Positions 1-64,000 are shown, counted from the stretch's first letter. The stretch is 64,000 nucleotides of DNA from Planctomycetaceae bacterium (GCA_021732845.1 JAKFUF010000126.1:1-64000), one strand, 5' to 3'. Notes: generated by a model not told the origin, from the letters alone. A program made the numbers and translations.

Positions 1-110
1 TGCAGCCGGTCAAGCTCCTGCCAGTCCACCAGCCCCTGCAGCATCTGAAACGCACGGTCAAACTCGGCGTCCCGCGCGGGATCCGAAGAAGCGTTGATTG
101 TTTTCGACAT
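1..110 (-). CDS. Unidentified protein, N-terminal 36 residues (clipped by window edge)
   Basis: An ATG at 108-110 opens a minus-strand frame that stays open to the window edge. It reads MSKTINASSDPARDAEFDR, then a short segment rich in L, Q and D. This is too little to assign a family. The start is supported by GGAG on the minus strand ten bases upstream. That GGAG lies inside one arm of a perfect inverted repeat (117-140). Confidence 0.45.
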   Translation of the reverse strand, partial: MSKTINASSDPARDAEFDRAFQMLQGLVDWQELDRL

Positions 111-116
111 GCCAAA

Positions 117-140
117 ATGACTCCCAAATCGAGGAGTCAT
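117..140 (-). promoter_or_regulatory. Perfect 8-bp inverted repeat covering the ribosome-binding site of the clipped gene
   Basis: ATGACTCC (117-124) and GGAGTCAT (133-140) are exact reverse complements separated by eight bases. Read on the minus strand, the second arm carries the GGAG that is the only plausible Shine-Dalgarno sequence for the gene starting at 110. It could be an operator or an mRNA hairpin that hides the ribosome-binding site. Which of these applies cannot be told from sequence. Confidence 0.4.
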
Positions 141-375
141 TATAAGGCGCAAGATTCGTGCCAATCATAAACAAAAGTAAAGTAAGTGCCATTGGGCCTT
201 AGCCCCCGGTTGGAGGATGATCGGAAGACGCCAACGCCACGAACCGGACGCTAACGCGCGCTAACGCGTGCCGGCTGATGAATCTGCCCTCAATCGGCGT
301 CCATCCCAAGCAACTTCACCATGTTATTGTTGCCGCGATCCTTACGCGCGTCTTGTTGGCCATTCTCGTCGAAGC

Positions 376-421
376 ACAAAAAACGAAAAACGGCGATGCA
401 GGCATTCCTGCTTCGCCGTTT
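376..421 (-). terminator. Rho-independent terminator downstream of rpoD
   Basis: Bases 388-421 form a hairpin: a 9-bp outer stem (AAACGGCGA with TCGCCGTTT), one mismatch, a 5-bp inner stem and a four-base loop. On the minus strand it is followed by a T-rich run (reverse complement of 376-390). It lies about 50 bases past the rpoD stop, as expected for the end of the dnaG-rpoD transcript. Nothing else recognisable lies between 141 and 375. Confidence 0.85.
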
Positions 422-469
422 CACATGACGTTGATTCTATGTCAATTCAACGTTCACCGGGTACCAGGC

Positions 470-2119
<1,650 letters not shown>

Positions 2120-2219
2120 GAATCGAGTCTCCCGTGGGCCGTAAGCAGCTTCGAACGCGCGGCCCCAACAAGGGCGAACGCATCCAGGCTGACTTCGGGG
2201 AATCTGTTTCGGCTGAGTA

Positions 2220-4187
2220 TCAGAGTGTGGGCTTCGCGACGCGCTTCTGATGCGCGAGGGTCGCCTGCCGCAGTCGTTCCCGCGGGTCCGATCCGGACTC
2301 GGTGGATTGCTGCGCAGCCAGCCCGCCGGGCATCTGCAACGGGGGGATCGCAGCCAGCTCCGCGTTAAGTTCGCGGCGCCGTCTGAAATACCCGAGAACG
2401 TGTTGCGTCAGCTCCGCCGTGATCCGGACCGATCCGGCATACTCGGCCACGAAGGCCGCCAGCCGTTTCATTTCCAGATCTTCGACCGCCAACGTCACCC
2501 GTTCATACGAAGGAGGACATCCCTGATCCGCCAGACCAAAACATACTTCAAGCAATCGTCTGAGGCCGGCATTTCGCAATTCGGCCGGAAGAATTTCCGC
2601 CCGAATGGCCGTGATACTGTCCGGCGCGACGAGCAATACTCCCAGCAAATCCCGCTCCGCCCGGTCATCGGCGGTCGGCTTGGAGGGAAACAACTGCGGT
2701 GGCTGCACCAATTGAGTGTTGTGAGCGACACCACCAACCGATTCGCCATCTGAACCTGTAGAATTTGCACCCGGGCCAGCCGAATTTGCATTCGGCTGGC
2801 CTGCCTTTCGCGACCGCAGGGCCTGCAACTCCCGGCGGACTTCCACTTCCTTCACCCCCAACTGCTGCACCAGCCGGGTGATCATGATGCTTTCGCGCGA
2901 CTGCCACGTGCCGGAGAGTCCCCCGGTCGGTTCAGGCAAATCGCTCAACACCTCCAGCATCTCCTGCAAAATTCGCTGCCGTCCAATGATGCTGTCAAAC
3001 CCGTGGCGCGTGGCACAACTCTGCAATTTGTGATCCCACGCTTCAATGGCACCGGCGACCTGCTGCTTAAATGCTTCAGCGCCGTGAGCCCTGATAAAGT
3101 CGTCTGGATCCATCTTCCCCGGAATCGTCATCACCCGCAGGTCGACACCCTGCGCCAAGAACCGCGGGAGTGATTTGTCGGTGGCGCTCTGCCCTGCATT
3201 GTCCCCGTCATAAGCCAGCACGACGCGTGCGGCCAGACGTTTCAAAGCGGTCACATGGGTCTCGGTCAGCGCGGTCCCGAGGGTCGCCACCACGTTCCGA
3301 ATTCCGGCCTGGTGAGCCGAAATACAGGCGGTGTAGCCTTCAACGACAATCGCCTCGTCATCCTTTTGAATCTGCATCCGCGCCTGTTCAATGCCGTACA
3401 GGCAGCGGCTCTTGTGAAAAATGGGGGACTCGGGGCCATTCCAGTACTTGCCGAAATTCTTGTCCGCCCCGGGAAGAATCCGGCCGCCGAAGGAAATGGG
3501 GCGGCCCTGAGCATCCCGGATCGGGAAAATCACACGATCCTGGTAATGGTCGAAAAAAAAGTTCCCGTCTTCCTTCAGTCCGACAAGTCTCACGACCAGC
3601 AACTGCTCTGGTGTGTATTTCTTGTGCGCCTTTCGCATCAGCCAATCACGCATGGGAGGATGATACCCCAGGCGGAACTGGGCAATCGTCGCCTCCGTGA
3701 GCTCACGTTCCTTCAAATAATTCCGGGCACGTTCTGCCATTGGGTCACGCAGCAAGCATTCGTGGTACTGCTGCTCGGCCCAGGCCGCCATCTCGTACAG
3801 CAGCCCCTTCTCTTCCGTCGGGCCGGATTGGTCCCGAAAACGCTTCGGCAATTCAATGTTTGCCCGCAGAGCGAGCATCTCCAGCGCTTCGCGAAAGCCG
3901 ATCCGCTCACGCTGCATCACAAACGAAAAACAGTCGCCTCCGACATTGCACGCCCAGCACCGAAACGACTGCCGGTCGGGATAGACCCGCATTGATGGCG
4001 TATGGTCCGCATGAAACGGGCACAAGCCGACAAATTCACGGCCGTTGCGGACCGGTTGGAGGGTGACGCTTTCGCCCACCAAAGCGACAAGATCAGTCGC
4101 CTGCCGCACCGACTCCTTGAGGTCGTCGGAAAGTTGCGGCGTCGATTTCACTGAGTGGTTCCCAGCAGACCTTCCGGGGCGGAGCAT
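2220..4187 (-). CDS. dnaG: DNA primase DnaG
   Basis: Bacterial primase, which makes RNA primers at the replication fork. The N-terminal CHC2 zinc finger is visible (CPFH near residue 56, CWAC near 77), followed by the primase catalytic core and a TOPRIM fold. The TOPRIM metal-binding motif LAYDGDNAG is present. The other TOPRIM motif reads VVEGYTAC where most DnaG proteins have EGYxD, so the usual Asp is Ala287. A low-complexity Ser/Gly/Asn linker precedes the C-terminal helicase-binding-like region. Length 655 residues, normal for the family. I chose the ATG at 4187 over a TTG at 4193. The gene lies upstream of rpoD on the same strand with a 100-base gap. Confidence 0.95.
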
Positions 4188-4868
4188 TGACAAGAGAACT
4201 CTACCCTCTGATCGCCTGCGGTCAAGAAATTCCGCAGACGGATCACGCTTCTCTGATAGTCCACAATCCCTTGCAAAATAATGCCTTGCGTCCCATCGTG
4301 GCCCATTGCTCTCGTCATTCTCGGCAGGCTTTCGTCAGCCCCACCAGCTTGCCAGGACCGGGCGAAAATTGCTCGTTTGATGGCGATTGTGAGGATTGTA
4401 AGTAGTGTGGAAGACACTTGGGAAGACCGAATTCAGAGTCAAAATCGGCAAAGAGAGCCTGCCAGTACGACATGCGCATCCGGGGTTGGGCGGAACGCAA
4501 AACCGCCGTCGACCGACCATCGCGCCATAGTGCCGCCGCAACAATCTGTGACATTTGTCTCCCGATCCAGCAGCAAACGCCATCAGGGACAACGAATGAA
4601 GTTGGTGGTGAAGTCGACAGGCCTGGCAAAACGGTACGGAAATCGTACGGTCATCAATTGAACCACGAATTTTCACGAATCATCAACCGGCATGGCTTCG
4701 CGGGTGATGGAATCCTGCTCGTTGCCATTCGTGACATTCGTATTATTCGTGAAAATTCGTGGTTCCCCTTTTCGTTGCCTAAGACCGGCCTTCGGTCAGC
4801 ATCTTGAATCGTGCTTTATTCTTTGTCCGATCCTAGTTCGGCACCCAGCCTCACAGTGGCAGGGCTGC
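4188..4868. other. Gene-free interval upstream of dnaG, carrying a dispersed repeat block
   Basis: No credible coding frame was found here. Bases about 4540-4795 closely match the reverse complement of about 55400-55640. The shared core is the 104-bp inverted-repeat unit annotated at 4661-4764, and the similarity continues into the flanks (for example, an ACGCCATCAGGGAC string in both copies). The dnaG promoter must lie between 4188 and about 4500, but I could not pick convincing -35/-10 boxes. Confidence 0.6.
4661..4764. repeat. MITE-like unit with perfect 20-bp terminal inverted repeats (copy 1)
   Basis: Bases 4661-4680 (starting AACCACGAATTTTC) and 4745-4764 (ending AATTCGTGGTT) are exact reverse complements of 20 bp around a 64-bp centre with no coding potential. 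The TTCGTG/CACGAA motif is reiterated inside. A diverged second copy lies in opposite orientation at 55421-55521. The size, inverted ends and intergenic position fit a non-autonomous mobile element or structured-RNA repeat. No matching transposase ends were seen in the window. Confidence 0.75.
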
Positions 4869-5555
4869 TCAGGCAGCCTTGCTCGTCCGTTTCGGTTGGC
4901 AAACAGCGGCGTAAAGTATCGTATTGCCCACCTTGCCCACGGATCGGAGCACACCAGATTGTCTCATGCAATAAACCATCCGCTGGGCCAGCCAGCGGGG
5001 GATGGATGATTCTTTTGCAAGATCCAGTGTGTGAAATTGAGCCGGCAGATTCGGTGGGAGCAGTCCGGCCAAATCCCGGGCAGTCCTGAACGTCTGCCGC
5101 GAGACGACGTTCAGGAGCATACGGTCTTCCACCTGAAAGTCGGCACCATGGTATCGCCGCTTTTTGCGCGGAATTCGCACTTCTTCCTGTTCCACCAGCA
5201 CCACTTCCAAGTGGAGCCGAGGATGGGGAAAGACGCTTCCCAAGTGGACGAGTTCTTCAAACAGATGGTAGACCGAGCGGCGAACCGGACTGTAGCGACG
5301 GCTGACAATCGCCCCGCCAGCCTCGCTGCGTCGACTGATCCGGGTCCGCACGGCGAGCGGCTTGACCAGCGTCACGTGATGGCTTTCGAGCAAGGTGGCA
5401 AGCTTGGAGCGAATGCCCGACAGCGACGCCCGTTGGATTTCGATCAGTCTGCCGCCGGCCACGGCATCAATGCGAAACCCCTCGACTTGGACCTCGCGGT
5501 CCTCTGCGGTGACCCCATACATTTCCTTCAGTTGACGATGCAGACTCGATTCCAT
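4869..5555 (-). CDS. Conserved hypothetical protein, possible PD-(D/E)xK nuclease-like fold
   Basis: This is a basic protein of 228 residues starting MESSLHRQLKEMYG. Residues about 25-45 read VEGFRIDAV, then GRLIEIQ. A hydrophobic strand with D followed by E-I-Q resembles the D...ExQ/K core of PD-(D/E)xK nucleases, and 'IEIQ...KLATLLESHHVTLVKPL' fits the strand-helix order of that fold. This is a structural guess, not a family match. The upstream gene stops at 5600. A TTG start at 5603 would overlap that stop by a few bases. The ATG at 5555 is preferred because the conserved-looking segment starts there. It is probably cotranscribed with the 5600-7048 gene. Confidence 0.6.
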   Translation of the reverse strand: MESSLHRQLKEMYGVTAEDREVQVEGFRIDAVAGGRLIEIQRASLSGIRSKLATLLESHHVTLVKPLAVRTRISRRSEAGGAIVSRRYSPVRRSVYHLFEELVHLGSVFPHPRLHLEVVLVEQEEVRIPRKKRRYHGADFQVEDRMLLNVVSRQTFRTARDLAGLLPPNLPAQFHTLDLAKESSIPRWLAQRMVYCMRQSGVLRSVGKVGNTILYAAVCQPKRTSKAA

Positions 5556-5599
5556 GAGTCGTTCCGTTTCGGTGCGAGCGGGCGCGGCAATTTTCCGAT

Positions 5600-7048
5600 T
5601 CAAGGGGCCGGTTCCAGCCGCAGCCGTCCGAGTTCCGCCCGGATCGCGAGTCCTGACGGACCGAGCAGTTGCTTTAAGATCTCACCCACGGTGGTGTCTT
5701 TCAGCGTGGCCGACTTGACCACCAGGGGTTGTTGCAGCGCTGCCGCCGCCGGCCCGAGCTGGGCCGCATCAAACTCCACCGGCACCCCCACAATCTCGGC
5801 GACCTCCTGCAGCACCAACCCCAGCGGAGCCGCCTTCGGAAACGTGTAACTCACGACCGGCTGGCTCAGAGCCGCATCGATTTCGGCGACAGTCTTAAGC
5901 CGAATCGCCACCGCCTGTGGCTCGGGCGTGAACTCGGGTTCAATCGGGCGTTCCAATTCCTTCTGAGCCAGCGGCACGGGGGCCGGAACTTTCTCGTCGG
6001 ATCCGTCATTCATCGCCGCCATCCGCCGCACAACGGTCGGATCGGCCTTTGTACTCACAGACACCACCCGACCATCGGCCATCAGCACAAACATCGAATC
6101 TGCCTGCCCCGTGCCAAATCCGTCGGGACCGCCGACGTACGGTTCTCGGGCCAAGGGCCGGATGGTGGCGGCACCACCCGCCGCCCACGAACCAAGCTGA
6201 TCCTGCACGCCGGCCACGAGCATGGTGTTCGCCAACCCATCGCGAATCTGTTCCACCCGCGTGGCTCGGTCGTTGGCAAAGATTCCCGCCCGGGGATGGT
6301 CCACTGGAAGCCGCGGACCGTCACTGCCCACGCCAGCGATCCCCACGAAATGTCCGGCTGGATATCCGTCGACACCGGTCAATGCCGGAATCAGCGGATT
6401 CTGCAATGTTGCCACCCGCCGCCGTACAAACGCCTCATTCAAAGGATCCTGCCAGCCACGCTCCTTGAGAATCGGGAATTTCCCCTCGGGGTCCAGCGTC
6501 CCCATCAAGTCCACAAGCCAACTGAACCGTTGTTCGACCGCCAGTTTGGAGCCCGCGCCGCCGATTGTCCCCGCCGGAAAATCACCATGAATCTTGCGCC
6601 ATGCGGCCAGAGCCTCGCCAATGTTCTCGAGCCGTTGTTCCGGTTCGGTCTTGGGCAAAGGCTTTTTCTCGACCGCCTTTTTTTCAACCGTCTTGGGTTT
6701 CTCGGAATCGAGCTGTGGGACTTTGTCGCCGGGCTTCTCTGTCGTCGCAGCGGGCGGAATAACTGACGGTGATGGCCCAAACGCCTTATAGCCGGCGAGC
6801 GACACCGCCAGCACGACATTGACACCCACAACAGCCAGCACCCAGCGTCTGCGCCTGCTTGGGGACACTGGTGGTGCTGGATTGAGGACAGGTGCATTCC
6901 GCTTCTCGGCCACCAGTTCGCCAGCCTGACCGACAATCACCACCGGCTGCGTGCATTCCGGGCAATCAAACTGTCGGCCGATTGACAGTTGATCGCGGGT
7001 TTTGAGCCGCGCGTGACAGTGCGGACAGACAAAATGAAACGGGTCCAT
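5600..7048 (-). CDS. Zinc-ribbon membrane protein with DUF1559-like domain
   Basis: The 482-residue protein opens with two CxxC pairs (FVCPHCHARL and DCPECTQP), a small zinc ribbon. One membrane helix follows (WVLAVVGVNVVLAVSLAG, residues about 69-86), then a Lys/Glu/Pro-rich linker. The central domain has features of planctomycete DUF1559 (SBP_bac_10) proteins: LENIGEALAAWRKIHGDFPAG, FSWLVDLMG, an IRDGLANTMLVAG segment and ADSMFVLMADGRV. The C-terminal ~100 residues (VAEIDAALSQPVVSYTF... LVLQEVAEIVGVPVEF) resemble a secretin/TonB short N-terminal (STN-like) module. The protein is likely anchored with the zinc ribbon in the cytoplasm. Its exact function is unknown. Confidence 0.7.
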   Translation of the reverse strand: MDPFHFVCPHCHARLKTRDQLSIGRQFDCPECTQPVVIVGQAGELVAEKRNAPVLNPAPPVSPSRRRRWVLAVVGVNVVLAVSLAGYKAFGPSPSVIPPAATTEKPGDKVPQLDSEKPKTVEKKAVEKKPLPKTEPEQRLENIGEALAAWRKIHGDFPAGTIGGAGSKLAVEQRFSWLVDLMGTLDPEGKFPILKERGWQDPLNEAFVRRRVATLQNPLIPALTGVDGYPAGHFVGIAGVGSDGPRLPVDHPRAGIFANDRATRVEQIRDGLANTMLVAGVQDQLGSWAAGGAATIRPLAREPYVGGPDGFGTGQADSMFVLMADGRVVSVSTKADPTVVRRMAAMNDGSDEKVPAPVPLAQKELERPIEPEFTPEPQAVAIRLKTVAEIDAALSQPVVSYTFPKAAPLGLVLQEVAEIVGVPVEFDAAQLGPAAAALQQPLVVKSATLKDTTVGEILKQLLGPSGLAIRAELGRLRLEPAP

Positions 7049-7176
7049 GAGGCATGCAGAGCCTGGGGGCGATTGGCAGCATCTACAAACAATGTATCCG
7101 GAACCGTTCGGAGTGCGAATGGAAGTTCTCGACGGCCACTTCGCCCGTTTCAGTCACACACTTCGACGTGCCGCCG

Positions 7177-9834
7177 TTACGACCACCCCTTCATGAACTG
7201 TTGAATCTGTCGGAAGAAGACACTGCCGGGGACGGTGCCGATCCCGCCGACAAAGAAGGCGGAGCCTGTCATGCGGCCCATGGAATCCATCGCCGCCAGC
7301 GCACCCTCGCCCGGCAGGACGAGGGTCACTTCGGCCTGAGACTTGTCCACGGGGCACAGATGCAGCATCCCGCGAGAGTCCAGAAAGATCCGGCTGCCAT
7401 CCGGGCCGCGTGCGGAGTGCAGGGTGTAGCGTGCCCCCGCGGGACTTAGCGCGGGTTGAAAGCGGACAATTTGAGCGTCGGTCCGAGGCTGGGCGGCCTG
7501 CGGACTGAGTACCAGTGACATGCCATCGGGGGTGAGCTGCACATGAACCGGATGCCCCTTCCGCCCGATCAGCACCAACCGGCCCTGAGTGTCGCGGTAA
7601 ACTCCGCTGAAGTGGGTGCGGAGACTGCGGTCGACGAAGAGCTGGGCGATTTCTGGTTCGAGGAGTGCCGGGATGTTGCTGCTGCTGACCGCGGTCTTTT
7701 TCGCCGCATCAATGAGATACGACATGCGTTCGCTACGAACATGCGCCCGCTGGAAGTCTCTGGAGACAGCCACGAGTTGCAACTTTCCGGCGACCGCCAG
7801 CCTCGTCGGCATTGTTTCCTCTGTACTAAACAGCTCGCCATTGGTGGTAAGGACAATCGGACCGCTACCGAACAACAGCGCGATCGGCTCATGTTGTGGC
7901 TCAAGCTTCAAGGGCAGGTCAAACAACTCACAGTCGTTGGTGCTAAAACCGAACCACCGGCTTTTCCCTTTGAGTTTGAAAAAGTTGTGAAACTCCCACT
8001 CAAAATCGCGTGAAATAGTGCCTGCATGTACGCAGCTTGCGGACTCAAGATCAAGGCTGTAAAGATTCTCGCCATCTATGATCAGCAGTCGGCCATGGTC
8101 CTGTGAAACACCTTTCGGCTGCCGTCTAAGCTGCGGAATTTCAAGCTGTTGTATTTCCGTCCCCTCCACCAACTCGCAACGTGTCAGCCGCGCGGGGTGG
8201 GTGTTGCTGGGGCCGCTGAGGGCGTAAGCGGCGGTCTCGGTGAAGCCGAGCCACAGGATGGTACGGCCGGGGAGCCTGTCGGTGAGTTGCGCCGCGGCCC
8301 AGCCGACTTTCTGCCACAGCATCAACCGGCCGTCGGTCGTGGCTGTCAGCAGCCCATGGCGGGATGAATACCGCATTCGCGACGGTTCTGGCCGGGGGTG
8401 AGGCAGGAGCAGCGGTAGCCGGGGCATCGACAACAGGACCGGCAGGTCGGGGTCGACATTCTCGGCGATCAGCGTTCGTGGCTGCTGGTCCACATCCGCC
8501 AGGCTGAGCCTCGCCCGCGCAAGCGATTTTCTCTCCCTACGTGTCACGGCCCACAGCCGGTAGTCGCCTTCGCGGTTGACCGTCGCCACCAAGATCGGCC
8601 GCGACAGTTCGGCCAAACTGCTCTGGAAATCGTGGTCTTCAAACGCCTCATCGCTGGTCACCAGCAGCGCGTCGGCAGCCTCGCCGGCCGCTTCCCCGCT
8701 CTGCTCAAGCTGCTCGATGAACGGCGGCAGCACCGCTCCTGGATGCATGGTCGTGGAGAGGATCTCGAGTGCCTTCAACAGCCCCTCGCGCGTGGTCAGG
8801 TCGAAGGGTAACAGCTCGTCATCGGCCGGCAGAAACGCCCTAATTGCAGAGGCTTTATCCGTGTTGGCGGCCAATGCGAGTGTCACCGCCATGGCGAACA
8901 CGCGGGGCACGCCCCACAGCCGCAGGCCGTTGTCCATGAGCAGGAACCGGCGGCCCGGCGGGTTAATCGGCGGCGTCTCGCGACGCAGATAGAGCGCTTC
9001 ATTGAGGGCCACGCGGACGGCGAGCGTCAGGTCATCGTGGGCCAGTTCGCTCAGCAGCAACCGGTCGAGTGAACCCCGGTTCGACAGGTCGGAGACACCG
9101 CCCACCGGCACATCGTCGCGGCTGGAAATCGGCCGCGGAACATACACCGCCGCCAACAGATTGCGGGCCAGCCGGGCCAGTCCCGACAGTTCCTGGTCCT
9201 GCAGCAATTCCTGCAGGAGTTCCTGGACGCGCAGCGATGTGGGGGTTTCGACCTCCGCCTCCGCCGGGACCTCCTCCAGACCCGTGCGGCGGCGTGGCTC
9301 CCAGGTGCTGGGGTCAAAGTCCAGCAAAACTTCGTCAAACGCATGAAACGCCTGGGCCGAAACCCGGCTGCCGCGTGAGGGAGTCCGCAGCGGCACGAGT
9401 TCCTGCGGCGGCAGCAGCTTCAGTCCCTTGGCAATCAGTTCGGAATCGGCAAATAGCAGGCGGGTTCGCGCGGACTCGAACAGGGCTTCGATCAGTTCGA
9501 GCTTGGCGGCGAGCGGCAGGCGTTGGGCGTCGGGCACTCTCCGCCATGCCTGCAGCCGTTCAGCGATCTTAGCTTCGTCGGAGGATTTGCGGCGAAAATT
9601 GAGCCACTGGGTTGCCCCAGCGGGGTCTCGGCAGAGGGCCAGCGCCAGCACCACCGCGCCAAAGGGGGGCAGGCCACGGGCGGCCAGCCTCTCCACCACC
9701 TCACGCACTTCCGGCATGAAGGCAATCGTGGTCCCGGAATTCCAGGTGATCACCGAGCCTTCGTCCTGCCAGCGCCAGAACGAACAGTCGTCGGCCTGCA
9801 GATATTCGCGGGCCCGCTCGATCGGCTCAGGCAT
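7177..9834 (-). CDS. Large MoxR-system protein: degenerate VWA-like region plus C-terminal beta-propeller
   Basis: An 885-residue soluble protein and the last gene of a tightly overlapping operon (start 8 bases inside the preceding gene). The ATG at 9834 was chosen over an upstream GTG-type start because MPEPIERAREYL begins the conserved-looking part. Residues 1-300 are alpha/beta with Leu-rich helices. Residues about 325-420 include RFLLMDNGLRLWG followed by helices and strands of a VWA-like fold. The MIDAS DxSxS is not present (DNGLR instead), so metal binding is doubtful. Residues about 450-870 are a run of short beta-strands with repeated W/Y-R-L-W blade-like turns (EGDYRLWAVTR, DGRLMLWQKVGW). 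I read these as a divergent beta-propeller. With the AAA+ and small proteins upstream, this fits MoxR-VWA-bpX ternary systems. The exact bpX subfamily cannot be assigned by eye. Confidence 0.65.
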   Translation of the reverse strand: MPEPIERAREYLQADDCSFWRWQDEGSVITWNSGTTIAFMPEVREVVERLAARGLPPFGAVVLALALCRDPAGATQWLNFRRKSSDEAKIAERLQAWRRVPDAQRLPLAAKLELIEALFESARTRLLFADSELIAKGLKLLPPQELVPLRTPSRGSRVSAQAFHAFDEVLLDFDPSTWEPRRRTGLEEVPAEAEVETPTSLRVQELLQELLQDQELSGLARLARNLLAAVYVPRPISSRDDVPVGGVSDLSNRGSLDRLLLSELAHDDLTLAVRVALNEALYLRRETPPINPPGRRFLLMDNGLRLWGVPRVFAMAVTLALAANTDKASAIRAFLPADDELLPFDLTTREGLLKALEILSTTMHPGAVLPPFIEQLEQSGEAAGEAADALLVTSDEAFEDHDFQSSLAELSRPILVATVNREGDYRLWAVTRRERKSLARARLSLADVDQQPRTLIAENVDPDLPVLLSMPRLPLLLPHPRPEPSRMRYSSRHGLLTATTDGRLMLWQKVGWAAAQLTDRLPGRTILWLGFTETAAYALSGPSNTHPARLTRCELVEGTEIQQLEIPQLRRQPKGVSQDHGRLLIIDGENLYSLDLESASCVHAGTISRDFEWEFHNFFKLKGKSRWFGFSTNDCELFDLPLKLEPQHEPIALLFGSGPIVLTTNGELFSTEETMPTRLAVAGKLQLVAVSRDFQRAHVRSERMSYLIDAAKKTAVSSSNIPALLEPEIAQLFVDRSLRTHFSGVYRDTQGRLVLIGRKGHPVHVQLTPDGMSLVLSPQAAQPRTDAQIVRFQPALSPAGARYTLHSARGPDGSRIFLDSRGMLHLCPVDKSQAEVTLVLPGEGALAAMDSMGRMTGSAFFVGGIGTVPGSVFFRQIQQFMKGWS

Positions 9835-10606
9835 CGGCCGGCTCCCCTGAAGCTGATGCCGAGGCCGACACCGAATCCCGCGCTGCACTCCGCGTGGCTC
9901 GCACAAAACTCTCCGCGCGCACCAGTTCGATCGACAGCCCGGCTTCACTCTTTGTCATCAGCGCCAAATCGTGGTCATGCAGCCGCAGCCGCTGCTTCAA
10001 GACCACACCCGGCACCGCTGGCGACCACGCAAAACCTGCGGGAACCGCCACCCGTGCGGCTTCGTTCAAGACAAACCGGTCACCAGGCAACGGAGGCAAT
10101 GGATGTCCCAACAGCACACAGCGGCCATCCTGATGCAGGGCAAACGACAGCGGTCGCAGCCGGATGGCCGGTGCGGCGATCGCGTAGTCGCGCCAGACTG
10201 CTCCCGAAGTCACCAGAACGTTGGCATCTTGAAAATCCACCGCGGCAACCAGCCGCAGGGCGACGCCGGGCTGTGGTTCGTTGCCCGCCATCAGGGCAGG
10301 CTGAACCGTGAGTTTGAGCCACGCGGAGAGCGCCATCCACTGTGCCTTCGGGATGTACCCGCTTGGGACCCGGCTGCCCGTCGCGATCAACTGGCCATCG
10401 TCCAACAGTTGGTACAATCCCGTCAACGGCAACCGCCTGATCGTGGCTTCAACTTCCTTGCTCCACTCGGTCCCCCGCAGCCACGCCGCGCCTGCTGCGG
10501 TTTCCGTGGCTTTCACGAGGGCGACCGACAGCGCGGGTTCAAGCCGCACGGTGCCCAGTGAGGCGACGTCCTCCAGTTTGAGCCGCGCGGCCCAGGCGGT
10601 GCTCAT
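9827..10606 (-). CDS. Small bpX-like partner of the MoxR ATPase
   Basis: A 259-residue protein between the MoxR ATPase and the propeller protein, overlapping both: ATGA with the ATPase stop at 10603-10606, and 8 bp with the next gene. The start at 10606 was chosen for that overlap; the longer frame has no better signal. It begins MSTAWAARLKLEDVASLG. Two W/G-rich segments follow: WLRGTEWSKEVEATIRRLP, and LPGDRFVLNEAARVAVPAG followed by FAWSPAVPG. An Ala/Ser-rich tail ends the protein. The LPG...Y/F-V...PAGW-x-W/SP pattern resembles the small bpX domains of MoxR ternary systems, from memory of the family and without a search. There is no signal peptide or membrane segment. Confidence 0.6.
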   Translation of the reverse strand: MSTAWAARLKLEDVASLGTVRLEPALSVALVKATETAAGAAWLRGTEWSKEVEATIRRLPLTGLYQLLDDGQLIATGSRVPSGYIPKAQWMALSAWLKLTVQPALMAGNEPQPGVALRLVAAVDFQDANVLVTSGAVWRDYAIAAPAIRLRPLSFALHQDGRCVLLGHPLPPLPGDRFVLNEAARVAVPAGFAWSPAVPGVVLKQRLRLHDHDLALMTKSEAGLSIELVRAESFVRATRSAARDSVSASASASGEPADA

Positions 10607-11790
10607 GAAGCGGCGCTGCCTTCTGCCGCCGTGTTGCGGACCAAAGGCCAAATCGCGGTCAGCTTCTGCTTCAAGAACTGCCGCTGCTGCGCGTCGGCCA
10701 CCCATTCAATCCGCCCGGCCAGCGCACCCAACTGGTCTCGCACGCGCGAGCGGTCGGCCTCGCCAAGTTGTGGCTCTCCCAACCGCGTCTGCAATGTTTC
10801 CAAGTCACGTGCGAGGCTCTCCGGATCAGGCCGGTCCAACGCTCGTGCACGAGGGTGCGCATCGGCGGAAGGCTCCAATCCATCCAGCACATTTTGCACG
10901 AGGGCCGCCAAGACTTCGCGCTGTTCTTCGCGATCCCACAAGTGGCGAAAGATCCACAAGTCGGACAGAATGACCTTGGTCCGTCCGCTGATCAGGGCAC
11001 TGGCCGCGAGCAGCCGCTGGAGCTTCACGGTGCGGCGGTCGGACAATGGCACGCCCGCGCGGCGGACCTTTAGCACCAGGTCGCAATACGCTTCGCGGAC
11101 GCCCGACAAGTCGACAGCCGGCGTCAGCATCTGCAGTTCACGGATGTCGTCAATGCTGACTGTCGGCGGCAGCGGTGCCGTGCTGCGAAGGCTGACATCC
11201 AGTTTCCAGCCTGCTTCCACAACATCCGCCAATCGTTCCTCTGGCACATTGTCGCACTGCACGCGCAGCAGGAACCGGTCAAACAGCGCCCCCAGGGCCT
11301 CGTCTTCTGGCAGCCGGTTGCTGGCCCCCACAACCATCAGCAACGGCAACTTCCGCGTCTCGCGACCACGGCGAAACACCCGCTCGTTCAGCACCATCAG
11401 CAGACTGTTGAGAATCGCGCTGTTGGCGTTGAGCAGTTCGTCGAGGAACACGAGCGATGCTTCAGGCAGCATCCCCTCGGTGTTGGTGACCAGGTCCCCT
11501 TCACGCAGCTTGCGGATGTCGAACGGCCCAAACAGTTCGTTGGGTTCGGTAAACCGCGTCAGCAGGTAATCGAACATCCGCCCTTCGAGTCGGCGGCACA
11601 AGTCCTGGACGAGCGCGCTCTTGGCGGTTCCCGGCGGACCAAGAATGAACAGGTTCTCGCCTGCCACGAGGCTCACGCCCAACAGGTCGATCACCTCGTC
11701 CTTGCCGACGAACGCCGCCTTCATCGGATCGAGAACATCCCGCGTCAACCGCCGTCCCAGTTCCAGGCGGTCGTCTGTGGAGAGTGCCAT
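10603..11790 (-). CDS. MoxR-family AAA+ ATPase
   Basis: A 395-residue AAA+ ATPase. Walker A GPPGTAKS is at residues 51-58, Walker B LVFLDE at about 113-118, sensor-1 GASNRLPED follows, and the arginine finger lies in ALFDRFLLR. 'TRFTEPNELFGPFDI' is the characteristic MoxR/RavA strand after Walker A. The C-terminal lid and a helical tail complete it. MoxR ATPases act as chaperone-like remodellers together with VWA-domain partners. Here it is the first gene of a three-gene operon, followed by the small bpX-like and propeller proteins with stop/start overlaps. The ATG at 11790 (MALSTDDRLELG) is preferred to a start six codons upstream. Confidence 0.9.
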   Translation of the reverse strand: MALSTDDRLELGRRLTRDVLDPMKAAFVGKDEVIDLLGVSLVAGENLFILGPPGTAKSALVQDLCRRLEGRMFDYLLTRFTEPNELFGPFDIRKLREGDLVTNTEGMLPEASLVFLDELLNANSAILNSLLMVLNERVFRRGRETRKLPLLMVVGASNRLPEDEALGALFDRFLLRVQCDNVPEERLADVVEAGWKLDVSLRSTAPLPPTVSIDDIRELQMLTPAVDLSGVREAYCDLVLKVRRAGVPLSDRRTVKLQRLLAASALISGRTKVILSDLWIFRHLWDREEQREVLAALVQNVLDGLEPSADAHPRARALDRPDPESLARDLETLQTRLGEPQLGEADRSRVRDQLGALAGRIEWVADAQQRQFLKQKLTAIWPLVRNTAAEGSAAS

Positions 11791-11919
11791 GCGTGCGAAG
11801 TGTCCCAACGACGAAAGACGCGGTATCGGGTCGGAAGTCTGACCACTCGATTGTACCTCGCGTCAAGCCGTCTGACCAACGGGACATTGGCCGAAGGCCG
11901 AAAGCTGTAGCTCACTCTC

Positions 11920-12526
11920 TCACGCCCTTTGGCATCGGCGCTGGTGTGGCTCGCGACTTTGATACCACCGGCTGTGTGCCACGGCGTCAGACATGGAAAC
12001 CTCGGCATTCTGCCAATTCTCCTCTGGTTGCGACCCCACCACCCGCACTTCGCCTCCATACGCCTCCACCACCTCCCGGCCGACGACTTCCTCCGTCGTG
12101 TAGGTTCCGCCCTTCACCAGCACATGTGGCTTCAAACTTCTCAGCAGGGCACGGGGTGTCTCGTCGGCGAAGATGACGACATGCGTGACACAGCCCAGGG
12201 CGGCGAGCATCGCCGCGCGGTTGGCTTCGTGGATCACCGGCCGGTCCGGCCCCTTCTGGCGGCGGACGCTGGCGTCGCTGTTGACTCCCACAATCAGCAC
12301 ATCGCCCAGGCTGGCCGCCTGCTGCAGCGTCTGCGCGTGGCCCACATGCAGCAGGTCGAAGCAGCCGTTGGTGAAGACGATCCGCTGCCCACCAGGCGGT
12401 AGGCGTCGCCGATGCGGGCCAGTTCATCGGGTGTGACCTGCTTCGCGGCGGAGACATGGGAGCGTCCGGCCATTTCGAGTCTGATCTCGGCCCACGAGAC
12501 CGGAGCCACGCCGAACCGTTCGACTT
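11920..12526 (-). pseudogene. hldE: hldE (rfaE) remnant: end of heptose kinase domain plus adenylyltransferase domain, broken
   Basis: Reading the minus strand from 12526 gives the end of a heptose-7-phosphate kinase domain (EVERFGVAPVSWAEIRLEM), then a linker (VTPDELARIGDAYRLV). After a one-base shift comes the nucleotidyltransferase domain: GQRIVFTNGCFDLLHVGH, LGDVLIVGVNSDASVRR, PHVLVKGGTYTTEEVVG. The frame breaks in the G run at 12388-12390, where one extra G would restore it. The rest of the kinase domain is missing: it is replaced at 12526/12527 by the right end of a transposable element. The C-terminal tail after YGGEVRVVG also looks unlike the family. The intact enzyme makes ADP-heptose for lipopolysaccharide core. 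This copy is very probably dead, though the adenylyltransferase domain (11920-12345) is still an open frame. Confidence 0.8.
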
Positions 12527-12844
12527 CCAGTGGCTGCACCTCGTCTCCCGTACCGCACCCTCTTCCGCTCCGCCGCTGGCCGCCCCTCCAGCCTGCAAGA
12601 CGAAGCCACGCGCCGGGAGAAACGCTGGCTTCAGGGCAGCGTGTCCGCCCGACAGGTGTTCGCGTAAGCAGGCTCTGCAGCGCTTCGCTGGACTTCGACA
12701 CCAATCACTTCAGTCCATCGCTCTTGGCGTCAACGGTCCGTCCGGCGCTTTGCGCCAGCTCTCCTCCAGGAGATGCCACGAAGCCATGTTTCATCGACTT
12801 CCCACAATCTGTTGCCCTCCCAATAATCAATGGGTGGCCCTTTT
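12527..12844 (+). mobile_element. Right-end fragment of the Y1-transposase element (copy C), fused to broken hldE
   Basis: 12527-12666 matches the last ~45 codons of the complete transposase at 15007-16173 (WLHLV..., RPSSLQDEATRREKRWLQG, ARQVFA then stop). It is slightly diverged, with a small indel near 12550. 12667-12844 matches the element's conserved non-coding right end, finishing in CAATGGGTGGCCCTTTT. Beyond it (12845-12925) the terminus sequence CAATGGGTGGCCCTTTTCAG occurs a second time together with TTTTCAGGCCTTCC tandem copies. This suggests nested or repeated insertions. The left part of the element is absent. Confidence 0.85.
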
Positions 12845-13153
12845 CAGGCCTTCCCACCCTTCCCACTTTTCAGGCCTTCCCCATCAATGGGTGGCCCTTT
12901 TCAGGCCTTCCTCAGAGGAAGGTCTTCAGCCGCTCACACCGGCAGAGGCAGTGCTACACATACACACCCCTGTCCTTAATTCTCCTCCGGCTGCTCCACT
13001 GTCGCCAGTGCCACACTTTGCGGCAGGTAGTGGTACTGCCGGGCCAATCCTAGGAGAGTCCCGCGATGGATGTCCTCTGTACATCCAAGCCGCCACTGCT
13101 ATCTCCTGTTGGATCTCTGCCTACTGCACTCTGTAGAACCCAACCATAGTACA
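12845..13153 (+). other. Interval with an orphan C-terminal-like reading frame
   Basis: After the duplicated element terminus, one plus-strand frame stays open from about 12905 to a TAG at 13134-13136. Its tail includes LQPLTPAEAVLHIHTPVL, PHFAAGSGTAGPILGESRD and ISCWISAYCTL. It has no start of its own other than by reading through the element end, so it may be the displaced 3' end of a larger gene. It is unrecognised and could also be non-coding. Confidence 0.3.
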
Positions 13154-13738
13154 CTATTTCTGTTCAAGAAATCCCGGGAACCACGAAGACAATCCATTTA
13201 GGCATAAACGCACCTCAGTGGTATCGCCGACGAACACCTTTGCGCCGTAGTCGTATGAATCAATAACCGTCCTGCGCACTTCATGCCCGTCAACGATAAC
13301 GCACACTTGCATCCAAGCCACACTAGCGCCAAGGCTGAGCCGCTTGTTCATAACAACAGCCAGCAATGTATCTCCACGGATAAGAATTCTGCGCCGCTGA
13401 TGCTTGTAAAGCAGAATAGCTCCCTCTTGCGCTATCAGCAAGAGGAGCGGCACCAGCTGCCAGGGTGTGGAAATGCGAGCCGGGGCCGACACGCCTACAC
13501 ATAGCGACGCTGCAACCGCCACTACAACGGCAATTCTCTGAAATCCAACAGCCCACCACCCTAACGGCAAGTCAGCCCGACTGCACCAGATGTCGGTCAA
13601 GCGCATATACAGCCTTTCTGCAACTTGTTTTGCCAACTCTCGTAACACACCGGCCGTCCACCGGGCGAGCGCTGCCATAGCACAGGTGCCGGACGCCGTC
13701 GTATAGTAGCACGCAGCCCGTTGGAGCGGGTCACACAT
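13154..13738 (-). CDS. Hypothetical membrane protein in the element patchwork
   Basis: A minus-strand frame of about 194 residues from the ATG at 13738 (an ATG at 13678 is an alternative). It has two hydrophobic segments (IAVVVAVAASLCVGVS and LVPLLLLIAQEGAILLY), then a basic stretch (HQRRRILIRG) and a soluble C-terminus ending LSSWFPGFLEQK. The longest possible frame extends through a neighbouring element end and is unlikely to be the true N-terminus. No family was recognised. It is AT-richer than flanking genes and sits between element fragments, so it is probably a recent arrival. A small membrane immunity-type protein is possible but unproven. Confidence 0.4.
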   Translation of the reverse strand: MCDPLQRAACYYTTASGTCAMAALARWTAGVLRELAKQVAERLYMRLTDIWCSRADLPLGWWAVGFQRIAVVVAVAASLCVGVSAPARISTPWQLVPLLLLIAQEGAILLYKHQRRRILIRGDTLLAVVMNKRLSLGASVAWMQVCVIVDGHEVRRTVIDSYDYGAKVFVGDTTEVRLCLNGLSSWFPGFLEQK

Positions 13739-13800
13739 GTAGGAGCAAGGATCATACCATGAATGATCGCATGGACATAAACAAGCCGAAAGAACAAGCC

Positions 13801-13882
13801 GAAAGGGGCCACCCATTGTTTGTTGATTATTTGAGAGAACGCCCGTAGTCTGCCTCAAAGATTTGCCGTTGTTATTGTATTG
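13801..13882 (+). mobile_element. Left-end fragment of the Y1-transposase element (copy D, left)
   Basis: Starts GAAAGGGGCCACCCATTGTT and continues through TGCCTCAAAGATTTGC. It matches the leader of the element copy at 22517 and, more distantly, the one at 14913. The transposase does not follow. Unrelated AT-rich sequence continues to 14083, where a right-end fragment begins. Copy D is thus a pair of element ends enclosing about 200 bp of foreign sequence. Confidence 0.75.
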
Positions 13883-13901
13883 CGGTGGTGAAAAATCTTT
13901 C

Positions 13902-14012
13902 ATGCTAAAGGGAATTTTCTTGGCCTCGAAGCTCGAAAACGTCACTGTGGATGAAAGTATTCCACTAATGGTTGCGCACTGGAAGCGGCGAATGGCCAGT
14001 TTCAGTCAATAA
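13902..14012 (+). other. 36-codon open frame between element ends, possible displaced gene tail
   Basis: Reads MLKGIFLASKLENVTVDES, then IPLMVAHWKRRMASFSQ and a TAA stop. It directly follows the left-end fragment and is followed after six bases by another ATG frame (14019). That spacing mirrors the tail-plus-next-gene arrangement at 14311-14405. It is too short to identify; coding status is uncertain. Confidence 0.3.
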
Positions 14013-14018
14013 ATTAAC

Positions 14019-14083
14019 ATGACTTTTGGCATCCAGTGCGATGATCCGCCAAAGATGGATGAAGTGGTTATAATTCAATGTGA
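14019..14083 (+). pseudogene. N-terminal stub of a small gene truncated by an element right end
   Basis: An ATG at 14019 starts MTFGIQCDDPPKMDEVVIIQ. After about 21 codons the sequence becomes element-derived (14084 onward aligns with 16141 of the complete copy). The reading frame then runs on meaninglessly through the element end. Composition and spacing from the preceding stop (six bases) suggest the start of a real small gene whose remainder was lost or separated. Confidence 0.4.
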
Positions 14084-14293
14084 GGCAGCGTGTCCGCCCG
14101 ACAGGTGTTCGCGTAAGCAGGCTCTGCAGCGCTTCGCTGGACTTCGACACCAATCACTTCAGTCCATCGCTCTTGGCGTCAACGGTCCGTCCGGCGCTTT
14201 GCGCCAGCTCTCCTCCAGGAGATGCCACGAAGCCATGTTTCATCGACTTCCCACAATCTGTTGCCCTCCCAATAATCAATGGGTGGCCCTTTT
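14084..14293 (+). mobile_element. Right-end fragment of the Y1-transposase element (copy D, right)
   Basis: Aligns with 16141-16350 of the complete copy: the last eleven transposase codons (GSVSARQVFA stop) plus the whole conserved right end, to CAATGGGTGGCCCTTTT. It is followed by two copies of a TTTTCAAGGCCCCC unit. The same kind of short tandem (TTTTCAGGCCCTCC) follows the right ends at 12844 and 16350. It appears to be part of the terminus. Confidence 0.85.
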
Positions 14294-14310
14294 CAAGGCC
14301 CCCCTTTTCA

Positions 14311-14403
14311 AGGCCCCCTGAATCAGGTGTATTTACGCCGGAACAGCACAATCTGTTCTTGAAAAAACTCGACGACCGATTTCCTGGCACAATTGAAGAT
14401 TGA
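14311..14403 (+). pseudogene. Displaced C-terminal gene tail next to a possible immunity gene
   Basis: Directly after the right-end tandem, a frame reads ESGVFTPEQHNLFLKKLDDR and FPGTIED before TGA at 14401-14403. Nothing upstream of it is coding except element sequence, so this looks like the 3' tip of a larger gene. It ends one base before the ATG of the next gene (14405). A tail ending immediately before a small acidic protein is typical of polymorphic-toxin tip plus immunity-gene modules. This interpretation is inference; the tail matches no toxin family that I can name. Confidence 0.35.
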
Positions 14404-14404
14404 C

Positions 14405-14839
14405 ATGACCATGATGATTTCCTCTAGACTGATTGTCGAAGCGTTGTCGGCTTTTTGGTCTCAAATGCATTCGCCTGAATTTCATGAGTATGTTGAGGCA
14501 GTGTATCACAAGCGTGCAGTAAGTATCCCAATTTTTTCGTCCCTGTTTATTGGAGAAACTGAGGGTGGAGACCTAAACAGGGGACCTACCGCTGGCCTGC
14601 TTAAGTCATGGTGGGCTGTGGACAACGAGGGTGTCCGAGAAATTTCGTATCCTAAAATTATTTGTGAAACCACCTCCGATTTCTTCCATACTCCTATAAT
14701 TCTATTCTACCAAGAAGGAGAAGGAATTGCGATTTTCGAACGATTAGGGCAAGGCATGGCATGCTGGAAATCTGGAGGTCTAAAATACGTCGAGGGCCGC
14801 GTGGAAATCCATAACCTAAAGCAACTTGAGGGCATTTGA
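14405..14839 (+). CDS. Small hypothetical protein, possible immunity protein
   Basis: 144 residues from the ATG at 14405 (a TTG at 14393 is in frame but would overlap the preceding tail). It is soluble and mixed alpha/beta: helix-rich N-terminus (SRLIVEALSAFWSQM), then SLFIGETEGGDLNRGPTAG, ISYPKIICETTSDFFHTPI and IAIFERLGQGMACWKSGG. There are no membrane segments. It is noticeably AT-richer than surrounding chromosomal genes and bracketed by element ends, which suggests horizontal transfer. The position one base after the tail of another frame suggests translational coupling as in toxin-immunity pairs. No family was recognised. Confidence 0.5.
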   Translation: MTMMISSRLIVEALSAFWSQMHSPEFHEYVEAVYHKRAVSIPIFSSLFIGETEGGDLNRGPTAGLLKSWWAVDNEGVREISYPKIICETTSDFFHTPIILFYQEGEGIAIFERLGQGMACWKSGGLKYVEGRVEIHNLKQLEGI

Positions 14840-14912
14840 CGGCGGGTGTGGCTGGAAGTAGCTGTTCAATCTGTGAAGGATCACTTGCCTGAGGAAATGC
14901 CGTTGGGTACCT

Positions 14913-16350
14913 AAAAGGGGCCATCCATTATTTATTGACTTTTTGAAAGATGGCCCGTAATCTGCCTCGAAGCTTTGCAGTTTTCCTCCCAGATTCGGAT
15001 GCTGTCATGCCCCGTTTGCCGCGTGCGATGGTTGTCGATCCCGTGGATGTCGGCGTGTACCACTGCATCAGCCGGTGCGTGCGGCGGGCGTTTTTGTGCG
15101 GGGTGGACGCGGTGTCGGGCAAATCGTTCGAGCACCGAAGGCAGTGGATCCAGGACCGGATGCGGTGGCTCGCGGGGATCTTTGGCATCGACGTGCTGGC
15201 CTTCGCGGTCATGAGCAACCATTTGCACATCGTTTTGCGGAACCGGCCCGATGTGATCGCCGGCTGGTCCGACGACGAAGTCGCCCAGCGGTGGTGGCGG
15301 CTGTTTCCGTTGCGGCGCGAACCCGATGGTTCGCCCGCCGAACCGGAGGATCACGAACTGCAAATGCTCGTGGCTCGGGTCGCAAGCCTGCGGTCGCGGC
15401 TGGCGGATGTCTCGTGGTTTATGCGGTGCCTGTCGGAGGGTATCGCCCGCCGCGCCAATCGTGAGGACGACTGCACCGGCCGCTTTTGGGAGGGCCGCTA
15501 CAAGTGCCAGCCATTGCTGGACGAGGCCGCGATCGTCGCCTGCATGGCGTATGTCGACCTCAACCCCATCCGCGCGGGGATCGCCGCCACGCCGGAAGCC
15601 AGCACCTTCACCTCGGCGCATGAACGCATTCAAGCGGAGGCTCCGACACCGCTCCCCCAACCCAGCGTGACTCAAACCCCTCCGGTTCAGACCCCTACCG
15701 CTCAGGCAACGAGCGCGCAAAGCACAACGAAGACTCCGACCGCCACGCCAGCCACCAGAAAGACGAAAACAACCGCCGCCGCCGGATTGGCGCCGCGCCT
15801 GATGCGGCGCGATGACTGGCTCGCGCCGCTGGAGCTGGCATCGACACATGCAGAAGAACAAGCCACGCCAGTGCCGCTGGGCCGGGCCTCGAACCGTGGC
15901 TGCCTACCGCTGACCCTCGCCGAATACCTGCAACTTCTGGACTGGACCGGCCGCCAGATCCGCCGCGACAAGCGCGGAGCCATCCCTGCCGACCTCGCCC
16001 CAATCGTCCTCTGCCTGGGAATTCTCCCCGACCAGTGGCTGCACCTCGTCTCCCGTTACGGCACCCTCTTCCGCTCTGCCGCCGGCCGCCCCTCCAGCCT
16101 GCAAGACGAAGCCACGCGCCGGGAGAAACGCTGGCTTCAGGGCAGCGTGTCCGCCCGACAGGTGTTCGCGTAAGCAGGCTCTGCAGCGCTTCGCTGGACT
16201 TCGACACCAATCACTTCAGTCCATCGCTCTTGGCGTCAACGGTCCGTCCGGCGCTTTGCGCCAGCTCTCCTCCAGGAGATGCCACGAAGCCATGTTTCAT
16301 CGACTTCCCACAATCTGTTGCCCTCCCAATAATCAATGGGTGGCCCTTTT
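14913..16350 (+). mobile_element. Complete Y1-transposase element with imperfect terminal inverted repeats (copy A)
   Basis: The left end AAAAGGGGCCATCCATTATT and the right end (CCAATAATCAATGGGTGGCC CTTTT) are imperfect inverted repeats of about 25 bp. They share CCAYCCATT-type cores and TTATTG. Between them lie a ~94-bp leader, one transposase gene (15007-16173) and a ~177-bp non-coding right end. Copies of the ends, with or without the gene, occur at 12527, 13801, 14084, 21399 and 22517. Short tandem TTTTCAGGCCCTCC units follow the right end. IS200/IS605-type elements normally lack such inverted repeats, so the boundary definition is mine. Confidence 0.75.
15007..16173 (+). CDS. IS200-like (Y1/RAYT-type) transposase, copy A
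   Basis: 388 residues from ATG 15007 (MPRLPRAMVVDPVDVG), the same start as in the second copy. The N-terminal Y1 HUH domain is clear. VGVYHCISRCVRRAFL is followed by FAVMSNHLHIVLR, with the HxH metal-binding pair at residues 72 and 74. RFWEGRYKCQPLLDE and YVDLNPIRAG follow. These features are shared with REP-associated tyrosine transposases (RAYTs) and their large planctomycete relatives. A Thr/Pro/Ala-rich low-complexity linker (about residues 215-265) joins a C-terminal domain of ~110 residues ending RRDKRGAIPADLAPIVLC... ARQVFA. It nicks and joins single-stranded DNA in the family. It is intact and flanked by both element ends, so possibly active. Confidence 0.88.
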   Translation: MPRLPRAMVVDPVDVGVYHCISRCVRRAFLCGVDAVSGKSFEHRRQWIQDRMRWLAGIFGIDVLAFAVMSNHLHIVLRNRPDVIAGWSDDEVAQRWWRLFPLRREPDGSPAEPEDHELQMLVARVASLRSRLADVSWFMRCLSEGIARRANREDDCTGRFWEGRYKCQPLLDEAAIVACMAYVDLNPIRAGIAATPEASTFTSAHERIQAEAPTPLPQPSVTQTPPVQTPTAQATSAQSTTKTPTATPATRKTKTTAAAGLAPRLMRRDDWLAPLELASTHAEEQATPVPLGRASNRGCLPLTLAEYLQLLDWTGRQIRRDKRGAIPADLAPIVLCLGILPDQWLHLVSRYGTLFRSAAGRPSSLQDEATRREKRWLQGSVSARQVFA

Positions 16351-16606
16351 CAGGCCCTCCTTTTCAGGCCCTCTTTAGTTAGGCCCTTTCGTCGCGGAAG
16401 GGCACAACTGAAATGGCCGCGCATCGATATTGGCGGACGGCAGACCGCGTCTTCTGAATCAGACCGCCGACAGATGCGCGGCACAGGGGCAGCAATATGT
16501 CCGAGTTGCCTTCTTCGCCTTTTTGAGACTAGACTCTTCAAATAATCCAATCCCGTCATCGAGTTGCGCGTTCAGTCAAGACTCGCGATCGAGGTCCATT
16601 CCGCTC

Positions 16607-19600
16607 ATGCCTTCGAATTCAAATCGCGATCAAGCTCGAAATTCACCTCTCTCTCCGCCACTGCTCGAATTGTTGACAGCCGTGACCGAGGGGGCGCCGG
16701 ACGCACTGTTTGTCAAAGACGTCTGCGGTCGGTACTTATTTTGTAATGCCGCGGGAATAAAGCTTGCGAATCGAACGCGTGAGCAGATTCTTGATCAGGA
16801 CGACTTCACCATATTTGGGCCTGATGCGGCGCGGAGCATGCGGGCGCAAGACCAGCGGGTGATGCAAACGGGTATGCCGGAAACGGAAACGCATGTCATC
16901 AAGGCGGGAAGTGATACTCGCGCACTCCAAGTGATGACCAAACCCTACTTGGATCGCCATGGTCAGTTGCAGGGCGTGATCGTGATCACGCGGAACTTTG
17001 TGGACACCGTGACGTGGAATAGCTCGCATGGCGTGAGTTTAGCTCCAGCGGCAGGCGACGATTCCGAACGAATGCGGTCCGCATACAGGTTGCGGGAGAG
17101 CGAACGCCGATTGGCGGACGCACAGCGGATCGCACACATTGGCAGTTGGGGCTGGGAACCCTCGAATGGCAAAGTCTGGTGGTCGCGCGCGGTGTACGAA
17201 TTGCTTGGCGTTGATCCACAAGCAATCCGGCCCAGCTTTGAAGCATTCCTCGAACTGCTGCATCCTGAGGACCGTCCGAAGGCTCTCGGGCGGGTCGAAG
17301 CGATGCTCGGAGGCAAAGATCGCTTTGATGATGACCTGCGGATCATCCGCCCTGACGGCCAATTGATCTGGCTGCACAGCCAGGCCGTTGCCACGCGTGA
17401 TGTCAACGGAACGATTCTGCGTGTCGAGGGGACGCATCAGGACATCACCGCACGCAAGCTTGCCGAGGCGGACGTCCGGGCCAGTCAGAAATTCGTGAAG
17501 GCGGTTGCCGAGACATCCCCGCTGACAATTTACGTGTTCGACCGCCAGCAACAAGCAATAATTTATTCAAATTATTATATCGTGGAGGATCTGGGTTTCA
17601 CGCCGGAATTGATTCAAGGTTGGAGTTGGGCCGAACTCGCGGCCCTGGTCCATCCGGATGATTTCACCAACGTGACGAGGCTCCTCGAACGTTGGGAAAC
17701 CGCCGACGACCAACAAATTCTGCTGGCGGAATATCGCCTGCGGGACGTTCATGGAAACTGGCGTTGGTTCATCAGCCGGGATCGGGTGTTTGAGAGAACG
17801 TCCGATGGTCGGGTCAGCCAGATCATCGGCACGGCCGAAGACATCACTGAGCGAAAGTCGACCGAGCAATCACTGCGAGAGAGCGAACAGCGATTTCGCG
17901 AACTGGCCGACGCCATACCGCAAATCGTCTGGGTCGCAGCGCCGGATGGCGGGTTGACCTACCTGAACGCCAAGGCGACAGAGTACACCGGCGTCGGTAT
18001 GGACCAGCTCACCGGGTGGTCTTGGGGGCGGGTCATTCATCCCGAGGATTTGCCGGCCACGATTGAGCAGTGGACGGCGACACTTGAGCAGGAACTTCCC
18101 AGAGACATGGAATTCCGAATCCTCCGGACAGATGGCACCTGCCGCTGGCACATGACCCGCCAAGTGCCCGTGCGCGAGGCTTCGGGGGCCATTGCGAGGT
18201 GGTACGGCACCTGCACTGATATCGAAGATCTCAAGCGGGCAGAACAATCCCTTCGGGACAGCGAAGTGCGATTTCGCCTGCTGTTCGAGGGTGCGGCGGA
18301 CGCCATTTTCTGGGCCGATCCTGAAACAGGACTGTTGCTCGAGTGCAACCATGCTGCCGAAGAGCTGCTCGGTCGAGATCGATCCGAAATTATCGGTCAG
18401 CCGCAGGCATTTCTTCATCCGCCTGAAGAGGCGGACCGTTATCGCGAGATGTTTCGACTGCATGCGAGTGCACAGTCGACTGCCGCGATGGAACTCGTGG
18501 TGCAACGAAAAGACGGTCGCCGGGTCGACGTTTCCATATTGCCTTCGGTCACGCTCATCAGCGGGCGGCCAGTGATTCAAGGAATATTTAGGGACATTAC
18601 CGAGCGCAAACAGGCGGAGTGGCGTGTCCTGAAGAGCGCCGAATTTCAAGAGACCATCATTCGGACAGCAGCGGAAGGGATCTGCGTCTGTTTTTCTGCT
18701 CCAGAGTTTCCCTTTGTCCGCTTCTCGGTCTGGAACAACCGGATGATCGAGTTGACGGGATATACGCAGGAAGAGATCAATCGCCTGGGATGGTATCAAA
18801 GTCTGTATCCAGACCCAGACGTGAGGAGGCAGGCTGAGCTCCGCATGGAGCAAATGCGGGAAGGAGACGACCTACAGGCGGAGATTTGGGAGATCATTCG
18901 CAAAGATGGAATCGCGCGTGTGGTAACCATTTCGACGTCGCGTGTCGAAATGGAGAGCGGCGTGACCGGGGTTGTGGCCATGATCCAGGACATCACCGAA
19001 CGCAAACGTGCTGAAGCGGAGTCGCGGAAAGCGGCGGGATTGCTGCATGCCGTCGCAGAAGGCACTTCTGACGCAATCTTCGTCAAGGACCGGGACGGCA
19101 AGTACCTTCTCGCGAACCAATCGGCTTGCCAATTCGCCGGCAAGCCGCTTGAGCATGTCTTGGGGAAAGATGATAGCGTGCTTTTTGACGCGGAGGGTGC
19201 TCGTATGGTGTTGGAAGCCGATCGCGAGATCATGCAGTCAGGCCGTCTGAAAACATCGGAAGTGACGTTGACGGCCAACGGCGTGACGCGCAGCTTTCTT
19301 TCGACCAAGGCACCCTATCGCGATGAATTGGGAAATATCATTGGCGTGATCGGCATCTCTCACGATATCACAGCCCGCAAAGAGGTCGAACGCAGGTTGC
19401 GATTGAAAAAGTTCAGCGTTGACCACGCGGTCGACTCTGTGTTTTGGATCAACTCTTCCAGTGAGATCTTGTATGTCAACGCCGCCGCCTGCCGCACGCT
19501 GGGCTACTCGCGCGAAGAAATGCTCGGGAAAATGGTATCAGACATTGATCCGAATTTTCCGCCAGAGGCTTGGCCGGCCCACTGGGAAGAACTGAAGCGC

Positions 19601-21295
19601 CGCGGGTCATTCACGTTCGAGTCCGACCATGCGACCAAGGACGGCCGGATGTTGAACACGGAGGTCACGGTCAACTACCTGCAGCACGAAGGCTGCGAAT
19701 ACAACTGCGCCGTGATGCGCGACATCACAGAACGCAAACGGTCCGAACTCGAGATTCGACAATCACTGTCGCGGTTGCACGCCACATTGGAGTCGACGGC
19801 CGATGGGATTCTCGTCGTCGACCTGGAAGGCCGCATCGTCGATTTCAATCAGCAATTCATCATGATCTGGGGTTTTCCCCTGGAGATGATCAACGAAGCT
19901 CGCAAGTCGGATGTCATCGCTTCGTTCAACGATCATCAAGCCATTCAGGAGATGCTCGCTCAATTGCAGGACCCGGACGGCTTTGTCCGGCGGGTTCGGG
20001 AGATGTTCCAGGACCGTGAAAAACATTCTTTCGATGTGCTGGAATTTAAAGATGGCCGGGTGGTTGAGCGGTTCTCGCGGCCTCAGCGGATTGACGGTCG
20101 ACCGGTAGGACGCGTCTTGAGTTTTCGCGACGTTTCAGAACGCCGGCAGTTGGAAGCGCAATTGCGGCAGTCGCAGAAAATGGATGCGGTCGGACAATTG
20201 GCCGGCGGCGTGGCTCATGACTTCAACAACTTGCTGACGGTCATCAATGGTTACTGTGAACTGGCGCTTTCGGAAATCTCGTCCAACCATCCGCTGAGGG
20301 AGTTTCTGTCCGCGATTCGGCACGCCGGAGAACGGGCGGCCGCACTCACCCGCCAACTCTTGACTTTCAGTCGCCGAGCAATTGTCTCACCTCGGCAGAT
20401 TGACCTGAACGAGGTGATCGAGTCAGCCACCAAGATGCTTCGCCGGGTCATCGACGAGGACATCGCCCTGGTGACAATCCTCACACCAACCTCGTGCATC
20501 GTGCAGATTGATCCAGGACAGTTTGAGCAGGTGATCATGAATCTGGCGCTCAACGCCCGGGATGCCATGCCACAGGGGGGGCGGCTCACCATTAAGACGA
20601 ATGTGGTGGAGCCACCAACGACTGACCCGGCTTGCAACGACAGGTTTGTGCAGTTGCTGGTGACGGACACGGGGAGCGGGATGACAGACGAGGTGCGGTC
20701 ACGCATCTTCGAGCCGTTCTTCACCACCAAGGGTGTCGGTAAAGGCACCGGGCTCGGCCTGGCTACGGTTTACGGCATCATCGCGCAGGCTGGCGGGCAC
20801 ATTCGAGTCGAGTCCGAATTGGGCTTGGGAACGACGTTTGCCATCGTGCTTCCGGAGATGCAGCAAGCATCGAACAGACAGGCGTCCGACGACCGACAGG
20901 TCGCCCCGCGGGGCACCGAGACGATCTTGCTGGCCGAGGACGATGATCGGGTCCGCCGGCTAACTCGGCTGATGCTGGAAGCGCAGGGCTATGTGATCCT
21001 GGAATGTCAGTCCGGTCCAGCCGGATGTGCCCTCGCGGCCGCCCACCAGGGGCCGATTCACCTGCTCGTGACGGATGTGGTGATGCCTGACATGGGAGGA
21101 CGGGAACTGGCCGCTGTGATTCGCCGCGACCGTCCGGAAGTCCGGGTGCTGTTTGTGAGCGGATATACGGACGGCGCGCTGGTGCGACGCGGTGTGGAGG
21201 CCGAGGTGGAGGCGTTTCTACAGAAGCCGTTCACCCCGTTGACGCTGTCCCGCAAAGTCCGGGAGGTGTTAGACGCCGCCCCGCAAGGCGGGTGA
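16607..21295 (+). CDS. Hybrid sensor histidine kinase with nine PAS domains and a receiver
   Basis: A 1562-residue cytoplasmic sensor kinase with no membrane segments. I count nine consecutive PAS modules, most ending in the PAC signature DITERK or DITARK. A HisKA domain follows ([13 protein letters not shown], phospho-acceptor His1204), then HATPase_c ([36 protein letters not shown]). The C-terminal receiver domain has phospho-acceptor Asp1490 in [13 protein letters not shown] and Lys in LQKPF. The ATG at 16607 is preferred; an upstream TTG would add a non-conserved leader. Three PAS modules carry HPED/HPDD loops typical of PAS_3. The receiver suggests it feeds back on itself or relays to an unlinked phosphotransfer protein. 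No response regulator is adjacent. It sits between two element insertions. Confidence 0.9.
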
Positions 21296-21398
21296 CAATC
21301 GTTTGCAGGCAGCAGTGCGCTCGTACACACCTTGTGCCCGATCTGAAGAATCACGCTGAACTGCGCTGAGTCGACTGTACACCCCCCCCCCACACACA

Positions 21399-21631
21399 CA
21401 AGGGGCCATCGTTCGAGCACCGAAGGCAGTGGATCCAGGACCGGATGCGGTGGCTCGCGGGGATCTTTGGGATCGACGTGCTGGCCTTCGCGGTCATGAG
21501 CAATCATCTGCACAGTCAAAGGTCCGTCCGGCGCTTTGCGCCAGCTCTCCTCCATGAGATGCCACGAAGCCATGTTTCATTGACTTCCCACAATCTGTTG
21601 CCCTCCCAATAATCAATGGGTGGCCCCCTTT
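21399..21631 (+). mobile_element. Deletion derivative of the Y1-transposase element (copy E)
   Basis: A 230-bp mini-element: left terminus CAAGGGGCCATC, then ~105 bp of internal transposase sequence (codons about 40-75, through MSNHLH), then a jump into the right end (GTCCGTCCGGCGCTTTGCGC onward) to CAATGGGTGGCCCCCTTT. Both internal junctions are clean, giving a MITE-like non-autonomous form that keeps both termini. A C8/CA-rich microsatellite precedes it and a GTGA-rich one follows. The remainder of 21296-21741 holds nothing recognisable. Confidence 0.8.
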
Positions 21632-21741
21632 GTGAGTGTGAGTGAGTGTGAGAGATGCCGCCCCCTTTGATGCCCCCGGTGCTGTGAGCAACAGCCCGCT
21701 CCGCCGCCGTGGTGACGAAAACGTCAGATTTGCTTCGCGCG

Positions 21742-22419
21742 TCACGGGCGAGCGGGGTTGGCGACCATAGTAATGCAGCCGACCACTGCGAAGGCAGCGG
21801 TGAAGACCATCGTGACGATCAGGCTGTAATCTCCCTGTTTTCGCGAGAGATAGCGGAATCCCGGGACGTATTGCACCGGAAAAGAGTTGCCGGACCCGAA
21901 CTGATGGCCGAGTTCAAAGCGGGCTTCTCCCTGCCGCCACCCGTCGGCGTTGAACGAGTAGGTCACATCCAGGACGTCATAGGGTGGGCCTCGTTTGGGA
22001 TGCACCGTGGACACTTTCTGGCTGACCACCCTTGCCATGGCCATTTTGCCGAAGATGAAATATTGCAGTTCCAGCCCGCAACAAATCAAAAACGCTGACG
22101 CACAAAGTGCTGCAATCCAACCGCCAACCAGGCGGTCACCTGCACCATTTGGAACAGCCATGCTCACCAGGGTCCGGCGGTCGATCAGATCAATGGGAAA
22201 GGTCCTGAACTGCCTCGGCATGCTCTGGCACCTGACGGACAAATGCCCGTTTGCCTGAGCAGACCGACATGGCCTCGGAAGAATTACGGCGTGCCACTGC
22301 CGAATATCGCATGCCGGGATCAACGGGACGCTGAACTGTCCGCCGCCAAACCCGCCACCCGCGCCGCCGCCGTTTTGACCGAAGCTGCCCTGGCCGCCAC
22401 CGCCGTTGAACAGCGCCAT
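21742..22419 (-). CDS. DUF3592-like membrane protein with Gly-rich N-terminus
   Basis: The C-terminal ~139 residues have two membrane helices (LVGGWIAALCASAFLICCGL and SLIVTMVFTAAFAVVGCI). They flank a soluble beta domain with KVSTVHPKRGPPYDVLDVTYSF and VQYVPGF, the order seen in DUF3592 proteins. The frame extends upstream to an ATG at 22419 (MALFNGGGGQGSFGQNGGG) with a good ribosome-binding site (GGGAG six bases before). That gives 225 residues with a Gly-rich leader. An internal ATG at 22161 (MAVPNGAGDRL) gives just the DUF3592 part and also has a weak GGTGAG. The still longer minus-strand open frame up to 23850 is antisense to the transposase and not real. Confidence 0.6.
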   Translation of the reverse strand: MALFNGGGGQGSFGQNGGGAGGGFGGGQFSVPLIPACDIRQWHAVILPRPCRSAQANGHLSVRCQSMPRQFRTFPIDLIDRRTLVSMAVPNGAGDRLVGGWIAALCASAFLICCGLELQYFIFGKMAMARVVSQKVSTVHPKRGPPYDVLDVTYSFNADGWRQGEARFELGHQFGSGNSFPVQYVPGFRYLSRKQGDYSLIVTMVFTAAFAVVGCITMVANPARP

Positions 22420-22516
22420 TGAGATCTCCCAGACTGAAAACCAGCCAGCCTTGGAGTTTTCGCCGGGGTGTACCAATTCATTGGTGCACAGGAAACCGGA
22501 AAAAAGGCGGACGCCT

Positions 22517-23784
22517 GAAAGGGGCCACCCATTGTTTGTTGACTTTCCAAGGAATCGGCAGTAATCTGCCTCAAAGATTTGCAGTCTGTCGTCCCACGGT
22601 AGGATGCTCTCATGCCCCGCTTGCCGCGTGCGATGGTTGTCGATCCCGTGGACGTGGGTGTGTATCACTGCATCAGTCGGTGTGTGCGGCGGGCGTTTTT
22701 GTGCGGGGTGGACGCGGTGTCGGGCAAATCGTTCGAGTATCGCCGGCAATGGATTCAGGACCGGATGCGGTGGCTCGCGGGGATCTTTGGCATCGACGTG
22801 CTGGCCTTCGCGGTCATGAGCAACCATTTGCACATCGTTTTGCGGAACCGGCCGGATGTGATCGCCGGCTGGTCCGATGACGAAGTCGCCCAACGCTGGT
22901 GGCGGCTGTTTCCGCTGCGGCGCGAAGCCGATGGTTCGCCCGCCGAACCGGAGGATCACGAACTGCAAATGCTCGTGGCTCGGGTCGAATCCCTGCGGTC
23001 GCGGCTGGCGGATGTCTCGTGGTTTATGCGGTGCCTGTCGGAGGGGATCGCCCGCCGCGCCAATCGTGAGGATGACTGCACCGGCCGGTTTTGGGAGGGC
23101 CGCTACAAGTGCCAGCCTCTGCTGGACGAAGCCGCGATTGTCGCCTGCATGGCGTATGTCGACCTCAACCCCATCCGCGCGGGGATCGCCGTCACGCCGG
23201 AAGCCAGCACCTTCACCTCGGCGCATGAACGCATTCAAGCGGAGGCTCCGACACCGCTCCCCCAACCCAGCGTGACTCAAACCACTCCGGTTCAGACCCC
23301 TGCCGCTCAGGCAACGAGCGCGCAAAGCACAACGACGACTCCGACCGCCACGCCAGCCACACCCAAGACCCAAGCAACCGCCGCTGCCACTGCTCGTTCG
23401 GCAGCTCAGCCGATGCGGCGGGACGACTGGCTCGCTCCGCTGGAGCTGGCTTCGACACATGCAGAAGAATCGGCGAAGCCCGTGCCACTGGGCCGCGCCT
23501 CGAACCGTGGCTGCCTGCCGCTGTCCCTGGCCGAATACCTGCAGCTTCTCGACTGGACCGGCCGCCAGATCCACCGCGACAAGCGCGGCAGCATCCCCTC
23601 CGACCGCGCCCCGATTGTCCAGCGCCTGGGCATCCACCCCGACCAGTGGCTGCACCTGGTTTCGCACTACGGCAAGCTCTTTCGCGGTGCCGCCGGACGG
23701 CCCTCCAGCCTGCAGGAGGAAGCCACGCGCCGGGAAAAGCGCTGGCTCCAAGGCAGTGCCTCGGCGCGACAGGTCTTTGCCTGA
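22517..23784 (+). mobile_element. Y1-transposase element lacking its right end (copy B)
   Basis: The left end GAAAGGGGCCACCCATTGTT (22517) and the leader are present, and the transposase gene is intact. Directly after the stop at 23784 the sequence no longer resembles the conserved right end found in the other copies. No second terminus is seen before ilvN. The insertion is therefore one-ended or its right end was lost. The transposase is close to copy A, with most changes in the linker. Confidence 0.75.
22612..23784 (+). CDS. IS200-like (Y1/RAYT-type) transposase, copy B
   Basis: 390 residues, nearly identical to copy A over the HUH domain (HxH in MSNHLHIVLR; RFWEGRYKCQPLLDE; YVDLNPIRAG). 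It is more diverged in the Thr/Ala/Pro-rich linker and C-terminal domain (TGRQIHRDKRGSIPSDRAP). It starts MPRLPRAMVVDPVDVG exactly as copy A does, which supports both starts. No frameshift or missing motif is visible. Without the right terminus (see 22517-23784) it could act only in trans on the defective copies nearby. Confidence 0.88.
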   Translation: MPRLPRAMVVDPVDVGVYHCISRCVRRAFLCGVDAVSGKSFEYRRQWIQDRMRWLAGIFGIDVLAFAVMSNHLHIVLRNRPDVIAGWSDDEVAQRWWRLFPLRREADGSPAEPEDHELQMLVARVESLRSRLADVSWFMRCLSEGIARRANREDDCTGRFWEGRYKCQPLLDEAAIVACMAYVDLNPIRAGIAVTPEASTFTSAHERIQAEAPTPLPQPSVTQTTPVQTPAAQATSAQSTTTTPTATPATPKTQATAAATARSAAQPMRRDDWLAPLELASTHAEESAKPVPLGRASNRGCLPLSLAEYLQLLDWTGRQIHRDKRGSIPSDRAPIVQRLGIHPDQWLHLVSHYGKLFRGAAGRPSSLQEEATRREKRWLQGSASARQVFA

Positions 23785-24234
23785 AACCGCGCCGTCAGCC
23801 CAACGTGCCCGCCGAACCTCATCAGCGGGGATGCTGCGCCCACGCTCCACCAGACTGCACGATTTCAGGGAATTCGACGTGCGATTGATCGGCCAGTCGA
23901 CATGAAATCCGATGCGTCAGCGACTTTTCCGCCCCTTTCATACTTCATACTTCTTTAATACTTGCCTGCCGCGCCGGCTCATGCCCCGAACCGGTGTGAG
24001 GCTGTGTGGCGATGCAGGTCGACCGTGGCACCAGCCGATCCTGCCGCGGACAAGTCCGCCCAGACGCTTGCCTCTTCCGGCGGGCAGGACTAAACTGACC
24101 GACCGTCGAAACACGACGAAGTGGCTGGAATTCCGTACCTGCAACAGGTGCGTTTCCAGGCTTGGCAATGATGACCGCCGCGCGACAACCACACACCCGT
24201 TTTCGTGGCGATGCGGCTTTTCCCGGATGTTTGC
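23785..24234. other. Gene-free interval between the element and ilvN
   Basis: No convincing coding frame, repeat or terminator was found. A short AT-rich patch (CATACTTCATACTTCTTTAA, 23944-23963) may hold the ilvN promoter. No leader peptide with a run of branched-chain codons and no T-box-like element was recognised. Confidence 0.4.
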
Positions 24235-24783
24235 ATGCGACATGTGATTTCAGCCCTCGTGATGAATCAGCCCGGTGTGCTCGCGCACATTTCCGGCATG
24301 CTGGCTTCCCGAGCATTCAACATTGACAGCCTCGCGGTCGGCGCGACCGAGAATCCTGAACTGTCGCGAATGACCTTCGTCGTCAAAGGCGACGACCGGG
24401 TGCTGGATCAGGTCCGCAAACAGCTCGAAAAGATCATCACCGTCGTCAAGGTGATCGACTTCTCCGGCCCCGGACAGTCGATCGTCGAGCGTGACCTGAT
24501 GCTGATCAAGGTCAGCACCGAAGGCGGCCGCCGCAGCGAAATCCGCGAGTTGACGGAGATCTTCCGGGCAAAAATCGTCGACGTTGGGCCGTCCCACGTG
24601 ATGATCGAAATCTCGGGCCAGGAACGGAAAGTCGAGGCGTTTATCGACGCCATGCGGCCGTTCGGGATTCTGGAGATGGTGCGGACCGGTCGGATCGCGC
24701 TCCTGCGTTCGGAGCCGGAAGCGGAAGACATGCCGGAAGAACCCGCGCAGTCCACCGAGATTCCGCCGGGCGCGACGGTCTAA
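24235..24783 (+). CDS. ilvN: Acetolactate synthase regulatory (small) subunit
   Basis: 182 residues. The N-terminal ACT domain begins MRHVISALVMNQPGVLAHIS and continues SRAFNIDSLAVGATE. A C-terminal ACT-like domain (ERDLMLIKVSTEG, EIFRAKIVDVGPSHVMIEI, FGILEMVRTGRIAL) follows, then an acidic tail. The small subunit activates acetohydroxyacid synthase and confers valine feedback control in branched-chain amino acid synthesis. The ATG at 24235 aligns with the conserved N-terminus; an ATG at 24211 is an alternative. The catalytic subunit ilvB is not beside it. ilvC follows after 128 bases on the same strand. Confidence 0.94.
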   Translation: MRHVISALVMNQPGVLAHISGMLASRAFNIDSLAVGATENPELSRMTFVVKGDDRVLDQVRKQLEKIITVVKVIDFSGPGQSIVERDLMLIKVSTEGGRRSEIRELTEIFRAKIVDVGPSHVMIEISGQERKVEAFIDAMRPFGILEMVRTGRIALLRSEPEAEDMPEEPAQSTEIPPGATV

Positions 24784-24911
24784 GCCGAGCCACACTCAAA
24801 CTGCCGCCATTCGCTGGCGGGCCGGGTCCGGCTGGGGCCAGTGCGATGTCGCAGACATGGTGGGCGCAGTCCATCCTGCATGTTTAGTTCTCAATTTCAC
24901 CCTGAATCCTC

Positions 24912-25916
24912 ATGCCCGCCAAAGTTTACTACGACGCTGACGCCGATTTGTCGGTCCTCAAGAACAAGACCATCGCCATCATCGGTTATGGCAGCCAGGG
25001 TCATGCCCAGGCTCAGAACCTGCGCGACAGCGGTTGTAACGTCATCATCGGGCAGCGTCCCGGCGGACCGAACTACGATCTGGCGGTAAGCCACGGTTTC
25101 AAGCCGATGTCGGCCGCCGAAGCCACCAAGGCCGGCGACCTGATCAATATTCTCGTCCCCGACGAGATCCAGCACGACCTGTACAAGAACGAGATCAAGC
25201 CGAACCTGAAGCAGGGTGACCTGCTCCTCTGCTCCCACGGTTTCAATATCCACTTCGGCCAGGTCATCCCTCCGGCGGGCGTCGACGCCGCCCTCGTGGC
25301 TCCCAAAGGCCCCGGCCACCTGGTGCGGGCCGAGTACGAGAAGGGTGCTGGCGTGCCCTCGCTGGTGGCCTTCATGCCCGGTGTCTCCGACACCGGACGC
25401 AAGCTGACTTTGGCGTACGCCAAGGGGATCGGCGGCACCCGCGGTGGCGTGATCGAAACCACTTTCGAGGAAGAGACCGAAACCGACCTGTTCGGCGAAC
25501 AGGTTGTGCTCTGCGGTGGCGTGAGCGCCCTGGTGAAGGCCGCGTTCGAGACCCTGGTCGAAGCCGGCTACCAGCCGGAAATGGCCTACTTCGAGTGCAT
25601 GCACGAGCTGAAGCTGATCGTCGACCTGATCTACCAGGGCGGCCTCAACTACATGCGGTACAGCATTTCCAACACCGCCGAATTCGGTGACTACACCCGC
25701 GGTCCGCGGATCATCACCGATGCGACCCGTGCCGAAATGAAGAAGATTCTGCGGGAAATCCAGGAAGGCCAGTTCGCCAAAGAGTGGATCCTGGAAAACC
25801 GAGCCAATCAGGCCACTTTCCAGGCCATCCGCCGCCGCGAACGCCAGCACCCGATCGAAGTGGTCGGCAAGCAATTGCGGAGCATGATGACCTGGATCAA
25901 GGCGAAGGAAGTCTAA
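24912..25916 (+). CDS. ilvC: Ketol-acid reductoisomerase (class I)
   Basis: 334 residues, the short class I form. The Rossmann NADPH site is [17 protein letters not shown] near residues 21-37. The acid-binding knotted helical domain includes [28 protein letters not shown] (Mg-binding D and E), [18 protein letters not shown] and SNTAEFGDY. It converts acetolactate or acetohydroxybutyrate to the dihydroxy acids of isoleucine and valine synthesis. It lies downstream of ilvN and is probably cotranscribed. A 12-bp inverted repeat follows the stop. Confidence 0.97.
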
Positions 25917-25928
25917 GTCGGGAATGAC

Positions 25929-25999
25929 TCAATGACCAATGTCCCAATGACCAATGCTTTGAAATCAACATTGGTCATTGTTTCATTGGGCATTGGGGC
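25929..25999. repeat. CAATGACCAATG inverted/direct repeat after ilvC
   Basis: CAATGACCAATG (25945-25956) and CATTGGTCATTG (25969-25980) form a perfect 12-bp stem with a 12-base loop. Further copies of CCAATG/CATTGG lie on both sides. There is no strong T-run, so it is either a weak terminator or a small structured repeat between ilvC and the next gene. Confidence 0.6.
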
Positions 26000-26040
26000 T
26001 TTTGAAAAATTGTGATTCAACAATTCGCGGAACGCCCCTG

Positions 26041-26316
26041 ATGTCCACACTGCTTCCCTTCGAGACGCTTCGTCCGGGCGACAGAATTCATGTCACGCAG
26101 CGGATCAAGGTCGGCTTGAAGATCTGGACGACGCAGGTGACCGGCGCGGTGCGGCGGACCGAGCGCCGCCGCGAAGGCCTCAACGTCAAACGCAACGCCG
26201 ATGACAAAGCCTTCGCCGACATGATCGTGCTTCGCAAAGACGGCGAAGTGGACGAAGAGACGACCATCGCCCTGGATGAGCATACGCGCATCGAACGCGC
26301 TGATCCGCTGTTCTAA
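26041..26316 (+). CDS. Small conserved hypothetical protein
   Basis: 91 residues from the ATG at 26041 (MSTLLPFETLRPGDRIHVTQ). It is highly charged: a basic centre (RRTERRREGLNVKRN) and an acidic C-terminus (DGEVDEETTIALDEHTRIER). 'LRPGDRIHV' and 'WTTQVTGAV' suggest a small beta-barrel of the kind in RNA- or DNA-binding proteins. There is no signal or membrane segment. A longer start at 25978 would run through the repeat and is rejected. Function unknown. Confidence 0.65.
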   Translation: MSTLLPFETLRPGDRIHVTQRIKVGLKIWTTQVTGAVRRTERRREGLNVKRNADDKAFADMIVLRKDGEVDEETTIALDEHTRIERADPLF

Positions 26317-26423
26317 ATCGTTCGCGGGTGCGTTCACGCCCGGAGCATCAGGCTGGTATCATTGCGGCTCACTCAGGTGAGCTGGTCAGAGACTGCCAGC
26401 GCCGTCGCTCTTGGGAGATCCGC

Positions 26424-27632
26424 ATGTCAATTCTCAGAACGTGCAGTTGCGCGGCGATCGCCTGTCTGGCAATCGTAATGGCCGTCGCTGGCGAGCCGGA
26501 TGCACCCCCATCTGAGAAGAATGCTCACCACATCGCGCTGGCCATGCATGACGGCGAAGCTGTCATCGAACTGCGCGACGTCGACGCCGCAAATCTGGCC
26601 GAACTGAAAGCTTGGCCAGCCGATGACCCGCGCTGGCGCGCGCTGTTCGCTGTCCGTGTGGCGGCTGAGAAGTCGCAACCGGAACCGCCGGTCCTGTGGG
26701 GCCGCTACTCGACGGTGGAGGGCCAGATCCGGTTTGAGCCACGCTTCCCGCTGCAGGCGGGGCTGGCCTACCAGGTTGCCTTCCATCCCGACAAGCTGCC
26801 GGTAGCGGCTAAAACCGCGAAGAAACTTGCGGCGATGACAACAACGGTGTCGATTCCTCGGCTGGCACGCGGTGCCGAGACTCAGGTCACTGCCGTCTAC
26901 CCAACATCGTCCGTCCTGCCCGAAAATCTGTTGCGGTTCTATCTACATTTTTCAGCACCAATGAGCCTGGGCGAGGCCTATGACCATGTCAAGCTGATCG
27001 ATTCCAATGGCAAGGCTCTCGAGATGCCGTTCCTTGAGCTGGCCGAGGAACTTTGGGATCCCGAGCACCAGCGGTTCACACTGCTGATCCATCCCGGCCA
27101 CATCAAGCGGGGCCTGCGGTCGCGCGAAGAGGCGGGCACTGCCCTGGTCGAGGGCCGCGAGTACACCCTTGTCATCGCCAAGGCGTGGGCCGATGCGAAG
27201 GGCGAGCCCCTGGCCAAGGATTTCCGCAAGACGTTCAAGGTCGGGCCAGAAGAAAAGCGGGCACTGGAGTTCGACTCTTGGAAAGTGGCCGCGCCTGCTG
27301 TCGGCACGCGTGAGCCACTGGAACTGCGGTTTCCCAAACCGCTTGACCAGGCCCTGCTGGAGCGGATGATCCGGGTCTCCGACGGGCGCGGCGAGCGTGT
27401 CGCGGGAGCCGTGGCTCTCGCCAACAAGGAGACCCGCTGGAGCTTCACCCCCGAGATTCCGTGGGCGGCTGCGGAATATGTGGTCAGCGCGGAGACGGCC
27501 CTGGAAGACCCCTGCGGCAACAACCTGCAGCGGGCTTTCGATTTCAACACGCTCGACCCATTGGCCAAGTCGAATTCAGCGGCACTGATGTCCCGCCGGT
27601 TCACGCCCAGGGCACCAGCGACTGCGCCGTGA
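26424..27632 (+). CDS. Secreted Ig-like (SbsA-type) protein
   Basis: 402 residues with a signal peptide (MSILRTCSCAAIACLAIVMA, then VAGEP) and GGGAG-type ribosome-binding sequence just before ATG 26424. The body has repeated segments typical of bacterial Ig-like domains that bracket extracellular proteins (VYPTSSVLPENLLRFYLHFS, then AAPAVGTREPLELRFPKPLD). 'LLRFYLHFSAPMS' is the usual SbsA Ig-like signature position. No catalytic motif is seen. It is probably envelope-associated or extracellular. A gap of 190 bases follows before the next gene. Confidence 0.65.
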   Translation: MSILRTCSCAAIACLAIVMAVAGEPDAPPSEKNAHHIALAMHDGEAVIELRDVDAANLAELKAWPADDPRWRALFAVRVAAEKSQPEPPVLWGRYSTVEGQIRFEPRFPLQAGLAYQVAFHPDKLPVAAKTAKKLAAMTTTVSIPRLARGAETQVTAVYPTSSVLPENLLRFYLHFSAPMSLGEAYDHVKLIDSNGKALEMPFLELAEELWDPEHQRFTLLIHPGHIKRGLRSREEAGTALVEGREYTLVIAKAWADAKGEPLAKDFRKTFKVGPEEKRALEFDSWKVAAPAVGTREPLELRFPKPLDQALLERMIRVSDGRGERVAGAVALANKETRWSFTPEIPWAAAEYVVSAETALEDPCGNNLQRAFDFNTLDPLAKSNSAALMSRRFTPRAPATAP

Positions 27633-27822
27633 TTTGACTCACCGGGCGATTGGCGACGGATCGTGTCACGGATGGATGATTTTTGGCAACATTTTGCGTT
27701 GGGGGACGAGAATGGCTAAGCCACGCGGGGGCGCGGCTTGACCGTCCCGATGGCAGACCGCAGAATGCCGTAGAGCGTCGTCAAAAAGCCAATTCCTGCG
27801 ATCTTTGTGCGAAGGGCCAGTC

Positions 27823-30800
27823 ATGCCTGGTGGGTGGCGCGGCAACGAGGGGAAGAAACCGGCTGGAAAGCCAGCGGTCACGCCGAAACCTGTGGCAAAA
27901 GCACCCGAGCCGGCCGCCGCCCCCGCAGGCGGTGGATGGAAGGGAAAGCAGCAGGCCGGAGCCGCCGGGACCGGCGGCGGAAAAGGATGGATGCGGCAGA
28001 AGGCCGTCCCTTCGGGCACGGCCCGCAATCTTCCGAAGATTCTCACAGCCGTGGGCCTGGTGCTGCTGTTGGCCTTTGCCTACCTGCTGCTCTACGCGCC
28101 GCAGAGGACGCAGGTCGTGGTGATCACCACCGACTACGATCCCCTGAGCATGCCGCCCAATCTGTATGCCACCGAGGACCGGCAGCAGTGGGAGGGTCTC
28201 ACCAAAGAAAATCTGCACGTCCTTCCCAACGGCCTCAAGGACCAGCAGACGATTCTCAAGGTCCTGGATGAAGCCACGAAACCCACGAAGCGTGGCGGCC
28301 CGGACGGCAAGGCGCTGGTGGTGTACCTGTCGGCGCACACCATTCTGGACTACTTCGAAGGCAAACCGGCGGTGTTCCTGCTGGGACCCAGGGCGAGCCC
28401 GCTGCAGCAGCATCCCGAGGACTGGACCCGGCTGGAAGAGGTGTTGACCCGGCTGGAAAAAGTGGGCGGCGAGAAGAACGCCCGAGTGATCCTGTTGTTG
28501 GACACTGGCCGGCTGGCCATCGACTGGAGCATCGGGGTGCTGCACCAGTCCAACAGCTCACACATCGAGCAGTTGTGCGCGAAGCTCAAACTGAAGCATG
28601 TGGCGGTCATTCAGTCCTGTCAGGATGGAGAAGAGAACTGGGTGGCACCCGAGCTGGGTGGGTCGGTGTTTGGCTACTACGCCGCCCAGGGGCTGTGCGG
28701 TGCCGCGGACGGGGCTGCTGGGGGGCGCAAAGACCGGATGGTCTCCCTGTTTGAACTGCGGGACTACCTCACGAACAATGTTTCCGGATGGGTCAAAGCC
28801 AATCGGGGAAGGGTGCAGCGGCCCGGATTGTGCGGCGAAGAGGTCGCCGATTTTCGCGTGGCTTGGAACTCCAAGCTCCCCCCGATGGCCAAGCCACCGG
28901 TTGAACAGTGGAAGTCGCGTCTGGGCGATCTGGTCGAGGCGTGGTCGACTTACGATCAACTGCATCAGCAGGACACGCTGCATCACCGCCCGGTGGCTTG
29001 GGGAAGCTACGAACAGCAGTTGATCCGGCTGCAGGACCTGGCGTTTGGCGGCCCCTCGACGAGCGGTGACTTTGAAAACGTCAAGCAGGCCTGCCAGCGC
29101 GCCGCGGAACAACTTCGCGAGCGACTGCCGAACAGTGCTTCGCCATCCCTGGTGTCGTCGCTCCGGCTTTCCTATCAGGGAGACGCACTCGCGACATTTG
29201 CCGCAGAGGTGCCGGCGGCAAACCCCGGCAAAGGCAAGGATGTCAAACCGGCTGCCGCGAAGCCGCCCGAGGTTCCGCTTGCCGACCGACAACAGTTCGA
29301 GCAGAAACTGCTGCTGGTCGATTTCCGCCGGGCTTCGCCGAAGGAACCCCAGGAAATCTTCAGCGTCGACGGCGCATTGGCCTTTGGCAATTCGAACAAT
29401 GGCATCGGCCAGTGGCTCGCGCTGGTGGCCTCGGCGACGGCCAATCAACGGCGGCTGAACGACGTGCTGGCGCGGTGGCCGGCGGACGCGACCATCGAGC
29501 GGCGGTTTGTGCAGTTGCTGGCGACGGGAATCGACTGGAAGGACGAAGCCGGCCAGAAAAACCTGATGGAGGAGACAGTCAAGGCCCTGCGCGCCCGTCA
29601 TCTGGCCGAACTGGCCAGTTCGCCACTGGACGTGCGCGCCCGCAAAAGCGTTCAATCACTGGTCAGCCGGGGCGACACCACCCGCCGCGAAGTTGAAGAC
29701 CGGCTGTTGATCGGCGACCCGACCCGGCTGTCAGCCGCGGCGGGCGACCTGACCGCGCTGGTTTCCGCCGAGGGGCCGTACTGGCAGGCGGTTCAGGATG
29801 GCGAACTGCTGTCCCGCGCGTGGCGGAAACGTGACGAAGTCTTCGCCGGCTTCCCGTGGCTCGGGCAGTGGTATGCGCGGGCACGCAGCCGGGGGCTGGT
29901 GAACGAAGCGGGTTTTGAAGAACTGCGCGCGGCGCTGACAAAGTTGAATCTGCATCTGGAACTGCCGCATGAGATCGGCGACCCGGCAATTCGTCAGCGG
30001 TTTCGCGACGAGGTGGCTCAGCTCGATGCGGCGTGGGAAAAAGTCCGCGGCCGTTTCGGTTCGCTGTTCGATACGGAACTCGGCTCCCGGAAATCGTACG
30101 ACCGTGGCGATTCCGTGGGCGATGCGCTGATTGCCCTGCGTGTTCCCAAGACGGGTGCCACGAAACGCAAGGAGGTCATGACGAAACTGCTCGACCGCAT
30201 GAGCGCGCCTGTCGCGCCGGCGGCCGATGCGGCGAAAGCTCCAGCCCCGAAGGGGGCGTTTGGCGGTTGGAAAACTCATCCAGCGACCTGGGCGGCGATG
30301 TATGACAGCGGCCTGGACCTGTCGGTGGATAAAGACAAGCCCGTCAATCCCGCGGCGCTCCTGAAAGAGGGCAGCCGGCTGCGCGAGCGGCTGAGCGCCC
30401 TGCCGGCAAAACTGACTGCCACCGTGGAGGCGGCCACGGCCCGGTTCACCGAAAATGACGCTCAGGCGCGAACCGCGGCGCTCCAGGAAGATTCCCGCGG
30501 CCGCGCGATTGCCGCGCTCTCGGGGATGACTGAAACACGGGTGGGGCAGGAGCCAGCAAGGCTGGTCCACGGCATGGAACTGGCCGAATGGTACGACTGG
30601 CAGGCCACCCGCGCCATCGCCGATTTTTGGGCGAGGCGGAATTCGGTCGGCGACCATTTCTTTGAAGAGACCGCGAGAAACTGCCTGCAACTGGCCGAAG
30701 ACCGGGGCGGCAGCGCCGCGATCAAGCGGCACGAAGGGCTGCGAAAGCATCTGGCGGCGGCGAGTACCGCGGCAACCATGGTGCCGCTGCCCCGCGCCAT

Positions 30801-32808
30801 GGAACTGGGCATTATTCCCGACGAGGACGCGCCGGATGAGCAGGTGAATTACAAACTGATGTGGAAGTCGGGGGCCGCCGAGGGCTGGCCCGTCGGTGAA
30901 GCCGCCCTGTGGATGCAGCGCAAGAGCGGCGACTTGATTCCGCTGGAGATCGAGGGCAGCGCCTGGCGACGGTTCGGCGTGCCATCGCAGACCAGTCTGG
31001 ATGTGGATTCGCGCCTGCGGCTCAACGACCTGCTGGAGCGCGGCGAGCGCGGGCAGGCGGCCGAAGTTCTGGCGTTGTTTCGCGGCCACCAGTGGAGGTC
31101 GCCCTTTGGCGTTGTCGAGGGCCGCTTTCAGCCTTTGATACAACTGCGCGAAGAGCCCAGCAAGCCGTCGATCAAGGTTCAAGGGGCATCGAAGCGTGTC
31201 GTGCAGTTGCTGCTGATTCTGGATTGTTCAGCGAGCATGGATGAACTCGTGAAGGAAGAGAGTGTTGGAGAGGATGGCGGGCAGAAGAAGCGTTTCCTGG
31301 TGGCCAGCGAAGCGCTGGCGGCGCTCCTCGTCCGTCTCGACAAAACCGTATTTGATGTCGCTTTTATGGCCTATGGTCATCGTGCCGGGGTCACCAAGAC
31401 AGGAAAACTGACATTTCTCAATCCCCCCGGTCCGCCGGGAATCGACACCTCAAATGATGTCGAAATGCTGGTCAATTTCGGGAAGGGCAAGGAGGCGATT
31501 CTGGAGAAACTGCCGGGTCCCAATACGCCTTCAGAGCAATCACTGCGGCCCTTCGGAAGAACTCCCCTCTACCTGTCGCTCGTCAGGGCGCTGGATGCGC
31601 TGAAGGGCTCGCGGGCGAGCGGTCCGCGACGGATTGTCCTGCTGACAGACGGGCTGAATTTTTCCGAAGGCACCAATCCGACATCAGCCGATGATGTCAC
31701 CCGCAAATGGGCCGAGACCCCGGATGTGCAGATTGACATTGTCGGGATGGAACTCAAGGCCACATCGGTGCAGGAGAAGACCCAGTTGGAGCAGCTCAAA
31801 AAGATCAACAACGGACGCGGCAAGGATGTGGTCTTTCAGTTCGCGAACAATGCCGTCGGCCTTCGCGATGCCCTGCTGCGCACCGCCCGCTTCGTGCAGT
31901 TCGAGGTCGACCAGGAGGGACAGCGGCTGGGGCCGATGCAGGATCTCAATTCGCTCTGGACCCGCGACGACTGGAAGCCCTCGCAGTCGCCCGAGTACAC
32001 CGTTCGTCTCAAGGGAGAAGGGACCAAGCTGGGTGAAACATTGGTGCGGCTTGAGGGAGGCGAAGCGCTTGAGATCGAGCTGGATGAGGCTGGCAGACTG
32101 CTTCATCCGCGCTGGCAGGGACGCGGCGATGAGAATGGAGCATACTTTCAGAAGGACCAGGGTCCGTTGCGGGTTGGCATCCACCTGGCCGAGCGCGATG
32201 TCGATGTCTACCGCTTCTACGTCTCCGCCCAGAACAAGACCGACGGCGAGTTCAGCCGCCGGCCACGGTCGATCTGGATTGAACTCCGCCCCGATCCGCC
32301 GGATGGAACGGTCTTCACGTTCTTCGAGCCGTTCTATCAAAACCGGGTTCCGGTCCCGCTGCTGAAGTGCGAAGTCCCCATCAAGGTCTGGCCGTCCGAT
32401 GCCCGCCGCGCCGAGCTGCAGGTCTGGTTCCGGCCCGAAGCGATTCCGCCAGAGAAAACCTGGCGGCTCGAAGAGATGCCCGTTGGCACTCCCATGCCGC
32501 TGGACGCTGTGGGCAACATCCAAATCGAACGGGTTCGTGACAGAATTGATGGGGATTGGCGCGTCATTGAACTCCGGGAACATCACGGCGACGCGTCAAC
32601 CCTCAACCAAATCGGTCTGATGCTCGATCCGCCACCCGATGAACTCCAGCGGGCCACCTTCCCCGAGTTGAACAAGGTCAAGCATGTGGCGCGCTTCAAA
32701 CGCAGCCGCCTGGAAAATGTTCAGGTGCAGGTTCAGATCGTCAGCAAGACTTCGATCTCGAAAGACTTGCCCGCGGTCAAGACCGCCGTCAACGTGCCGG
32801 GAAATTGA
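27823..32808 (+). CDS. Giant membrane protein with degenerate caspase-like domain and VWA domain
   Basis: 1661 residues from ATG 27823 (AAGGG upstream). A Gly/Pro/Ala-rich cytosolic leader precedes one membrane helix (residues about 69-92, ILTAVGLVLLLAFAYLLLY). Residues about 97-335 follow the strand order of C14 caspases: GKALVVYLSAHT where caspases have YFSGHG, VILLLDTGRLA where they have LLDxCHSG, then AVIQSCQDGEENW and GGSVFGYYAAQGL. The His is kept but displaced and the catalytic Cys is lost, so proteolysis is unlikely. A long helical middle follows. The VWA domain has an intact MIDAS: D1134-x-S1136-x-S1138 in LILDCSASMDE, Thr in RTPLYLSL, Asp in LLTDGLNF. The C-terminal 350 residues are beta-rich. 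It is likely a scaffold. The stop lies three bases before the next start. Confidence 0.8.
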   Translation: MPGGWRGNEGKKPAGKPAVTPKPVAKAPEPAAAPAGGGWKGKQQAGAAGTGGGKGWMRQKAVPSGTARNLPKILTAVGLVLLLAFAYLLLYAPQRTQVVVITTDYDPLSMPPNLYATEDRQQWEGLTKENLHVLPNGLKDQQTILKVLDEATKPTKRGGPDGKALVVYLSAHTILDYFEGKPAVFLLGPRASPLQQHPEDWTRLEEVLTRLEKVGGEKNARVILLLDTGRLAIDWSIGVLHQSNSSHIEQLCAKLKLKHVAVIQSCQDGEENWVAPELGGSVFGYYAAQGLCGAADGAAGGRKDRMVSLFELRDYLTNNVSGWVKANRGRVQRPGLCGEEVADFRVAWNSKLPPMAKPPVEQWKSRLGDLVEAWSTYDQLHQQDTLHHRPVAWGSYEQQLIRLQDLAFGGPSTSGDFENVKQACQRAAEQLRERLPNSASPSLVSSLRLSYQGDALATFAAEVPAANPGKGKDVKPAAAKPPEVPLADRQQFEQKLLLVDFRRASPKEPQEIFSVDGALAFGNSNNGIGQWLALVASATANQRRLNDVLARWPADATIERRFVQLLATGIDWKDEAGQKNLMEETVKALRARHLAELASSPLDVRARKSVQSLVSRGDTTRREVEDRLLIGDPTRLSAAAGDLTALVSAEGPYWQAVQDGELLSRAWRKRDEVFAGFPWLGQWYARARSRGLVNEAGFEELRAALTKLNLHLELPHEIGDPAIRQRFRDEVAQLDAAWEKVRGRFGSLFDTELGSRKSYDRGDSVGDALIALRVPKTGATKRKEVMTKLLDRMSAPVAPAADAAKAPAPKGAFGGWKTHPATWAAMYDSGLDLSVDKDKPVNPAALLKEGSRLRERLSALPAKLTATVEAATARFTENDAQARTAALQEDSRGRAIAALSGMTETRVGQEPARLVHGMELAEWYDWQATRAIADFWARRNSVGDHFFEETARNCLQLAEDRGGSAAIKRHEGLRKHLAAASTAATMVPLPRAMELGIIPDEDAPDEQVNYKLMWKSGAAEGWPVGEAALWMQRKSGDLIPLEIEGSAWRRFGVPSQTSLDVDSRLRLNDLLERGERGQAAEVLALFRGHQWRSPFGVVEGRFQPLIQLREEPSKPSIKVQGASKRVVQLLLILDCSASMDELVKEESVGEDGGQKKRFLVASEALAALLVRLDKTVFDVAFMAYGHRAGVTKTGKLTFLNPPGPPGIDTSNDVEMLVNFGKGKEAILEKLPGPNTPSEQSLRPFGRTPLYLSLVRALDALKGSRASGPRRIVLLTDGLNFSEGTNPTSADDVTRKWAETPDVQIDIVGMELKATSVQEKTQLEQLKKINNGRGKDVVFQFANNAVGLRDALLRTARFVQFEVDQEGQRLGPMQDLNSLWTRDDWKPSQSPEYTVRLKGEGTKLGETLVRLEGGEALEIELDEAGRLLHPRWQGRGDENGAYFQKDQGPLRVGIHLAERDVDVYRFYVSAQNKTDGEFSRRPRSIWIELRPDPPDGTVFTFFEPFYQNRVPVPLLKCEVPIKVWPSDARRAELQVWFRPEAIPPEKTWRLEEMPVGTPMPLDAVGNIQIERVRDRIDGDWRVIELREHHGDASTLNQIGLMLDPPPDELQRATFPELNKVKHVARFKRSRLENVQVQVQIVSKTSISKDLPAVKTAVNVPGN

Positions 32809-32811
32809 CAG

Positions 32812-33499
32812 ATGCGGCGAACAATTCGCAATAGAACTCGCAAGCCTGAGTTGACCGAGGCGCAGATCCTGGAATGGGCCGACCTGTATTTCAAGAAAAA
32901 CGGCTTCTGGCCACGGCAGCGAATCCCGCCATACTCTGTACTGGGAGAGTTCGACACGACCTGGAGCCACATTGATGATGCACTACGGAGGGGACTTCGG
33001 GGACTGGAGGCGGGATCTTCCCTGGCCCGCCTCCTGGCCGCGCACCGCGGTGTGCGGAATCAACGGGCACTCCCGAAATTGACAATCGAACGGATCCTGA
33101 GCTTGGCTGACGCTTTCCGTCATCGTACCGGCGAATGGCCGGGGGCTCGAAATTTTGACGAAATGGTTGACGACACATCCGGCGACAAATGGATGTACAT
33201 CGAACTCGCCCTGCAAAACGGCCTCCGCGGGCTTCCAGGCGATTGCTCAACTGCTGGCCGAACATCGGGGAATGCGAAACAGGGGCCATTTGCCCGGATT
33301 GACAGAACAACAAATCCTGGTCTGGGCGGATCAATTCTTTGAACGAACCGGGCGCTGGCCGACGGCTCACGAGCCAAGTCCGATTGAAGGCTCGAATGGG
33401 GAGCGATGCGTAAATATTGGCCAGTGTTTGCGAAAGGGTCTTCGCGGCCTTCCGGGAGGCACATCATTGTCACGCCTGCTGAAGTCACGCCGGTCGTAA
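32812..33499 (+). pseudogene. Homeodomain-like repeat protein interrupted by a frameshift
   Basis: Three copies of a ~60-residue unit can be read: LTEAQILEWADLYFKKNG..W, LTIERILSLADAFRHRTGEW, and LTEQQILVWADQFFERTGRW. Each is followed by a L/I..ALRxGLRGLPGG segment and then RLLAxHRG. The frame in use up to about 33238 breaks inside LRGLPGD and resumes in another frame (IAQLLAEHRGMRN), running to TAA at 33497. A few bases appear lost at 33238-33246. The unit looks like an all-helical DNA- or protein-binding repeat. It starts three bases after the caspase-like/VWA gene, so it belongs to that operon. The intact family is unnamed to me. A sequencing error would restore a 229-residue protein. Confidence 0.6.
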
Positions 33500-33566
33500 A
33501 CACAACTTGCGGAGAGCAACGTTGCACAGCTCTCAACCATGCAACACAGATGGAGGGCAGATCGAA

Positions 33567-34220
33567 ATGCGATTTCCGGTTCAGCAGACCTTCGCCGGTG
33601 TTCTGCTCTGCTTGATTGCGGGGTACGCGCTCCTCGCCGCCAACCCAGAGAAGAAACAGCCGTCGACCACGGTTCCCAAGGCGATGGCCCTGCCCGAATA
33701 TGACAAGGATGGAAGCCTGCTGCGGCCGGCGGGCTATGAGAAATGGGTGGTCGTGGGCACTTCAATTGGCCTGGGATACTCGGACGGCGACAAGACTGAC
33801 GCGAACAATCCAGGAACATTTCACAACGTCTACCTCCAGCCCGAGGCCTTCGACCATTACGTCGAGACGGGCGCATTCCCCGAGCAGACGGTGTTCATCG
33901 TCACCAACAACTCGTCGCAGCCGGCCAAGACCAAAGGACCGGTGTCGCGCACCGGTTTTGTCGCCGCTCCGACCGCGGGGCTGGAAATCGCCGTCAAGGA
34001 TTCGAAGCGGTATCCCGAAGGCTGGGGCTATTTCATGTTCCACGACAAGCCGGGCCGGCCAGCCCCCAACGAGCGGGCCGCCGAGCCGGCCTTCAAGCAG
34101 CAGGACTGCTTCGACTGCCACGCCGAGCACGGAGCGGTGGACAACGTCTTCACCCAGTTCTATTCCGTCCTGACGGAGGCCCGCGCGAGGCGGATAGCCA
34201 AAGACACACCCGCGAAATGA
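33567..34220 (+). CDS. Secreted cytochrome P460 family protein
   Basis: 217 residues from ATG 33567 (MRFPVQQTFAGVLLCLIAGY signal segment). The domain shows P460 features: KWVVVGTSIGLGYSDGD, GTFHNVYLQPEAFDHYVETG, FPEQTVFIV, AVKDSKRYPEGWGYFMF. A single haem c attachment site CFDCH lies near the C-terminus, followed by GAVDNVFTQFYS as in the family. Members bind a modified c-type haem in the periplasm and are involved in hydroxylamine or nitric-oxide chemistry in ammonia oxidisers. In planctomycetes the substrate is unknown. The export signal and single haem site are as expected. Confidence 0.85.
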   Translation: MRFPVQQTFAGVLLCLIAGYALLAANPEKKQPSTTVPKAMALPEYDKDGSLLRPAGYEKWVVVGTSIGLGYSDGDKTDANNPGTFHNVYLQPEAFDHYVETGAFPEQTVFIVTNNSSQPAKTKGPVSRTGFVAAPTAGLEIAVKDSKRYPEGWGYFMFHDKPGRPAPNERAAEPAFKQQDCFDCHAEHGAVDNVFTQFYSVLTEARARRIAKDTPAK

Positions 34221-34918
34221 CACGCGGCACGGCGGTCGTCTGTTCGATTCCGGCGATTGATCGCCACTCTTGAACGTGGCTCGATGAGGAACTCGCCGTT
34301 CACGACACACGCTCGGTATTCATCACTTGGCTCACCTGGCGGGGGCGCAGCCAGACGCTCGCGGTGTTTGTGTAACACCAAAACAAACTGACTTCTAAAT
34401 ATTGACATATCATTTTTTATGTCGGTTCCTCACTGAGGCCAGCGCGGCAGCGCCAACCTCGATTGGGCAACGCGCGCCCACTCCGGATGTTCATGCCGTC
34501 CCTGTGAGCATGGCGCGCTTGTGCCCTCATCATTGCACCGACAAAAAGTTCACTTCCATTGATGATGCGGTCCTCAACCGATCACCGGACGGCTCGCGCC
34601 GTGCCGCTATCAAGACGGCTTAAGCCGGACAACGCCCGCGTCCTTTCGCGAGAGCGAGAGGCAACACAAAGTCGCCGAGTCACTCCGGCCGGGTTCGAGT
34701 CACGGAGTGACTCGCCTACGTTGTGACTCACGGCCGCCGCAACCGGTCCTTGCCCCTGCTGTGATGGTCACCGCCCCACGGAGTTAAACACGGCGGGGAG
34801 CAAAAATCCACCGACTTGGAGCAAAGGATGGCTATGCCGTCGCGGCAAAATTGGTCGCCACGAATCGGGAGTTGCGCGCTCCTGCCCTCCCGATCTGGCC
34901 ACTGATTCAACCGCCTTT

Positions 34919-35024
34919 ATTCGCGTCTATTCGCGTTCATTCGCGGTTCCAACAATTCAACTGGCCGACAACGGTCAAATGACGTGCGGTGAGAAACCGC
35001 GAATGAATGCGAATTGACGCGAAT
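34919..35024. repeat. MITE-like unit with 30-bp terminal inverted repeats (family 2, copy 1)
   Basis: 34919-34948 (ATTCGCGTCTATTCGCG...) and 34995-35024 (ending AATTGACGCGAAT) are inverted repeats matching at 28 of 30 positions. Each arm contains three ATTCGCG motifs at 10-bp spacing. The 46-bp centre includes CAACTGGCCGACAACGGTCA, shared with copy 2. It is non-coding and lies inside the repeat field. Confidence 0.8.
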
Positions 35025-36545
35025 AGGCTGACTTGGCTGACTTGGCGGCAGGAGCTGAAGCCCTCCTGCCACGCCTGCGGAACTCACGTCGTTCAACCCC
35101 GAGCAAAGTCGCCGAGTCACTCCGTGACACGCATCGTGGCTTCCTCGACGGCTTGCCCTCCAGAGCGAGCGGCAGGGCGCAAGCAAACTGGGGAATCTCA
35201 AAGTCGCCCAGTCACTCCGGATGGGTTCGAGTCACGGAGTGACTCGGCAACTTTACGGTGCCCGAGTGAGGACGACGTGAGGCTTGCGAGTTGCCCGCAG
35301 CTCTGGAGGACCAAAGCCCTCCCGCCACGCCGACTGACAAATGGAAACAACCGGTTTGTCCCAGCGGCTCACCGGACGGCTTGCGCCGTGCCGCTACAAG
35401 CGGTCGTAATATCGTCGTTTTCTCCGCAAAGTAACGCGCACGTCTGGCGACATGTCGACTGCGTGAATCCAGAGCCTCCGTGTTTGTCCGCGCCGGACCA
35501 CGCTCGCGTCCTCTCGCGGAGCGAGAGGCGACACAAAGTAGCCGAGTCACTCCGTGACTCGCATCGTGGCTTCCTCGACGGCTTGCCCTCCAGAGCGAGC
35601 GGCAGGGCGCAAGCAAACTGGGGAATCTCAAAGTTGCCCAGTCACTCCGTGACTGGGATCGAGTCACGGAGTGACTCGGCAACTTTGCGGTGCCCGAGTG
35701 AGGACGACGTGAGGCTTGCGGGCGACGCGGTGGGAGGGCTCCAGCTCCTGCTGAGCCACGGTGAACGGTGGGCGCTGCTTGGGTGTGTGAACGATTCGCA
35801 AATGACTCGAAAGTCCTTCCAAAACGCCGGATCGGCTGTTGCCCGCAACTCTGGAGGACCTGAGCCATCCCGCCACGCCGATCGACGAATGGAAACAACC
35901 GGTTTGTCCCAGCGGCTCACCGGACGGCTTGCGCCGTGCCGCTACAAGTGGGCGTAATGTCGTCTTTTGCTCCGCAAAAGAACGCGAACGTCTGGCGACA
36001 ATACCGACAGCGTGAATCTTGAGCCTCCGTGTTTGTCCGCGCCGGACCACGCTCGCGTCCTCTCGCGGAGCGAGAGGCGACACAAAGTAGTCGAGTCACT
36101 CCGTGACTCGCATCGTGGCTTCCTCGACGGCTTGCCCTCCAGAGCGAGCGGCAGGACACAAGCCCTCTGGTGAGCCTCAAAGTCGCCCAGTCACTCCGGA
36201 TGGGTTCGAGTCACGGAGTGACTCGCCTACTTTGTGACTCACGGCCGCCGCAACCGGTCCTGGCCACGCCTGTGATGGTCGCCGCCCCACCGAGTTCATC
36301 TCGGTGGTGAACGGGCCTGTGCACTACGCCGCGTGCCACCGTGCCACCGTTCTGCGTAGTGCAGAGGCCCGAATCCACTGAGGCAAGCTCAGTGGGGTTG
36401 CGGTGTCGCACAACCGACACGCGGCACCCTGAAAGTAGCGGCTGGGCGCGAGCCCTCCGGTGTTTCACACAACACGGCAGAACTGCTGACGAGTCCCACG
36501 GGGTGCGTGACAAGAACATGCGTCACGCCCCTGCCAAGGCGGCCT

Positions 36546-36650
36546 ATTCGCGTCAATTCGCGTTCATTCGCGGTTCCGAAATTCAACTGGCCGACAGCGG
36601 TCAACAGACGTGCGGGCAGAAACCGCGAATGAACGCGAATTGACGCGAAT
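36546..36650. repeat. MITE-like unit with perfect 30-bp terminal inverted repeats (family 2, copy 2)
   Basis: 36546-36575 and 36621-36650 are exact 30-bp reverse complements around a 45-bp centre (CAACTGGCCGACAGCGGTCA shared with copy 1). The flanks AAGGCC(GTT)/GGCCT also pair for a few bases. The ATTCGCG motif at 10-bp steps gives three helical-phase repeats per arm. The arrangement parallels the ATTCGTG-containing family at 4661 and 55421, which suggests the two families are related. Confidence 0.85.
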
Positions 36651-36847
36651 AAAGGCCGTTGGTTCGGCGGCCGGACCGGGAGGAGGGGAGGAGGGATCGT
36701 GGAACTCCAGATTCATGTCACGGCCAATGTTGCCGGGACGGCGCATCGCCGTCCATTGCTCCGAGCCTGTGAGAATTGCCACGCACCGAGTATACCGCCA
36801 TGGCTCCGACATCGCGGAACGCAATACAAATTCTGCCGTTTTTGTGT

Positions 36848-36876
36848 TTGACATTGACAGGACAGGTGGGTAATGT
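36848..36876 (+). promoter_or_regulatory. Near-consensus sigma70 promoter of the terminase-like gene
   Basis: TTGACA (36848-36853) and TAATGT (36871-36876) are separated by 17 bases, matching the sigma70 -35/-10 consensus in eleven of twelve positions. It lies 38 bases before the ATG at 36915. A second TTGACA starts at 36854 directly after the first. Such a strong promoter is unusual in this window. Confidence 0.7.
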
Positions 36877-36914
36877 ATTTGATACAGGGGTACATTGCGT
36901 TTTTCGGGTGAATT

Positions 36915-38147
36915 ATGGATGTTTTTATTCAGGGTTCTGTGGCTCCCCAAAGCCCTCCAGGTGTGGCTCCATCCGGCGAGGGGCGGGCGCGGAAGGAGCG
37001 GGCGGATTGCAAGGTGACGGACGAGGGTTTGTACCACGCCATCGTGGCTCATCTCGGAGTCCTGTCGTATGTTGCGATCGCGGTGGGGATCAACCGCTCG
37101 GCACTCTATAAACGGATCGAGCGTGCTCCCGCACTGCAGGCCGCGCGCGATGGGGCGCGGCGGATGCTGTTGTCGCGGGCGACCTACCATTTGCGCAAGG
37201 CACTGCACGCGGGGATTGACTGGGCGGTCCACTACGTCATGTGCCGCGAATACCAGCTCTGGACGCCGTTCAACGAGCCACAGCCGCCGACGGAAGCGCA
37301 GGCCAACCGGGCTCCGCGCGAGCCGAAACTGGAGGAGGCGGAGGAGGTCGAGGAACAACCGGAGCGGGCGGGCAAGTCGCTGCGGCGGCTGATCCGCGCG
37401 GTGGAGCGGGGGGAGCCGTGGGCGGTCAAGTACTGTTTGAACCACCTCGACCCGCGCGGCCGCTACGCGAAGAAATCCCATGGCCGGAAAGCGGAAGCCA
37501 CGGTTAGACAGGTTCGGCCCGAGGCACCGCCGGTCGTCATTGATGAGGTCGCGGCCGAGCTGGCGAAGGCGGTCTTTGATGCGGAACGCGGCCGTGGGAC
37601 AGGCCAACGCCAAAAGCAAGCTGCGCCGCCTGTCTGCGATCGGCGCGCGGCGGCGGAAGATCTTACCACGTCGATTGAGACTTTGAACGAAACCGCTTCG
37701 CCCGCGCCGGTGTTGATGCCAGGGGCGGCTTGCCAAGAAGAGGCGATGGTCTCTTCGGCATACGAATTACAGTCCGAGATTTCCGCGCCCACCCTCGAGG
37801 TAGGATCAGCGCCCACTGTTTCAATGAACGGACTGAGTCTGAGCCACGACTTCGCGCCCACCGTGGATGTCGGGTTCGACGACAACTCCACTTCTCGACC
37901 GCCGATCGCCGCGCCGCTCCTCACGGCGATCGCGCCTGAACCGTTCGCGCCCACCCTCGACCCAGCGCCCACTTTGCACGCCGCACCACTTCCAGACAGC
38001 GCGCCCACCAAACCCGCGAAGTGTTCGCCGTCCCGAAAGCACAAACAACCAAAATCTCAATCCCGCGACCGCACCCGAAAACGGCGCGTGAGGCCACTTT
38101 CAACGAAAAAACGCAGCCACGTACGCCGGTCGCATTCGCCCGGTTGA
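36915..38147 (+). CDS. Terminase-small-subunit-like protein with long basic tail
   Basis: 410 residues. The N-terminal half has a helix-turn-helix-like segment (VLSYVAIAVGINRSALYKRI), helices ARRMLLSRATYHLRKALHAG, an acidic coiled-coil-like linker (EEAEEVEEQPERAG), and GEPWAVKYCLNHLDPRGRYA. The last motif, a G-x-x-W-A-V/I-K-Y/F block before a short end, is characteristic of phage terminase small subunits. The C-terminal ~200 residues are low-complexity (repeated FAPT/SAPT motifs), ending in a Lys/Arg-rich tail. No other phage gene is nearby, so it is either a lone prophage remnant or a domesticated DNA-binding protein. A near-consensus promoter precedes it. Confidence 0.65.
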   Translation: MDVFIQGSVAPQSPPGVAPSGEGRARKERADCKVTDEGLYHAIVAHLGVLSYVAIAVGINRSALYKRIERAPALQAARDGARRMLLSRATYHLRKALHAGIDWAVHYVMCREYQLWTPFNEPQPPTEAQANRAPREPKLEEAEEVEEQPERAGKSLRRLIRAVERGEPWAVKYCLNHLDPRGRYAKKSHGRKAEATVRQVRPEAPPVVIDEVAAELAKAVFDAERGRGTGQRQKQAAPPVCDRRAAAEDLTTSIETLNETASPAPVLMPGAACQEEAMVSSAYELQSEISAPTLEVGSAPTVSMNGLSLSHDFAPTVDVGFDDNSTSRPPIAAPLLTAIAPEPFAPTLDPAPTLHAAPLPDSAPTKPAKCSPSRKHKQPKSQSRDRTRKRRVRPLSTKKRSHVRRSHSPG

Positions 38148-38834
38148 CCGCCGTAGGATGGCCTTCCGAGGCCGTCCCGATGAACAGTTGATGCTCCCAT
38201 CACCGTCGACTTGGCGAATCCCGACGTTTTTCGGCGAGTGGGCGTCAACCGCCCTCCGAACGGCCTAGGAAGGCCATTCTACAAACACCGTAGGATGGCC
38301 TTCCGAGGCCGGATATGTTGGTGGCGGGCGGGAAACTCGGCGTAAGCCCGGATGGCTTAAATGATTTTGCAGTCTATGCATGCGAAAATCCGTGTGGCGC
38401 GCGAGGCCCTGGTTGGAATGACGTGTCTCGCCGGAACCTCGACCGCCGCCAGGAGAAGCCTCACCGCACAGCCTGGTCGATCGGCATCCCCCAGAGCCTG
38501 GTCTCGGCGGCCTGCGGAGTGGGCCGCCGTCATGAGCAAAATGGGCAAACCTGCTCCGGATTTCGATGAATGTGGCGAATTTTGTCTGCCTCTAGGGATC
38601 GCATCGCCGGTTCTCAATGTCATGGAAAACCGGACACCGCTCCGCCGCCTCGGGCTTCAGTTCCATCAGCAACCTACCGAAATTGATAGTGTTGGCCGCG
38701 TGGCGGTGCGTGTGAAATTCTGCGGCAGGCCAGGTTCGTAGCGCAGACGAATCCGCAGACATCATCAATGTCCACATCAGCGGGCCACCTCTTTCCGGTC
38801 GGCCCGCACTGAGAGACGCGGAGCCTCTCCCATT
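38148..38834. repeat. Intergenic region with CCGTAGGATGGCCTTCCGAGGCC repeats split over sites
   Basis: CCGTAGGATGGCCTTCCGAG followed by GCC occurs at 38151-38173 and again at 38288-38310. An inverted, slightly diverged copy (GGCCTAGGAAGGCCATTCTA) lies at 38262-38281, just before the second copy, giving a hairpin-capable pair. No gene was recognised in 38148-38834. The longest open frames there have implausible composition. Confidence 0.55.
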
Positions 38835-40127
38835 ATGGTTTGCCGACGCATTGCGTGCCTTGTGGCCGTGGCTGTGGCTGTTCAATGGGCTTTTGAACGC
38901 CCGGCCTGCGCCCAGTACGGCAAGGAGCCGGTGTTCCTGGCTCCGTCAGCGTCACCGCCGGCCTCCACCCCCACGGGCACGCTGCAGGAGCTTGTCGACC
39001 AGGCGATCAGCGAAACCAGCCGCCGCCGGATGACCGCCGGGCATCACACCCCCTGGCAGATTGTGCATGGCATCGTGGCCCTGCGCTGGCAGTGCATGCT
39101 CACCAGCGGCAACATGGAAGTCAACGCGATCGAGTGGCTCGCCGCCGGACAGCGGCACAATGGCGAATCGCTCTGGCAGGTCACCCCTTACGGGGGCACG
39201 GGGCATCCCTTCACCAAGCCTTACGCGTTCGAAGGACACCCGACCCAGTTCATGGGTTACATGACCATGGCCAATATCCCCCTGAACTACGAATTCAGGG
39301 CGGACAAAGGGGTGATCACCGTCAAGGACATCATCAACGACGCCAAAATGCAGGTGATCCAGGGACCGGAAATCACCTGGACGCTCTGGGCTCTGGCCCA
39401 CTATGAAGAACCGGATGCCCAGTGGTTCAACGCCCGCGGCGAACCCTGGAGCATCGAGCGGCTGGTCAGCATTCAGACCGACGAACCGGTAACCATTGGT
39501 GCCTGCGGTGGCTGCCACGGCCTGTTCGCCTTGGCGTACTCCCGGAACCTGTATCTGCTGCGTGGCAAACCGCTTTCTGGTGTGTGGGTTGCAGCCGACC
39601 AGAAGGTCAAACGCTATGTGGAAGAGGCCCGCTCGCTCCAAAATGGTGATGGTTCATTCTCCAGCAACAATTTCAAGGGGCCAGGCTACAGCCAGGACTA
39701 CCTCACCCGGCTTTCCACCTCCGGCCACCAGTTGGAATGGCTGATGATCGCCCTGCCCAACCGCCGGTTGTCGGAACCATGGGTGGAAAAAGCCGTGGAG
39801 AACATCGCCCGCGACCTGTTGAATTCCCGCCGCTACCCGGCCGACTGCGGACCCCTTTACCACGCCCTGCACGCTCTCGTCCTGTACAAGCAACGCACCG
39901 TGCCGGGTGCGCAGGAGCCAGTCCGCACTTCTGAATTGAAGCTGGTGGACCGCAACAAACCCAAGCCGGCCGCCGGGACATTCGTCGCCGTGCCTGCACC
40001 GCAGCCCGGTGCGCCTGCACCGCAGATGACGGTGACACCCGTGCTTCCGCCGGTGACGCCAGTCCCGCTGCCGGTCACCCCCGCCCCCATCACGGCGGAC
40101 AGGCCCACGGACACCAAAGTCCAATAA
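38835..40127 (+). CDS. Secreted alpha/alpha-barrel-like protein (prenyltransferase/squalene-cyclase-like fold)
   Basis: 430 residues with a signal peptide (CLVAVAVAVQWAFERPACA). The body is helix-rich with TPWQIVHGIVALRWQCML, EITWTLWALAHY and ACGGCHGLFALAYSRN. A QNGDGSFSSN turn resembles the Q-x-x-D/E-G-S-F/W (QW-type) motif of alpha6/alpha6 barrels such as terpene cyclases and protein prenyltransferases. 'GPLYHALHALVLYKQR' supplies the final helix pair. A Pro/Thr/Ala/Val-rich tail of ~70 residues follows. Active-site acids of cyclases (DxDD) are not seen, so enzyme activity is doubtful. A terminator follows the gene. Confidence 0.6.
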   Translation: MVCRRIACLVAVAVAVQWAFERPACAQYGKEPVFLAPSASPPASTPTGTLQELVDQAISETSRRRMTAGHHTPWQIVHGIVALRWQCMLTSGNMEVNAIEWLAAGQRHNGESLWQVTPYGGTGHPFTKPYAFEGHPTQFMGYMTMANIPLNYEFRADKGVITVKDIINDAKMQVIQGPEITWTLWALAHYEEPDAQWFNARGEPWSIERLVSIQTDEPVTIGACGGCHGLFALAYSRNLYLLRGKPLSGVWVAADQKVKRYVEEARSLQNGDGSFSSNNFKGPGYSQDYLTRLSTSGHQLEWLMIALPNRRLSEPWVEKAVENIARDLLNSRRYPADCGPLYHALHALVLYKQRTVPGAQEPVRTSELKLVDRNKPKPAAGTFVAVPAPQPGAPAPQMTVTPVLPPVTPVPLPVTPAPITADRPTDTKVQ

Positions 40128-40146
40128 GAGCCGATCCTTCGATGTG

Positions 40147-40187
40147 GGACGCTGAACCCAACTCGGTTTCAGCGTCCTTGTCTTTTT
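40147..40187 (+). terminator. Rho-independent terminator after the alpha/alpha-barrel gene
   Basis: GGACGCTGAA (40147-40156) pairs perfectly with TTCAGCGTCC (40168-40177) across an 11-base loop and is followed by TTGTCTTTTT. It lies 20 bases past the stop of the plus-strand gene. The adjacent TCTTTTTATGGCACG sequence is directly repeated once. Confidence 0.85.
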
Positions 40188-40377
40188 ATGGCACGGGTCT
40201 TTTTATGGCACGAGCAGAGGCCGCCGGCGCGAACAAGGGTGTTCTCCCAGTCGAACCGCCATGCCCAATGCGACCATGACAAATTGCTCCGCGGAGCATG
40301 GCGGATGTCGAATCTGGCTGTGAAGGGTCAGACGCCGCATGGATTTCTGGCGGCTGTCGGTTGGAGAGGTGCGTTTC

Positions 40378-42447
40378 TCACCCTGAGCCCGCCAAATCGA
40401 ACAACTGGCCGAAGCGCGTCAGCACCTGTTGCTTGAGCGGGGCGAACTCGGGGCTGTCGAAGGTGCCGGAATCGACGAGTTGAAAGGCAGAGGTCCGGGC
40501 GAGCAGCAGCACGTCCTGATCACGGGCCAGATCGGCCACGCGCAGCGGGAGTTCACCGTGCTGCCGCGTGCCGAGAATGTCGCCGGGGCCGCGGATCTGG
40601 AAGTCGGCTTCGGCCACATCAAAGCCGCTGGCGTGCTTCTCCAGGGCCTGCAGCCGCTCCAGGGCGTCGTCTTCGGCCGTTCCGGTAAACAAGAAGCAGT
40701 AACCTTGGAATTGGCCGCGGCCGACACGGCCGCGAAGCTGGTGCAGTTGCGAGAGGCCGAAGCGTTCGGCCTGCTGGATGAGCATCAGCGTGGCATTGGG
40801 AACATCGACGCCAACCTCTACCACCGTGGTCGACACGAGGGCCTGTGTCTCTCCCGCCCGAAACGCATCCATCGCCGCGGCCTTCTCGGCCGGCGGCATC
40901 TGGCCATGCAGCAGGCCCACCCGGAAGCCGGCGAGTTCGTGCGTGCTCAGCCGTTGAAAGGTTTCCAGCGCTGACGCGTCGGCTTCGGTCCCCTCGATCC
41001 GCGGGCAGACGATGTACGCCTGCCGTCCCGCCTTGAGCTTCTCGCGGATGAACTGCCAGGCCTTCTTCCGCGTGGCTTCCGTCAGCACGCGGCTCGTCCA
41101 GATCTTTTGCCGGCCGGGCGGCAGTTCCTTCATGACCGACAGGTCCAGATCTCCGAACTGTGTCAGACAGAGGCTGCGGGGGATCGGTGTGGCGGTCATG
41201 ACCAGTGTGTGCGGCAGGCTGTCGCCACCCGCAAACTTGGCCCGCTGGACCACGCCGAACTTGTGCTGTTCATCAATGACAATCAGCCCCAGCTTGCCAA
41301 AGGCGACATCCTTTTGAATCAGTGCCTGCGTGCCCACCACCAACTGCAGTTCGCCACTGTTGACGCCGGCGAGAGTGATGCGGCGCTGGGCGGCGGTCAG
41401 GTCGCCCGTGAGCAGCGCCCGCTGCACGCGGCTGTTGGCCAGCAGGCGGTCCAATGTCTGCCAGTGCTGCGTGGCGAGCAGTTCGGTGGGGGTCATGAGC
41501 GCGGCTTGATAGCCGGCAGCCACCGTGACAAGCATCGCGTAAATGGCCACCACGGTTTTGCCGGCTCCCACGTCCGCCTGCAGCAGCCGGTGCATGGCAT
41601 GGCCCGATTCGAGATCGGCGCAGATTTCCCGCACGGCCTGTTCCTGACCGTTGGTCAGCGAGAACGGCAGAAGCCGCCGGATCCGGGCGTCGACCTTGGC
41701 CGAGGCGACCAGTCCTGGCGCGCGGTTCCTGAGCTTCCACGCGCGGCGACGAAGCCCGAGGGCCAGTTGAAATTCCAAGAGGTCATCAAAGATCAGTCGG
41801 AAGCGGCCGGCGGCGTAATGTTCAGGATTGGCCGGCAGGTGTACCGCCTGGATCGCCTCGCTCAGCCCGATCAGCTTTTCCTGCTTGCGGTACGATTCCG
41901 GCAATGGGTCGGGGACGAGCGGCGCGAATTCTTCGACGACCTTTCGCACGATCCGCCGCATCTCGTGCATCTTCAGCCCGTCGGTCAGGCTGTAGCGGGG
42001 CAGCATGCCGCCGTGGGCCGTGGCGTCGTCGGCATCCAGCACCTGCACGCGGGGATGCGACATCTCCCAGCGGCCCTTGAACTGCTTGCACTTGCCGGAG
42101 AACAGCACCATTTCGTAGTCGCGAAACTTGTGCAGCATCCACGGCTGGTTGAACCAGACGCCACGGACAAACTCCTTGTGCCCGCATTCCAGCAGCACGG
42201 CCGAGAGCGTCTTGCGGTTGGCCAGTTCGCGGGACTCTCGGTCCAGCACCTTCCCCCGCACGGTATGGACGGGCCCTTCGGTCAACTGGTCGACAGGGGT
42301 GACCTGCGTCAGATCCAGCACATCCCGCGGCAGACGGTAAAGGATGTCAGCCACCGTCCGCAATTCCAGCTTTTCCAAGAGTTCGGCCCGCTTCGGCCCG
42401 ACTCCGGCGACAAACTGAATCGGGGTCTGCAACGGATCCTGAGTCAT
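40378..42447 (-). CDS. recG: ATP-dependent DNA helicase RecG
   Basis: 689 residues, a normal length. The N-terminal wedge domain includes FVAGVGPKRAELLEKL and LYRLPRDVLD. The helicase core has Q motif-like LTNGQEQAV, Walker A ADVGAGKTVVA, Walker B LIVIDEQHKFGV (DEQH) and MTATPIPRSLCL. Domain 2 has TTVVEVGVDVPNATLM, QLHQLRGRVGRG and the RecG TRG tail (GPGDILGTRQHGELP). It drives fork reversal and branch migration at stalled replication forks and in recombination. All motifs are intact. The single gene is convergent with the preceding plus-strand gene. Confidence 0.97.
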   Translation of the reverse strand: MTQDPLQTPIQFVAGVGPKRAELLEKLELRTVADILYRLPRDVLDLTQVTPVDQLTEGPVHTVRGKVLDRESRELANRKTLSAVLLECGHKEFVRGVWFNQPWMLHKFRDYEMVLFSGKCKQFKGRWEMSHPRVQVLDADDATAHGGMLPRYSLTDGLKMHEMRRIVRKVVEEFAPLVPDPLPESYRKQEKLIGLSEAIQAVHLPANPEHYAAGRFRLIFDDLLEFQLALGLRRRAWKLRNRAPGLVASAKVDARIRRLLPFSLTNGQEQAVREICADLESGHAMHRLLQADVGAGKTVVAIYAMLVTVAAGYQAALMTPTELLATQHWQTLDRLLANSRVQRALLTGDLTAAQRRITLAGVNSGELQLVVGTQALIQKDVAFGKLGLIVIDEQHKFGVVQRAKFAGGDSLPHTLVMTATPIPRSLCLTQFGDLDLSVMKELPPGRQKIWTSRVLTEATRKKAWQFIREKLKAGRQAYIVCPRIEGTEADASALETFQRLSTHELAGFRVGLLHGQMPPAEKAAAMDAFRAGETQALVSTTVVEVGVDVPNATLMLIQQAERFGLSQLHQLRGRVGRGQFQGYCFLFTGTAEDDALERLQALEKHASGFDVAEADFQIRGPGDILGTRQHGELPLRVADLARDQDVLLLARTSAFQLVDSGTFDSPEFAPLKQQVLTRFGQLFDLAGSG

Positions 42448-42732
42448 GGACGGCCTGTGGTGGTCAACCGGTGGATGCGATCTTTGGTCATTCTACGCCG
42501 ACACGGCGGCGAACTGCCGCCCCTGATTGTTCTGACCCGTGGGAGTCAGGGCAATCCTGACAGTGCGGCCCCCTTCCACGCGTCGGCTCACGAGTGTCGG
42601 TTCACGACTCGTTTTCCACGGGATTCTATGCTAAATAAGTTCCGGGTCGAAAACTGTGGAATTTGCTGCATCTCTGGCATCCACTGGAAGTTTTAGGCGG
42701 CAACGGCGAAGCTGAAGGCTGGAGTGTGATTC

Positions 42733-43527
42733 ATGGGGTTGAAGTCCTACGCGGACCAGTGGGGCCTGGTGACAGGCGCCTCATCCGGCATCGGTGCGGA
42801 GTTTGCCCGGCAACTTGCCGCGCGGGGAATGCATCTGATCCTGACGGCCCGCCGTGGAGACCGGCTGCAGCAACTGGCCGATGAGCTGCACACGAAACAT
42901 GGAACGCATACCGAAATCATTGTCGGCGACCTTTCGGATCCGGCAGAGCCACAGCGGCTGCTGGCCGAGGTGGCGCGGCGTGGGAAGACCATCGAACTGT
43001 TGGTCAACAATGCCGGCTTCGGGCTCGTCTCGGAGATCGAGACGGCCGACCCCGCGAAAATGCTGCAGATGATTCAATTGAACATCACCGCGCTGACCGA
43101 GCTGAACTATCGCGTGCTGCCGGGGATGATGGCGCGGGGCCGCGGCGGAATCATCAATGTGGCCTCAATTGCCGCCTTTCAGCCGGTCGCCTACATGGGA
43201 GTGTATGCCGCGACCAAGGCGTATGTCCTGCACTTCACTGAGGCCATGTGGGCCGAGGCGCGGGAGAAAGGGGTGACAGTGCTGGCGCTCTGCCCTGGCA
43301 CGACGAAAACCGAGTTCTTTGACGTTGCCGGTCGGCCAGGCTGGGCCGAGTCGCAGGGCGGTGACGAGGTGAAACCGGTGGTTCGGACGGCGCTCAAGGC
43401 CCTGGACAAGAAGAAACAGTACACTGTCGCCGGCTGGGGCAACTACATCCGCTCCCTGCTGGTCCGTCTCGCCGCGCGGCGGACAGTCGTCAAGGTTTCG
43501 ATGCAATTCTTCCGACCGCAGAAATAG
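42733..43527 (+). CDS. Short-chain dehydrogenase/reductase
   Basis: 264 residues, classical SDR. The cofactor motif TGASSGIGAEFARQL lies near residues 16-30. NNAGFG follows near 93, then the catalytic Ser in NVASIAAFQPV and Tyr/Lys in YAATKAYVLHF. The sequence ARRGDRLQQLADEL after strand 2 suggests NADP(H) preference. C-terminal residues (ALDKKKQYTVAGWGNYIRSL, then RLAARRTVVKVSMQFF) resemble the DltE/YqjQ type. Substrate unknown. It starts 11 bases before its own operon partner's region; the next gene begins 10 bases after its stop. Confidence 0.9.
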   Translation: MGLKSYADQWGLVTGASSGIGAEFARQLAARGMHLILTARRGDRLQQLADELHTKHGTHTEIIVGDLSDPAEPQRLLAEVARRGKTIELLVNNAGFGLVSEIETADPAKMLQMIQLNITALTELNYRVLPGMMARGRGGIINVASIAAFQPVAYMGVYAATKAYVLHFTEAMWAEAREKGVTVLALCPGTTKTEFFDVAGRPGWAESQGGDEVKPVVRTALKALDKKKQYTVAGWGNYIRSLLVRLAARRTVVKVSMQFFRPQK

Positions 43528-43537
43528 CGGATTTCTC

Positions 43538-43918
43538 ATGCAAGACGACGCCTATCCCTACAATGACACGCCTTTCGAACTGCCGCATTCCGGCCCTGGT
43601 TTGGCATCGTTTTTCATCTCAATCCTGGCCTGGGTCACCGTGCTTGGCGCATTCGGCTTCGCCGGCTACCTCGGTGCCAGACAGCAGGGCGGTCCGCCAC
43701 CGCCGCAAGAGCAACTGATGATCGTCGGCTTTGTCATGATGGGTGGCAGCGCCCTGTTCATTGTTGGGGCGATCCTTGGATTGGTCGGCGTGCTGCTGCC
43801 CAATCGTAAGAAAGTGTTCGCCATCCTCGGACTGGTGTTTTCCCTGCTGCCAGTCTTCGCCTGTGTCGGCCTGATGGTGCTGGGAGTGGCCTTCGGCGCG
43901 GCGATGGGGAAAATGTGA
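43538..43918 (+). CDS. Small membrane protein (DUF4190-like)
   Basis: 126 residues with a short N-terminal soluble leader (MQDDAYPYNDTPFELPHSG) and three hydrophobic segments: FFISILAWVTVLGAFGFAGY, MIVGFVMMGGSALFIVGAI followed by LGLVGVLL, and VFAILGLVFSLLPVFACVG. The order 'GLASFFISILAW...IVGAILGLVGVLLPNRKKVFAILGLVFS' resembles DUF4190-type proteins. It lies 10 bases after the dehydrogenase gene, hence probably in one transcript. Function unknown. Confidence 0.65.
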   Translation: MQDDAYPYNDTPFELPHSGPGLASFFISILAWVTVLGAFGFAGYLGARQQGGPPPPQEQLMIVGFVMMGGSALFIVGAILGLVGVLLPNRKKVFAILGLVFSLLPVFACVGLMVLGVAFGAAMGKM

Positions 43919-43983
43919 TTTCTGTGGCACAACCTCGCTAAGGAATTCGCCTGCAGCTCGTAATGCATGCAGCGGCACACAGT

Positions 43984-45828
43984 TTACCTGCTGTTTTGAA
44001 TCTTTACCGTCCGGTTGTCACGCGCGATTGTCTGCACCGCATCGCCGCCCCGGGCAACAACTGTCACATTGTGTTCACCGTCGGGATGCCGCCGCGTGTC
44101 CCAAACCAGTGGCTCTGGCGATTTCGCAGACATGACACGCTGGCCATCCACGTAGAGTTCCCATTCGGCGGCTGCAATCCCGTCAGGTGAATCACACTTT
44201 GGTTGCAGCATGACTTCGCCGACGAGGGCGCTGTCCGTCGTAAATCCCCCGACGCTCAACGTGAACTGTCGCCGCCACGGCTGGGCCAGAGGATCGCCGA
44301 CGATCAGGAGCTGATAGGGACCGGCGACCGACTGGTAGAACGACTCGGCCAGGGTGCAGCCACGGGCGTAATGCACATGAATGAACGGCGTGGGAAACTT
44401 GGCCTGAATGGCAAAGGGCTCGGTGACTGTTCCAGAGGATCCAGCGGCCCCCTGCTTGAGAAACTCCGTGAGTGGAGTTTGCCCGGCTCCCGCAGTCATC
44501 ACTCCGCCGAAGCTGGTGAGATGTTCGACAATCGCCCCCGGCAGCATCGTGCTGCCGCTCTTGGGCCAGTCGAAATCGGCGATGCCGATGACCGCACCGG
44601 CCACGTCGGACTTTTTCTGCGGCAAGACCCCGTCTTCGACAATCGCCTTCACCCCCAGCGTTTCGAGCGCCCGCGCCGCATTGCGGAAACCCCATTCACG
44701 GGTCGTGGAGCGCACGTCGCCGTTCCGCTCGAAATAGATCGTGCCTGTCGGCCGCGATCCGTCCGCCGTTGCCGTACGGCGCAGGTTGGCGAGCGCCTCT
44801 TCAACGCTGTTGCCACGCCCGGTCGTGCAGGCCAACACCGTCGAGAGCATGTAGCGCGGAGCCCTTTCATCCGCAGTCGGCATTCCGTTCGGCAGCCATC
44901 CCATCGAAGACCGAAACCCGACGGCGGACTGCACGTCGAAATCGGCCTCACGCATCTCGCCAAGCAATGCCTTGAATTCCTCCCGGTCGCGCAGACTCTT
45001 CAAATCGTCATCGCGCACGGCCTGCTGTGCATCCCACCAGCCGGATTTGACGGCCTGTTTCAAGGCCAACAGGGCAGCATCCGCCTGACCAAGCTGCATC
45101 AGTCCGCAGGCGTGGTTGTAGTGCAGTTCGGCCGACTGCGGATGAGCCTTCTGCAGCGCCTCGATCACGGCAACGACTTCTTTGAGCCGCGCTGCGAGCA
45201 TCAGTTTCTCTTCGTCTGTGGGCGAATCGCCTTCTTTTCGCCGCTGCGCTGCCTGCGTCTGTTGCTGAAATGTCGTCAGAGCGTCGGCGTATTGCCGCAG
45301 TTCATCGCTGGTCCAGGGCGTGTCCGTCGACTTCGCGACCACGCGGCGCGCGTATGAGTTGGCATTCAGCGCCAGATACCGCAGGTCCTTCGCCATCACC
45401 GCCTGGTAGAGAAACGTCAGCCCATTGATCGAAGCCACCGGTGTCAGCACCCGTGGCAACTTTTGTTCACCGATGTCGCCGCTGACATCAATCGCCGTGG
45501 GGATCTCCGCCGAGTAGGCAATGACGTCGATCTGCGGAAGCAGCCCGCGCTCCGTGAGAATTTGAAATACTGGTCCCAGAATCCGCTGTCGAAAATCCTC
45601 GACCGACATTTTCTCCTTGTCTGGAAGCCCCGTGACCGAGACCAGATTCCCGGCCGGAACGCCCCGCAACCGGACGTATTCCTCCGCGATCGTCTTCGAC
45701 GCCGCGCTGTCGCCGTTGACCACAATGGCAACGTTCTCGGGAGCCACTCCGGCGCATGCACACCTGGGAATTGTCAAGAACGTGGCCAGTACGACTAGCA
45801 GTCCGAGCCATGTCGTCTTCGGTGTCAT
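43984..45828 (-). CDS. TIGR03790 family secreted protein with internal TPR-like insert
   Basis: 614 residues from ATG 45828 (MTPKTTWLGLLVVLATFLTI signal, then CACAG). The TIGR03790 core is visible: VAPENVAIVVNGDSAASKTI, EEYVRLRGVPAGNLVSVTG, IDVIAYSAEIPTAI, GLTFLYQAVM. Residues about 200-320 form a helical insert with a TPR-like pair (AELHYNHACGLMQLGQADAA, LLALKQAVKSGWW). The conserved core resumes with GDVRSTTREWGFRNAARALE, PGAIVEHLTSFGG and GPYQLLIVGDPLAQPW. A C-terminal Ig-like domain ends the protein. An upstream in-frame start at 45903 is less likely, since it would precede the signal peptide. Function of the family is undefined. Confidence 0.8.
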   Translation of the reverse strand: MTPKTTWLGLLVVLATFLTIPRCACAGVAPENVAIVVNGDSAASKTIAEEYVRLRGVPAGNLVSVTGLPDKEKMSVEDFRQRILGPVFQILTERGLLPQIDVIAYSAEIPTAIDVSGDIGEQKLPRVLTPVASINGLTFLYQAVMAKDLRYLALNANSYARRVVAKSTDTPWTSDELRQYADALTTFQQQTQAAQRRKEGDSPTDEEKLMLAARLKEVVAVIEALQKAHPQSAELHYNHACGLMQLGQADAALLALKQAVKSGWWDAQQAVRDDDLKSLRDREEFKALLGEMREADFDVQSAVGFRSSMGWLPNGMPTADERAPRYMLSTVLACTTGRGNSVEEALANLRRTATADGSRPTGTIYFERNGDVRSTTREWGFRNAARALETLGVKAIVEDGVLPQKKSDVAGAVIGIADFDWPKSGSTMLPGAIVEHLTSFGGVMTAGAGQTPLTEFLKQGAAGSSGTVTEPFAIQAKFPTPFIHVHYARGCTLAESFYQSVAGPYQLLIVGDPLAQPWRRQFTLSVGGFTTDSALVGEVMLQPKCDSPDGIAAAEWELYVDGQRVMSAKSPEPLVWDTRRHPDGEHNVTVVARGGDAVQTIARDNRTVKIQNSR

Positions 45829-46014
45829 GACGTGGCCCGCCCAACGCAATGTGAATGCATAGATTGCCCGTTCGATCAATTGATGGCCTCCTTCGACATG
45901 CATGCCGCAATCCTTGATCTTCGGTTCCTTCGTGACCTTCTGTTCAAATCTCCAACAGAAGGTGAAGGTTTTGAAATGAAGATGTGGTTCATTTGGCCAT
46001 CTGCGACCAGCGGC

Positions 46015-46800
46015 CTATTTCTCAACGGCAAACACAACCTGTCGCTTCGCCCGGTTGATGCCGACCAATCCTCCAGTCTTGGGATCGGCGGCAAACCCCT
46101 GGCCGGTGAAGGGAACTGCCTGAAGGCCGACGAGTTCCAGAACTGTGCCTTCTCCGGGCAGCCGCAGTCGAAACAGCAGAGGATCATCATGGCCGGTGAC
46201 AAGCAGGTGTTTCTCACGCAAGACGCCGCCAGACAGGCTGTATTGCCCCAACTTGCCGATCACCGCGGGAGGATAAGTCCAGCGTCCCGATTCCTTCCAC
46301 TCCGCATCGAATTTCACCAGAAAGGTGCCCTGGTTCTCAGCGCCATAGCGGGCGAAATTACACCACCAGTGGCCGTCATGCCGGACGGCCCAGGTCAGAC
46401 TGCCGCCGAAGTTCCCAAAATTCTTGAAGGTGAAGAGCCGCATGGACTCCACATCGAGAACCTTGATTTCACTGAGTTCGGGCGTCTTCGGATAGTTGGA
46501 GTGGGCGCAGTAGAGCTTCCCGTCCCACAGAAAGCCACTGTTGAGATGCTGCGCCTCGCCCGTGCTCACCGCCACCCGCCGGCCCGTCTGCCGGTCGTAC
46601 TTGGCCACCACCGAGTTCGTGATCGCATACACATGTTTGTCGTCCGCGGCCGCAGCCTGGTTGGCTTCAGGCGCTGCCAAGGTCGCTGTGGAGGTCCAGG
46701 CGTGCGTTTGCTCCGTCGGCAGCACCCGTGGCTCAGCCGCACTGGCAGCGGTGCCAAGCAGCAAGAATGCACACAAATTCATGAAACGGCACATGGGCAT
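46015..46800 (-). CDS. Secreted beta-propeller-like protein
   Basis: 261 residues with a signal segment (MNLCAFLLLGTAASAAE; the second ATG at 46782 may be the true start). The rest is beta-strand rich with repeated strand-turn patterns: DKHVYAITNSVVAKYDRQTG, WDGKLYCAHSNYP, DGHWWCNFARYG, REKHLLVTGHDDPLLFRLRL. These look like four or five propeller blades. No catalytic motif is seen. It is divergent from the FGE-sulfatase gene at 47009, with about 200 bases between them that must hold both promoters. Confidence 0.65.
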   Translation of the reverse strand: MPMCRFMNLCAFLLLGTAASAAEPRVLPTEQTHAWTSTATLAAPEANQAAAADDKHVYAITNSVVAKYDRQTGRRVAVSTGEAQHLNSGFLWDGKLYCAHSNYPKTPELSEIKVLDVESMRLFTFKNFGNFGGSLTWAVRHDGHWWCNFARYGAENQGTFLVKFDAEWKESGRWTYPPAVIGKLGQYSLSGGVLREKHLLVTGHDDPLLFRLRLPGEGTVLELVGLQAVPFTGQGFAADPKTGGLVGINRAKRQVVFAVEK

Positions 46801-47008
46801 CCTTCAATATTTTGCCACGAATCCGCAGGCGATCACTGTGGCTGAATTCTTCGGCGGTTGCAACGGCTTTGGCATTCAGACATGGCATTCGACAAGTAGC
46901 CGGTTGTGATATGTTGATGATCGACCCTCGACATTCGCTACGACAACTGATTTGTGTCGGTGTCCAAAGCGAAGTTTTCCATAACGGGTTGCCGCCAGGA
47001 TTCATTCC

Positions 47009-47932
47009 ATGAGTTTGCGCAATCTAATCTGGAAGCGCTGGTTCGCAGCCCTCGCCATTGTTGTTGCGCTGGCTTCAGCGGCAATGATCGGACTGCAAAA
47101 TCCCAGGCAAAAGCCGCTCGGCGTTGGCACTCAGGCAGGTGAACGCTGGACGTCCAAGAGCAATGTCATGCACTTTCGATGGTGCCCTGCTGGAACCTTT
47201 GTCATGGGGAGCCCGTCAACCGAACCCGGACGTGACCGCGATGAGGGGCAAGTGGCTGTCATGATCGCACAAGGCTTTTGGCTCGGCGAATGCGAGGTGA
47301 CCCGGGAACAATGGCAGGCGGTCATGGGGACGACCCTGTGGTATGGGCGCGAATCGTATTTTGAACGAAATCAGGCTGTGATTGGGGTGTTCCACAGCCA
47401 TCAGCGAGACAGCGCGGAATTGTTTTGCGAACTTCTGACAGAATCCGAGCGTTCGGCCGGTCGCCTACCTCCTGGCTGGGTCTACCGCCTGCCCACCGAG
47501 GCCGAATGGGAGTATGCCTGCCGGGCCGGGACGACAACCGCCTACGCTTTCGGTGACGACCCGTCCAAGTTGGGAGTTTATGCGCGATTTGGATCCACGA
47601 CGGATCCTTCAATCACGACCGAAGCCCAAGTCCACGCGCCGGGTACGCGAAAACCCAATCCATGGGGTTTGTACGACATGCACGGCAATGCCTGGGAATG
47701 GTGCTCCGTGGGGGCAACAAAGTTCAGCCACGGGCGCGAGCCCCCCGAGGGAAGTAGTCCGGAAATTCTCGAAGTCCTTCGTGGAGGTGGATGGACAAGC
47801 TCTGCCGCCGACTGCCGATCTGCCAAGCGGTGGTGGAGAGTTGTGACAAACCGCGATAGCAGTGCCGGATTTCGTGTGTTGCTGGGCTCGTCTCTAGACC
47901 TCGGAGCAGACGCGACGCGTGCTGACGATTGA
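47009..47932 (+). CDS. Membrane-anchored FGE-sulfatase (SUMF1) domain protein
   Basis: 307 residues. An N-terminal membrane anchor (WFAALAIVVALASAAMIGL) precedes a formylglycine-generating-enzyme-type domain: MHFRWCPAGTFVMGSPSTE, FWLGECEVTREQWQAVMG, YRLPTEAEWEYACRAGT, GLYDMHGNAWEWCS, VLRGGGWTSSAADCRSAKR and AGFRVLLG. The two Cys of authentic FGE near the C-terminus are not in the usual place, so this is likely a lectin- or effector-type SUMF1 domain, as is common in planctomycetes, rather than a sulfatase activator. Its substrate is unknown. Confidence 0.88.
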   Translation: MSLRNLIWKRWFAALAIVVALASAAMIGLQNPRQKPLGVGTQAGERWTSKSNVMHFRWCPAGTFVMGSPSTEPGRDRDEGQVAVMIAQGFWLGECEVTREQWQAVMGTTLWYGRESYFERNQAVIGVFHSHQRDSAELFCELLTESERSAGRLPPGWVYRLPTEAEWEYACRAGTTTAYAFGDDPSKLGVYARFGSTTDPSITTEAQVHAPGTRKPNPWGLYDMHGNAWEWCSVGATKFSHGREPPEGSSPEILEVLRGGGWTSSAADCRSAKRWWRVVTNRDSSAGFRVLLGSSLDLGADATRADD

Positions 47933-47946
47933 CCCTGCCTGAGGAG

Positions 47947-48774
47947 TCAGCGCCACAAATTGAACCAGTGTGCGATGCGCACCACGCGGCGGTCCTTTTC
48001 GGGCAGCATTTCGCTTCGCAGGTCACAGACTTTGGTCCAGTGGACGGTGGGGCGGTAGTGGTGCTCTTGATGGAACCCATTGTTGAACCACAACCAGTTG
48101 TACATCCGGTTGTAGCAACTGACGGAGTCCGTCAGGCGATTTCCCGGAATCGCGTAGTGGTGCTCCAGGTAGTTCTCGGCCAGGGCCGCCACCTGTCCCA
48201 GAAACCACACAGGCACCACAAATTCAAGAAAATACCAGGGGCTGGCGATGGCCAGCGCGGACGAGAAGACCAGCATCGCCGTAGCTTCGAGCCAGACCAG
48301 CCAGGCGCGGTTTTTCGCGCGGGCGGTCGCATACAGGATTCCCAGTTCTGTGCGAAACGGCCCGAGGGTCGAGTAGCTCGAGAGATGTTCTTCCCGATCT
48401 GGACGGCGGGAATAGCGGAACGTGGACGAACGGTCCTGAGTGGTTTTGGAAACAGGATCCTGAACATCGTTGTTAAACTGATGATGATTCAGATGGTGGT
48501 ACTTGTACAGCGTCTGCGGCAGCCCGAGCGCGATGCTGTTCACCATCGAGAACAGGTTGTTCAGCAGCCGGGAGCGGAAAAACGGGTTGTGCAGAAAGTT
48601 GTGGGCGACACACTGGTAGTTCGTGCAGTTCAGGAACACGATCAATGCGCCCAACCCGCTCAGTGCCGGCCACGTCCACCATTCAAAGGCAAACAGACCG
48701 AAGACGAGCAGCCCCACACTCAACCCGCTGAGCAAAACCAGCGCGCCGTCCTTCCAGTGATGGGCAAATAGCAA
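47947..48774 (-). CDS. Membrane fatty acid desaturase
   Basis: 275 residues. Three histidine boxes coordinate the di-iron centre: HNFLH, YHHLNHHQF and NGFHQEHHYRP. Hydrophobic pairs (VLLSGLSVGLLVFGLFAF, WPALSGLGALIVFLN, FLEFVVPVWFLGQV) give four membrane crossings as in the family. Such enzymes introduce double bonds into acyl chains or hydroxylate related lipids. The only in-frame start before the first helix is TTG at 48774 (LLFAHHWKDG), which is plausible but not confirmed. It is convergent with the FGE-sulfatase gene. Confidence 0.85.
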   Translation of the reverse strand: MLFAHHWKDGALVLLSGLSVGLLVFGLFAFEWWTWPALSGLGALIVFLNCTNYQCVAHNFLHNPFFRSRLLNNLFSMVNSIALGLPQTLYKYHHLNHHQFNNDVQDPVSKTTQDRSSTFRYSRRPDREEHLSSYSTLGPFRTELGILYATARAKNRAWLVWLEATAMLVFSSALAIASPWYFLEFVVPVWFLGQVAALAENYLEHHYAIPGNRLTDSVSCYNRMYNWLWFNNGFHQEHHYRPTVHWTKVCDLRSEMLPEKDRRVVRIAHWFNLWR

Positions 48775-49163
48775 GATCCAGCCTCAACAATCTTCAGACA
48801 GCGCGGATGGCCCTGCCGGGTTCGCCAGCCGATGCGGTCGATGCGCGTCATGGAATGGGAATCGCAGAAGGCCGTGGAGTTCGACGGCCAAAGGCGGGAA
48901 TCCACCATTTTATCCGATCCCCTTTCCATGTTCCAGCAGACGTCTAACGGCGAAACGGCGAAACGGCGAATCACCGGACGGCTTGCGCCGTGCCGCTCTG
49001 GGCCGCTGACCGCAGCTTGGCGAATGACAACAGCCGCCTTGGTGGTTGGTGACAGGGTGCGCTATCGCCGGCAGGGCAACCTGGTGCCTGGTGCTGTGGT
49101 CAAATGCCAGAGTCCGGCCGTACAATGGAGATCCCATGTTTCGCCGGTCATTGTGGGATCAAA
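48775..49163. other. Divergent intergenic region with a REP-like hairpin and short tandem
   Basis: No gene was recognised. CGAAACGG-type tandem units (9-bp period) lie at 48946-48970 and run into TCACCGGACGGC-TTGC-GCCGTGCCGCT (48971-48997). This is the same hairpin unit found three times in the repeat field at 34.5-36 kb. Promoters of the desaturase and of the DUF1549/DUF1553 gene must lie here, but no clear boxes were seen. Confidence 0.55.
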
Positions 49164-52100
49164 ATGAGTCGCACACTGCTTCGTGATTGCCTGCTGGTCG
49201 GCTTTTTCCTCATCCCCGCACTTGGATTGCAAGCTGCTGCTGAAGAGCAGCCGGACACGCGGGAGGCGGAGGCGTTTTTTGAAGCGAAGATCCGGCCGAT
49301 TCTGGTGGAGCGCTGCCAGGGGTGCCACGGGAGCGAGAAGCAGAAGGGGAACCTGCGGCTGGACTCTCTGGCGGCGATGGTGGCCGGTGGTGATGGCGGG
49401 CCGGCGTTGATGGCGGGGAAGCCGGAAGAGAGCCTGCTGATTGAAGTCATCGGCTATGCCTCCGACCTGAAGATGCCGCCGAAGTCGAAGCTGCCGCAGC
49501 AGGAAATTGCATTGCTGACCGAATGGGTCAAACGCGGCGCAGTGTGGCCCAACGCCAAGCCACTCACACCTGCCGCGGCGTTGTCGACCGGGCCGTTGTT
49601 CACACCGGAGCAGAAGGCGTTCTGGGCGTTTCAGCCGGTCTTGGATCCTCAGCCACCGGCGGTTCAACACGAAGGTTGGTGTCAGTCGCCACTCGACCAG
49701 TTTGTGCTCGCGGGATTGGAAGCCACGGGGATGAACCCCGCGCCGGAGGCAGACAAGCGGACGCTGATCCGCCGCGCGACGTTTGACCTGACAGGGCTTC
49801 CGCCAACGCCGGAAGAGATCGCTGCATTTCTCGCGGACGACTCGCACGAGGCGTTCTCCAGGGTGATCGACCGCCTGCTTGCCTCGCCGCGCTACGGCGA
49901 ACGGTGGGGGCGGCACTGGCTGGATGTCGCGCGCTACGCCGACTCCAACGGGTTGGACGAGAACCTGGCCTATGGCAACGCCCACCGCTACCGGGACTAT
50001 GTGATTGCCGCGTTCAATGCGGGCAAGCCGTACGACGAGTTCCTGACCGAACAGCTCGCCGGCGACCTGCTGCCAACGGAGGAGGCCGCGCTCGCCGCCG
50101 AGCGGCTGACAGCCACGGGCTTTCTCTCGCTGGGTGCCAAGATGCTGGCGGAAGACGACCCAGTGAAGATGCGGATGGACATCATTGACGAGCAGGTCGA
50201 CACGGTCGGCCGCACTTTTCTGGGGCTGACCCTGGGCTGCGCCCGCTGCCATGACCACAAGTTCGATCCAGTGCCGCACGAAGACTATTACTCGCTGGCG
50301 GGCATCTTCAACAGCACGAAAACCATGGACAATTTCACCGTGGTGGCCCGCTGGCAGGAACGCCCGGTTGGCTCCCCCGCGCAGATTCGGGCGCTGGAAC
50401 TGGCCCGCACCCAGGTGGCCGAAAAGGCCGCCGAGATTGCCAAGTTCAGCAGCGGGGCGGCGCTGGTGGTCCAGGGCGAAGCCAGAAAGCATATCGCCAG
50501 CCATCTGCTGGCGGTTCAAGACGCGCAGGAACTGGATGCGCGGCTGGCCGCGGTCAAGCCCATGGGAGACGCGGCCGACATCGCCACGCGTGCTGAAGTG
50601 CGGCTGATCGAAGCCGAAGATTTCGTGCGCGGCAACGTCCTCAAGGATACGACAGGCTATGGCAAGGGGATTGGCGTTCTCGTCAACAAAGGGGAGCTGC
50701 CGAACTTCACGGAATACGAAGTGACCGTGCCCGCTGCCGGCTGGTATCAGACCGAGATCCGGCTGGCCGCCGCTGGTTCGCGACCCTGCCGGTTGTTTTT
50801 GAACGGCGAACTGGCCAAGCCCGATGCCGCCAGCCGTGCCACCGGCAGTTGGACGCCCGAATCGCAGGCGTGGGGTGTTGAAGGAATTTTTCGGCTGAAA
50901 GCCGGGGTCAACCTGGTGCGGCTGGAATGTGCCGGGCCGTTTCCGCACATCGACAAACTGCTGTTTGTCCCGACTGACTATGCCCCGCGGGAGCGCGCGG
51001 CAGATGCCTACGCGCCAAAGGAACAGTTCATTCACCAGTGGAAAGCCTATTTGGCTCTGCCCGAAAGTGCCGATCTGTGGTCGGTGTGGAACACGCTGGG
51101 ACAGCCGGACCTGCCGCCAGCCAATGAGTTTCAAACCACACTCCGTGGCTTGTTTCAGGAGACACCTCGCACGCAAGAAGCTGTTGCTGCCCGGTACGAG
51201 GAACTGATCGTCGCGGCAGATACCGCCTGGCAGGCCCGACTGGCTGCCGACCCGCAAGCCAAGACCCTTCCAGATCCGGTCCAGGAGGCACTGCGCAATG
51301 TTCTGACAGATCCCAAGGGGCCGTTCGCCGTTCCCAAGGAGATTGAGCCACTGTTTCCGGCAGCCACGCTGGCACAGCTCGTGTCGCTGCGGGCCGAGAA
51401 GTCTGCACTGGAGAAGGGCGAGCCGGCCTTGCCAGAAGCGATGGCGGTGTCCGAAGACAAGCCACAGAATTTGCGGGTTCACCTGCGCGGCAGCCACCTG
51501 ACACTCGGCAAGGAGACGCCACGGCAGTTCCTCCGTATCGTCGCTGGCGAGCAGCAGCAGCCAATCGGTGCGAATGCGAGCGGCCGGCTTGAACTGGCCC
51601 GGTGGCTCACACATCCCGACCATCCGCTCACCAGCCGGGTGATGATCAACCGCATCTGGCTGTGGCACTTTGGCGATGGCCTGGTCCGCTCACCCGACAA
51701 TTTCGGCCGCCTCGGCGACCGTCCGACGCATCCGGCCCTGCTCGACTGGCTGTCCCGCCGGTTCGTGCAGTCGGGATGGTCAATCAAGGCAATGCATCGG
51801 CTGATCATGCTCTCGTCGACGTATCAAATGAGTTCCCGGTTCGATGTCCAGGCCTTCGCCCAGGATCCTGACAACCACAAACTGTGGCACAAACCCCGCC
51901 GCCGCCTCGAAGCTGAAGCGATCCGCGACTCGCTGCTGGCCGTTTCGGGCAAACTGGACCTGACCATGGGCGGCACGCAGTTAACGACAGAGAACCGGAA
52001 ATACGTCACCAGTACGGCGAATGTGAATCCCGAGGTGTACGGTGGCTCACGGCGTTCGATCTACCTGCCGATTGTCCGCAGCGCGTTGTTTGAAGTCCTG

Positions 52101-52457
52101 CAGGCCTTCGATTTCGCCGACCCCAGCGTGCAAAACGGCCGGCGCGACGTCACCACCGTGGCTCCGCAGGCGCTGTTCATGATGAACAGCAAATTCGTCT
52201 CCACGCAGTCCCTCGCGCTTGCCGAGAGCGTTTTGAATTCCCCTGCCGCCGATGACACCGCGCGGGTGATGGCCCTTTACGAACGTGCCCTGGGCCGCCC
52301 CGCCAGCCCCGCCGACGTGAGCCGAGCGCTGGGTTATGTCGAGCGGATGTCGGCCCTGCCGGAACTGGCGTCAACTGGAGTCACCCCCCGCCTCCGTGCC
52401 TGGCAGAGTCTGTGCCGCGCCGTGCTGGCGAGCAACGAGTTTGTCTACGTTGAATGA
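49164..52457 (+). CDS. Planctomycete cytochrome-c/DUF1549/DUF1553 protein
   Basis: 1097 residues with a signal peptide (LLVGFFLIPALGLQAAAEE). The N-terminal PSCyt-type haem c domain has CQGCH (GCHGSEKQKGNLRLD), followed by DLKMPPKSKLPQQE. The DUF1549 domain (LEATGMNPAPEADKRTLIRR, FDLTGLPPTPEEI, YGERWGRHWLDVARYADSNG) includes a second CxxCH-like CARCHDHKFDP. A carbohydrate-binding-like insert with VRLECAG sits near residue 600. The DUF1553 domain follows (HPDHPLTSRVMINRIWLWHFG, HRLIMLSSTYQMSS, RRRLEAEAIRDSLLA, YERALGRPAS). These proteins are conserved across planctomycetes and often paired with DUF1501 genes. Their role is unproven but envelope or periplasmic. Confidence 0.92.
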   Translation: MSRTLLRDCLLVGFFLIPALGLQAAAEEQPDTREAEAFFEAKIRPILVERCQGCHGSEKQKGNLRLDSLAAMVAGGDGGPALMAGKPEESLLIEVIGYASDLKMPPKSKLPQQEIALLTEWVKRGAVWPNAKPLTPAAALSTGPLFTPEQKAFWAFQPVLDPQPPAVQHEGWCQSPLDQFVLAGLEATGMNPAPEADKRTLIRRATFDLTGLPPTPEEIAAFLADDSHEAFSRVIDRLLASPRYGERWGRHWLDVARYADSNGLDENLAYGNAHRYRDYVIAAFNAGKPYDEFLTEQLAGDLLPTEEAALAAERLTATGFLSLGAKMLAEDDPVKMRMDIIDEQVDTVGRTFLGLTLGCARCHDHKFDPVPHEDYYSLAGIFNSTKTMDNFTVVARWQERPVGSPAQIRALELARTQVAEKAAEIAKFSSGAALVVQGEARKHIASHLLAVQDAQELDARLAAVKPMGDAADIATRAEVRLIEAEDFVRGNVLKDTTGYGKGIGVLVNKGELPNFTEYEVTVPAAGWYQTEIRLAAAGSRPCRLFLNGELAKPDAASRATGSWTPESQAWGVEGIFRLKAGVNLVRLECAGPFPHIDKLLFVPTDYAPRERAADAYAPKEQFIHQWKAYLALPESADLWSVWNTLGQPDLPPANEFQTTLRGLFQETPRTQEAVAARYEELIVAADTAWQARLAADPQAKTLPDPVQEALRNVLTDPKGPFAVPKEIEPLFPAATLAQLVSLRAEKSALEKGEPALPEAMAVSEDKPQNLRVHLRGSHLTLGKETPRQFLRIVAGEQQQPIGANASGRLELARWLTHPDHPLTSRVMINRIWLWHFGDGLVRSPDNFGRLGDRPTHPALLDWLSRRFVQSGWSIKAMHRLIMLSSTYQMSSRFDVQAFAQDPDNHKLWHKPRRRLEAEAIRDSLLAVSGKLDLTMGGTQLTTENRKYVTSTANVNPEVYGGSRRSIYLPIVRSALFEVLQAFDFADPSVQNGRRDVTTVAPQALFMMNSKFVSTQSLALAESVLNSPAADDTARVMALYERALGRPASPADVSRALGYVERMSALPELASTGVTPRLRAWQSLCRAVLASNEFVYVE

Positions 52458-52471
52458 AAGCAGGTACGCCG

Positions 52472-53596
52472 CTAAAAATCGGTACTGCCCACAGGTTCAG
52501 AGCCGGCAACCGTCGATAGTGCCATCATGACCCCCTGGTTCACATGCTGGCTGATGTACTTGACCCGGCCGTCGCAGAACAAGAAATTCGCGCCTGCCAC
52601 ATGCGGCGACTGCCAGGAGTAGAGCGGTCGCTCGTCGCTGGTTTTGGCGAGGATCCTCGGCACGGGGTTCATGGGGAATGGTTCGGCGTTTACCAGTGAA
52701 CTGTCGGGGCAATGCGGCAGTTGCAGGTCCGAGGTCACGGCATAGGGGCCGGCCACCCAGGCGGAATTGGGGGTGGCCTGATCGCCCGTTGCCGCCAGAT
52801 ACTCGACGGCCGCCATCGCCCACGGATACTCCACCTTCAGCGTCGGCAGCGACGAGTTCCAACCCGAGTAGGTCAGCAGCCCGCCGGCCTTTTCCCCCAG
52901 CAGCAGTGTGTTGGTTTGCCCGTCACGTATGTCCACTCTCCGGCAGTTGCTGTTATATCCGAACACGCCGCGCGTGTGTTTGGGGTAGTTTTCCCAGTAG
53001 TGTAACAGACCAGGGGTGCAGCCCGCGTCCTCACCGGCCAAGGCCCGGATCGCGTCGGCACCGTGCGAGAAGGAATAGTCAGCCGGGGCTCCGGCCATCC
53101 AGTGTGGATCGCCGGCAATGTCACCCCCAATGATCCCCGCGTGAGGCGCGCTGGGACAGTTGAGAATGGGGATCTTCGTCTGGTTCAGGGGCCAACTGCG
53201 GTGGTCGTCGGCACTTTGCATGGTCGAGAGCCACGTGCCGTTGAAGTCGTATTTGGCGTACAGCGGGCGCTGGTCGATGAAGGGCAGCAGCAGATGGTAT
53301 CCAGTCCAGTGCCCCCGGTAGCGGAGGGAGGAATAGGGGATCGGCGGCGGCGGCGGGGAGCCGTCCGGCTGGCGGACGAAGCTGGGCGGGAACAACCGGT
53401 GCGTGGTGTCGTAGCTGGCCAGCGCCACCCCGAGATTCTTGAGGTTGTTCGTGCACTGGATCCTGCGGGCCCCCTCGCGCATCTGCTGAACCGCCGGCAA
53501 CAGCAAAGCCACGAGGATCGCAATCACGGCGATGACCACGAGCAGTTCTATGAGCGTGAACCCCGGCCGCCGGGTGCGTCGAGCTGAACCGGTCAT
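52472..53596 (-). CDS. DUF1559 prepilin-type protein
   Basis: 374 residues. The N-terminal type IV prepilin-like methylation motif is GFTLIELLVVIAVIAILVAL. DUF1559 follows (QMREGARRIQCTNNLKNLGV, ALASYDTTHRLFPPSF) with the C-terminal WQSPHVAGANFLFCDGRVKY. The ATG at 53596 is preferred; upstream start codons are not supported. DUF1559 proteins are highly expanded in planctomycetes and sit in the cytoplasmic membrane or envelope via the prepilin helix. It is convergent with the preceding plus-strand gene, 14 bases away. Confidence 0.93.
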   Translation of the reverse strand: MTGSARRTRRPGFTLIELLVVIAVIAILVALLLPAVQQMREGARRIQCTNNLKNLGVALASYDTTHRLFPPSFVRQPDGSPPPPPIPYSSLRYRGHWTGYHLLLPFIDQRPLYAKYDFNGTWLSTMQSADDHRSWPLNQTKIPILNCPSAPHAGIIGGDIAGDPHWMAGAPADYSFSHGADAIRALAGEDAGCTPGLLHYWENYPKHTRGVFGYNSNCRRVDIRDGQTNTLLLGEKAGGLLTYSGWNSSLPTLKVEYPWAMAAVEYLAATGDQATPNSAWVAGPYAVTSDLQLPHCPDSSLVNAEPFPMNPVPRILAKTSDERPLYSWQSPHVAGANFLFCDGRVKYISQHVNQGVMMALSTVAGSEPVGSTDF

Positions 53597-53979
53597 GTAG
53601 CCACCGCAGGACTTCCAAGCGAGATCTTCCAGCCGCCGGAGTGACGGCGTGTTTAATCCTACCGGCGATTGCATGGCCTGTCAGCAGGGGATTCGCACGG
53701 CGGCAACCCGCGTTTGCGCGCGAGACCTCGTTCCACACCGGCCAATCACTTCGTTGACTCGGTTACCGTCTGTTCCACTCTGCCTCTTGCTTTTGGTTTG
53801 ACTCAATCATCGGCACCAAGAGGCCGTCAACGTCCTGCTGTGCCCGAATGTTGGTGGTGATTTGGGAACAGAAGCAAACGAAGGAAACGAAGAGCCTACT
53901 AAAGGTGAGCGATGACCCCACAGCCAAGTTCGTTGCCGTCAAATGTTTTTTCAGACCTTGTCGCCATCCATCAGGCAAA
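53597..53979. other. Gene-free interval, nothing recognised
   Basis: 383 bases between the DUF1559 gene and the DUF1501 gene. No coding frame, hairpin with T-run or repeat seen elsewhere in the window was found. The DUF1559 promoter should lie here. Confidence 0.4.
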
Positions 53980-55371
53980 TCACAGCAGTTCGGCAATCGG
54001 CGCTCCGTCCGGCAGCAGGGGGATGGGCCGGCCGTCGTTGGTCATGGTCTGCCGGCTGAGGTCGATTCCCAGGTGCCGGTACAGGGTGGCCAGCACATCC
54101 GTGGGGGACACCGGGCGGCTGACAGGCACTTCGCCGTTCGCGCTGGACGAACCGATCACCTGGCCGACTTTGAGGCCTCCGCCAGCCATCAGGATGCTCA
54201 TCAGCGAGCCCCAGTGATCGCGGCCGCCAGTTTCGTTCACGCGCGGTGTCCGCCCAAATTCGCCCCAGACGACCAGCAGCACCTTGCGGTCGAGGCCGCG
54301 TTCATACAGGTCGGCAATCAAGGCCGCCAGCATCTGATCCAGCGGCGGACCGGAGACATCCATGCCCCGTGTCGGGCCATCGGAGCCGTCGACCGGCCGA
54401 TTGTCGTTGACGATGTTGCGGTGCCAGTCCCAGCACAGCGAATCCGGCGCGGTGTTGAGCGTGACAAACGCCACGCCGGCCTCGACCAGCCGCCGTGCCA
54501 GAAGGCCCATCTGTCCCCAGCGGTGCCTCCCGTAGCGGTCGCGCACCGCCGGCGACTCTTCGTTCAGGTCGAACGCGCGGCGGGCGGCACCGCTCGTCAG
54601 CATGTCGAAGGCGGACCGGGTGAAGCTGTCCATCCCCTCCATCGCCCGCGTCGCGTCGGCATGCCGCGCGAAGCGGTCCAAGCCACGCAACAGGGATCGT
54701 CGGTCTTCGATCCGCGACAATGTGAAATCGTCGGCAAGTTTCAGGCTGGAGGCGGCATGACGCACCTTGTCCGGCTGAAACGGATCTCGAAACGGATCCT
54801 GCAGAATGGTGAACGGGGAGTGCTGGGAACCGAGGTAGGCGGAGCCCATCACCGTGGCGATTTCGGGATTTCGCGTCTGCTCCTCGGACAGCAGCACATA
54901 GGCGGGAACACCCGGATTCGCCGCCCCGCGGAATCGCGAGGCGATGGCCCCGGCGGACGGATGTGTGCTTTTGTTGAGGTCACCGGAGTATCCCGTCGAG
55001 CACCAATGGGCACCGACAAAATGTCCGTTGGTGCCATGGGTGACCGAGCGGATGACCGCAGCGCGGTTGAGCACCATCGCGGTCAGCGGCAGTTTCTCGC
55101 AGCATAGGATTCCCGGCAGCTTGGTTTGGATGGGCGAATAGGGGCCACGAATTTCGGCCGGAGCCTCGGGCTTGGGGTCAAAAGTTTCGAACTGGCTCGG
55201 TCCGCCGCCCAGCCAGATCTGAATCACGGAGGTGTCGTTGCTGGTGCGGCCGGCGGTTCCGACCGCACCAGCCAATGCCTGCCGTTGTAGAACATCCGCC
55301 AGGGTCAGCCCGGCCCCGCCGGCAGTCAGACTCGCCTGCAAGAATCGTCGTCGAGTGGCGCGACTGGTCAT
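53980..55371 (-). CDS. DUF1501 protein, Tat-exported
   Basis: 463 residues. A twin-arginine signal (TSRATRRRFLQASLTAGGAG) exports the protein folded. DUF1501 features follow: IQIWLGGGPSQFETFDPKP, AVIRSVTHGTNGHFVGAHW, YGRHRWGQMGLLARRLVEAG, TLNTAPDSLCWDWHRNIV, LVVWGEFGRTPRVNETGG, RDHWGSLMSILMAGGGLKVG. The fold is related to the alkaline-phosphatase/sulfatase superfamily. A strong Shine-Dalgarno AAGGAGG lies seven bases before the ATG (55379-55385). It is separated from the second DUF1501 gene by a repeat element. Confidence 0.93.
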   Translation of the reverse strand: MTSRATRRRFLQASLTAGGAGLTLADVLQRQALAGAVGTAGRTSNDTSVIQIWLGGGPSQFETFDPKPEAPAEIRGPYSPIQTKLPGILCCEKLPLTAMVLNRAAVIRSVTHGTNGHFVGAHWCSTGYSGDLNKSTHPSAGAIASRFRGAANPGVPAYVLLSEEQTRNPEIATVMGSAYLGSQHSPFTILQDPFRDPFQPDKVRHAASSLKLADDFTLSRIEDRRSLLRGLDRFARHADATRAMEGMDSFTRSAFDMLTSGAARRAFDLNEESPAVRDRYGRHRWGQMGLLARRLVEAGVAFVTLNTAPDSLCWDWHRNIVNDNRPVDGSDGPTRGMDVSGPPLDQMLAALIADLYERGLDRKVLLVVWGEFGRTPRVNETGGRDHWGSLMSILMAGGGLKVGQVIGSSSANGEVPVSRPVSPTDVLATLYRHLGIDLSRQTMTNDGRPIPLLPDGAPIAELL

Positions 55372-55420
55372 GGTGAGTCCTCCTTAGAGCCGAAAGCCAA
55401 ACTTAGACAACGAAAAGGGG

Positions 55421-55521
55421 AACCACGAATAAGACAAATGTCACGAGTGGATTCCATCACCCGCGATGCAGAGGCGAAGGATCATTCGTGAAATTCGTAG
55501 GATTCGTGCAGATTCGTGGTT
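55421..55521. repeat. MITE-like ATTCGTG-type unit (copy 2, inverse orientation to 4661-4764)
   Basis: AACCACGAAT (55421-55430) and ATTCGTGGTT (55512-55521) are inverted ends. The inner arms carry three ATTCGTG repeats at 10-11-bp steps. The reverse complement of 55400-55640 aligns well with 4540-4795, including flanks beyond the inverted repeats. The unit separates two DUF1501 genes (55372-55651 gap). Nothing else was recognised in this gap. Confidence 0.75.
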
Positions 55522-55651
55522 CAATTTCAAACCGTACGATTGACGCACCGTCTTGCGGCACTGGTCGAGTTGACCAACCCCTGCGTTCGTAGTCCCTGAT
55601 GGCGTTCGCTGATGGTTAGAGGCTGAATTAACATATTTGTTGCTGCGATTC

Positions 55652-56977
55652 TTACAGCAGTTCCCGAATTGGTTTGCCACCGCCCACAATGCTCACCGGA
55701 CGGCCGCTGGCATCCTCGAAATGTGTGTCCAGCGGAACACCCAGCGTGTGATAAACAGTGGCCAGGAGGTCCAGCGGCGTGACCAGCCCCTCCTGCACGC
55801 AGCCGCCCCATTTTTCGCTCGCACCAACGCACTGTCCGCCGCGGATGCCGCCCCCAGCGAGCATGACACTGAAGCAGTCCGACCAGTGGTCGCGGCCGGC
55901 GTGGCCATTCATTCGCGGCGTGCGGCCGAACTCGCCGACGCAATACACCAGCACATCGTCCAGCATGCCCCGCGTTGTCAGATCTTCGATGAGCGCCGCG
56001 ATGGCACGGTCCAGGGGGGGCAGATGTGTTTCCAGCCCCTTGGCGATGTCGTTGTGATGATCCCAGTTGCCGGTATTGATGTTCACACACCGTGCCCCGG
56101 CTTCAACCAACCGCCGGGCCAGCAGGGCGCTTTGCCCATAGCGGTGCCGGCCATATTGGTCGCGCAGTTGCGGGTCCTCGACAGTGAGATCAAACGCCGC
56201 CCGCATCTGGTCGCCAGCGACCATTTCCAAGGCCTGCGACTTGAATGTATCGAGACCTTCCATCACGCCGCTTTCATCAATGTCGCGGCGGAGAGTGTCA
56301 AAAGACTTCAGCAGGGTTTTGCGGGAGGCCACGCTGCCCGCACTGAGTCCCCCCGGCAGCGACAGGTTCGGCACTTTGAAATCGGCTGCGTTCGGGTCGG
56401 CCCCGACCTCAAACGGATTGAACGCCTTGCCCAGATAGACCGCGCCCTGGTAACCGAACGCCTCGGATTTCGGGATCGTCACATAAGCGGGCATCGGTGG
56501 CTGGCGCGATCCCAGAGAGCGGGCGATCACCGAACCCAGGGACGGTTTCTGAGCCGCATTGCGGGCCAGGGTCGGACCGAAGTAGCCGGTCTGCATCCAG
56601 TGCGCGGAGGGGGCGTGAATGCCGTTCTCGTGATGCACCGACCGCACCACCGCCAGCCGGTCCATGACCCGCGCCTGCTCTGGCAATTGTTCGCCCAGGA
56701 TGACGCCCGGCACGCGGGTCCCAATCGCCTGTGCCAGGCGGTATTCTGCCGGCGCGCCAGGCTTGACGTCATAGGTGTCCTGCTGGCTGAGGCCGCCATC
56801 CGTCCAGAACACGATCAGCGATTTGTTGCGCGCGGGGTGTCCAGCATCCGCCGCGTGCGACTGCAGCCGCAGCAGATCGGCCAGCCCCAAACCCAGGATG
56901 GGCGCGCCAATTTGCAGGATATGCCGGCGCGTGATGCCGGAGAAGTTCTCGCTGATGCGGCGGTCGATGCGCGCCAT
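55652..56977 (-). CDS. DUF1501 protein, Tat-exported
   Basis: 441 residues. N-terminal RRHILQIGAPILGLGLADLL is a weak twin-arginine-type signal. DUF1501 segments: LIVFWTDGGLSQQDTYDVKP, LAVVRSVHHENGIHAPSAHW, PAYVTIPKSEAFGYQG, YGRHRYGQSALLARRLVEAG, NINTGNWDHHNDI, VYCVGEFGRTPRMNGHAG, RDHWSDCFSVMLAGGG. It is downstream of and near the DUF1549/DUF1553 gene (15-base gap at 56977-56992), the usual planctomycete pairing. It is probably the last gene of the operon that starts at 61748. Confidence 0.93.
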   Translation of the reverse strand: MARIDRRISENFSGITRRHILQIGAPILGLGLADLLRLQSHAADAGHPARNKSLIVFWTDGGLSQQDTYDVKPGAPAEYRLAQAIGTRVPGVILGEQLPEQARVMDRLAVVRSVHHENGIHAPSAHWMQTGYFGPTLARNAAQKPSLGSVIARSLGSRQPPMPAYVTIPKSEAFGYQGAVYLGKAFNPFEVGADPNAADFKVPNLSLPGGLSAGSVASRKTLLKSFDTLRRDIDESGVMEGLDTFKSQALEMVAGDQMRAAFDLTVEDPQLRDQYGRHRYGQSALLARRLVEAGARCVNINTGNWDHHNDIAKGLETHLPPLDRAIAALIEDLTTRGMLDDVLVYCVGEFGRTPRMNGHAGRDHWSDCFSVMLAGGGIRGGQCVGASEKWGGCVQEGLVTPLDLLATVYHTLGVPLDTHFEDASGRPVSIVGGGKPIRELL

Positions 56978-56991
56978 GTGGGCACCCGGTA

Positions 56992-59238
56992 CTAATGATT
57001 CAACAAAAACTCATTCGTCGCCAGCAGCGACCACAACAACGACCGGCACGCTTCCGCGCGGTCCGGCTCCGACTCCAAAAATGTTTTCGCGACTTTCAAC
57101 TCTTCCTCGTGTGGCTCACGTGCCAGCACCCGCCGAAAAATTTCAACAGCCAACTCCCCCGGTGAGCGGTTCGCCGTCGCAAGCTTTTCAGCATACCCGG
57201 CTTTGGCAGTTAACTTCCGCTGGATTTCCGCGGAGTTCACCAGTTCCAGTGCCTGCGTCAGGGCCGGTGCGTCGACCCGTTCACATTCGCAGGCCGACAT
57301 CCGCCCTGGCCGGCCGAACACATCCAGGAAATGCGCAGCCACGTTCTCGTCCGGAAGGTCGATTGCCCGTGTTCCCGCCGGAATGCCGCCAAATTCCGTG
57401 GGGACATCGAGTACCTGGCTGACACCGTCCAACAGCACTTCTGCGGTCAATCGTCTGGGATAGAACCGGGCAAAGGTCTGCGTGTCACCCGCGTTGCCGG
57501 GGTGTGGAGCCGCCTCCAGACCGTAGGCGTAACTGCCAGTGATGGCCTGAATCAGTCGCTGGATGTCGTAGCCACTGGCGGCAAAGTCTTCTGCCAGCGC
57601 ATCGAGCAGTTCCGGGTTGCTGGGGGGATTGGTGCTGCGCGAGTCATCAATCGGGTGGACTAAGCCACGGCCGAGGAAGTGCGCCCACATCCGGTTGACC
57701 ATCGTCCGGGCAAAGAACGGATTGTCAGGTCTGGTCATCCATCGGGCCAGGCTGAGGCGCGGGTCGTCATGCATTGCCAATTCGAAGTTGGGGCCTCCCA
57801 GCGGTCGCGGCGGCAAGACCGCGCCGGTGCGGGGATGCACAACGCTGCCGGTTTCCTTGAGGTAAATAATCTCATCAGTGGGAACCTCCGCGTCGGCAAA
57901 GCCGCCTTTGCGTCCCACGCGGGAAAAGACGGCGGCGAGTCCGAAATAGTCTTCCTGGCTCCACCGTTCCGTTGGATGGTGATGGCACTGGGCACACTGG
58001 ATGCGAACCCCCAAGAAGGCCTGAGCCACCGACTCGACATATTCGGGGGACTTTCGCACCGCGCGATACCAGATGGCGGGAGGGTTCTCGTTCTGGCTGC
58101 CGCTGGCGGTGAGAATTTCCGCCACGAACTGGTCATACGGCTTGTTGGCCGCGAATGAGTCGCGGATCCAGGCGGCAAACAGCGTCGTCCCCTGCCGCTG
58201 CTTGCTGGTCGCATATCCAGCCCCGCGATTCTGCAGAATATCGGCCCATTTCAGCGAGAAATAGCTGGCGTATTCCGGACGGTCGAGCAACCGTTCAATC
58301 AGCCGGGTCCGCTTGTCACTTTGCGTGTCAACCACAAAGTCCGCAAGTTCCTGGGGCGTTGGCAGCGTCCCACAGATGTCGATGCTCACTCGGCGCAGGA
58401 AGGTGGCATCATCGGCCGGAACCGAAGGAACGACCCCGAGCCGCCGCCACTGGCGGAACAGATGCCGGTTGACTTTCGAATCCTGCGCCTGCCGTTCCAT
58501 GGCATCGAGCTGTGCATGGATCGCCGCCATTTTCACGGCGTTGTCGGCGAACGGAACAGCCGCATGGTAGGTGGCGATCTGCTCCCCGAACCGCGCCATC
58601 ACCGACACTAGACCGTGCTGCGTACTCGTCGTCACCAATCCATTGGCATCCACATCCGCAATATTCGTCGCGTTCGACTGATACACCGCCTGACGCGTCA
58701 CATCACGTGTCGTGCCGTCCGAAAAGAACGCGGTCACCCGCAACTGCTCGGCGGTCTGTGTCTGCAGCACCTGTTTTTCCGGGGCAACGGAAATCCGCAT
58801 CAGCCGCGGATCACCGGCGTCGGGAGCGGCAGCTCCTCGCGCGATCCAGGCGCGCAGGAGCTTGTAGTCGTCACTCGTCTCGTCGAGACGGCGACCGCCG
58901 CCGTGGGGAACGCGGGACGTGGCTTTCAGCAGCAGCAAACTCCGCTCGGGCGAAGTGGGAATCAGCCGGCGGCCACGGCCTTCGCTGGCCAGTGCGTCGT
59001 AATCCTCGTCGGGCTCGAAACCGAACAGCGAGAGTTTGAAGCCGTTCTGCCCGGTAGCCTTCCCATGGCAACCACCGCTGTTGCATCCCAGTTTTGTCAA
59101 AATTGGCACGACATCCGTTCCGAAACGCACATTGGGCGCGTCCGGCACCTCGCCCCCCTCTGCTGGCAGGCCTGCACAAAACAGGCCCGAGACCAGCAGC
59201 ATTGGCAGCCACAGGGGAGTTGGGATTGGTCGGATCAT
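56992..59238 (-). CDS. DUF1549/DUF1553 protein with CHG haem-like site and Ig-like domain
   Basis: 748 residues. A signal peptide (LPMLLVSGLFCAGLPAEGG) precedes a cytochrome-like segment (KLGCNSGGCHGKATGQNGFK, a CxxxxCH-type site rather than CxxCH) with SLFGFEPDEDYDAL. A bacterial Ig-like (Big_2) domain is visible as LRVTAFFSDGTTRDVTRQAV, ANGLVTTSTQHGLVSV. DUF1549 follows (LGVVPSVPADDATFLRRVSI, DICGTLPTPQEL, YFSLKWADILQNRG), with CAQCHHHPTERWSQEDYFGL. DUF1553 comes last (NPFFARTMVNRMWAHFLGRG, YPRRLTAEVLLDGVSQVLDV, RVLAREPHEEEL). It is second in a minus-strand operon, 11 bases after the PPC-type gene. Confidence 0.92.
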   Translation of the reverse strand: MIRPIPTPLWLPMLLVSGLFCAGLPAEGGEVPDAPNVRFGTDVVPILTKLGCNSGGCHGKATGQNGFKLSLFGFEPDEDYDALASEGRGRRLIPTSPERSLLLLKATSRVPHGGGRRLDETSDDYKLLRAWIARGAAAPDAGDPRLMRISVAPEKQVLQTQTAEQLRVTAFFSDGTTRDVTRQAVYQSNATNIADVDANGLVTTSTQHGLVSVMARFGEQIATYHAAVPFADNAVKMAAIHAQLDAMERQAQDSKVNRHLFRQWRRLGVVPSVPADDATFLRRVSIDICGTLPTPQELADFVVDTQSDKRTRLIERLLDRPEYASYFSLKWADILQNRGAGYATSKQRQGTTLFAAWIRDSFAANKPYDQFVAEILTASGSQNENPPAIWYRAVRKSPEYVESVAQAFLGVRIQCAQCHHHPTERWSQEDYFGLAAVFSRVGRKGGFADAEVPTDEIIYLKETGSVVHPRTGAVLPPRPLGGPNFELAMHDDPRLSLARWMTRPDNPFFARTMVNRMWAHFLGRGLVHPIDDSRSTNPPSNPELLDALAEDFAASGYDIQRLIQAITGSYAYGLEAAPHPGNAGDTQTFARFYPRRLTAEVLLDGVSQVLDVPTEFGGIPAGTRAIDLPDENVAAHFLDVFGRPGRMSACECERVDAPALTQALELVNSAEIQRKLTAKAGYAEKLATANRSPGELAVEIFRRVLAREPHEEELKVAKTFLESEPDRAEACRSLLWSLLATNEFLLNH

Positions 59239-59249
59239 GCGGTTGAACT

Positions 59250-61748
59250 CTATTCAACGATTTCCAAATTCAAAAACCGGCTTCCCAGAAACCGTGGCTC
59301 ATCCTCCACCACCCCGACGGTCAACAGTCTCAGTGCGGACAAACGGCCCAATGGAGCATCATCATTGATGATGATCTGCAACGACCCGCTCTCGGTTTGC
59401 CCGGTAAAGGTTTCGCCGCGGCCGCGGAGACCTGGCACATCGGTAATGCAACCGGGTGCGGCCAGTTCGGTGTGCATTTTGCCGATGAACCCGTTGCGGC
59501 GCTGCGCGGAATACCCAATCTGAATGACTTCGCCCCGCCGCGCCTGGGTCACGGCAAACGGATTGACATCCACCAGAAACCCTGCCGGCTGAATATCCAG
59601 AGTCACGGCATTGCTGTAGACCACAACGGCTTCCGCCTTCTGACCGGCAACCGGCACGGTGGTCTCCGCGCGAATCGACAGAGAGTAGTGCCCCACGGGC
59701 AATGCCGGCGGAAGGTAGAAACTGACATACCCCTTGTGTTCGCCAGCCGGAATTGTGCTCGAGGAATTGTTGATGAGATCCGGAATCCCCACGCCCACCA
59801 GCTTGACGGGTGCCTGATGAGCGTTCCGCCGTTCAATCTGCACGGCCACATCCACGATGCCCCCCGGCGAGTGCTTTGTGGGCAGCCGGCCATACAGGTG
59901 ATGTTCCAGTGGCTCATGGGCATCGGCCACAATGCGCAGCGGTGCGTCGCCAACCACGGCCAACGGCATCCGCGGCATGATCCGCCCCCAGCCATTGGGC
60001 GTCCCGGCGCGGACGACCGCCCCACCCACCGCTGACCTCACGATGCGGCTGCCATCTTCGGTTTGAGCCACACCTTCGAGCTTCAACTCACTCAAAGCCG
60101 TCGCAGATTCTTTATTGCACGACAGCACAAGCGTCGTGGCATCGACTCCGGGGCCGAGCCACACATCGGGGCAGTCCACTCCGTCCGGCAAATCTTGGGC
60201 CGAGACGCGGATGGCACCATTGCAGCCACGACGCCGGAGGGCCAGGAGGTCGAGAGCCACGCGTCCGCTGCGTGGAATGTTGATTCCGACCGCGCCGTCT
60301 CGCGGCACGGCAATGATTTGAAAGTCCGGCTCCTCCCGCCGCACACCGAGCCGATACGTCCGTCGCGGGTCGGCCTGCAAACCGCCGGAAAGATTGCGGA
60401 GGCTGACCAGAAATCGTCCATCCGCCGGACAAACCCAACGGCCTGCCGGATCCAAATGGCTCGTCGGCACGGTGGCACTGAGGTTTCGCACCTCGTCGCC
60501 AAACCGCGCCAGTTCACGGAGGCTGGACACGGTCGCACCCGTGCCGCTCGTTCCTGGTTCTGCCCCTGCATCGAACACACTGATTTGCAAATCGACGGGC
60601 GAGCCGATTCTTTGGCCATAGGCATCGAAGTACAGCACTTCGCCGCGTTCGGCCTGAAAGGCGTACCAGTCACGTTCGTCGCCGCCAGTGAGCTGGCCGC
60701 TCACCTCGCACGGGACAGTGACTTTCTGTGCCAATGCCGGTGTGTGATTGTTGGCGACATCAACGACCACCGGCACATCGGTCAGCCCGATGACCACGGG
60801 TGCATGACTTTTCGGAGAATTGAACGGAAAGGCCGCCCCAAGCAGCACGGCCTGTGCAGGCTGCAGCCGCACGCCAAGCGGCCAGGCCGCGTGGCTCAGC
60901 GACTGTGGGACTTCCACTTCGATCCGGTCGAATGCCAGTGGAGCAGCACCACCAGACGCCGCACCGCCGGGCAGATTCCAGCCGAACAACGCGACTTGAG
61001 CCGCCGTGCCGCGCTGGATGACATTCGGGATACTAAATGCCACGCGCGGACCAGTGTCGATTTCTAGCCGGTAATAATGCTCGACGCTGCCGGCCGAGGT
61101 CAGGTCGTGGACTTTGGCGATGTAGGCACCATCCGCCGGGACACTGAAGGCAATCAGCGGATCGACTCCGAAGTAGCCCCGGTTCACCTGCAACCGCCGG
61201 CCCTCTGCGTCAAAAACCTCCAGAACAGCCCGCAGCCGCGAATCAATCCGCTCGGCCCAGCACTCCAAAATGACGCGCTGCCCCCGTTTTGCCTCGAAGC
61301 GGAAACAATCGGCATCCCCTGCCTTCTCCAGCTTCCCGTTCAGTACGCAGTCCACTGGCGCGGGCACCGCCTCGGCCAGTGTGTCATTCGGCTCAATCTC
61401 TAATTTTTCTGGACGACTACCAATGACAAACGTCCGAGGGGCGCTGACCCCCTTCGTGCCAGCGCCCCACAGGTCGTACAGTCCAGGACTTGTGTCGGCA
61501 GGAATTTGCAGGCGAAAGCGTGGGGGCTCCACAAGCTCGGCGCGGACGCCTGGCGCACTACAGAGTATCATCTGCAGCCCGTCCAAGTTGCCGCCGACCG
61601 TCAATTCGACCACTTGCCCGGCCTGCCCGCCCGCCGGATAGACGGTGTTCAATGTCGGCGGAGCCTGAGCGCACGCCAAGCCCGCCGTGATGAGCACCAC
61701 AGACACGGCCATCAGGCATTTGTCGCGGGGCGGGCGACAGGCGGTCAT
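59250..61748 (-). CDS. Secreted PPC-domain planctomycete protein
   Basis: 832 residues from ATG 61748 (MTACRPPRDKCLMAVSVVLI, signal). It starts with PPTLNTVYPAGGQAGQVVEL, an IPT/TIG-like domain typical of planctomycete secreted proteins. Two pre-peptidase C-terminal (PPC)-like domains follow (LEKAGDADCFRFEAKRGQRV, ILECWAERIDSRLRAVLEVF; VSGQLTGGDERDWYAFQAER). Further beta-rich domains complete the body. No enzymatic motif is seen. Such proteins always co-occur with the DUF1549/DUF1553 and DUF1501 genes that follow it here. It is the first gene of that operon and divergent from the kinase gene at 62051. Confidence 0.88.
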   Translation of the reverse strand: MTACRPPRDKCLMAVSVVLITAGLACAQAPPTLNTVYPAGGQAGQVVELTVGGNLDGLQMILCSAPGVRAELVEPPRFRLQIPADTSPGLYDLWGAGTKGVSAPRTFVIGSRPEKLEIEPNDTLAEAVPAPVDCVLNGKLEKAGDADCFRFEAKRGQRVILECWAERIDSRLRAVLEVFDAEGRRLQVNRGYFGVDPLIAFSVPADGAYIAKVHDLTSAGSVEHYYRLEIDTGPRVAFSIPNVIQRGTAAQVALFGWNLPGGAASGGAAPLAFDRIEVEVPQSLSHAAWPLGVRLQPAQAVLLGAAFPFNSPKSHAPVVIGLTDVPVVVDVANNHTPALAQKVTVPCEVSGQLTGGDERDWYAFQAERGEVLYFDAYGQRIGSPVDLQISVFDAGAEPGTSGTGATVSSLRELARFGDEVRNLSATVPTSHLDPAGRWVCPADGRFLVSLRNLSGGLQADPRRTYRLGVRREEPDFQIIAVPRDGAVGINIPRSGRVALDLLALRRRGCNGAIRVSAQDLPDGVDCPDVWLGPGVDATTLVLSCNKESATALSELKLEGVAQTEDGSRIVRSAVGGAVVRAGTPNGWGRIMPRMPLAVVGDAPLRIVADAHEPLEHHLYGRLPTKHSPGGIVDVAVQIERRNAHQAPVKLVGVGIPDLINNSSSTIPAGEHKGYVSFYLPPALPVGHYSLSIRAETTVPVAGQKAEAVVVYSNAVTLDIQPAGFLVDVNPFAVTQARRGEVIQIGYSAQRRNGFIGKMHTELAAPGCITDVPGLRGRGETFTGQTESGSLQIIINDDAPLGRLSALRLLTVGVVEDEPRFLGSRFLNLEIVE

Positions 61749-62050
61749 GCACTTTTCCTGGAAGGGATTTCGGATCATTGCTCACGAATGCTGCGTCAAC
61801 TTGGTTATGATATATCGACATGAGTTGATGTGATAGAGAGGATTCGTGTTGTAGGTTGATGAGGGTGACGAGTACGCCTTGACGCCGCGGCCGTTCCCTT
61901 CCGAGTCACCGAAATTCCCGGTGAACGCACCCACCATTGGGGAGTGATATGGTAGGATGACCGGGAGAATTCTCGGGTTTCTCCGTTCGATGCACCTGGC
62001 CTTGGCTCTCTCAACTTTCGATTTTCCGCTCAGGAATTGGCGACATTGTG

Positions 62051-63595
62051 ATGGCTGACGACTCCACCCATTCACAGAAACCGTCACGGTCGACAACGCA
62101 GCCTGGTCAGGAGGATGAAACGCTGGTGCGGCTTCACCCACAATACGATGACGAAACTGCTCCCGCGGTGCCGCCGCGTTACGAGATCCTGCAGGAGGTG
62201 GCCAAGGGGGGCATGGGCATCGTTTACCGGGCCCGGCATCGGCAGTTGGAAATGGAGGTGGCGATCAAGGTGACGCGTCGGGGAACGCGGGACGACCGGG
62301 CGCTGCATGAACGGTTCCTGCGTGAAGGCAAACTACTGGCACAGATCCGTTCGCCGCATGTGGTGCGTGTGACGGATTACGAGATCCTGCCCGACGGCGC
62401 ACCAATGCTGGTGATGGATTGGATCGCGGGGACGGACCTGGCCCGGCATGCGCGGCAGCAGGCCGGCCCGTTGTCGGAAACCCAGGTTCTGAACTGGATG
62501 GAGCAGACCTGTCTGGGGATGATCGCCGCGAGCGAACACGGTGTGATCCACCGTGACCTTAAGCCGTCCAACATTCTGCTCGACGGCCAGCACAAGGCGC
62601 TGGTGGCCGATTTCGGCCTCGCCCGCAGCGGAGTCATGAGCGACCTGTCAATCGGCGGCGAATTGATGGGCACGCCGCACTACATGGCCCCCGAACAGGC
62701 GGAAGACCCGCGCGGAGCCGACACCCGGTCGGACATTTACAGCTTCGGGGCGACGTTTTACCACCTGCTGACGAAGCAGCCACCATTCGAAGGCCCGTCG
62801 GTGTTTTCGGTGCTGTACAAACACAAGACCGAGGTGCTCGTCTCGCCCCGCGCCCGCAACTCCGCCTTATCGCAGCACACCTGTGAACTGCTGGAACGCT
62901 GTCTGTCGAAGACTCCCGGCGACCGCTTCGCCTCGTTCAATGAAGTCCTGCAGCATCTGCATCCGGCTCAGGGCCAGCAGTCTCCCTGGGCGACCTCCGA
63001 CGATGCGCGGCTCGATGAATATCTGCAGCGTTACCAGTCACGCCGCGAGCTGTACCTCAACCCCAGCCAGATGACCGAGGCTGACCATTACGAGTTCCCC
63101 GGCAACCGGCGGTTGACCGTGCTGCGGGGCAATCTGGTGGAACAGCAGGTGGACGCGATTGTCAGTTCCGATGACTCCGACCTGCGGATGGGAACGCATC
63201 TGGTCAACGGGAGGGGCGTGGCTGGGGCGATTCGGCAGGCGGCCGGCCCGCAGATCCACGAGGCGGCGCGGGCCTACATCCCCGTCCGCCCCGGCCGTGC
63301 GGTTGTCACGTCCGGCGGGAAGCTTCCCGCCCGGTTCGTGATGCATGCCGTGACGATGGGAGCCACGTCCGACCCCAACATCCGTCCCAGCCGCGACCTG
63401 ATCCAGGAGATCCTTTCCAGTTGCCTGTATCACGCCGACACGCTGCACCTCAAAAGCATGGCCTTGCCGCTGCTGGGCACCGGTGTGGGCGGCTTCTCGC
63501 GCGAAGTCTGCCTCGACACCATGTTCCGCTTCCTGGCGCGAACTTTCCTGCACGGACTGACTCCGCTGCATGATGTCAGAATTGTGCTGTTCTAA
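62051..63595 (+). CDS. Ser/Thr protein kinase fused to a C-terminal macro domain
   Basis: 514 residues, no membrane helix. Residues about 43-310 form a Hanks-type kinase: glycine loop AKGGMGIVYRA (51-61), catalytic Lys73 in VAIKV, HRDLKPSN, ADFGLARS, TPHYMAPEQ, SDIYSFGATFYHLL. Residues about 352-514 match a macro (ADP-ribose-binding) domain: GNLVEQQVDAIVSSDDSDL, GTHLVNGRGVAGAIRQAAG, GRAVVTSGGKLPARFVMHAV, LPLLGTGVGGFSREVCLDTM. The usual NAAN is changed to SSDD; the GVxGAI and GTGxGGF loops remain. A second kinase gene follows after 48 bases, so the two probably share a transcript. It links phosphorylation with ADP-ribose-type signals; this is inference. Confidence 0.9.
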   Translation: MADDSTHSQKPSRSTTQPGQEDETLVRLHPQYDDETAPAVPPRYEILQEVAKGGMGIVYRARHRQLEMEVAIKVTRRGTRDDRALHERFLREGKLLAQIRSPHVVRVTDYEILPDGAPMLVMDWIAGTDLARHARQQAGPLSETQVLNWMEQTCLGMIAASEHGVIHRDLKPSNILLDGQHKALVADFGLARSGVMSDLSIGGELMGTPHYMAPEQAEDPRGADTRSDIYSFGATFYHLLTKQPPFEGPSVFSVLYKHKTEVLVSPRARNSALSQHTCELLERCLSKTPGDRFASFNEVLQHLHPAQGQQSPWATSDDARLDEYLQRYQSRRELYLNPSQMTEADHYEFPGNRRLTVLRGNLVEQQVDAIVSSDDSDLRMGTHLVNGRGVAGAIRQAAGPQIHEAARAYIPVRPGRAVVTSGGKLPARFVMHAVTMGATSDPNIRPSRDLIQEILSSCLYHADTLHLKSMALPLLGTGVGGFSREVCLDTMFRFLARTFLHGLTPLHDVRIVLF

Positions 63596-63643
63596 AATCG
63601 ACTTCCCGTTCGCACTGAAGTTGCCAGCTTAAGGGCTCCGTTC

Positions 63644-64000
63644 ATGGCCGAAGGTCAAGATTTGCCGCAGGACATTCCCGCCAGCATCGGCCGCTACAGG
63701 GTATTGGGGCTGTTGGGTGAGGGGGGCTATGGGAGGGTGCTGCTGGCCCGTGATCACGAGCTGGAGCGGGAGGTCGCCATCAAGGTCCCGCAGCCCGACC
63801 GTTTGTCCCGGCTGGAAGATTTGGCACAATACTTCGCCGAAGCCCGTGTCCTGGCCCAGCTCAACCATCCGGGCATCGTGCCGGTGTTCGATGTGGGCCG
63901 CACACCAGACGGTTTGTGTTATGTGGTTTCCCGGCATATCGCCGGAAAGAACCTGGCCATGCGGCTCCAGGAGGGTCAGGCAAGTCTGGCGGAATCGTTG
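63644..64000 (+). CDS. Ser/Thr protein kinase, N-terminal lobe (clipped by window end)
   Basis: The first 119 residues of a Hanks-type kinase, from ATG 63644 to the window edge. A short leader precedes IGRYRVLGLLGEGGYGRVLL (glycine loop) and the catalytic Lys in EVAIKVPQP, then EARVLAQLNHPGIVPVFDVG and the hinge CYVVSRHIAG. No catalytic loop is seen because the gene leaves the window. It starts 48 bases after the kinase-macro gene on the same strand. Confidence 0.93.
   Translation, partial: MAEGQDLPQDIPASIGRYRVLGLLGEGGYGRVLLARDHELEREVAIKVPQPDRLSRLEDLAQYFAEARVLAQLNHPGIVPVFDVGRTPDGLCYVVSRHIAGKNLAMRLQEGQASLAESL

Follow-up and report, generated by a model that had tools for sequence, protein, structure and literature searches.

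A planctomycete β-propeller MoxR-vWA operon with two further components of its system encoded elsewhere in the genome

Introduction

The closest described relatives of the locus analysed here are the β-propeller MoxR-vWA ternary systems, subsystem 4 of Kaur et al. 2020 (PMC7159879), whose characteristic families are entered in Pfam as bpMoxR and bpX0 to bpX4. Systems of this kind are predicted, named and widespread. A variant P-loop, GXXXTAKS, has already been reported for them, the majority of their vWA components carry both bpX0 and bpX1, and their third component is described as having a variable N terminus that contains a transmembrane segment (PMC7159879). A role in conflict was proposed in the same study, where the authors inferred it from architecture (PMC7159879). 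We found no experimental studies of bpX or bpMoxR proteins in the literature that was covered, many subscription papers lying outside this coverage.

Here we describe a member of this class in a stretch of 64,000 nucleotides from a Planctomycetaceae bacterium (GCA_021732845.1, JAKFUF010000126.1:1-64000), referred to below as the window, and compare it with related loci and with the rest of the genome from which it comes.

Results

A first-pass annotation had described three overlapping minus-strand genes in the window, in the order MoxR, small protein, large protein, and had assigned them to the ternary systems that combine MoxR, bpX and vWA/propeller proteins. The reading frames, the overlaps and the Pfam matches all confirm this arrangement. 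The first gene (10603-11790, minus strand) codes for a MoxR AAA+ ATPase of 395 amino acids (P0003; bpMoxR, PF20030), the second (9827-10606, minus) for a bpX2 protein of 259 amino acids (P0002; PF19918), and the third (7177-9834, minus) for a bpX0/vWA-like/β-propeller/bpX1 protein of 885 amino acids (P0001; PF19915 and PF19917). The MoxR and bpX2 genes overlap by 4 bp (10603-10606), and the bpX2 and large-protein genes by 8 bp (9827-9834). Both lengths are ordinary for the β-propeller MoxR-vWA family, in which the same 4-bp overlap is found at 40 of 91 loci and the same 8-bp overlap at 17 of 85. The gene order MoxR-bpX2-vWA/propeller recurs in Planctomycetota, Verrucomicrobiota and Bacteroidota, so that the three genes do co-occur in other planctomycetes, as had been expected of them. 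Pfam families and the published description (PMC7159879) agree on the assignment, and the operon is a real member of this already described class.

The MoxR protein matches bpMoxR with E=3.9e-99 (330 bits against a cut-off of 27). Its ATPase motif set is complete, with the Walker A sequence GPPGTAKS (an instance of the GXXXTAKS variant), the Walker B sequence VFLDEL, a sensor-1 asparagine in GASNRLP, the arginine of a DRF motif and an SDRR motif, and the motif residues are conserved in a 10-member alignment. The closest solved structure is RavA (E=3e-56). Identification as RavA itself was rejected, as the score was 164 bits against a curated cut-off of 681.

The large protein matches bpX0 over residues 34-125 (E=2.3e-12, 47.9 bits against a cut-off of 27), the match covering only positions 1-104 of the 161 in the profile, and bpX1 over residues 808-881 (E=8.2e-11, 42 bits against a cut-off of 27). 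An AlphaFold model built with 62 homologues (pLDDT 87.7) begins with a helical region, followed by a vWA-like stretch of alternating strands and helices at residues 295-442 and a C-terminal β-propeller. The strand pattern of the model places the propeller at approximately residues 480-848 (7291-8397, minus), where it covers most of bpX1. Propellers in the PDB were matched by Foldseek with E-values down to 5.7e-8, and WD40-type propellers by VIA with Z about 10 over residues 475-834. These three results support the earlier suggestion that the blade-rich C-terminus is a β-propeller; counting strands in the model suggests about seven blades.

The vWA-like part is less clearly defined. A conserved block, GGVSDxxNRG...SELAxDD...NEALYLRRE, precedes the vWA-like core, the two together occupying residues 236-450 (8485-9129, minus). 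The alternating order of strands and helices in the AlphaFold model fits a vWA domain with an altered MIDAS motif. Profile comparison with ordinary vWA domains gave a probability of 3%, which is not significant, with the register as expected. Neither Foldseek nor VIA listed a vWA entry among the matches of the large protein, but these lists were filled by the propeller and barely probed the vWA part. A profile search of the PDB with the vWA region gave a single match, to an aminotransferase (E=0.005), which was rejected as implausible. The earlier VWA-like call thus agrees with the strand and helix order and the altered motif, but has no independent fold match to solved vWA domains; we call the region vWA-like on the basis of that order, the motif and the N-terminal block.

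The N-terminal block was matched by hhalign, with a probability of 97%, to the ivWA domain of FtsH-containing ternary systems, over the block and strand 1 only. Membership of the ivWA or FtsH type was rejected for the large protein, as PF19997 scored 14.3 bits against a cut-off of 35 and over only 25 residues. An ivWA protein of FtsH-type ternary systems is encoded elsewhere in the same genome (G000:C205:8235-8783, L171), and two classes of ternary system may therefore coexist there.

The MIDAS motif had been thought lost in this protein, with DNGLR in place of DxSxS, and a partner interaction unlike that of canonical MoxR-VWA pairs had been expected from this. Some members have already been reported to lack MIDAS aspartates (Kaur et al. 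2020, PMC7159879). The altered loop reads D301-N-G-L-R-L-W-G, and so does depart from DxSxS. However, D301, W307 and G308 are present in all 62 aligned members (62/62), and a basic residue, Arg or Lys, occupies position 305 in 58 of the 62; the DNGLR-LWG sequence is therefore an instance of a signature common to the entire family, D-x-[GTS]-x-[RK]-x-W-G. At position 394, which aligns with the second metal-site aspartate, just 8 of the 62 have Asp. Judged from the alignment, the MIDAS is remodelled family-wide with its first aspartate kept, rather than simply lost in the window, and the motif does not distinguish this locus from its relatives.

The bpX2 protein matches PF19918 with E=9.2e-46 (156.8 bits against a cut-off of 23.6). 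Its AlphaFold model (m5ab94ebcf26e) has a mean pLDDT of 92 and shows a ferredoxin/PII-like arrangement in the N-terminal 70 or so residues. Comparison of residues 1-71 with PII-type chains gave VIA Z-scores of up to 6.9 (rmsd 3.0, 70 residues aligned). As Z stays below 7 and covers residues 1-71 only, in the range expected for common arrangements, the resemblance was not taken as evidence of a relationship to PII. Foldseek searches of the PDB found no match at E<0.001, and despite the confident model no solved structure is a convincing relative of this predicted fold. Neither bpX2 nor the vWA/propeller protein received a useful name from PADLOC or NCBIfam. A search of the genome-contig collection with bpX2 as a single sequence gave no matches; a search with the MoxR alignment did.

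In relatives, the usual gene order is bpX4-MoxR-bpX2-vWA/propeller-bpX3, the last gene coding for a bpX3-TPR-propeller protein. Of the 67 loci whose flanking sequence was long enough to judge, all five genes stand in this order at 57, and several of the remaining 10 lack only bpX4 nearby. Neither bpX3 nor bpX4 was found beside the operon in the window. In the position where relatives have bpX3 there is a spacer (7049-7176, minus) followed by an unrelated gene for a 482-amino-acid protein (5600-7048, minus). Pfam gives this protein a DUF1559-type segment and, at its N terminus, a weak match of zinc-ribbon-like character.

Both missing genes were located elsewhere in the same genome, each as a single copy. 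The bpX3 gene (G000:C56:31811-34975, minus; L080:6811-9975) codes for 1054 amino acids that match PF19919 with 126 bits (E=2.8e-37) and the full-length profile with E=2e-170. The bpX4 gene (G000:C86:20128-20745, plus; L081:9128-9745) gives E=3.2e-44. Their neighbours are ordinary, a LutB-like gene near bpX3 and DUF1501 and DsbH genes beside bpX4. The operon is thus three of five parts, and the three genes can no longer be regarded as the whole system.

The genome assembly is a draft in 262 contigs, available without reads, so that wrong joins in the assembly could in principle have produced the apparent scattering. We consider such an artefact very improbable. The five parts lie on three contigs and none is at a contig end; the bpX3 and bpX4 sites have more than 10 kb on each side within their contigs, and the operon is 7 kb from the end of its own. 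Several wrong joins would be required, and independent assemblies within the same family show differing splits.

These splits were found in the window's family of 170 genomes. Of the 46 that have bpX2 or bpX3, 39 have both, and most sets are linked (25 + 2 loci). In G376, bpX4-MoxR-bpX2 lies apart from vWA-bpX3, and in G262 MoxR-bpX2 lies apart from vWA-bpX3. G297 has bpX4-MoxR-bpX2 apart from bpX3, G321 has bpX2 apart from bpX3, and G366 has vWA-bpX3 apart from bpX2. Because the breaks are at different joints, operon breakage in these five genomes, besides that of the window, probably represents several independent events. In a sample of 246 genomes from the phylum, bpX2 was present in 21, bpX3 in 22 and bpX4 in 22, and of the 23 genomes with at least one of these, 20 hold all three in single copy. 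Co-occurrence is imperfect, as some genomes, mostly drafts, are without one part. Pairwise distance matrices of MoxR, bpX2, vWA and bpX3 proteins correlate with r=0.83-0.92, values of a kind that shared ancestry inflates.

Two further loci were also noted. Verrucomicrobia bacterium LW23 (L140) has a bpMoxR-like gene with the other parts not nearby, and in a Thermoanaerobaculia MAG (L148) several kb separate bpX2 from the vWA gene.

The overlaps had been taken to imply strict stoichiometry. This is weakened by the related genomes, which hold the same parts unlinked. Repeated splitting at different joints instead argues, as far as gene arrangement can tell, that the five proteins would function together even where they are not co-translated.

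A different outcome of the same breakage would be decay, with the operon left as a remnant after separation from bpX3 and bpX4, its parts drifting and no longer forming one system. The vWA/propeller protein is short, at 885 amino acids against mostly 900-1020 in planctomycete relatives, its bpX0 match is partial, and its terminal branches exceed the median length. Members from Bacteroidota are even shorter, however, and all five reading frames are open, with family motifs kept and the ATPase motifs intact. The separated bpX3 and bpX4 also retain profile matches at E<1e-35. Decay is accordingly an improbable account of the locus.

Trees of the individual proteins bear on whether the system was acquired horizontally from a different group of planctomycetes, its genes being scattered later. 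FastTree and quick IQ-TREE analyses both put the vWA protein of the window and the unlinked bpX3 with largely the same members from outside the family, and FastTree likewise puts bpX4 with other families. MoxR and bpX2, on the other hand, do not clearly show this pattern, and AU tests, for which the groups were chosen after the tree was seen, do not reject placement on the family side (bpX3, p=0.34; vWA protein, p=0.476). We therefore do not claim a horizontal origin in the window lineage; it is not supported, and we think it unlikely.

The surroundings of the operon were also inspected. Just upstream is a cytidylyltransferase-like gene (11920-12600, minus; PF01467, HldE/RfaE nucleotidyltransferase-like), whose open frame lacks a usual start codon ahead of VFTNGCFD; either a mutation or a sequencing error seems to have shifted the frame. 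A 244-nt direct repeat is present in three copies (12551-12794, 14000-14243 and 16057-16300) that are 75-99% identical. The open reading frame amid these repeats (14950-16173) has no Pfam match, and we take it to resemble a REP-associated transposase. A gene on the plus strand (16430-21295) codes for a hybrid histidine kinase of 1621 amino acids, which has one receiver domain and some seven PAS domains.

Discussion

We consider it likely, with a probability of about 0.68, that the operon encodes three of the five components of a protein-remodelling machine of the MoxR type that works partly in trans. The MoxR ATPase would form a ring, and the bpX0/vWA-like/propeller protein would be its co-chaperone, docking a substrate or partner. 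bpX2 may serve as an adaptor between the two. The best candidate for the partner is the unlinked bpX3-TPR-propeller protein, a putative scaffold or sensor, and bpX4 would be an accessory part. On the model of MoxR-vWA pairs, the ring would hydrolyse ATP to remodel the partner held by the vWA/propeller protein. With bpX3 and bpX4 supplied in trans in this genome, translational coupling of all five would not be required. The outcome of remodelling may be defence, as has been proposed, or assembly for housekeeping or maintenance.

A mobile conflict (anti-invader) system, a role that would account for the patchy distribution, is a possibility to which we give less than even odds. Besides the architecture from which that role was proposed, it is favoured by the presence of the system in only about a quarter of the genomes in the window's family. 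Mobility is harder to reconcile with the database searches, in which the vWA/propeller protein had no match in 50,697 phage records and one, from Hymenobacter, in 72,556 plasmid records, and in which there was no noteworthy PADLOC family match. The system is single copy in nearly all genomes, and its genes are kept when scattered, unlike those of a module moving in one piece. These points speak against mobility, while a defence role may still apply.

The remodelling machine favoured here could also be framed more strongly, as an obligate machine of five bpX/MoxR parts, each kept by selection despite repeated operon breaks and serving cell maintenance in planctomycetes rather than acting as a mobile defence module. 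This version is doubtful, and we put it forward tentatively. Genomes that retain all the parts although they are unlinked offer evidence from nature that the five proteins form a set irrespective of the operon, and they lead to a clear prediction, that proteins whose genes lie far from one another should nevertheless bind and show a common phenotype. Neighbourhood searches would score the system of the present genome as incomplete.

Among described systems, the E. coli MoxR-vWA pair RavA-ViaA served as our working analogy, since it too consists of a MoxR ATPase and a vWA-type partner. It is a two-gene system, however, and is without bpX proteins or a propeller. With the FtsH-containing ternary systems (subsystem 3; ivWA, PF19997) the operon shares the block GG-hydrophobic-S...RG...SEL...NE-LY before the vWA core, and the P-loop variant of its MoxR protein is common to those systems as well (PMC7159879). 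It differs from them in having no FtsH component beside it, and the ivWA match stops short of the rest of the domain. The closest agreement is with subsystem 4, in the bpMoxR with GXXXTAKS, in the vWA-like protein with N-terminal bpX0, C-terminal propeller and C-terminal bpX1, in the adjoining bpX2 gene, and in the presence of a bpX3-TPR-propeller component in the genome. The predicted propeller, at about seven blades, would be larger than the "about four" of the published description (PMC7159879). Unlike the usual subsystem 4 locus, the operon is unlinked to its third component, bpX3, and to bpX4. Linkage is usual rather than obligatory, and because other members of the family are also unlinked, we do not take the separate third component as excluding this operon from subsystem 4.
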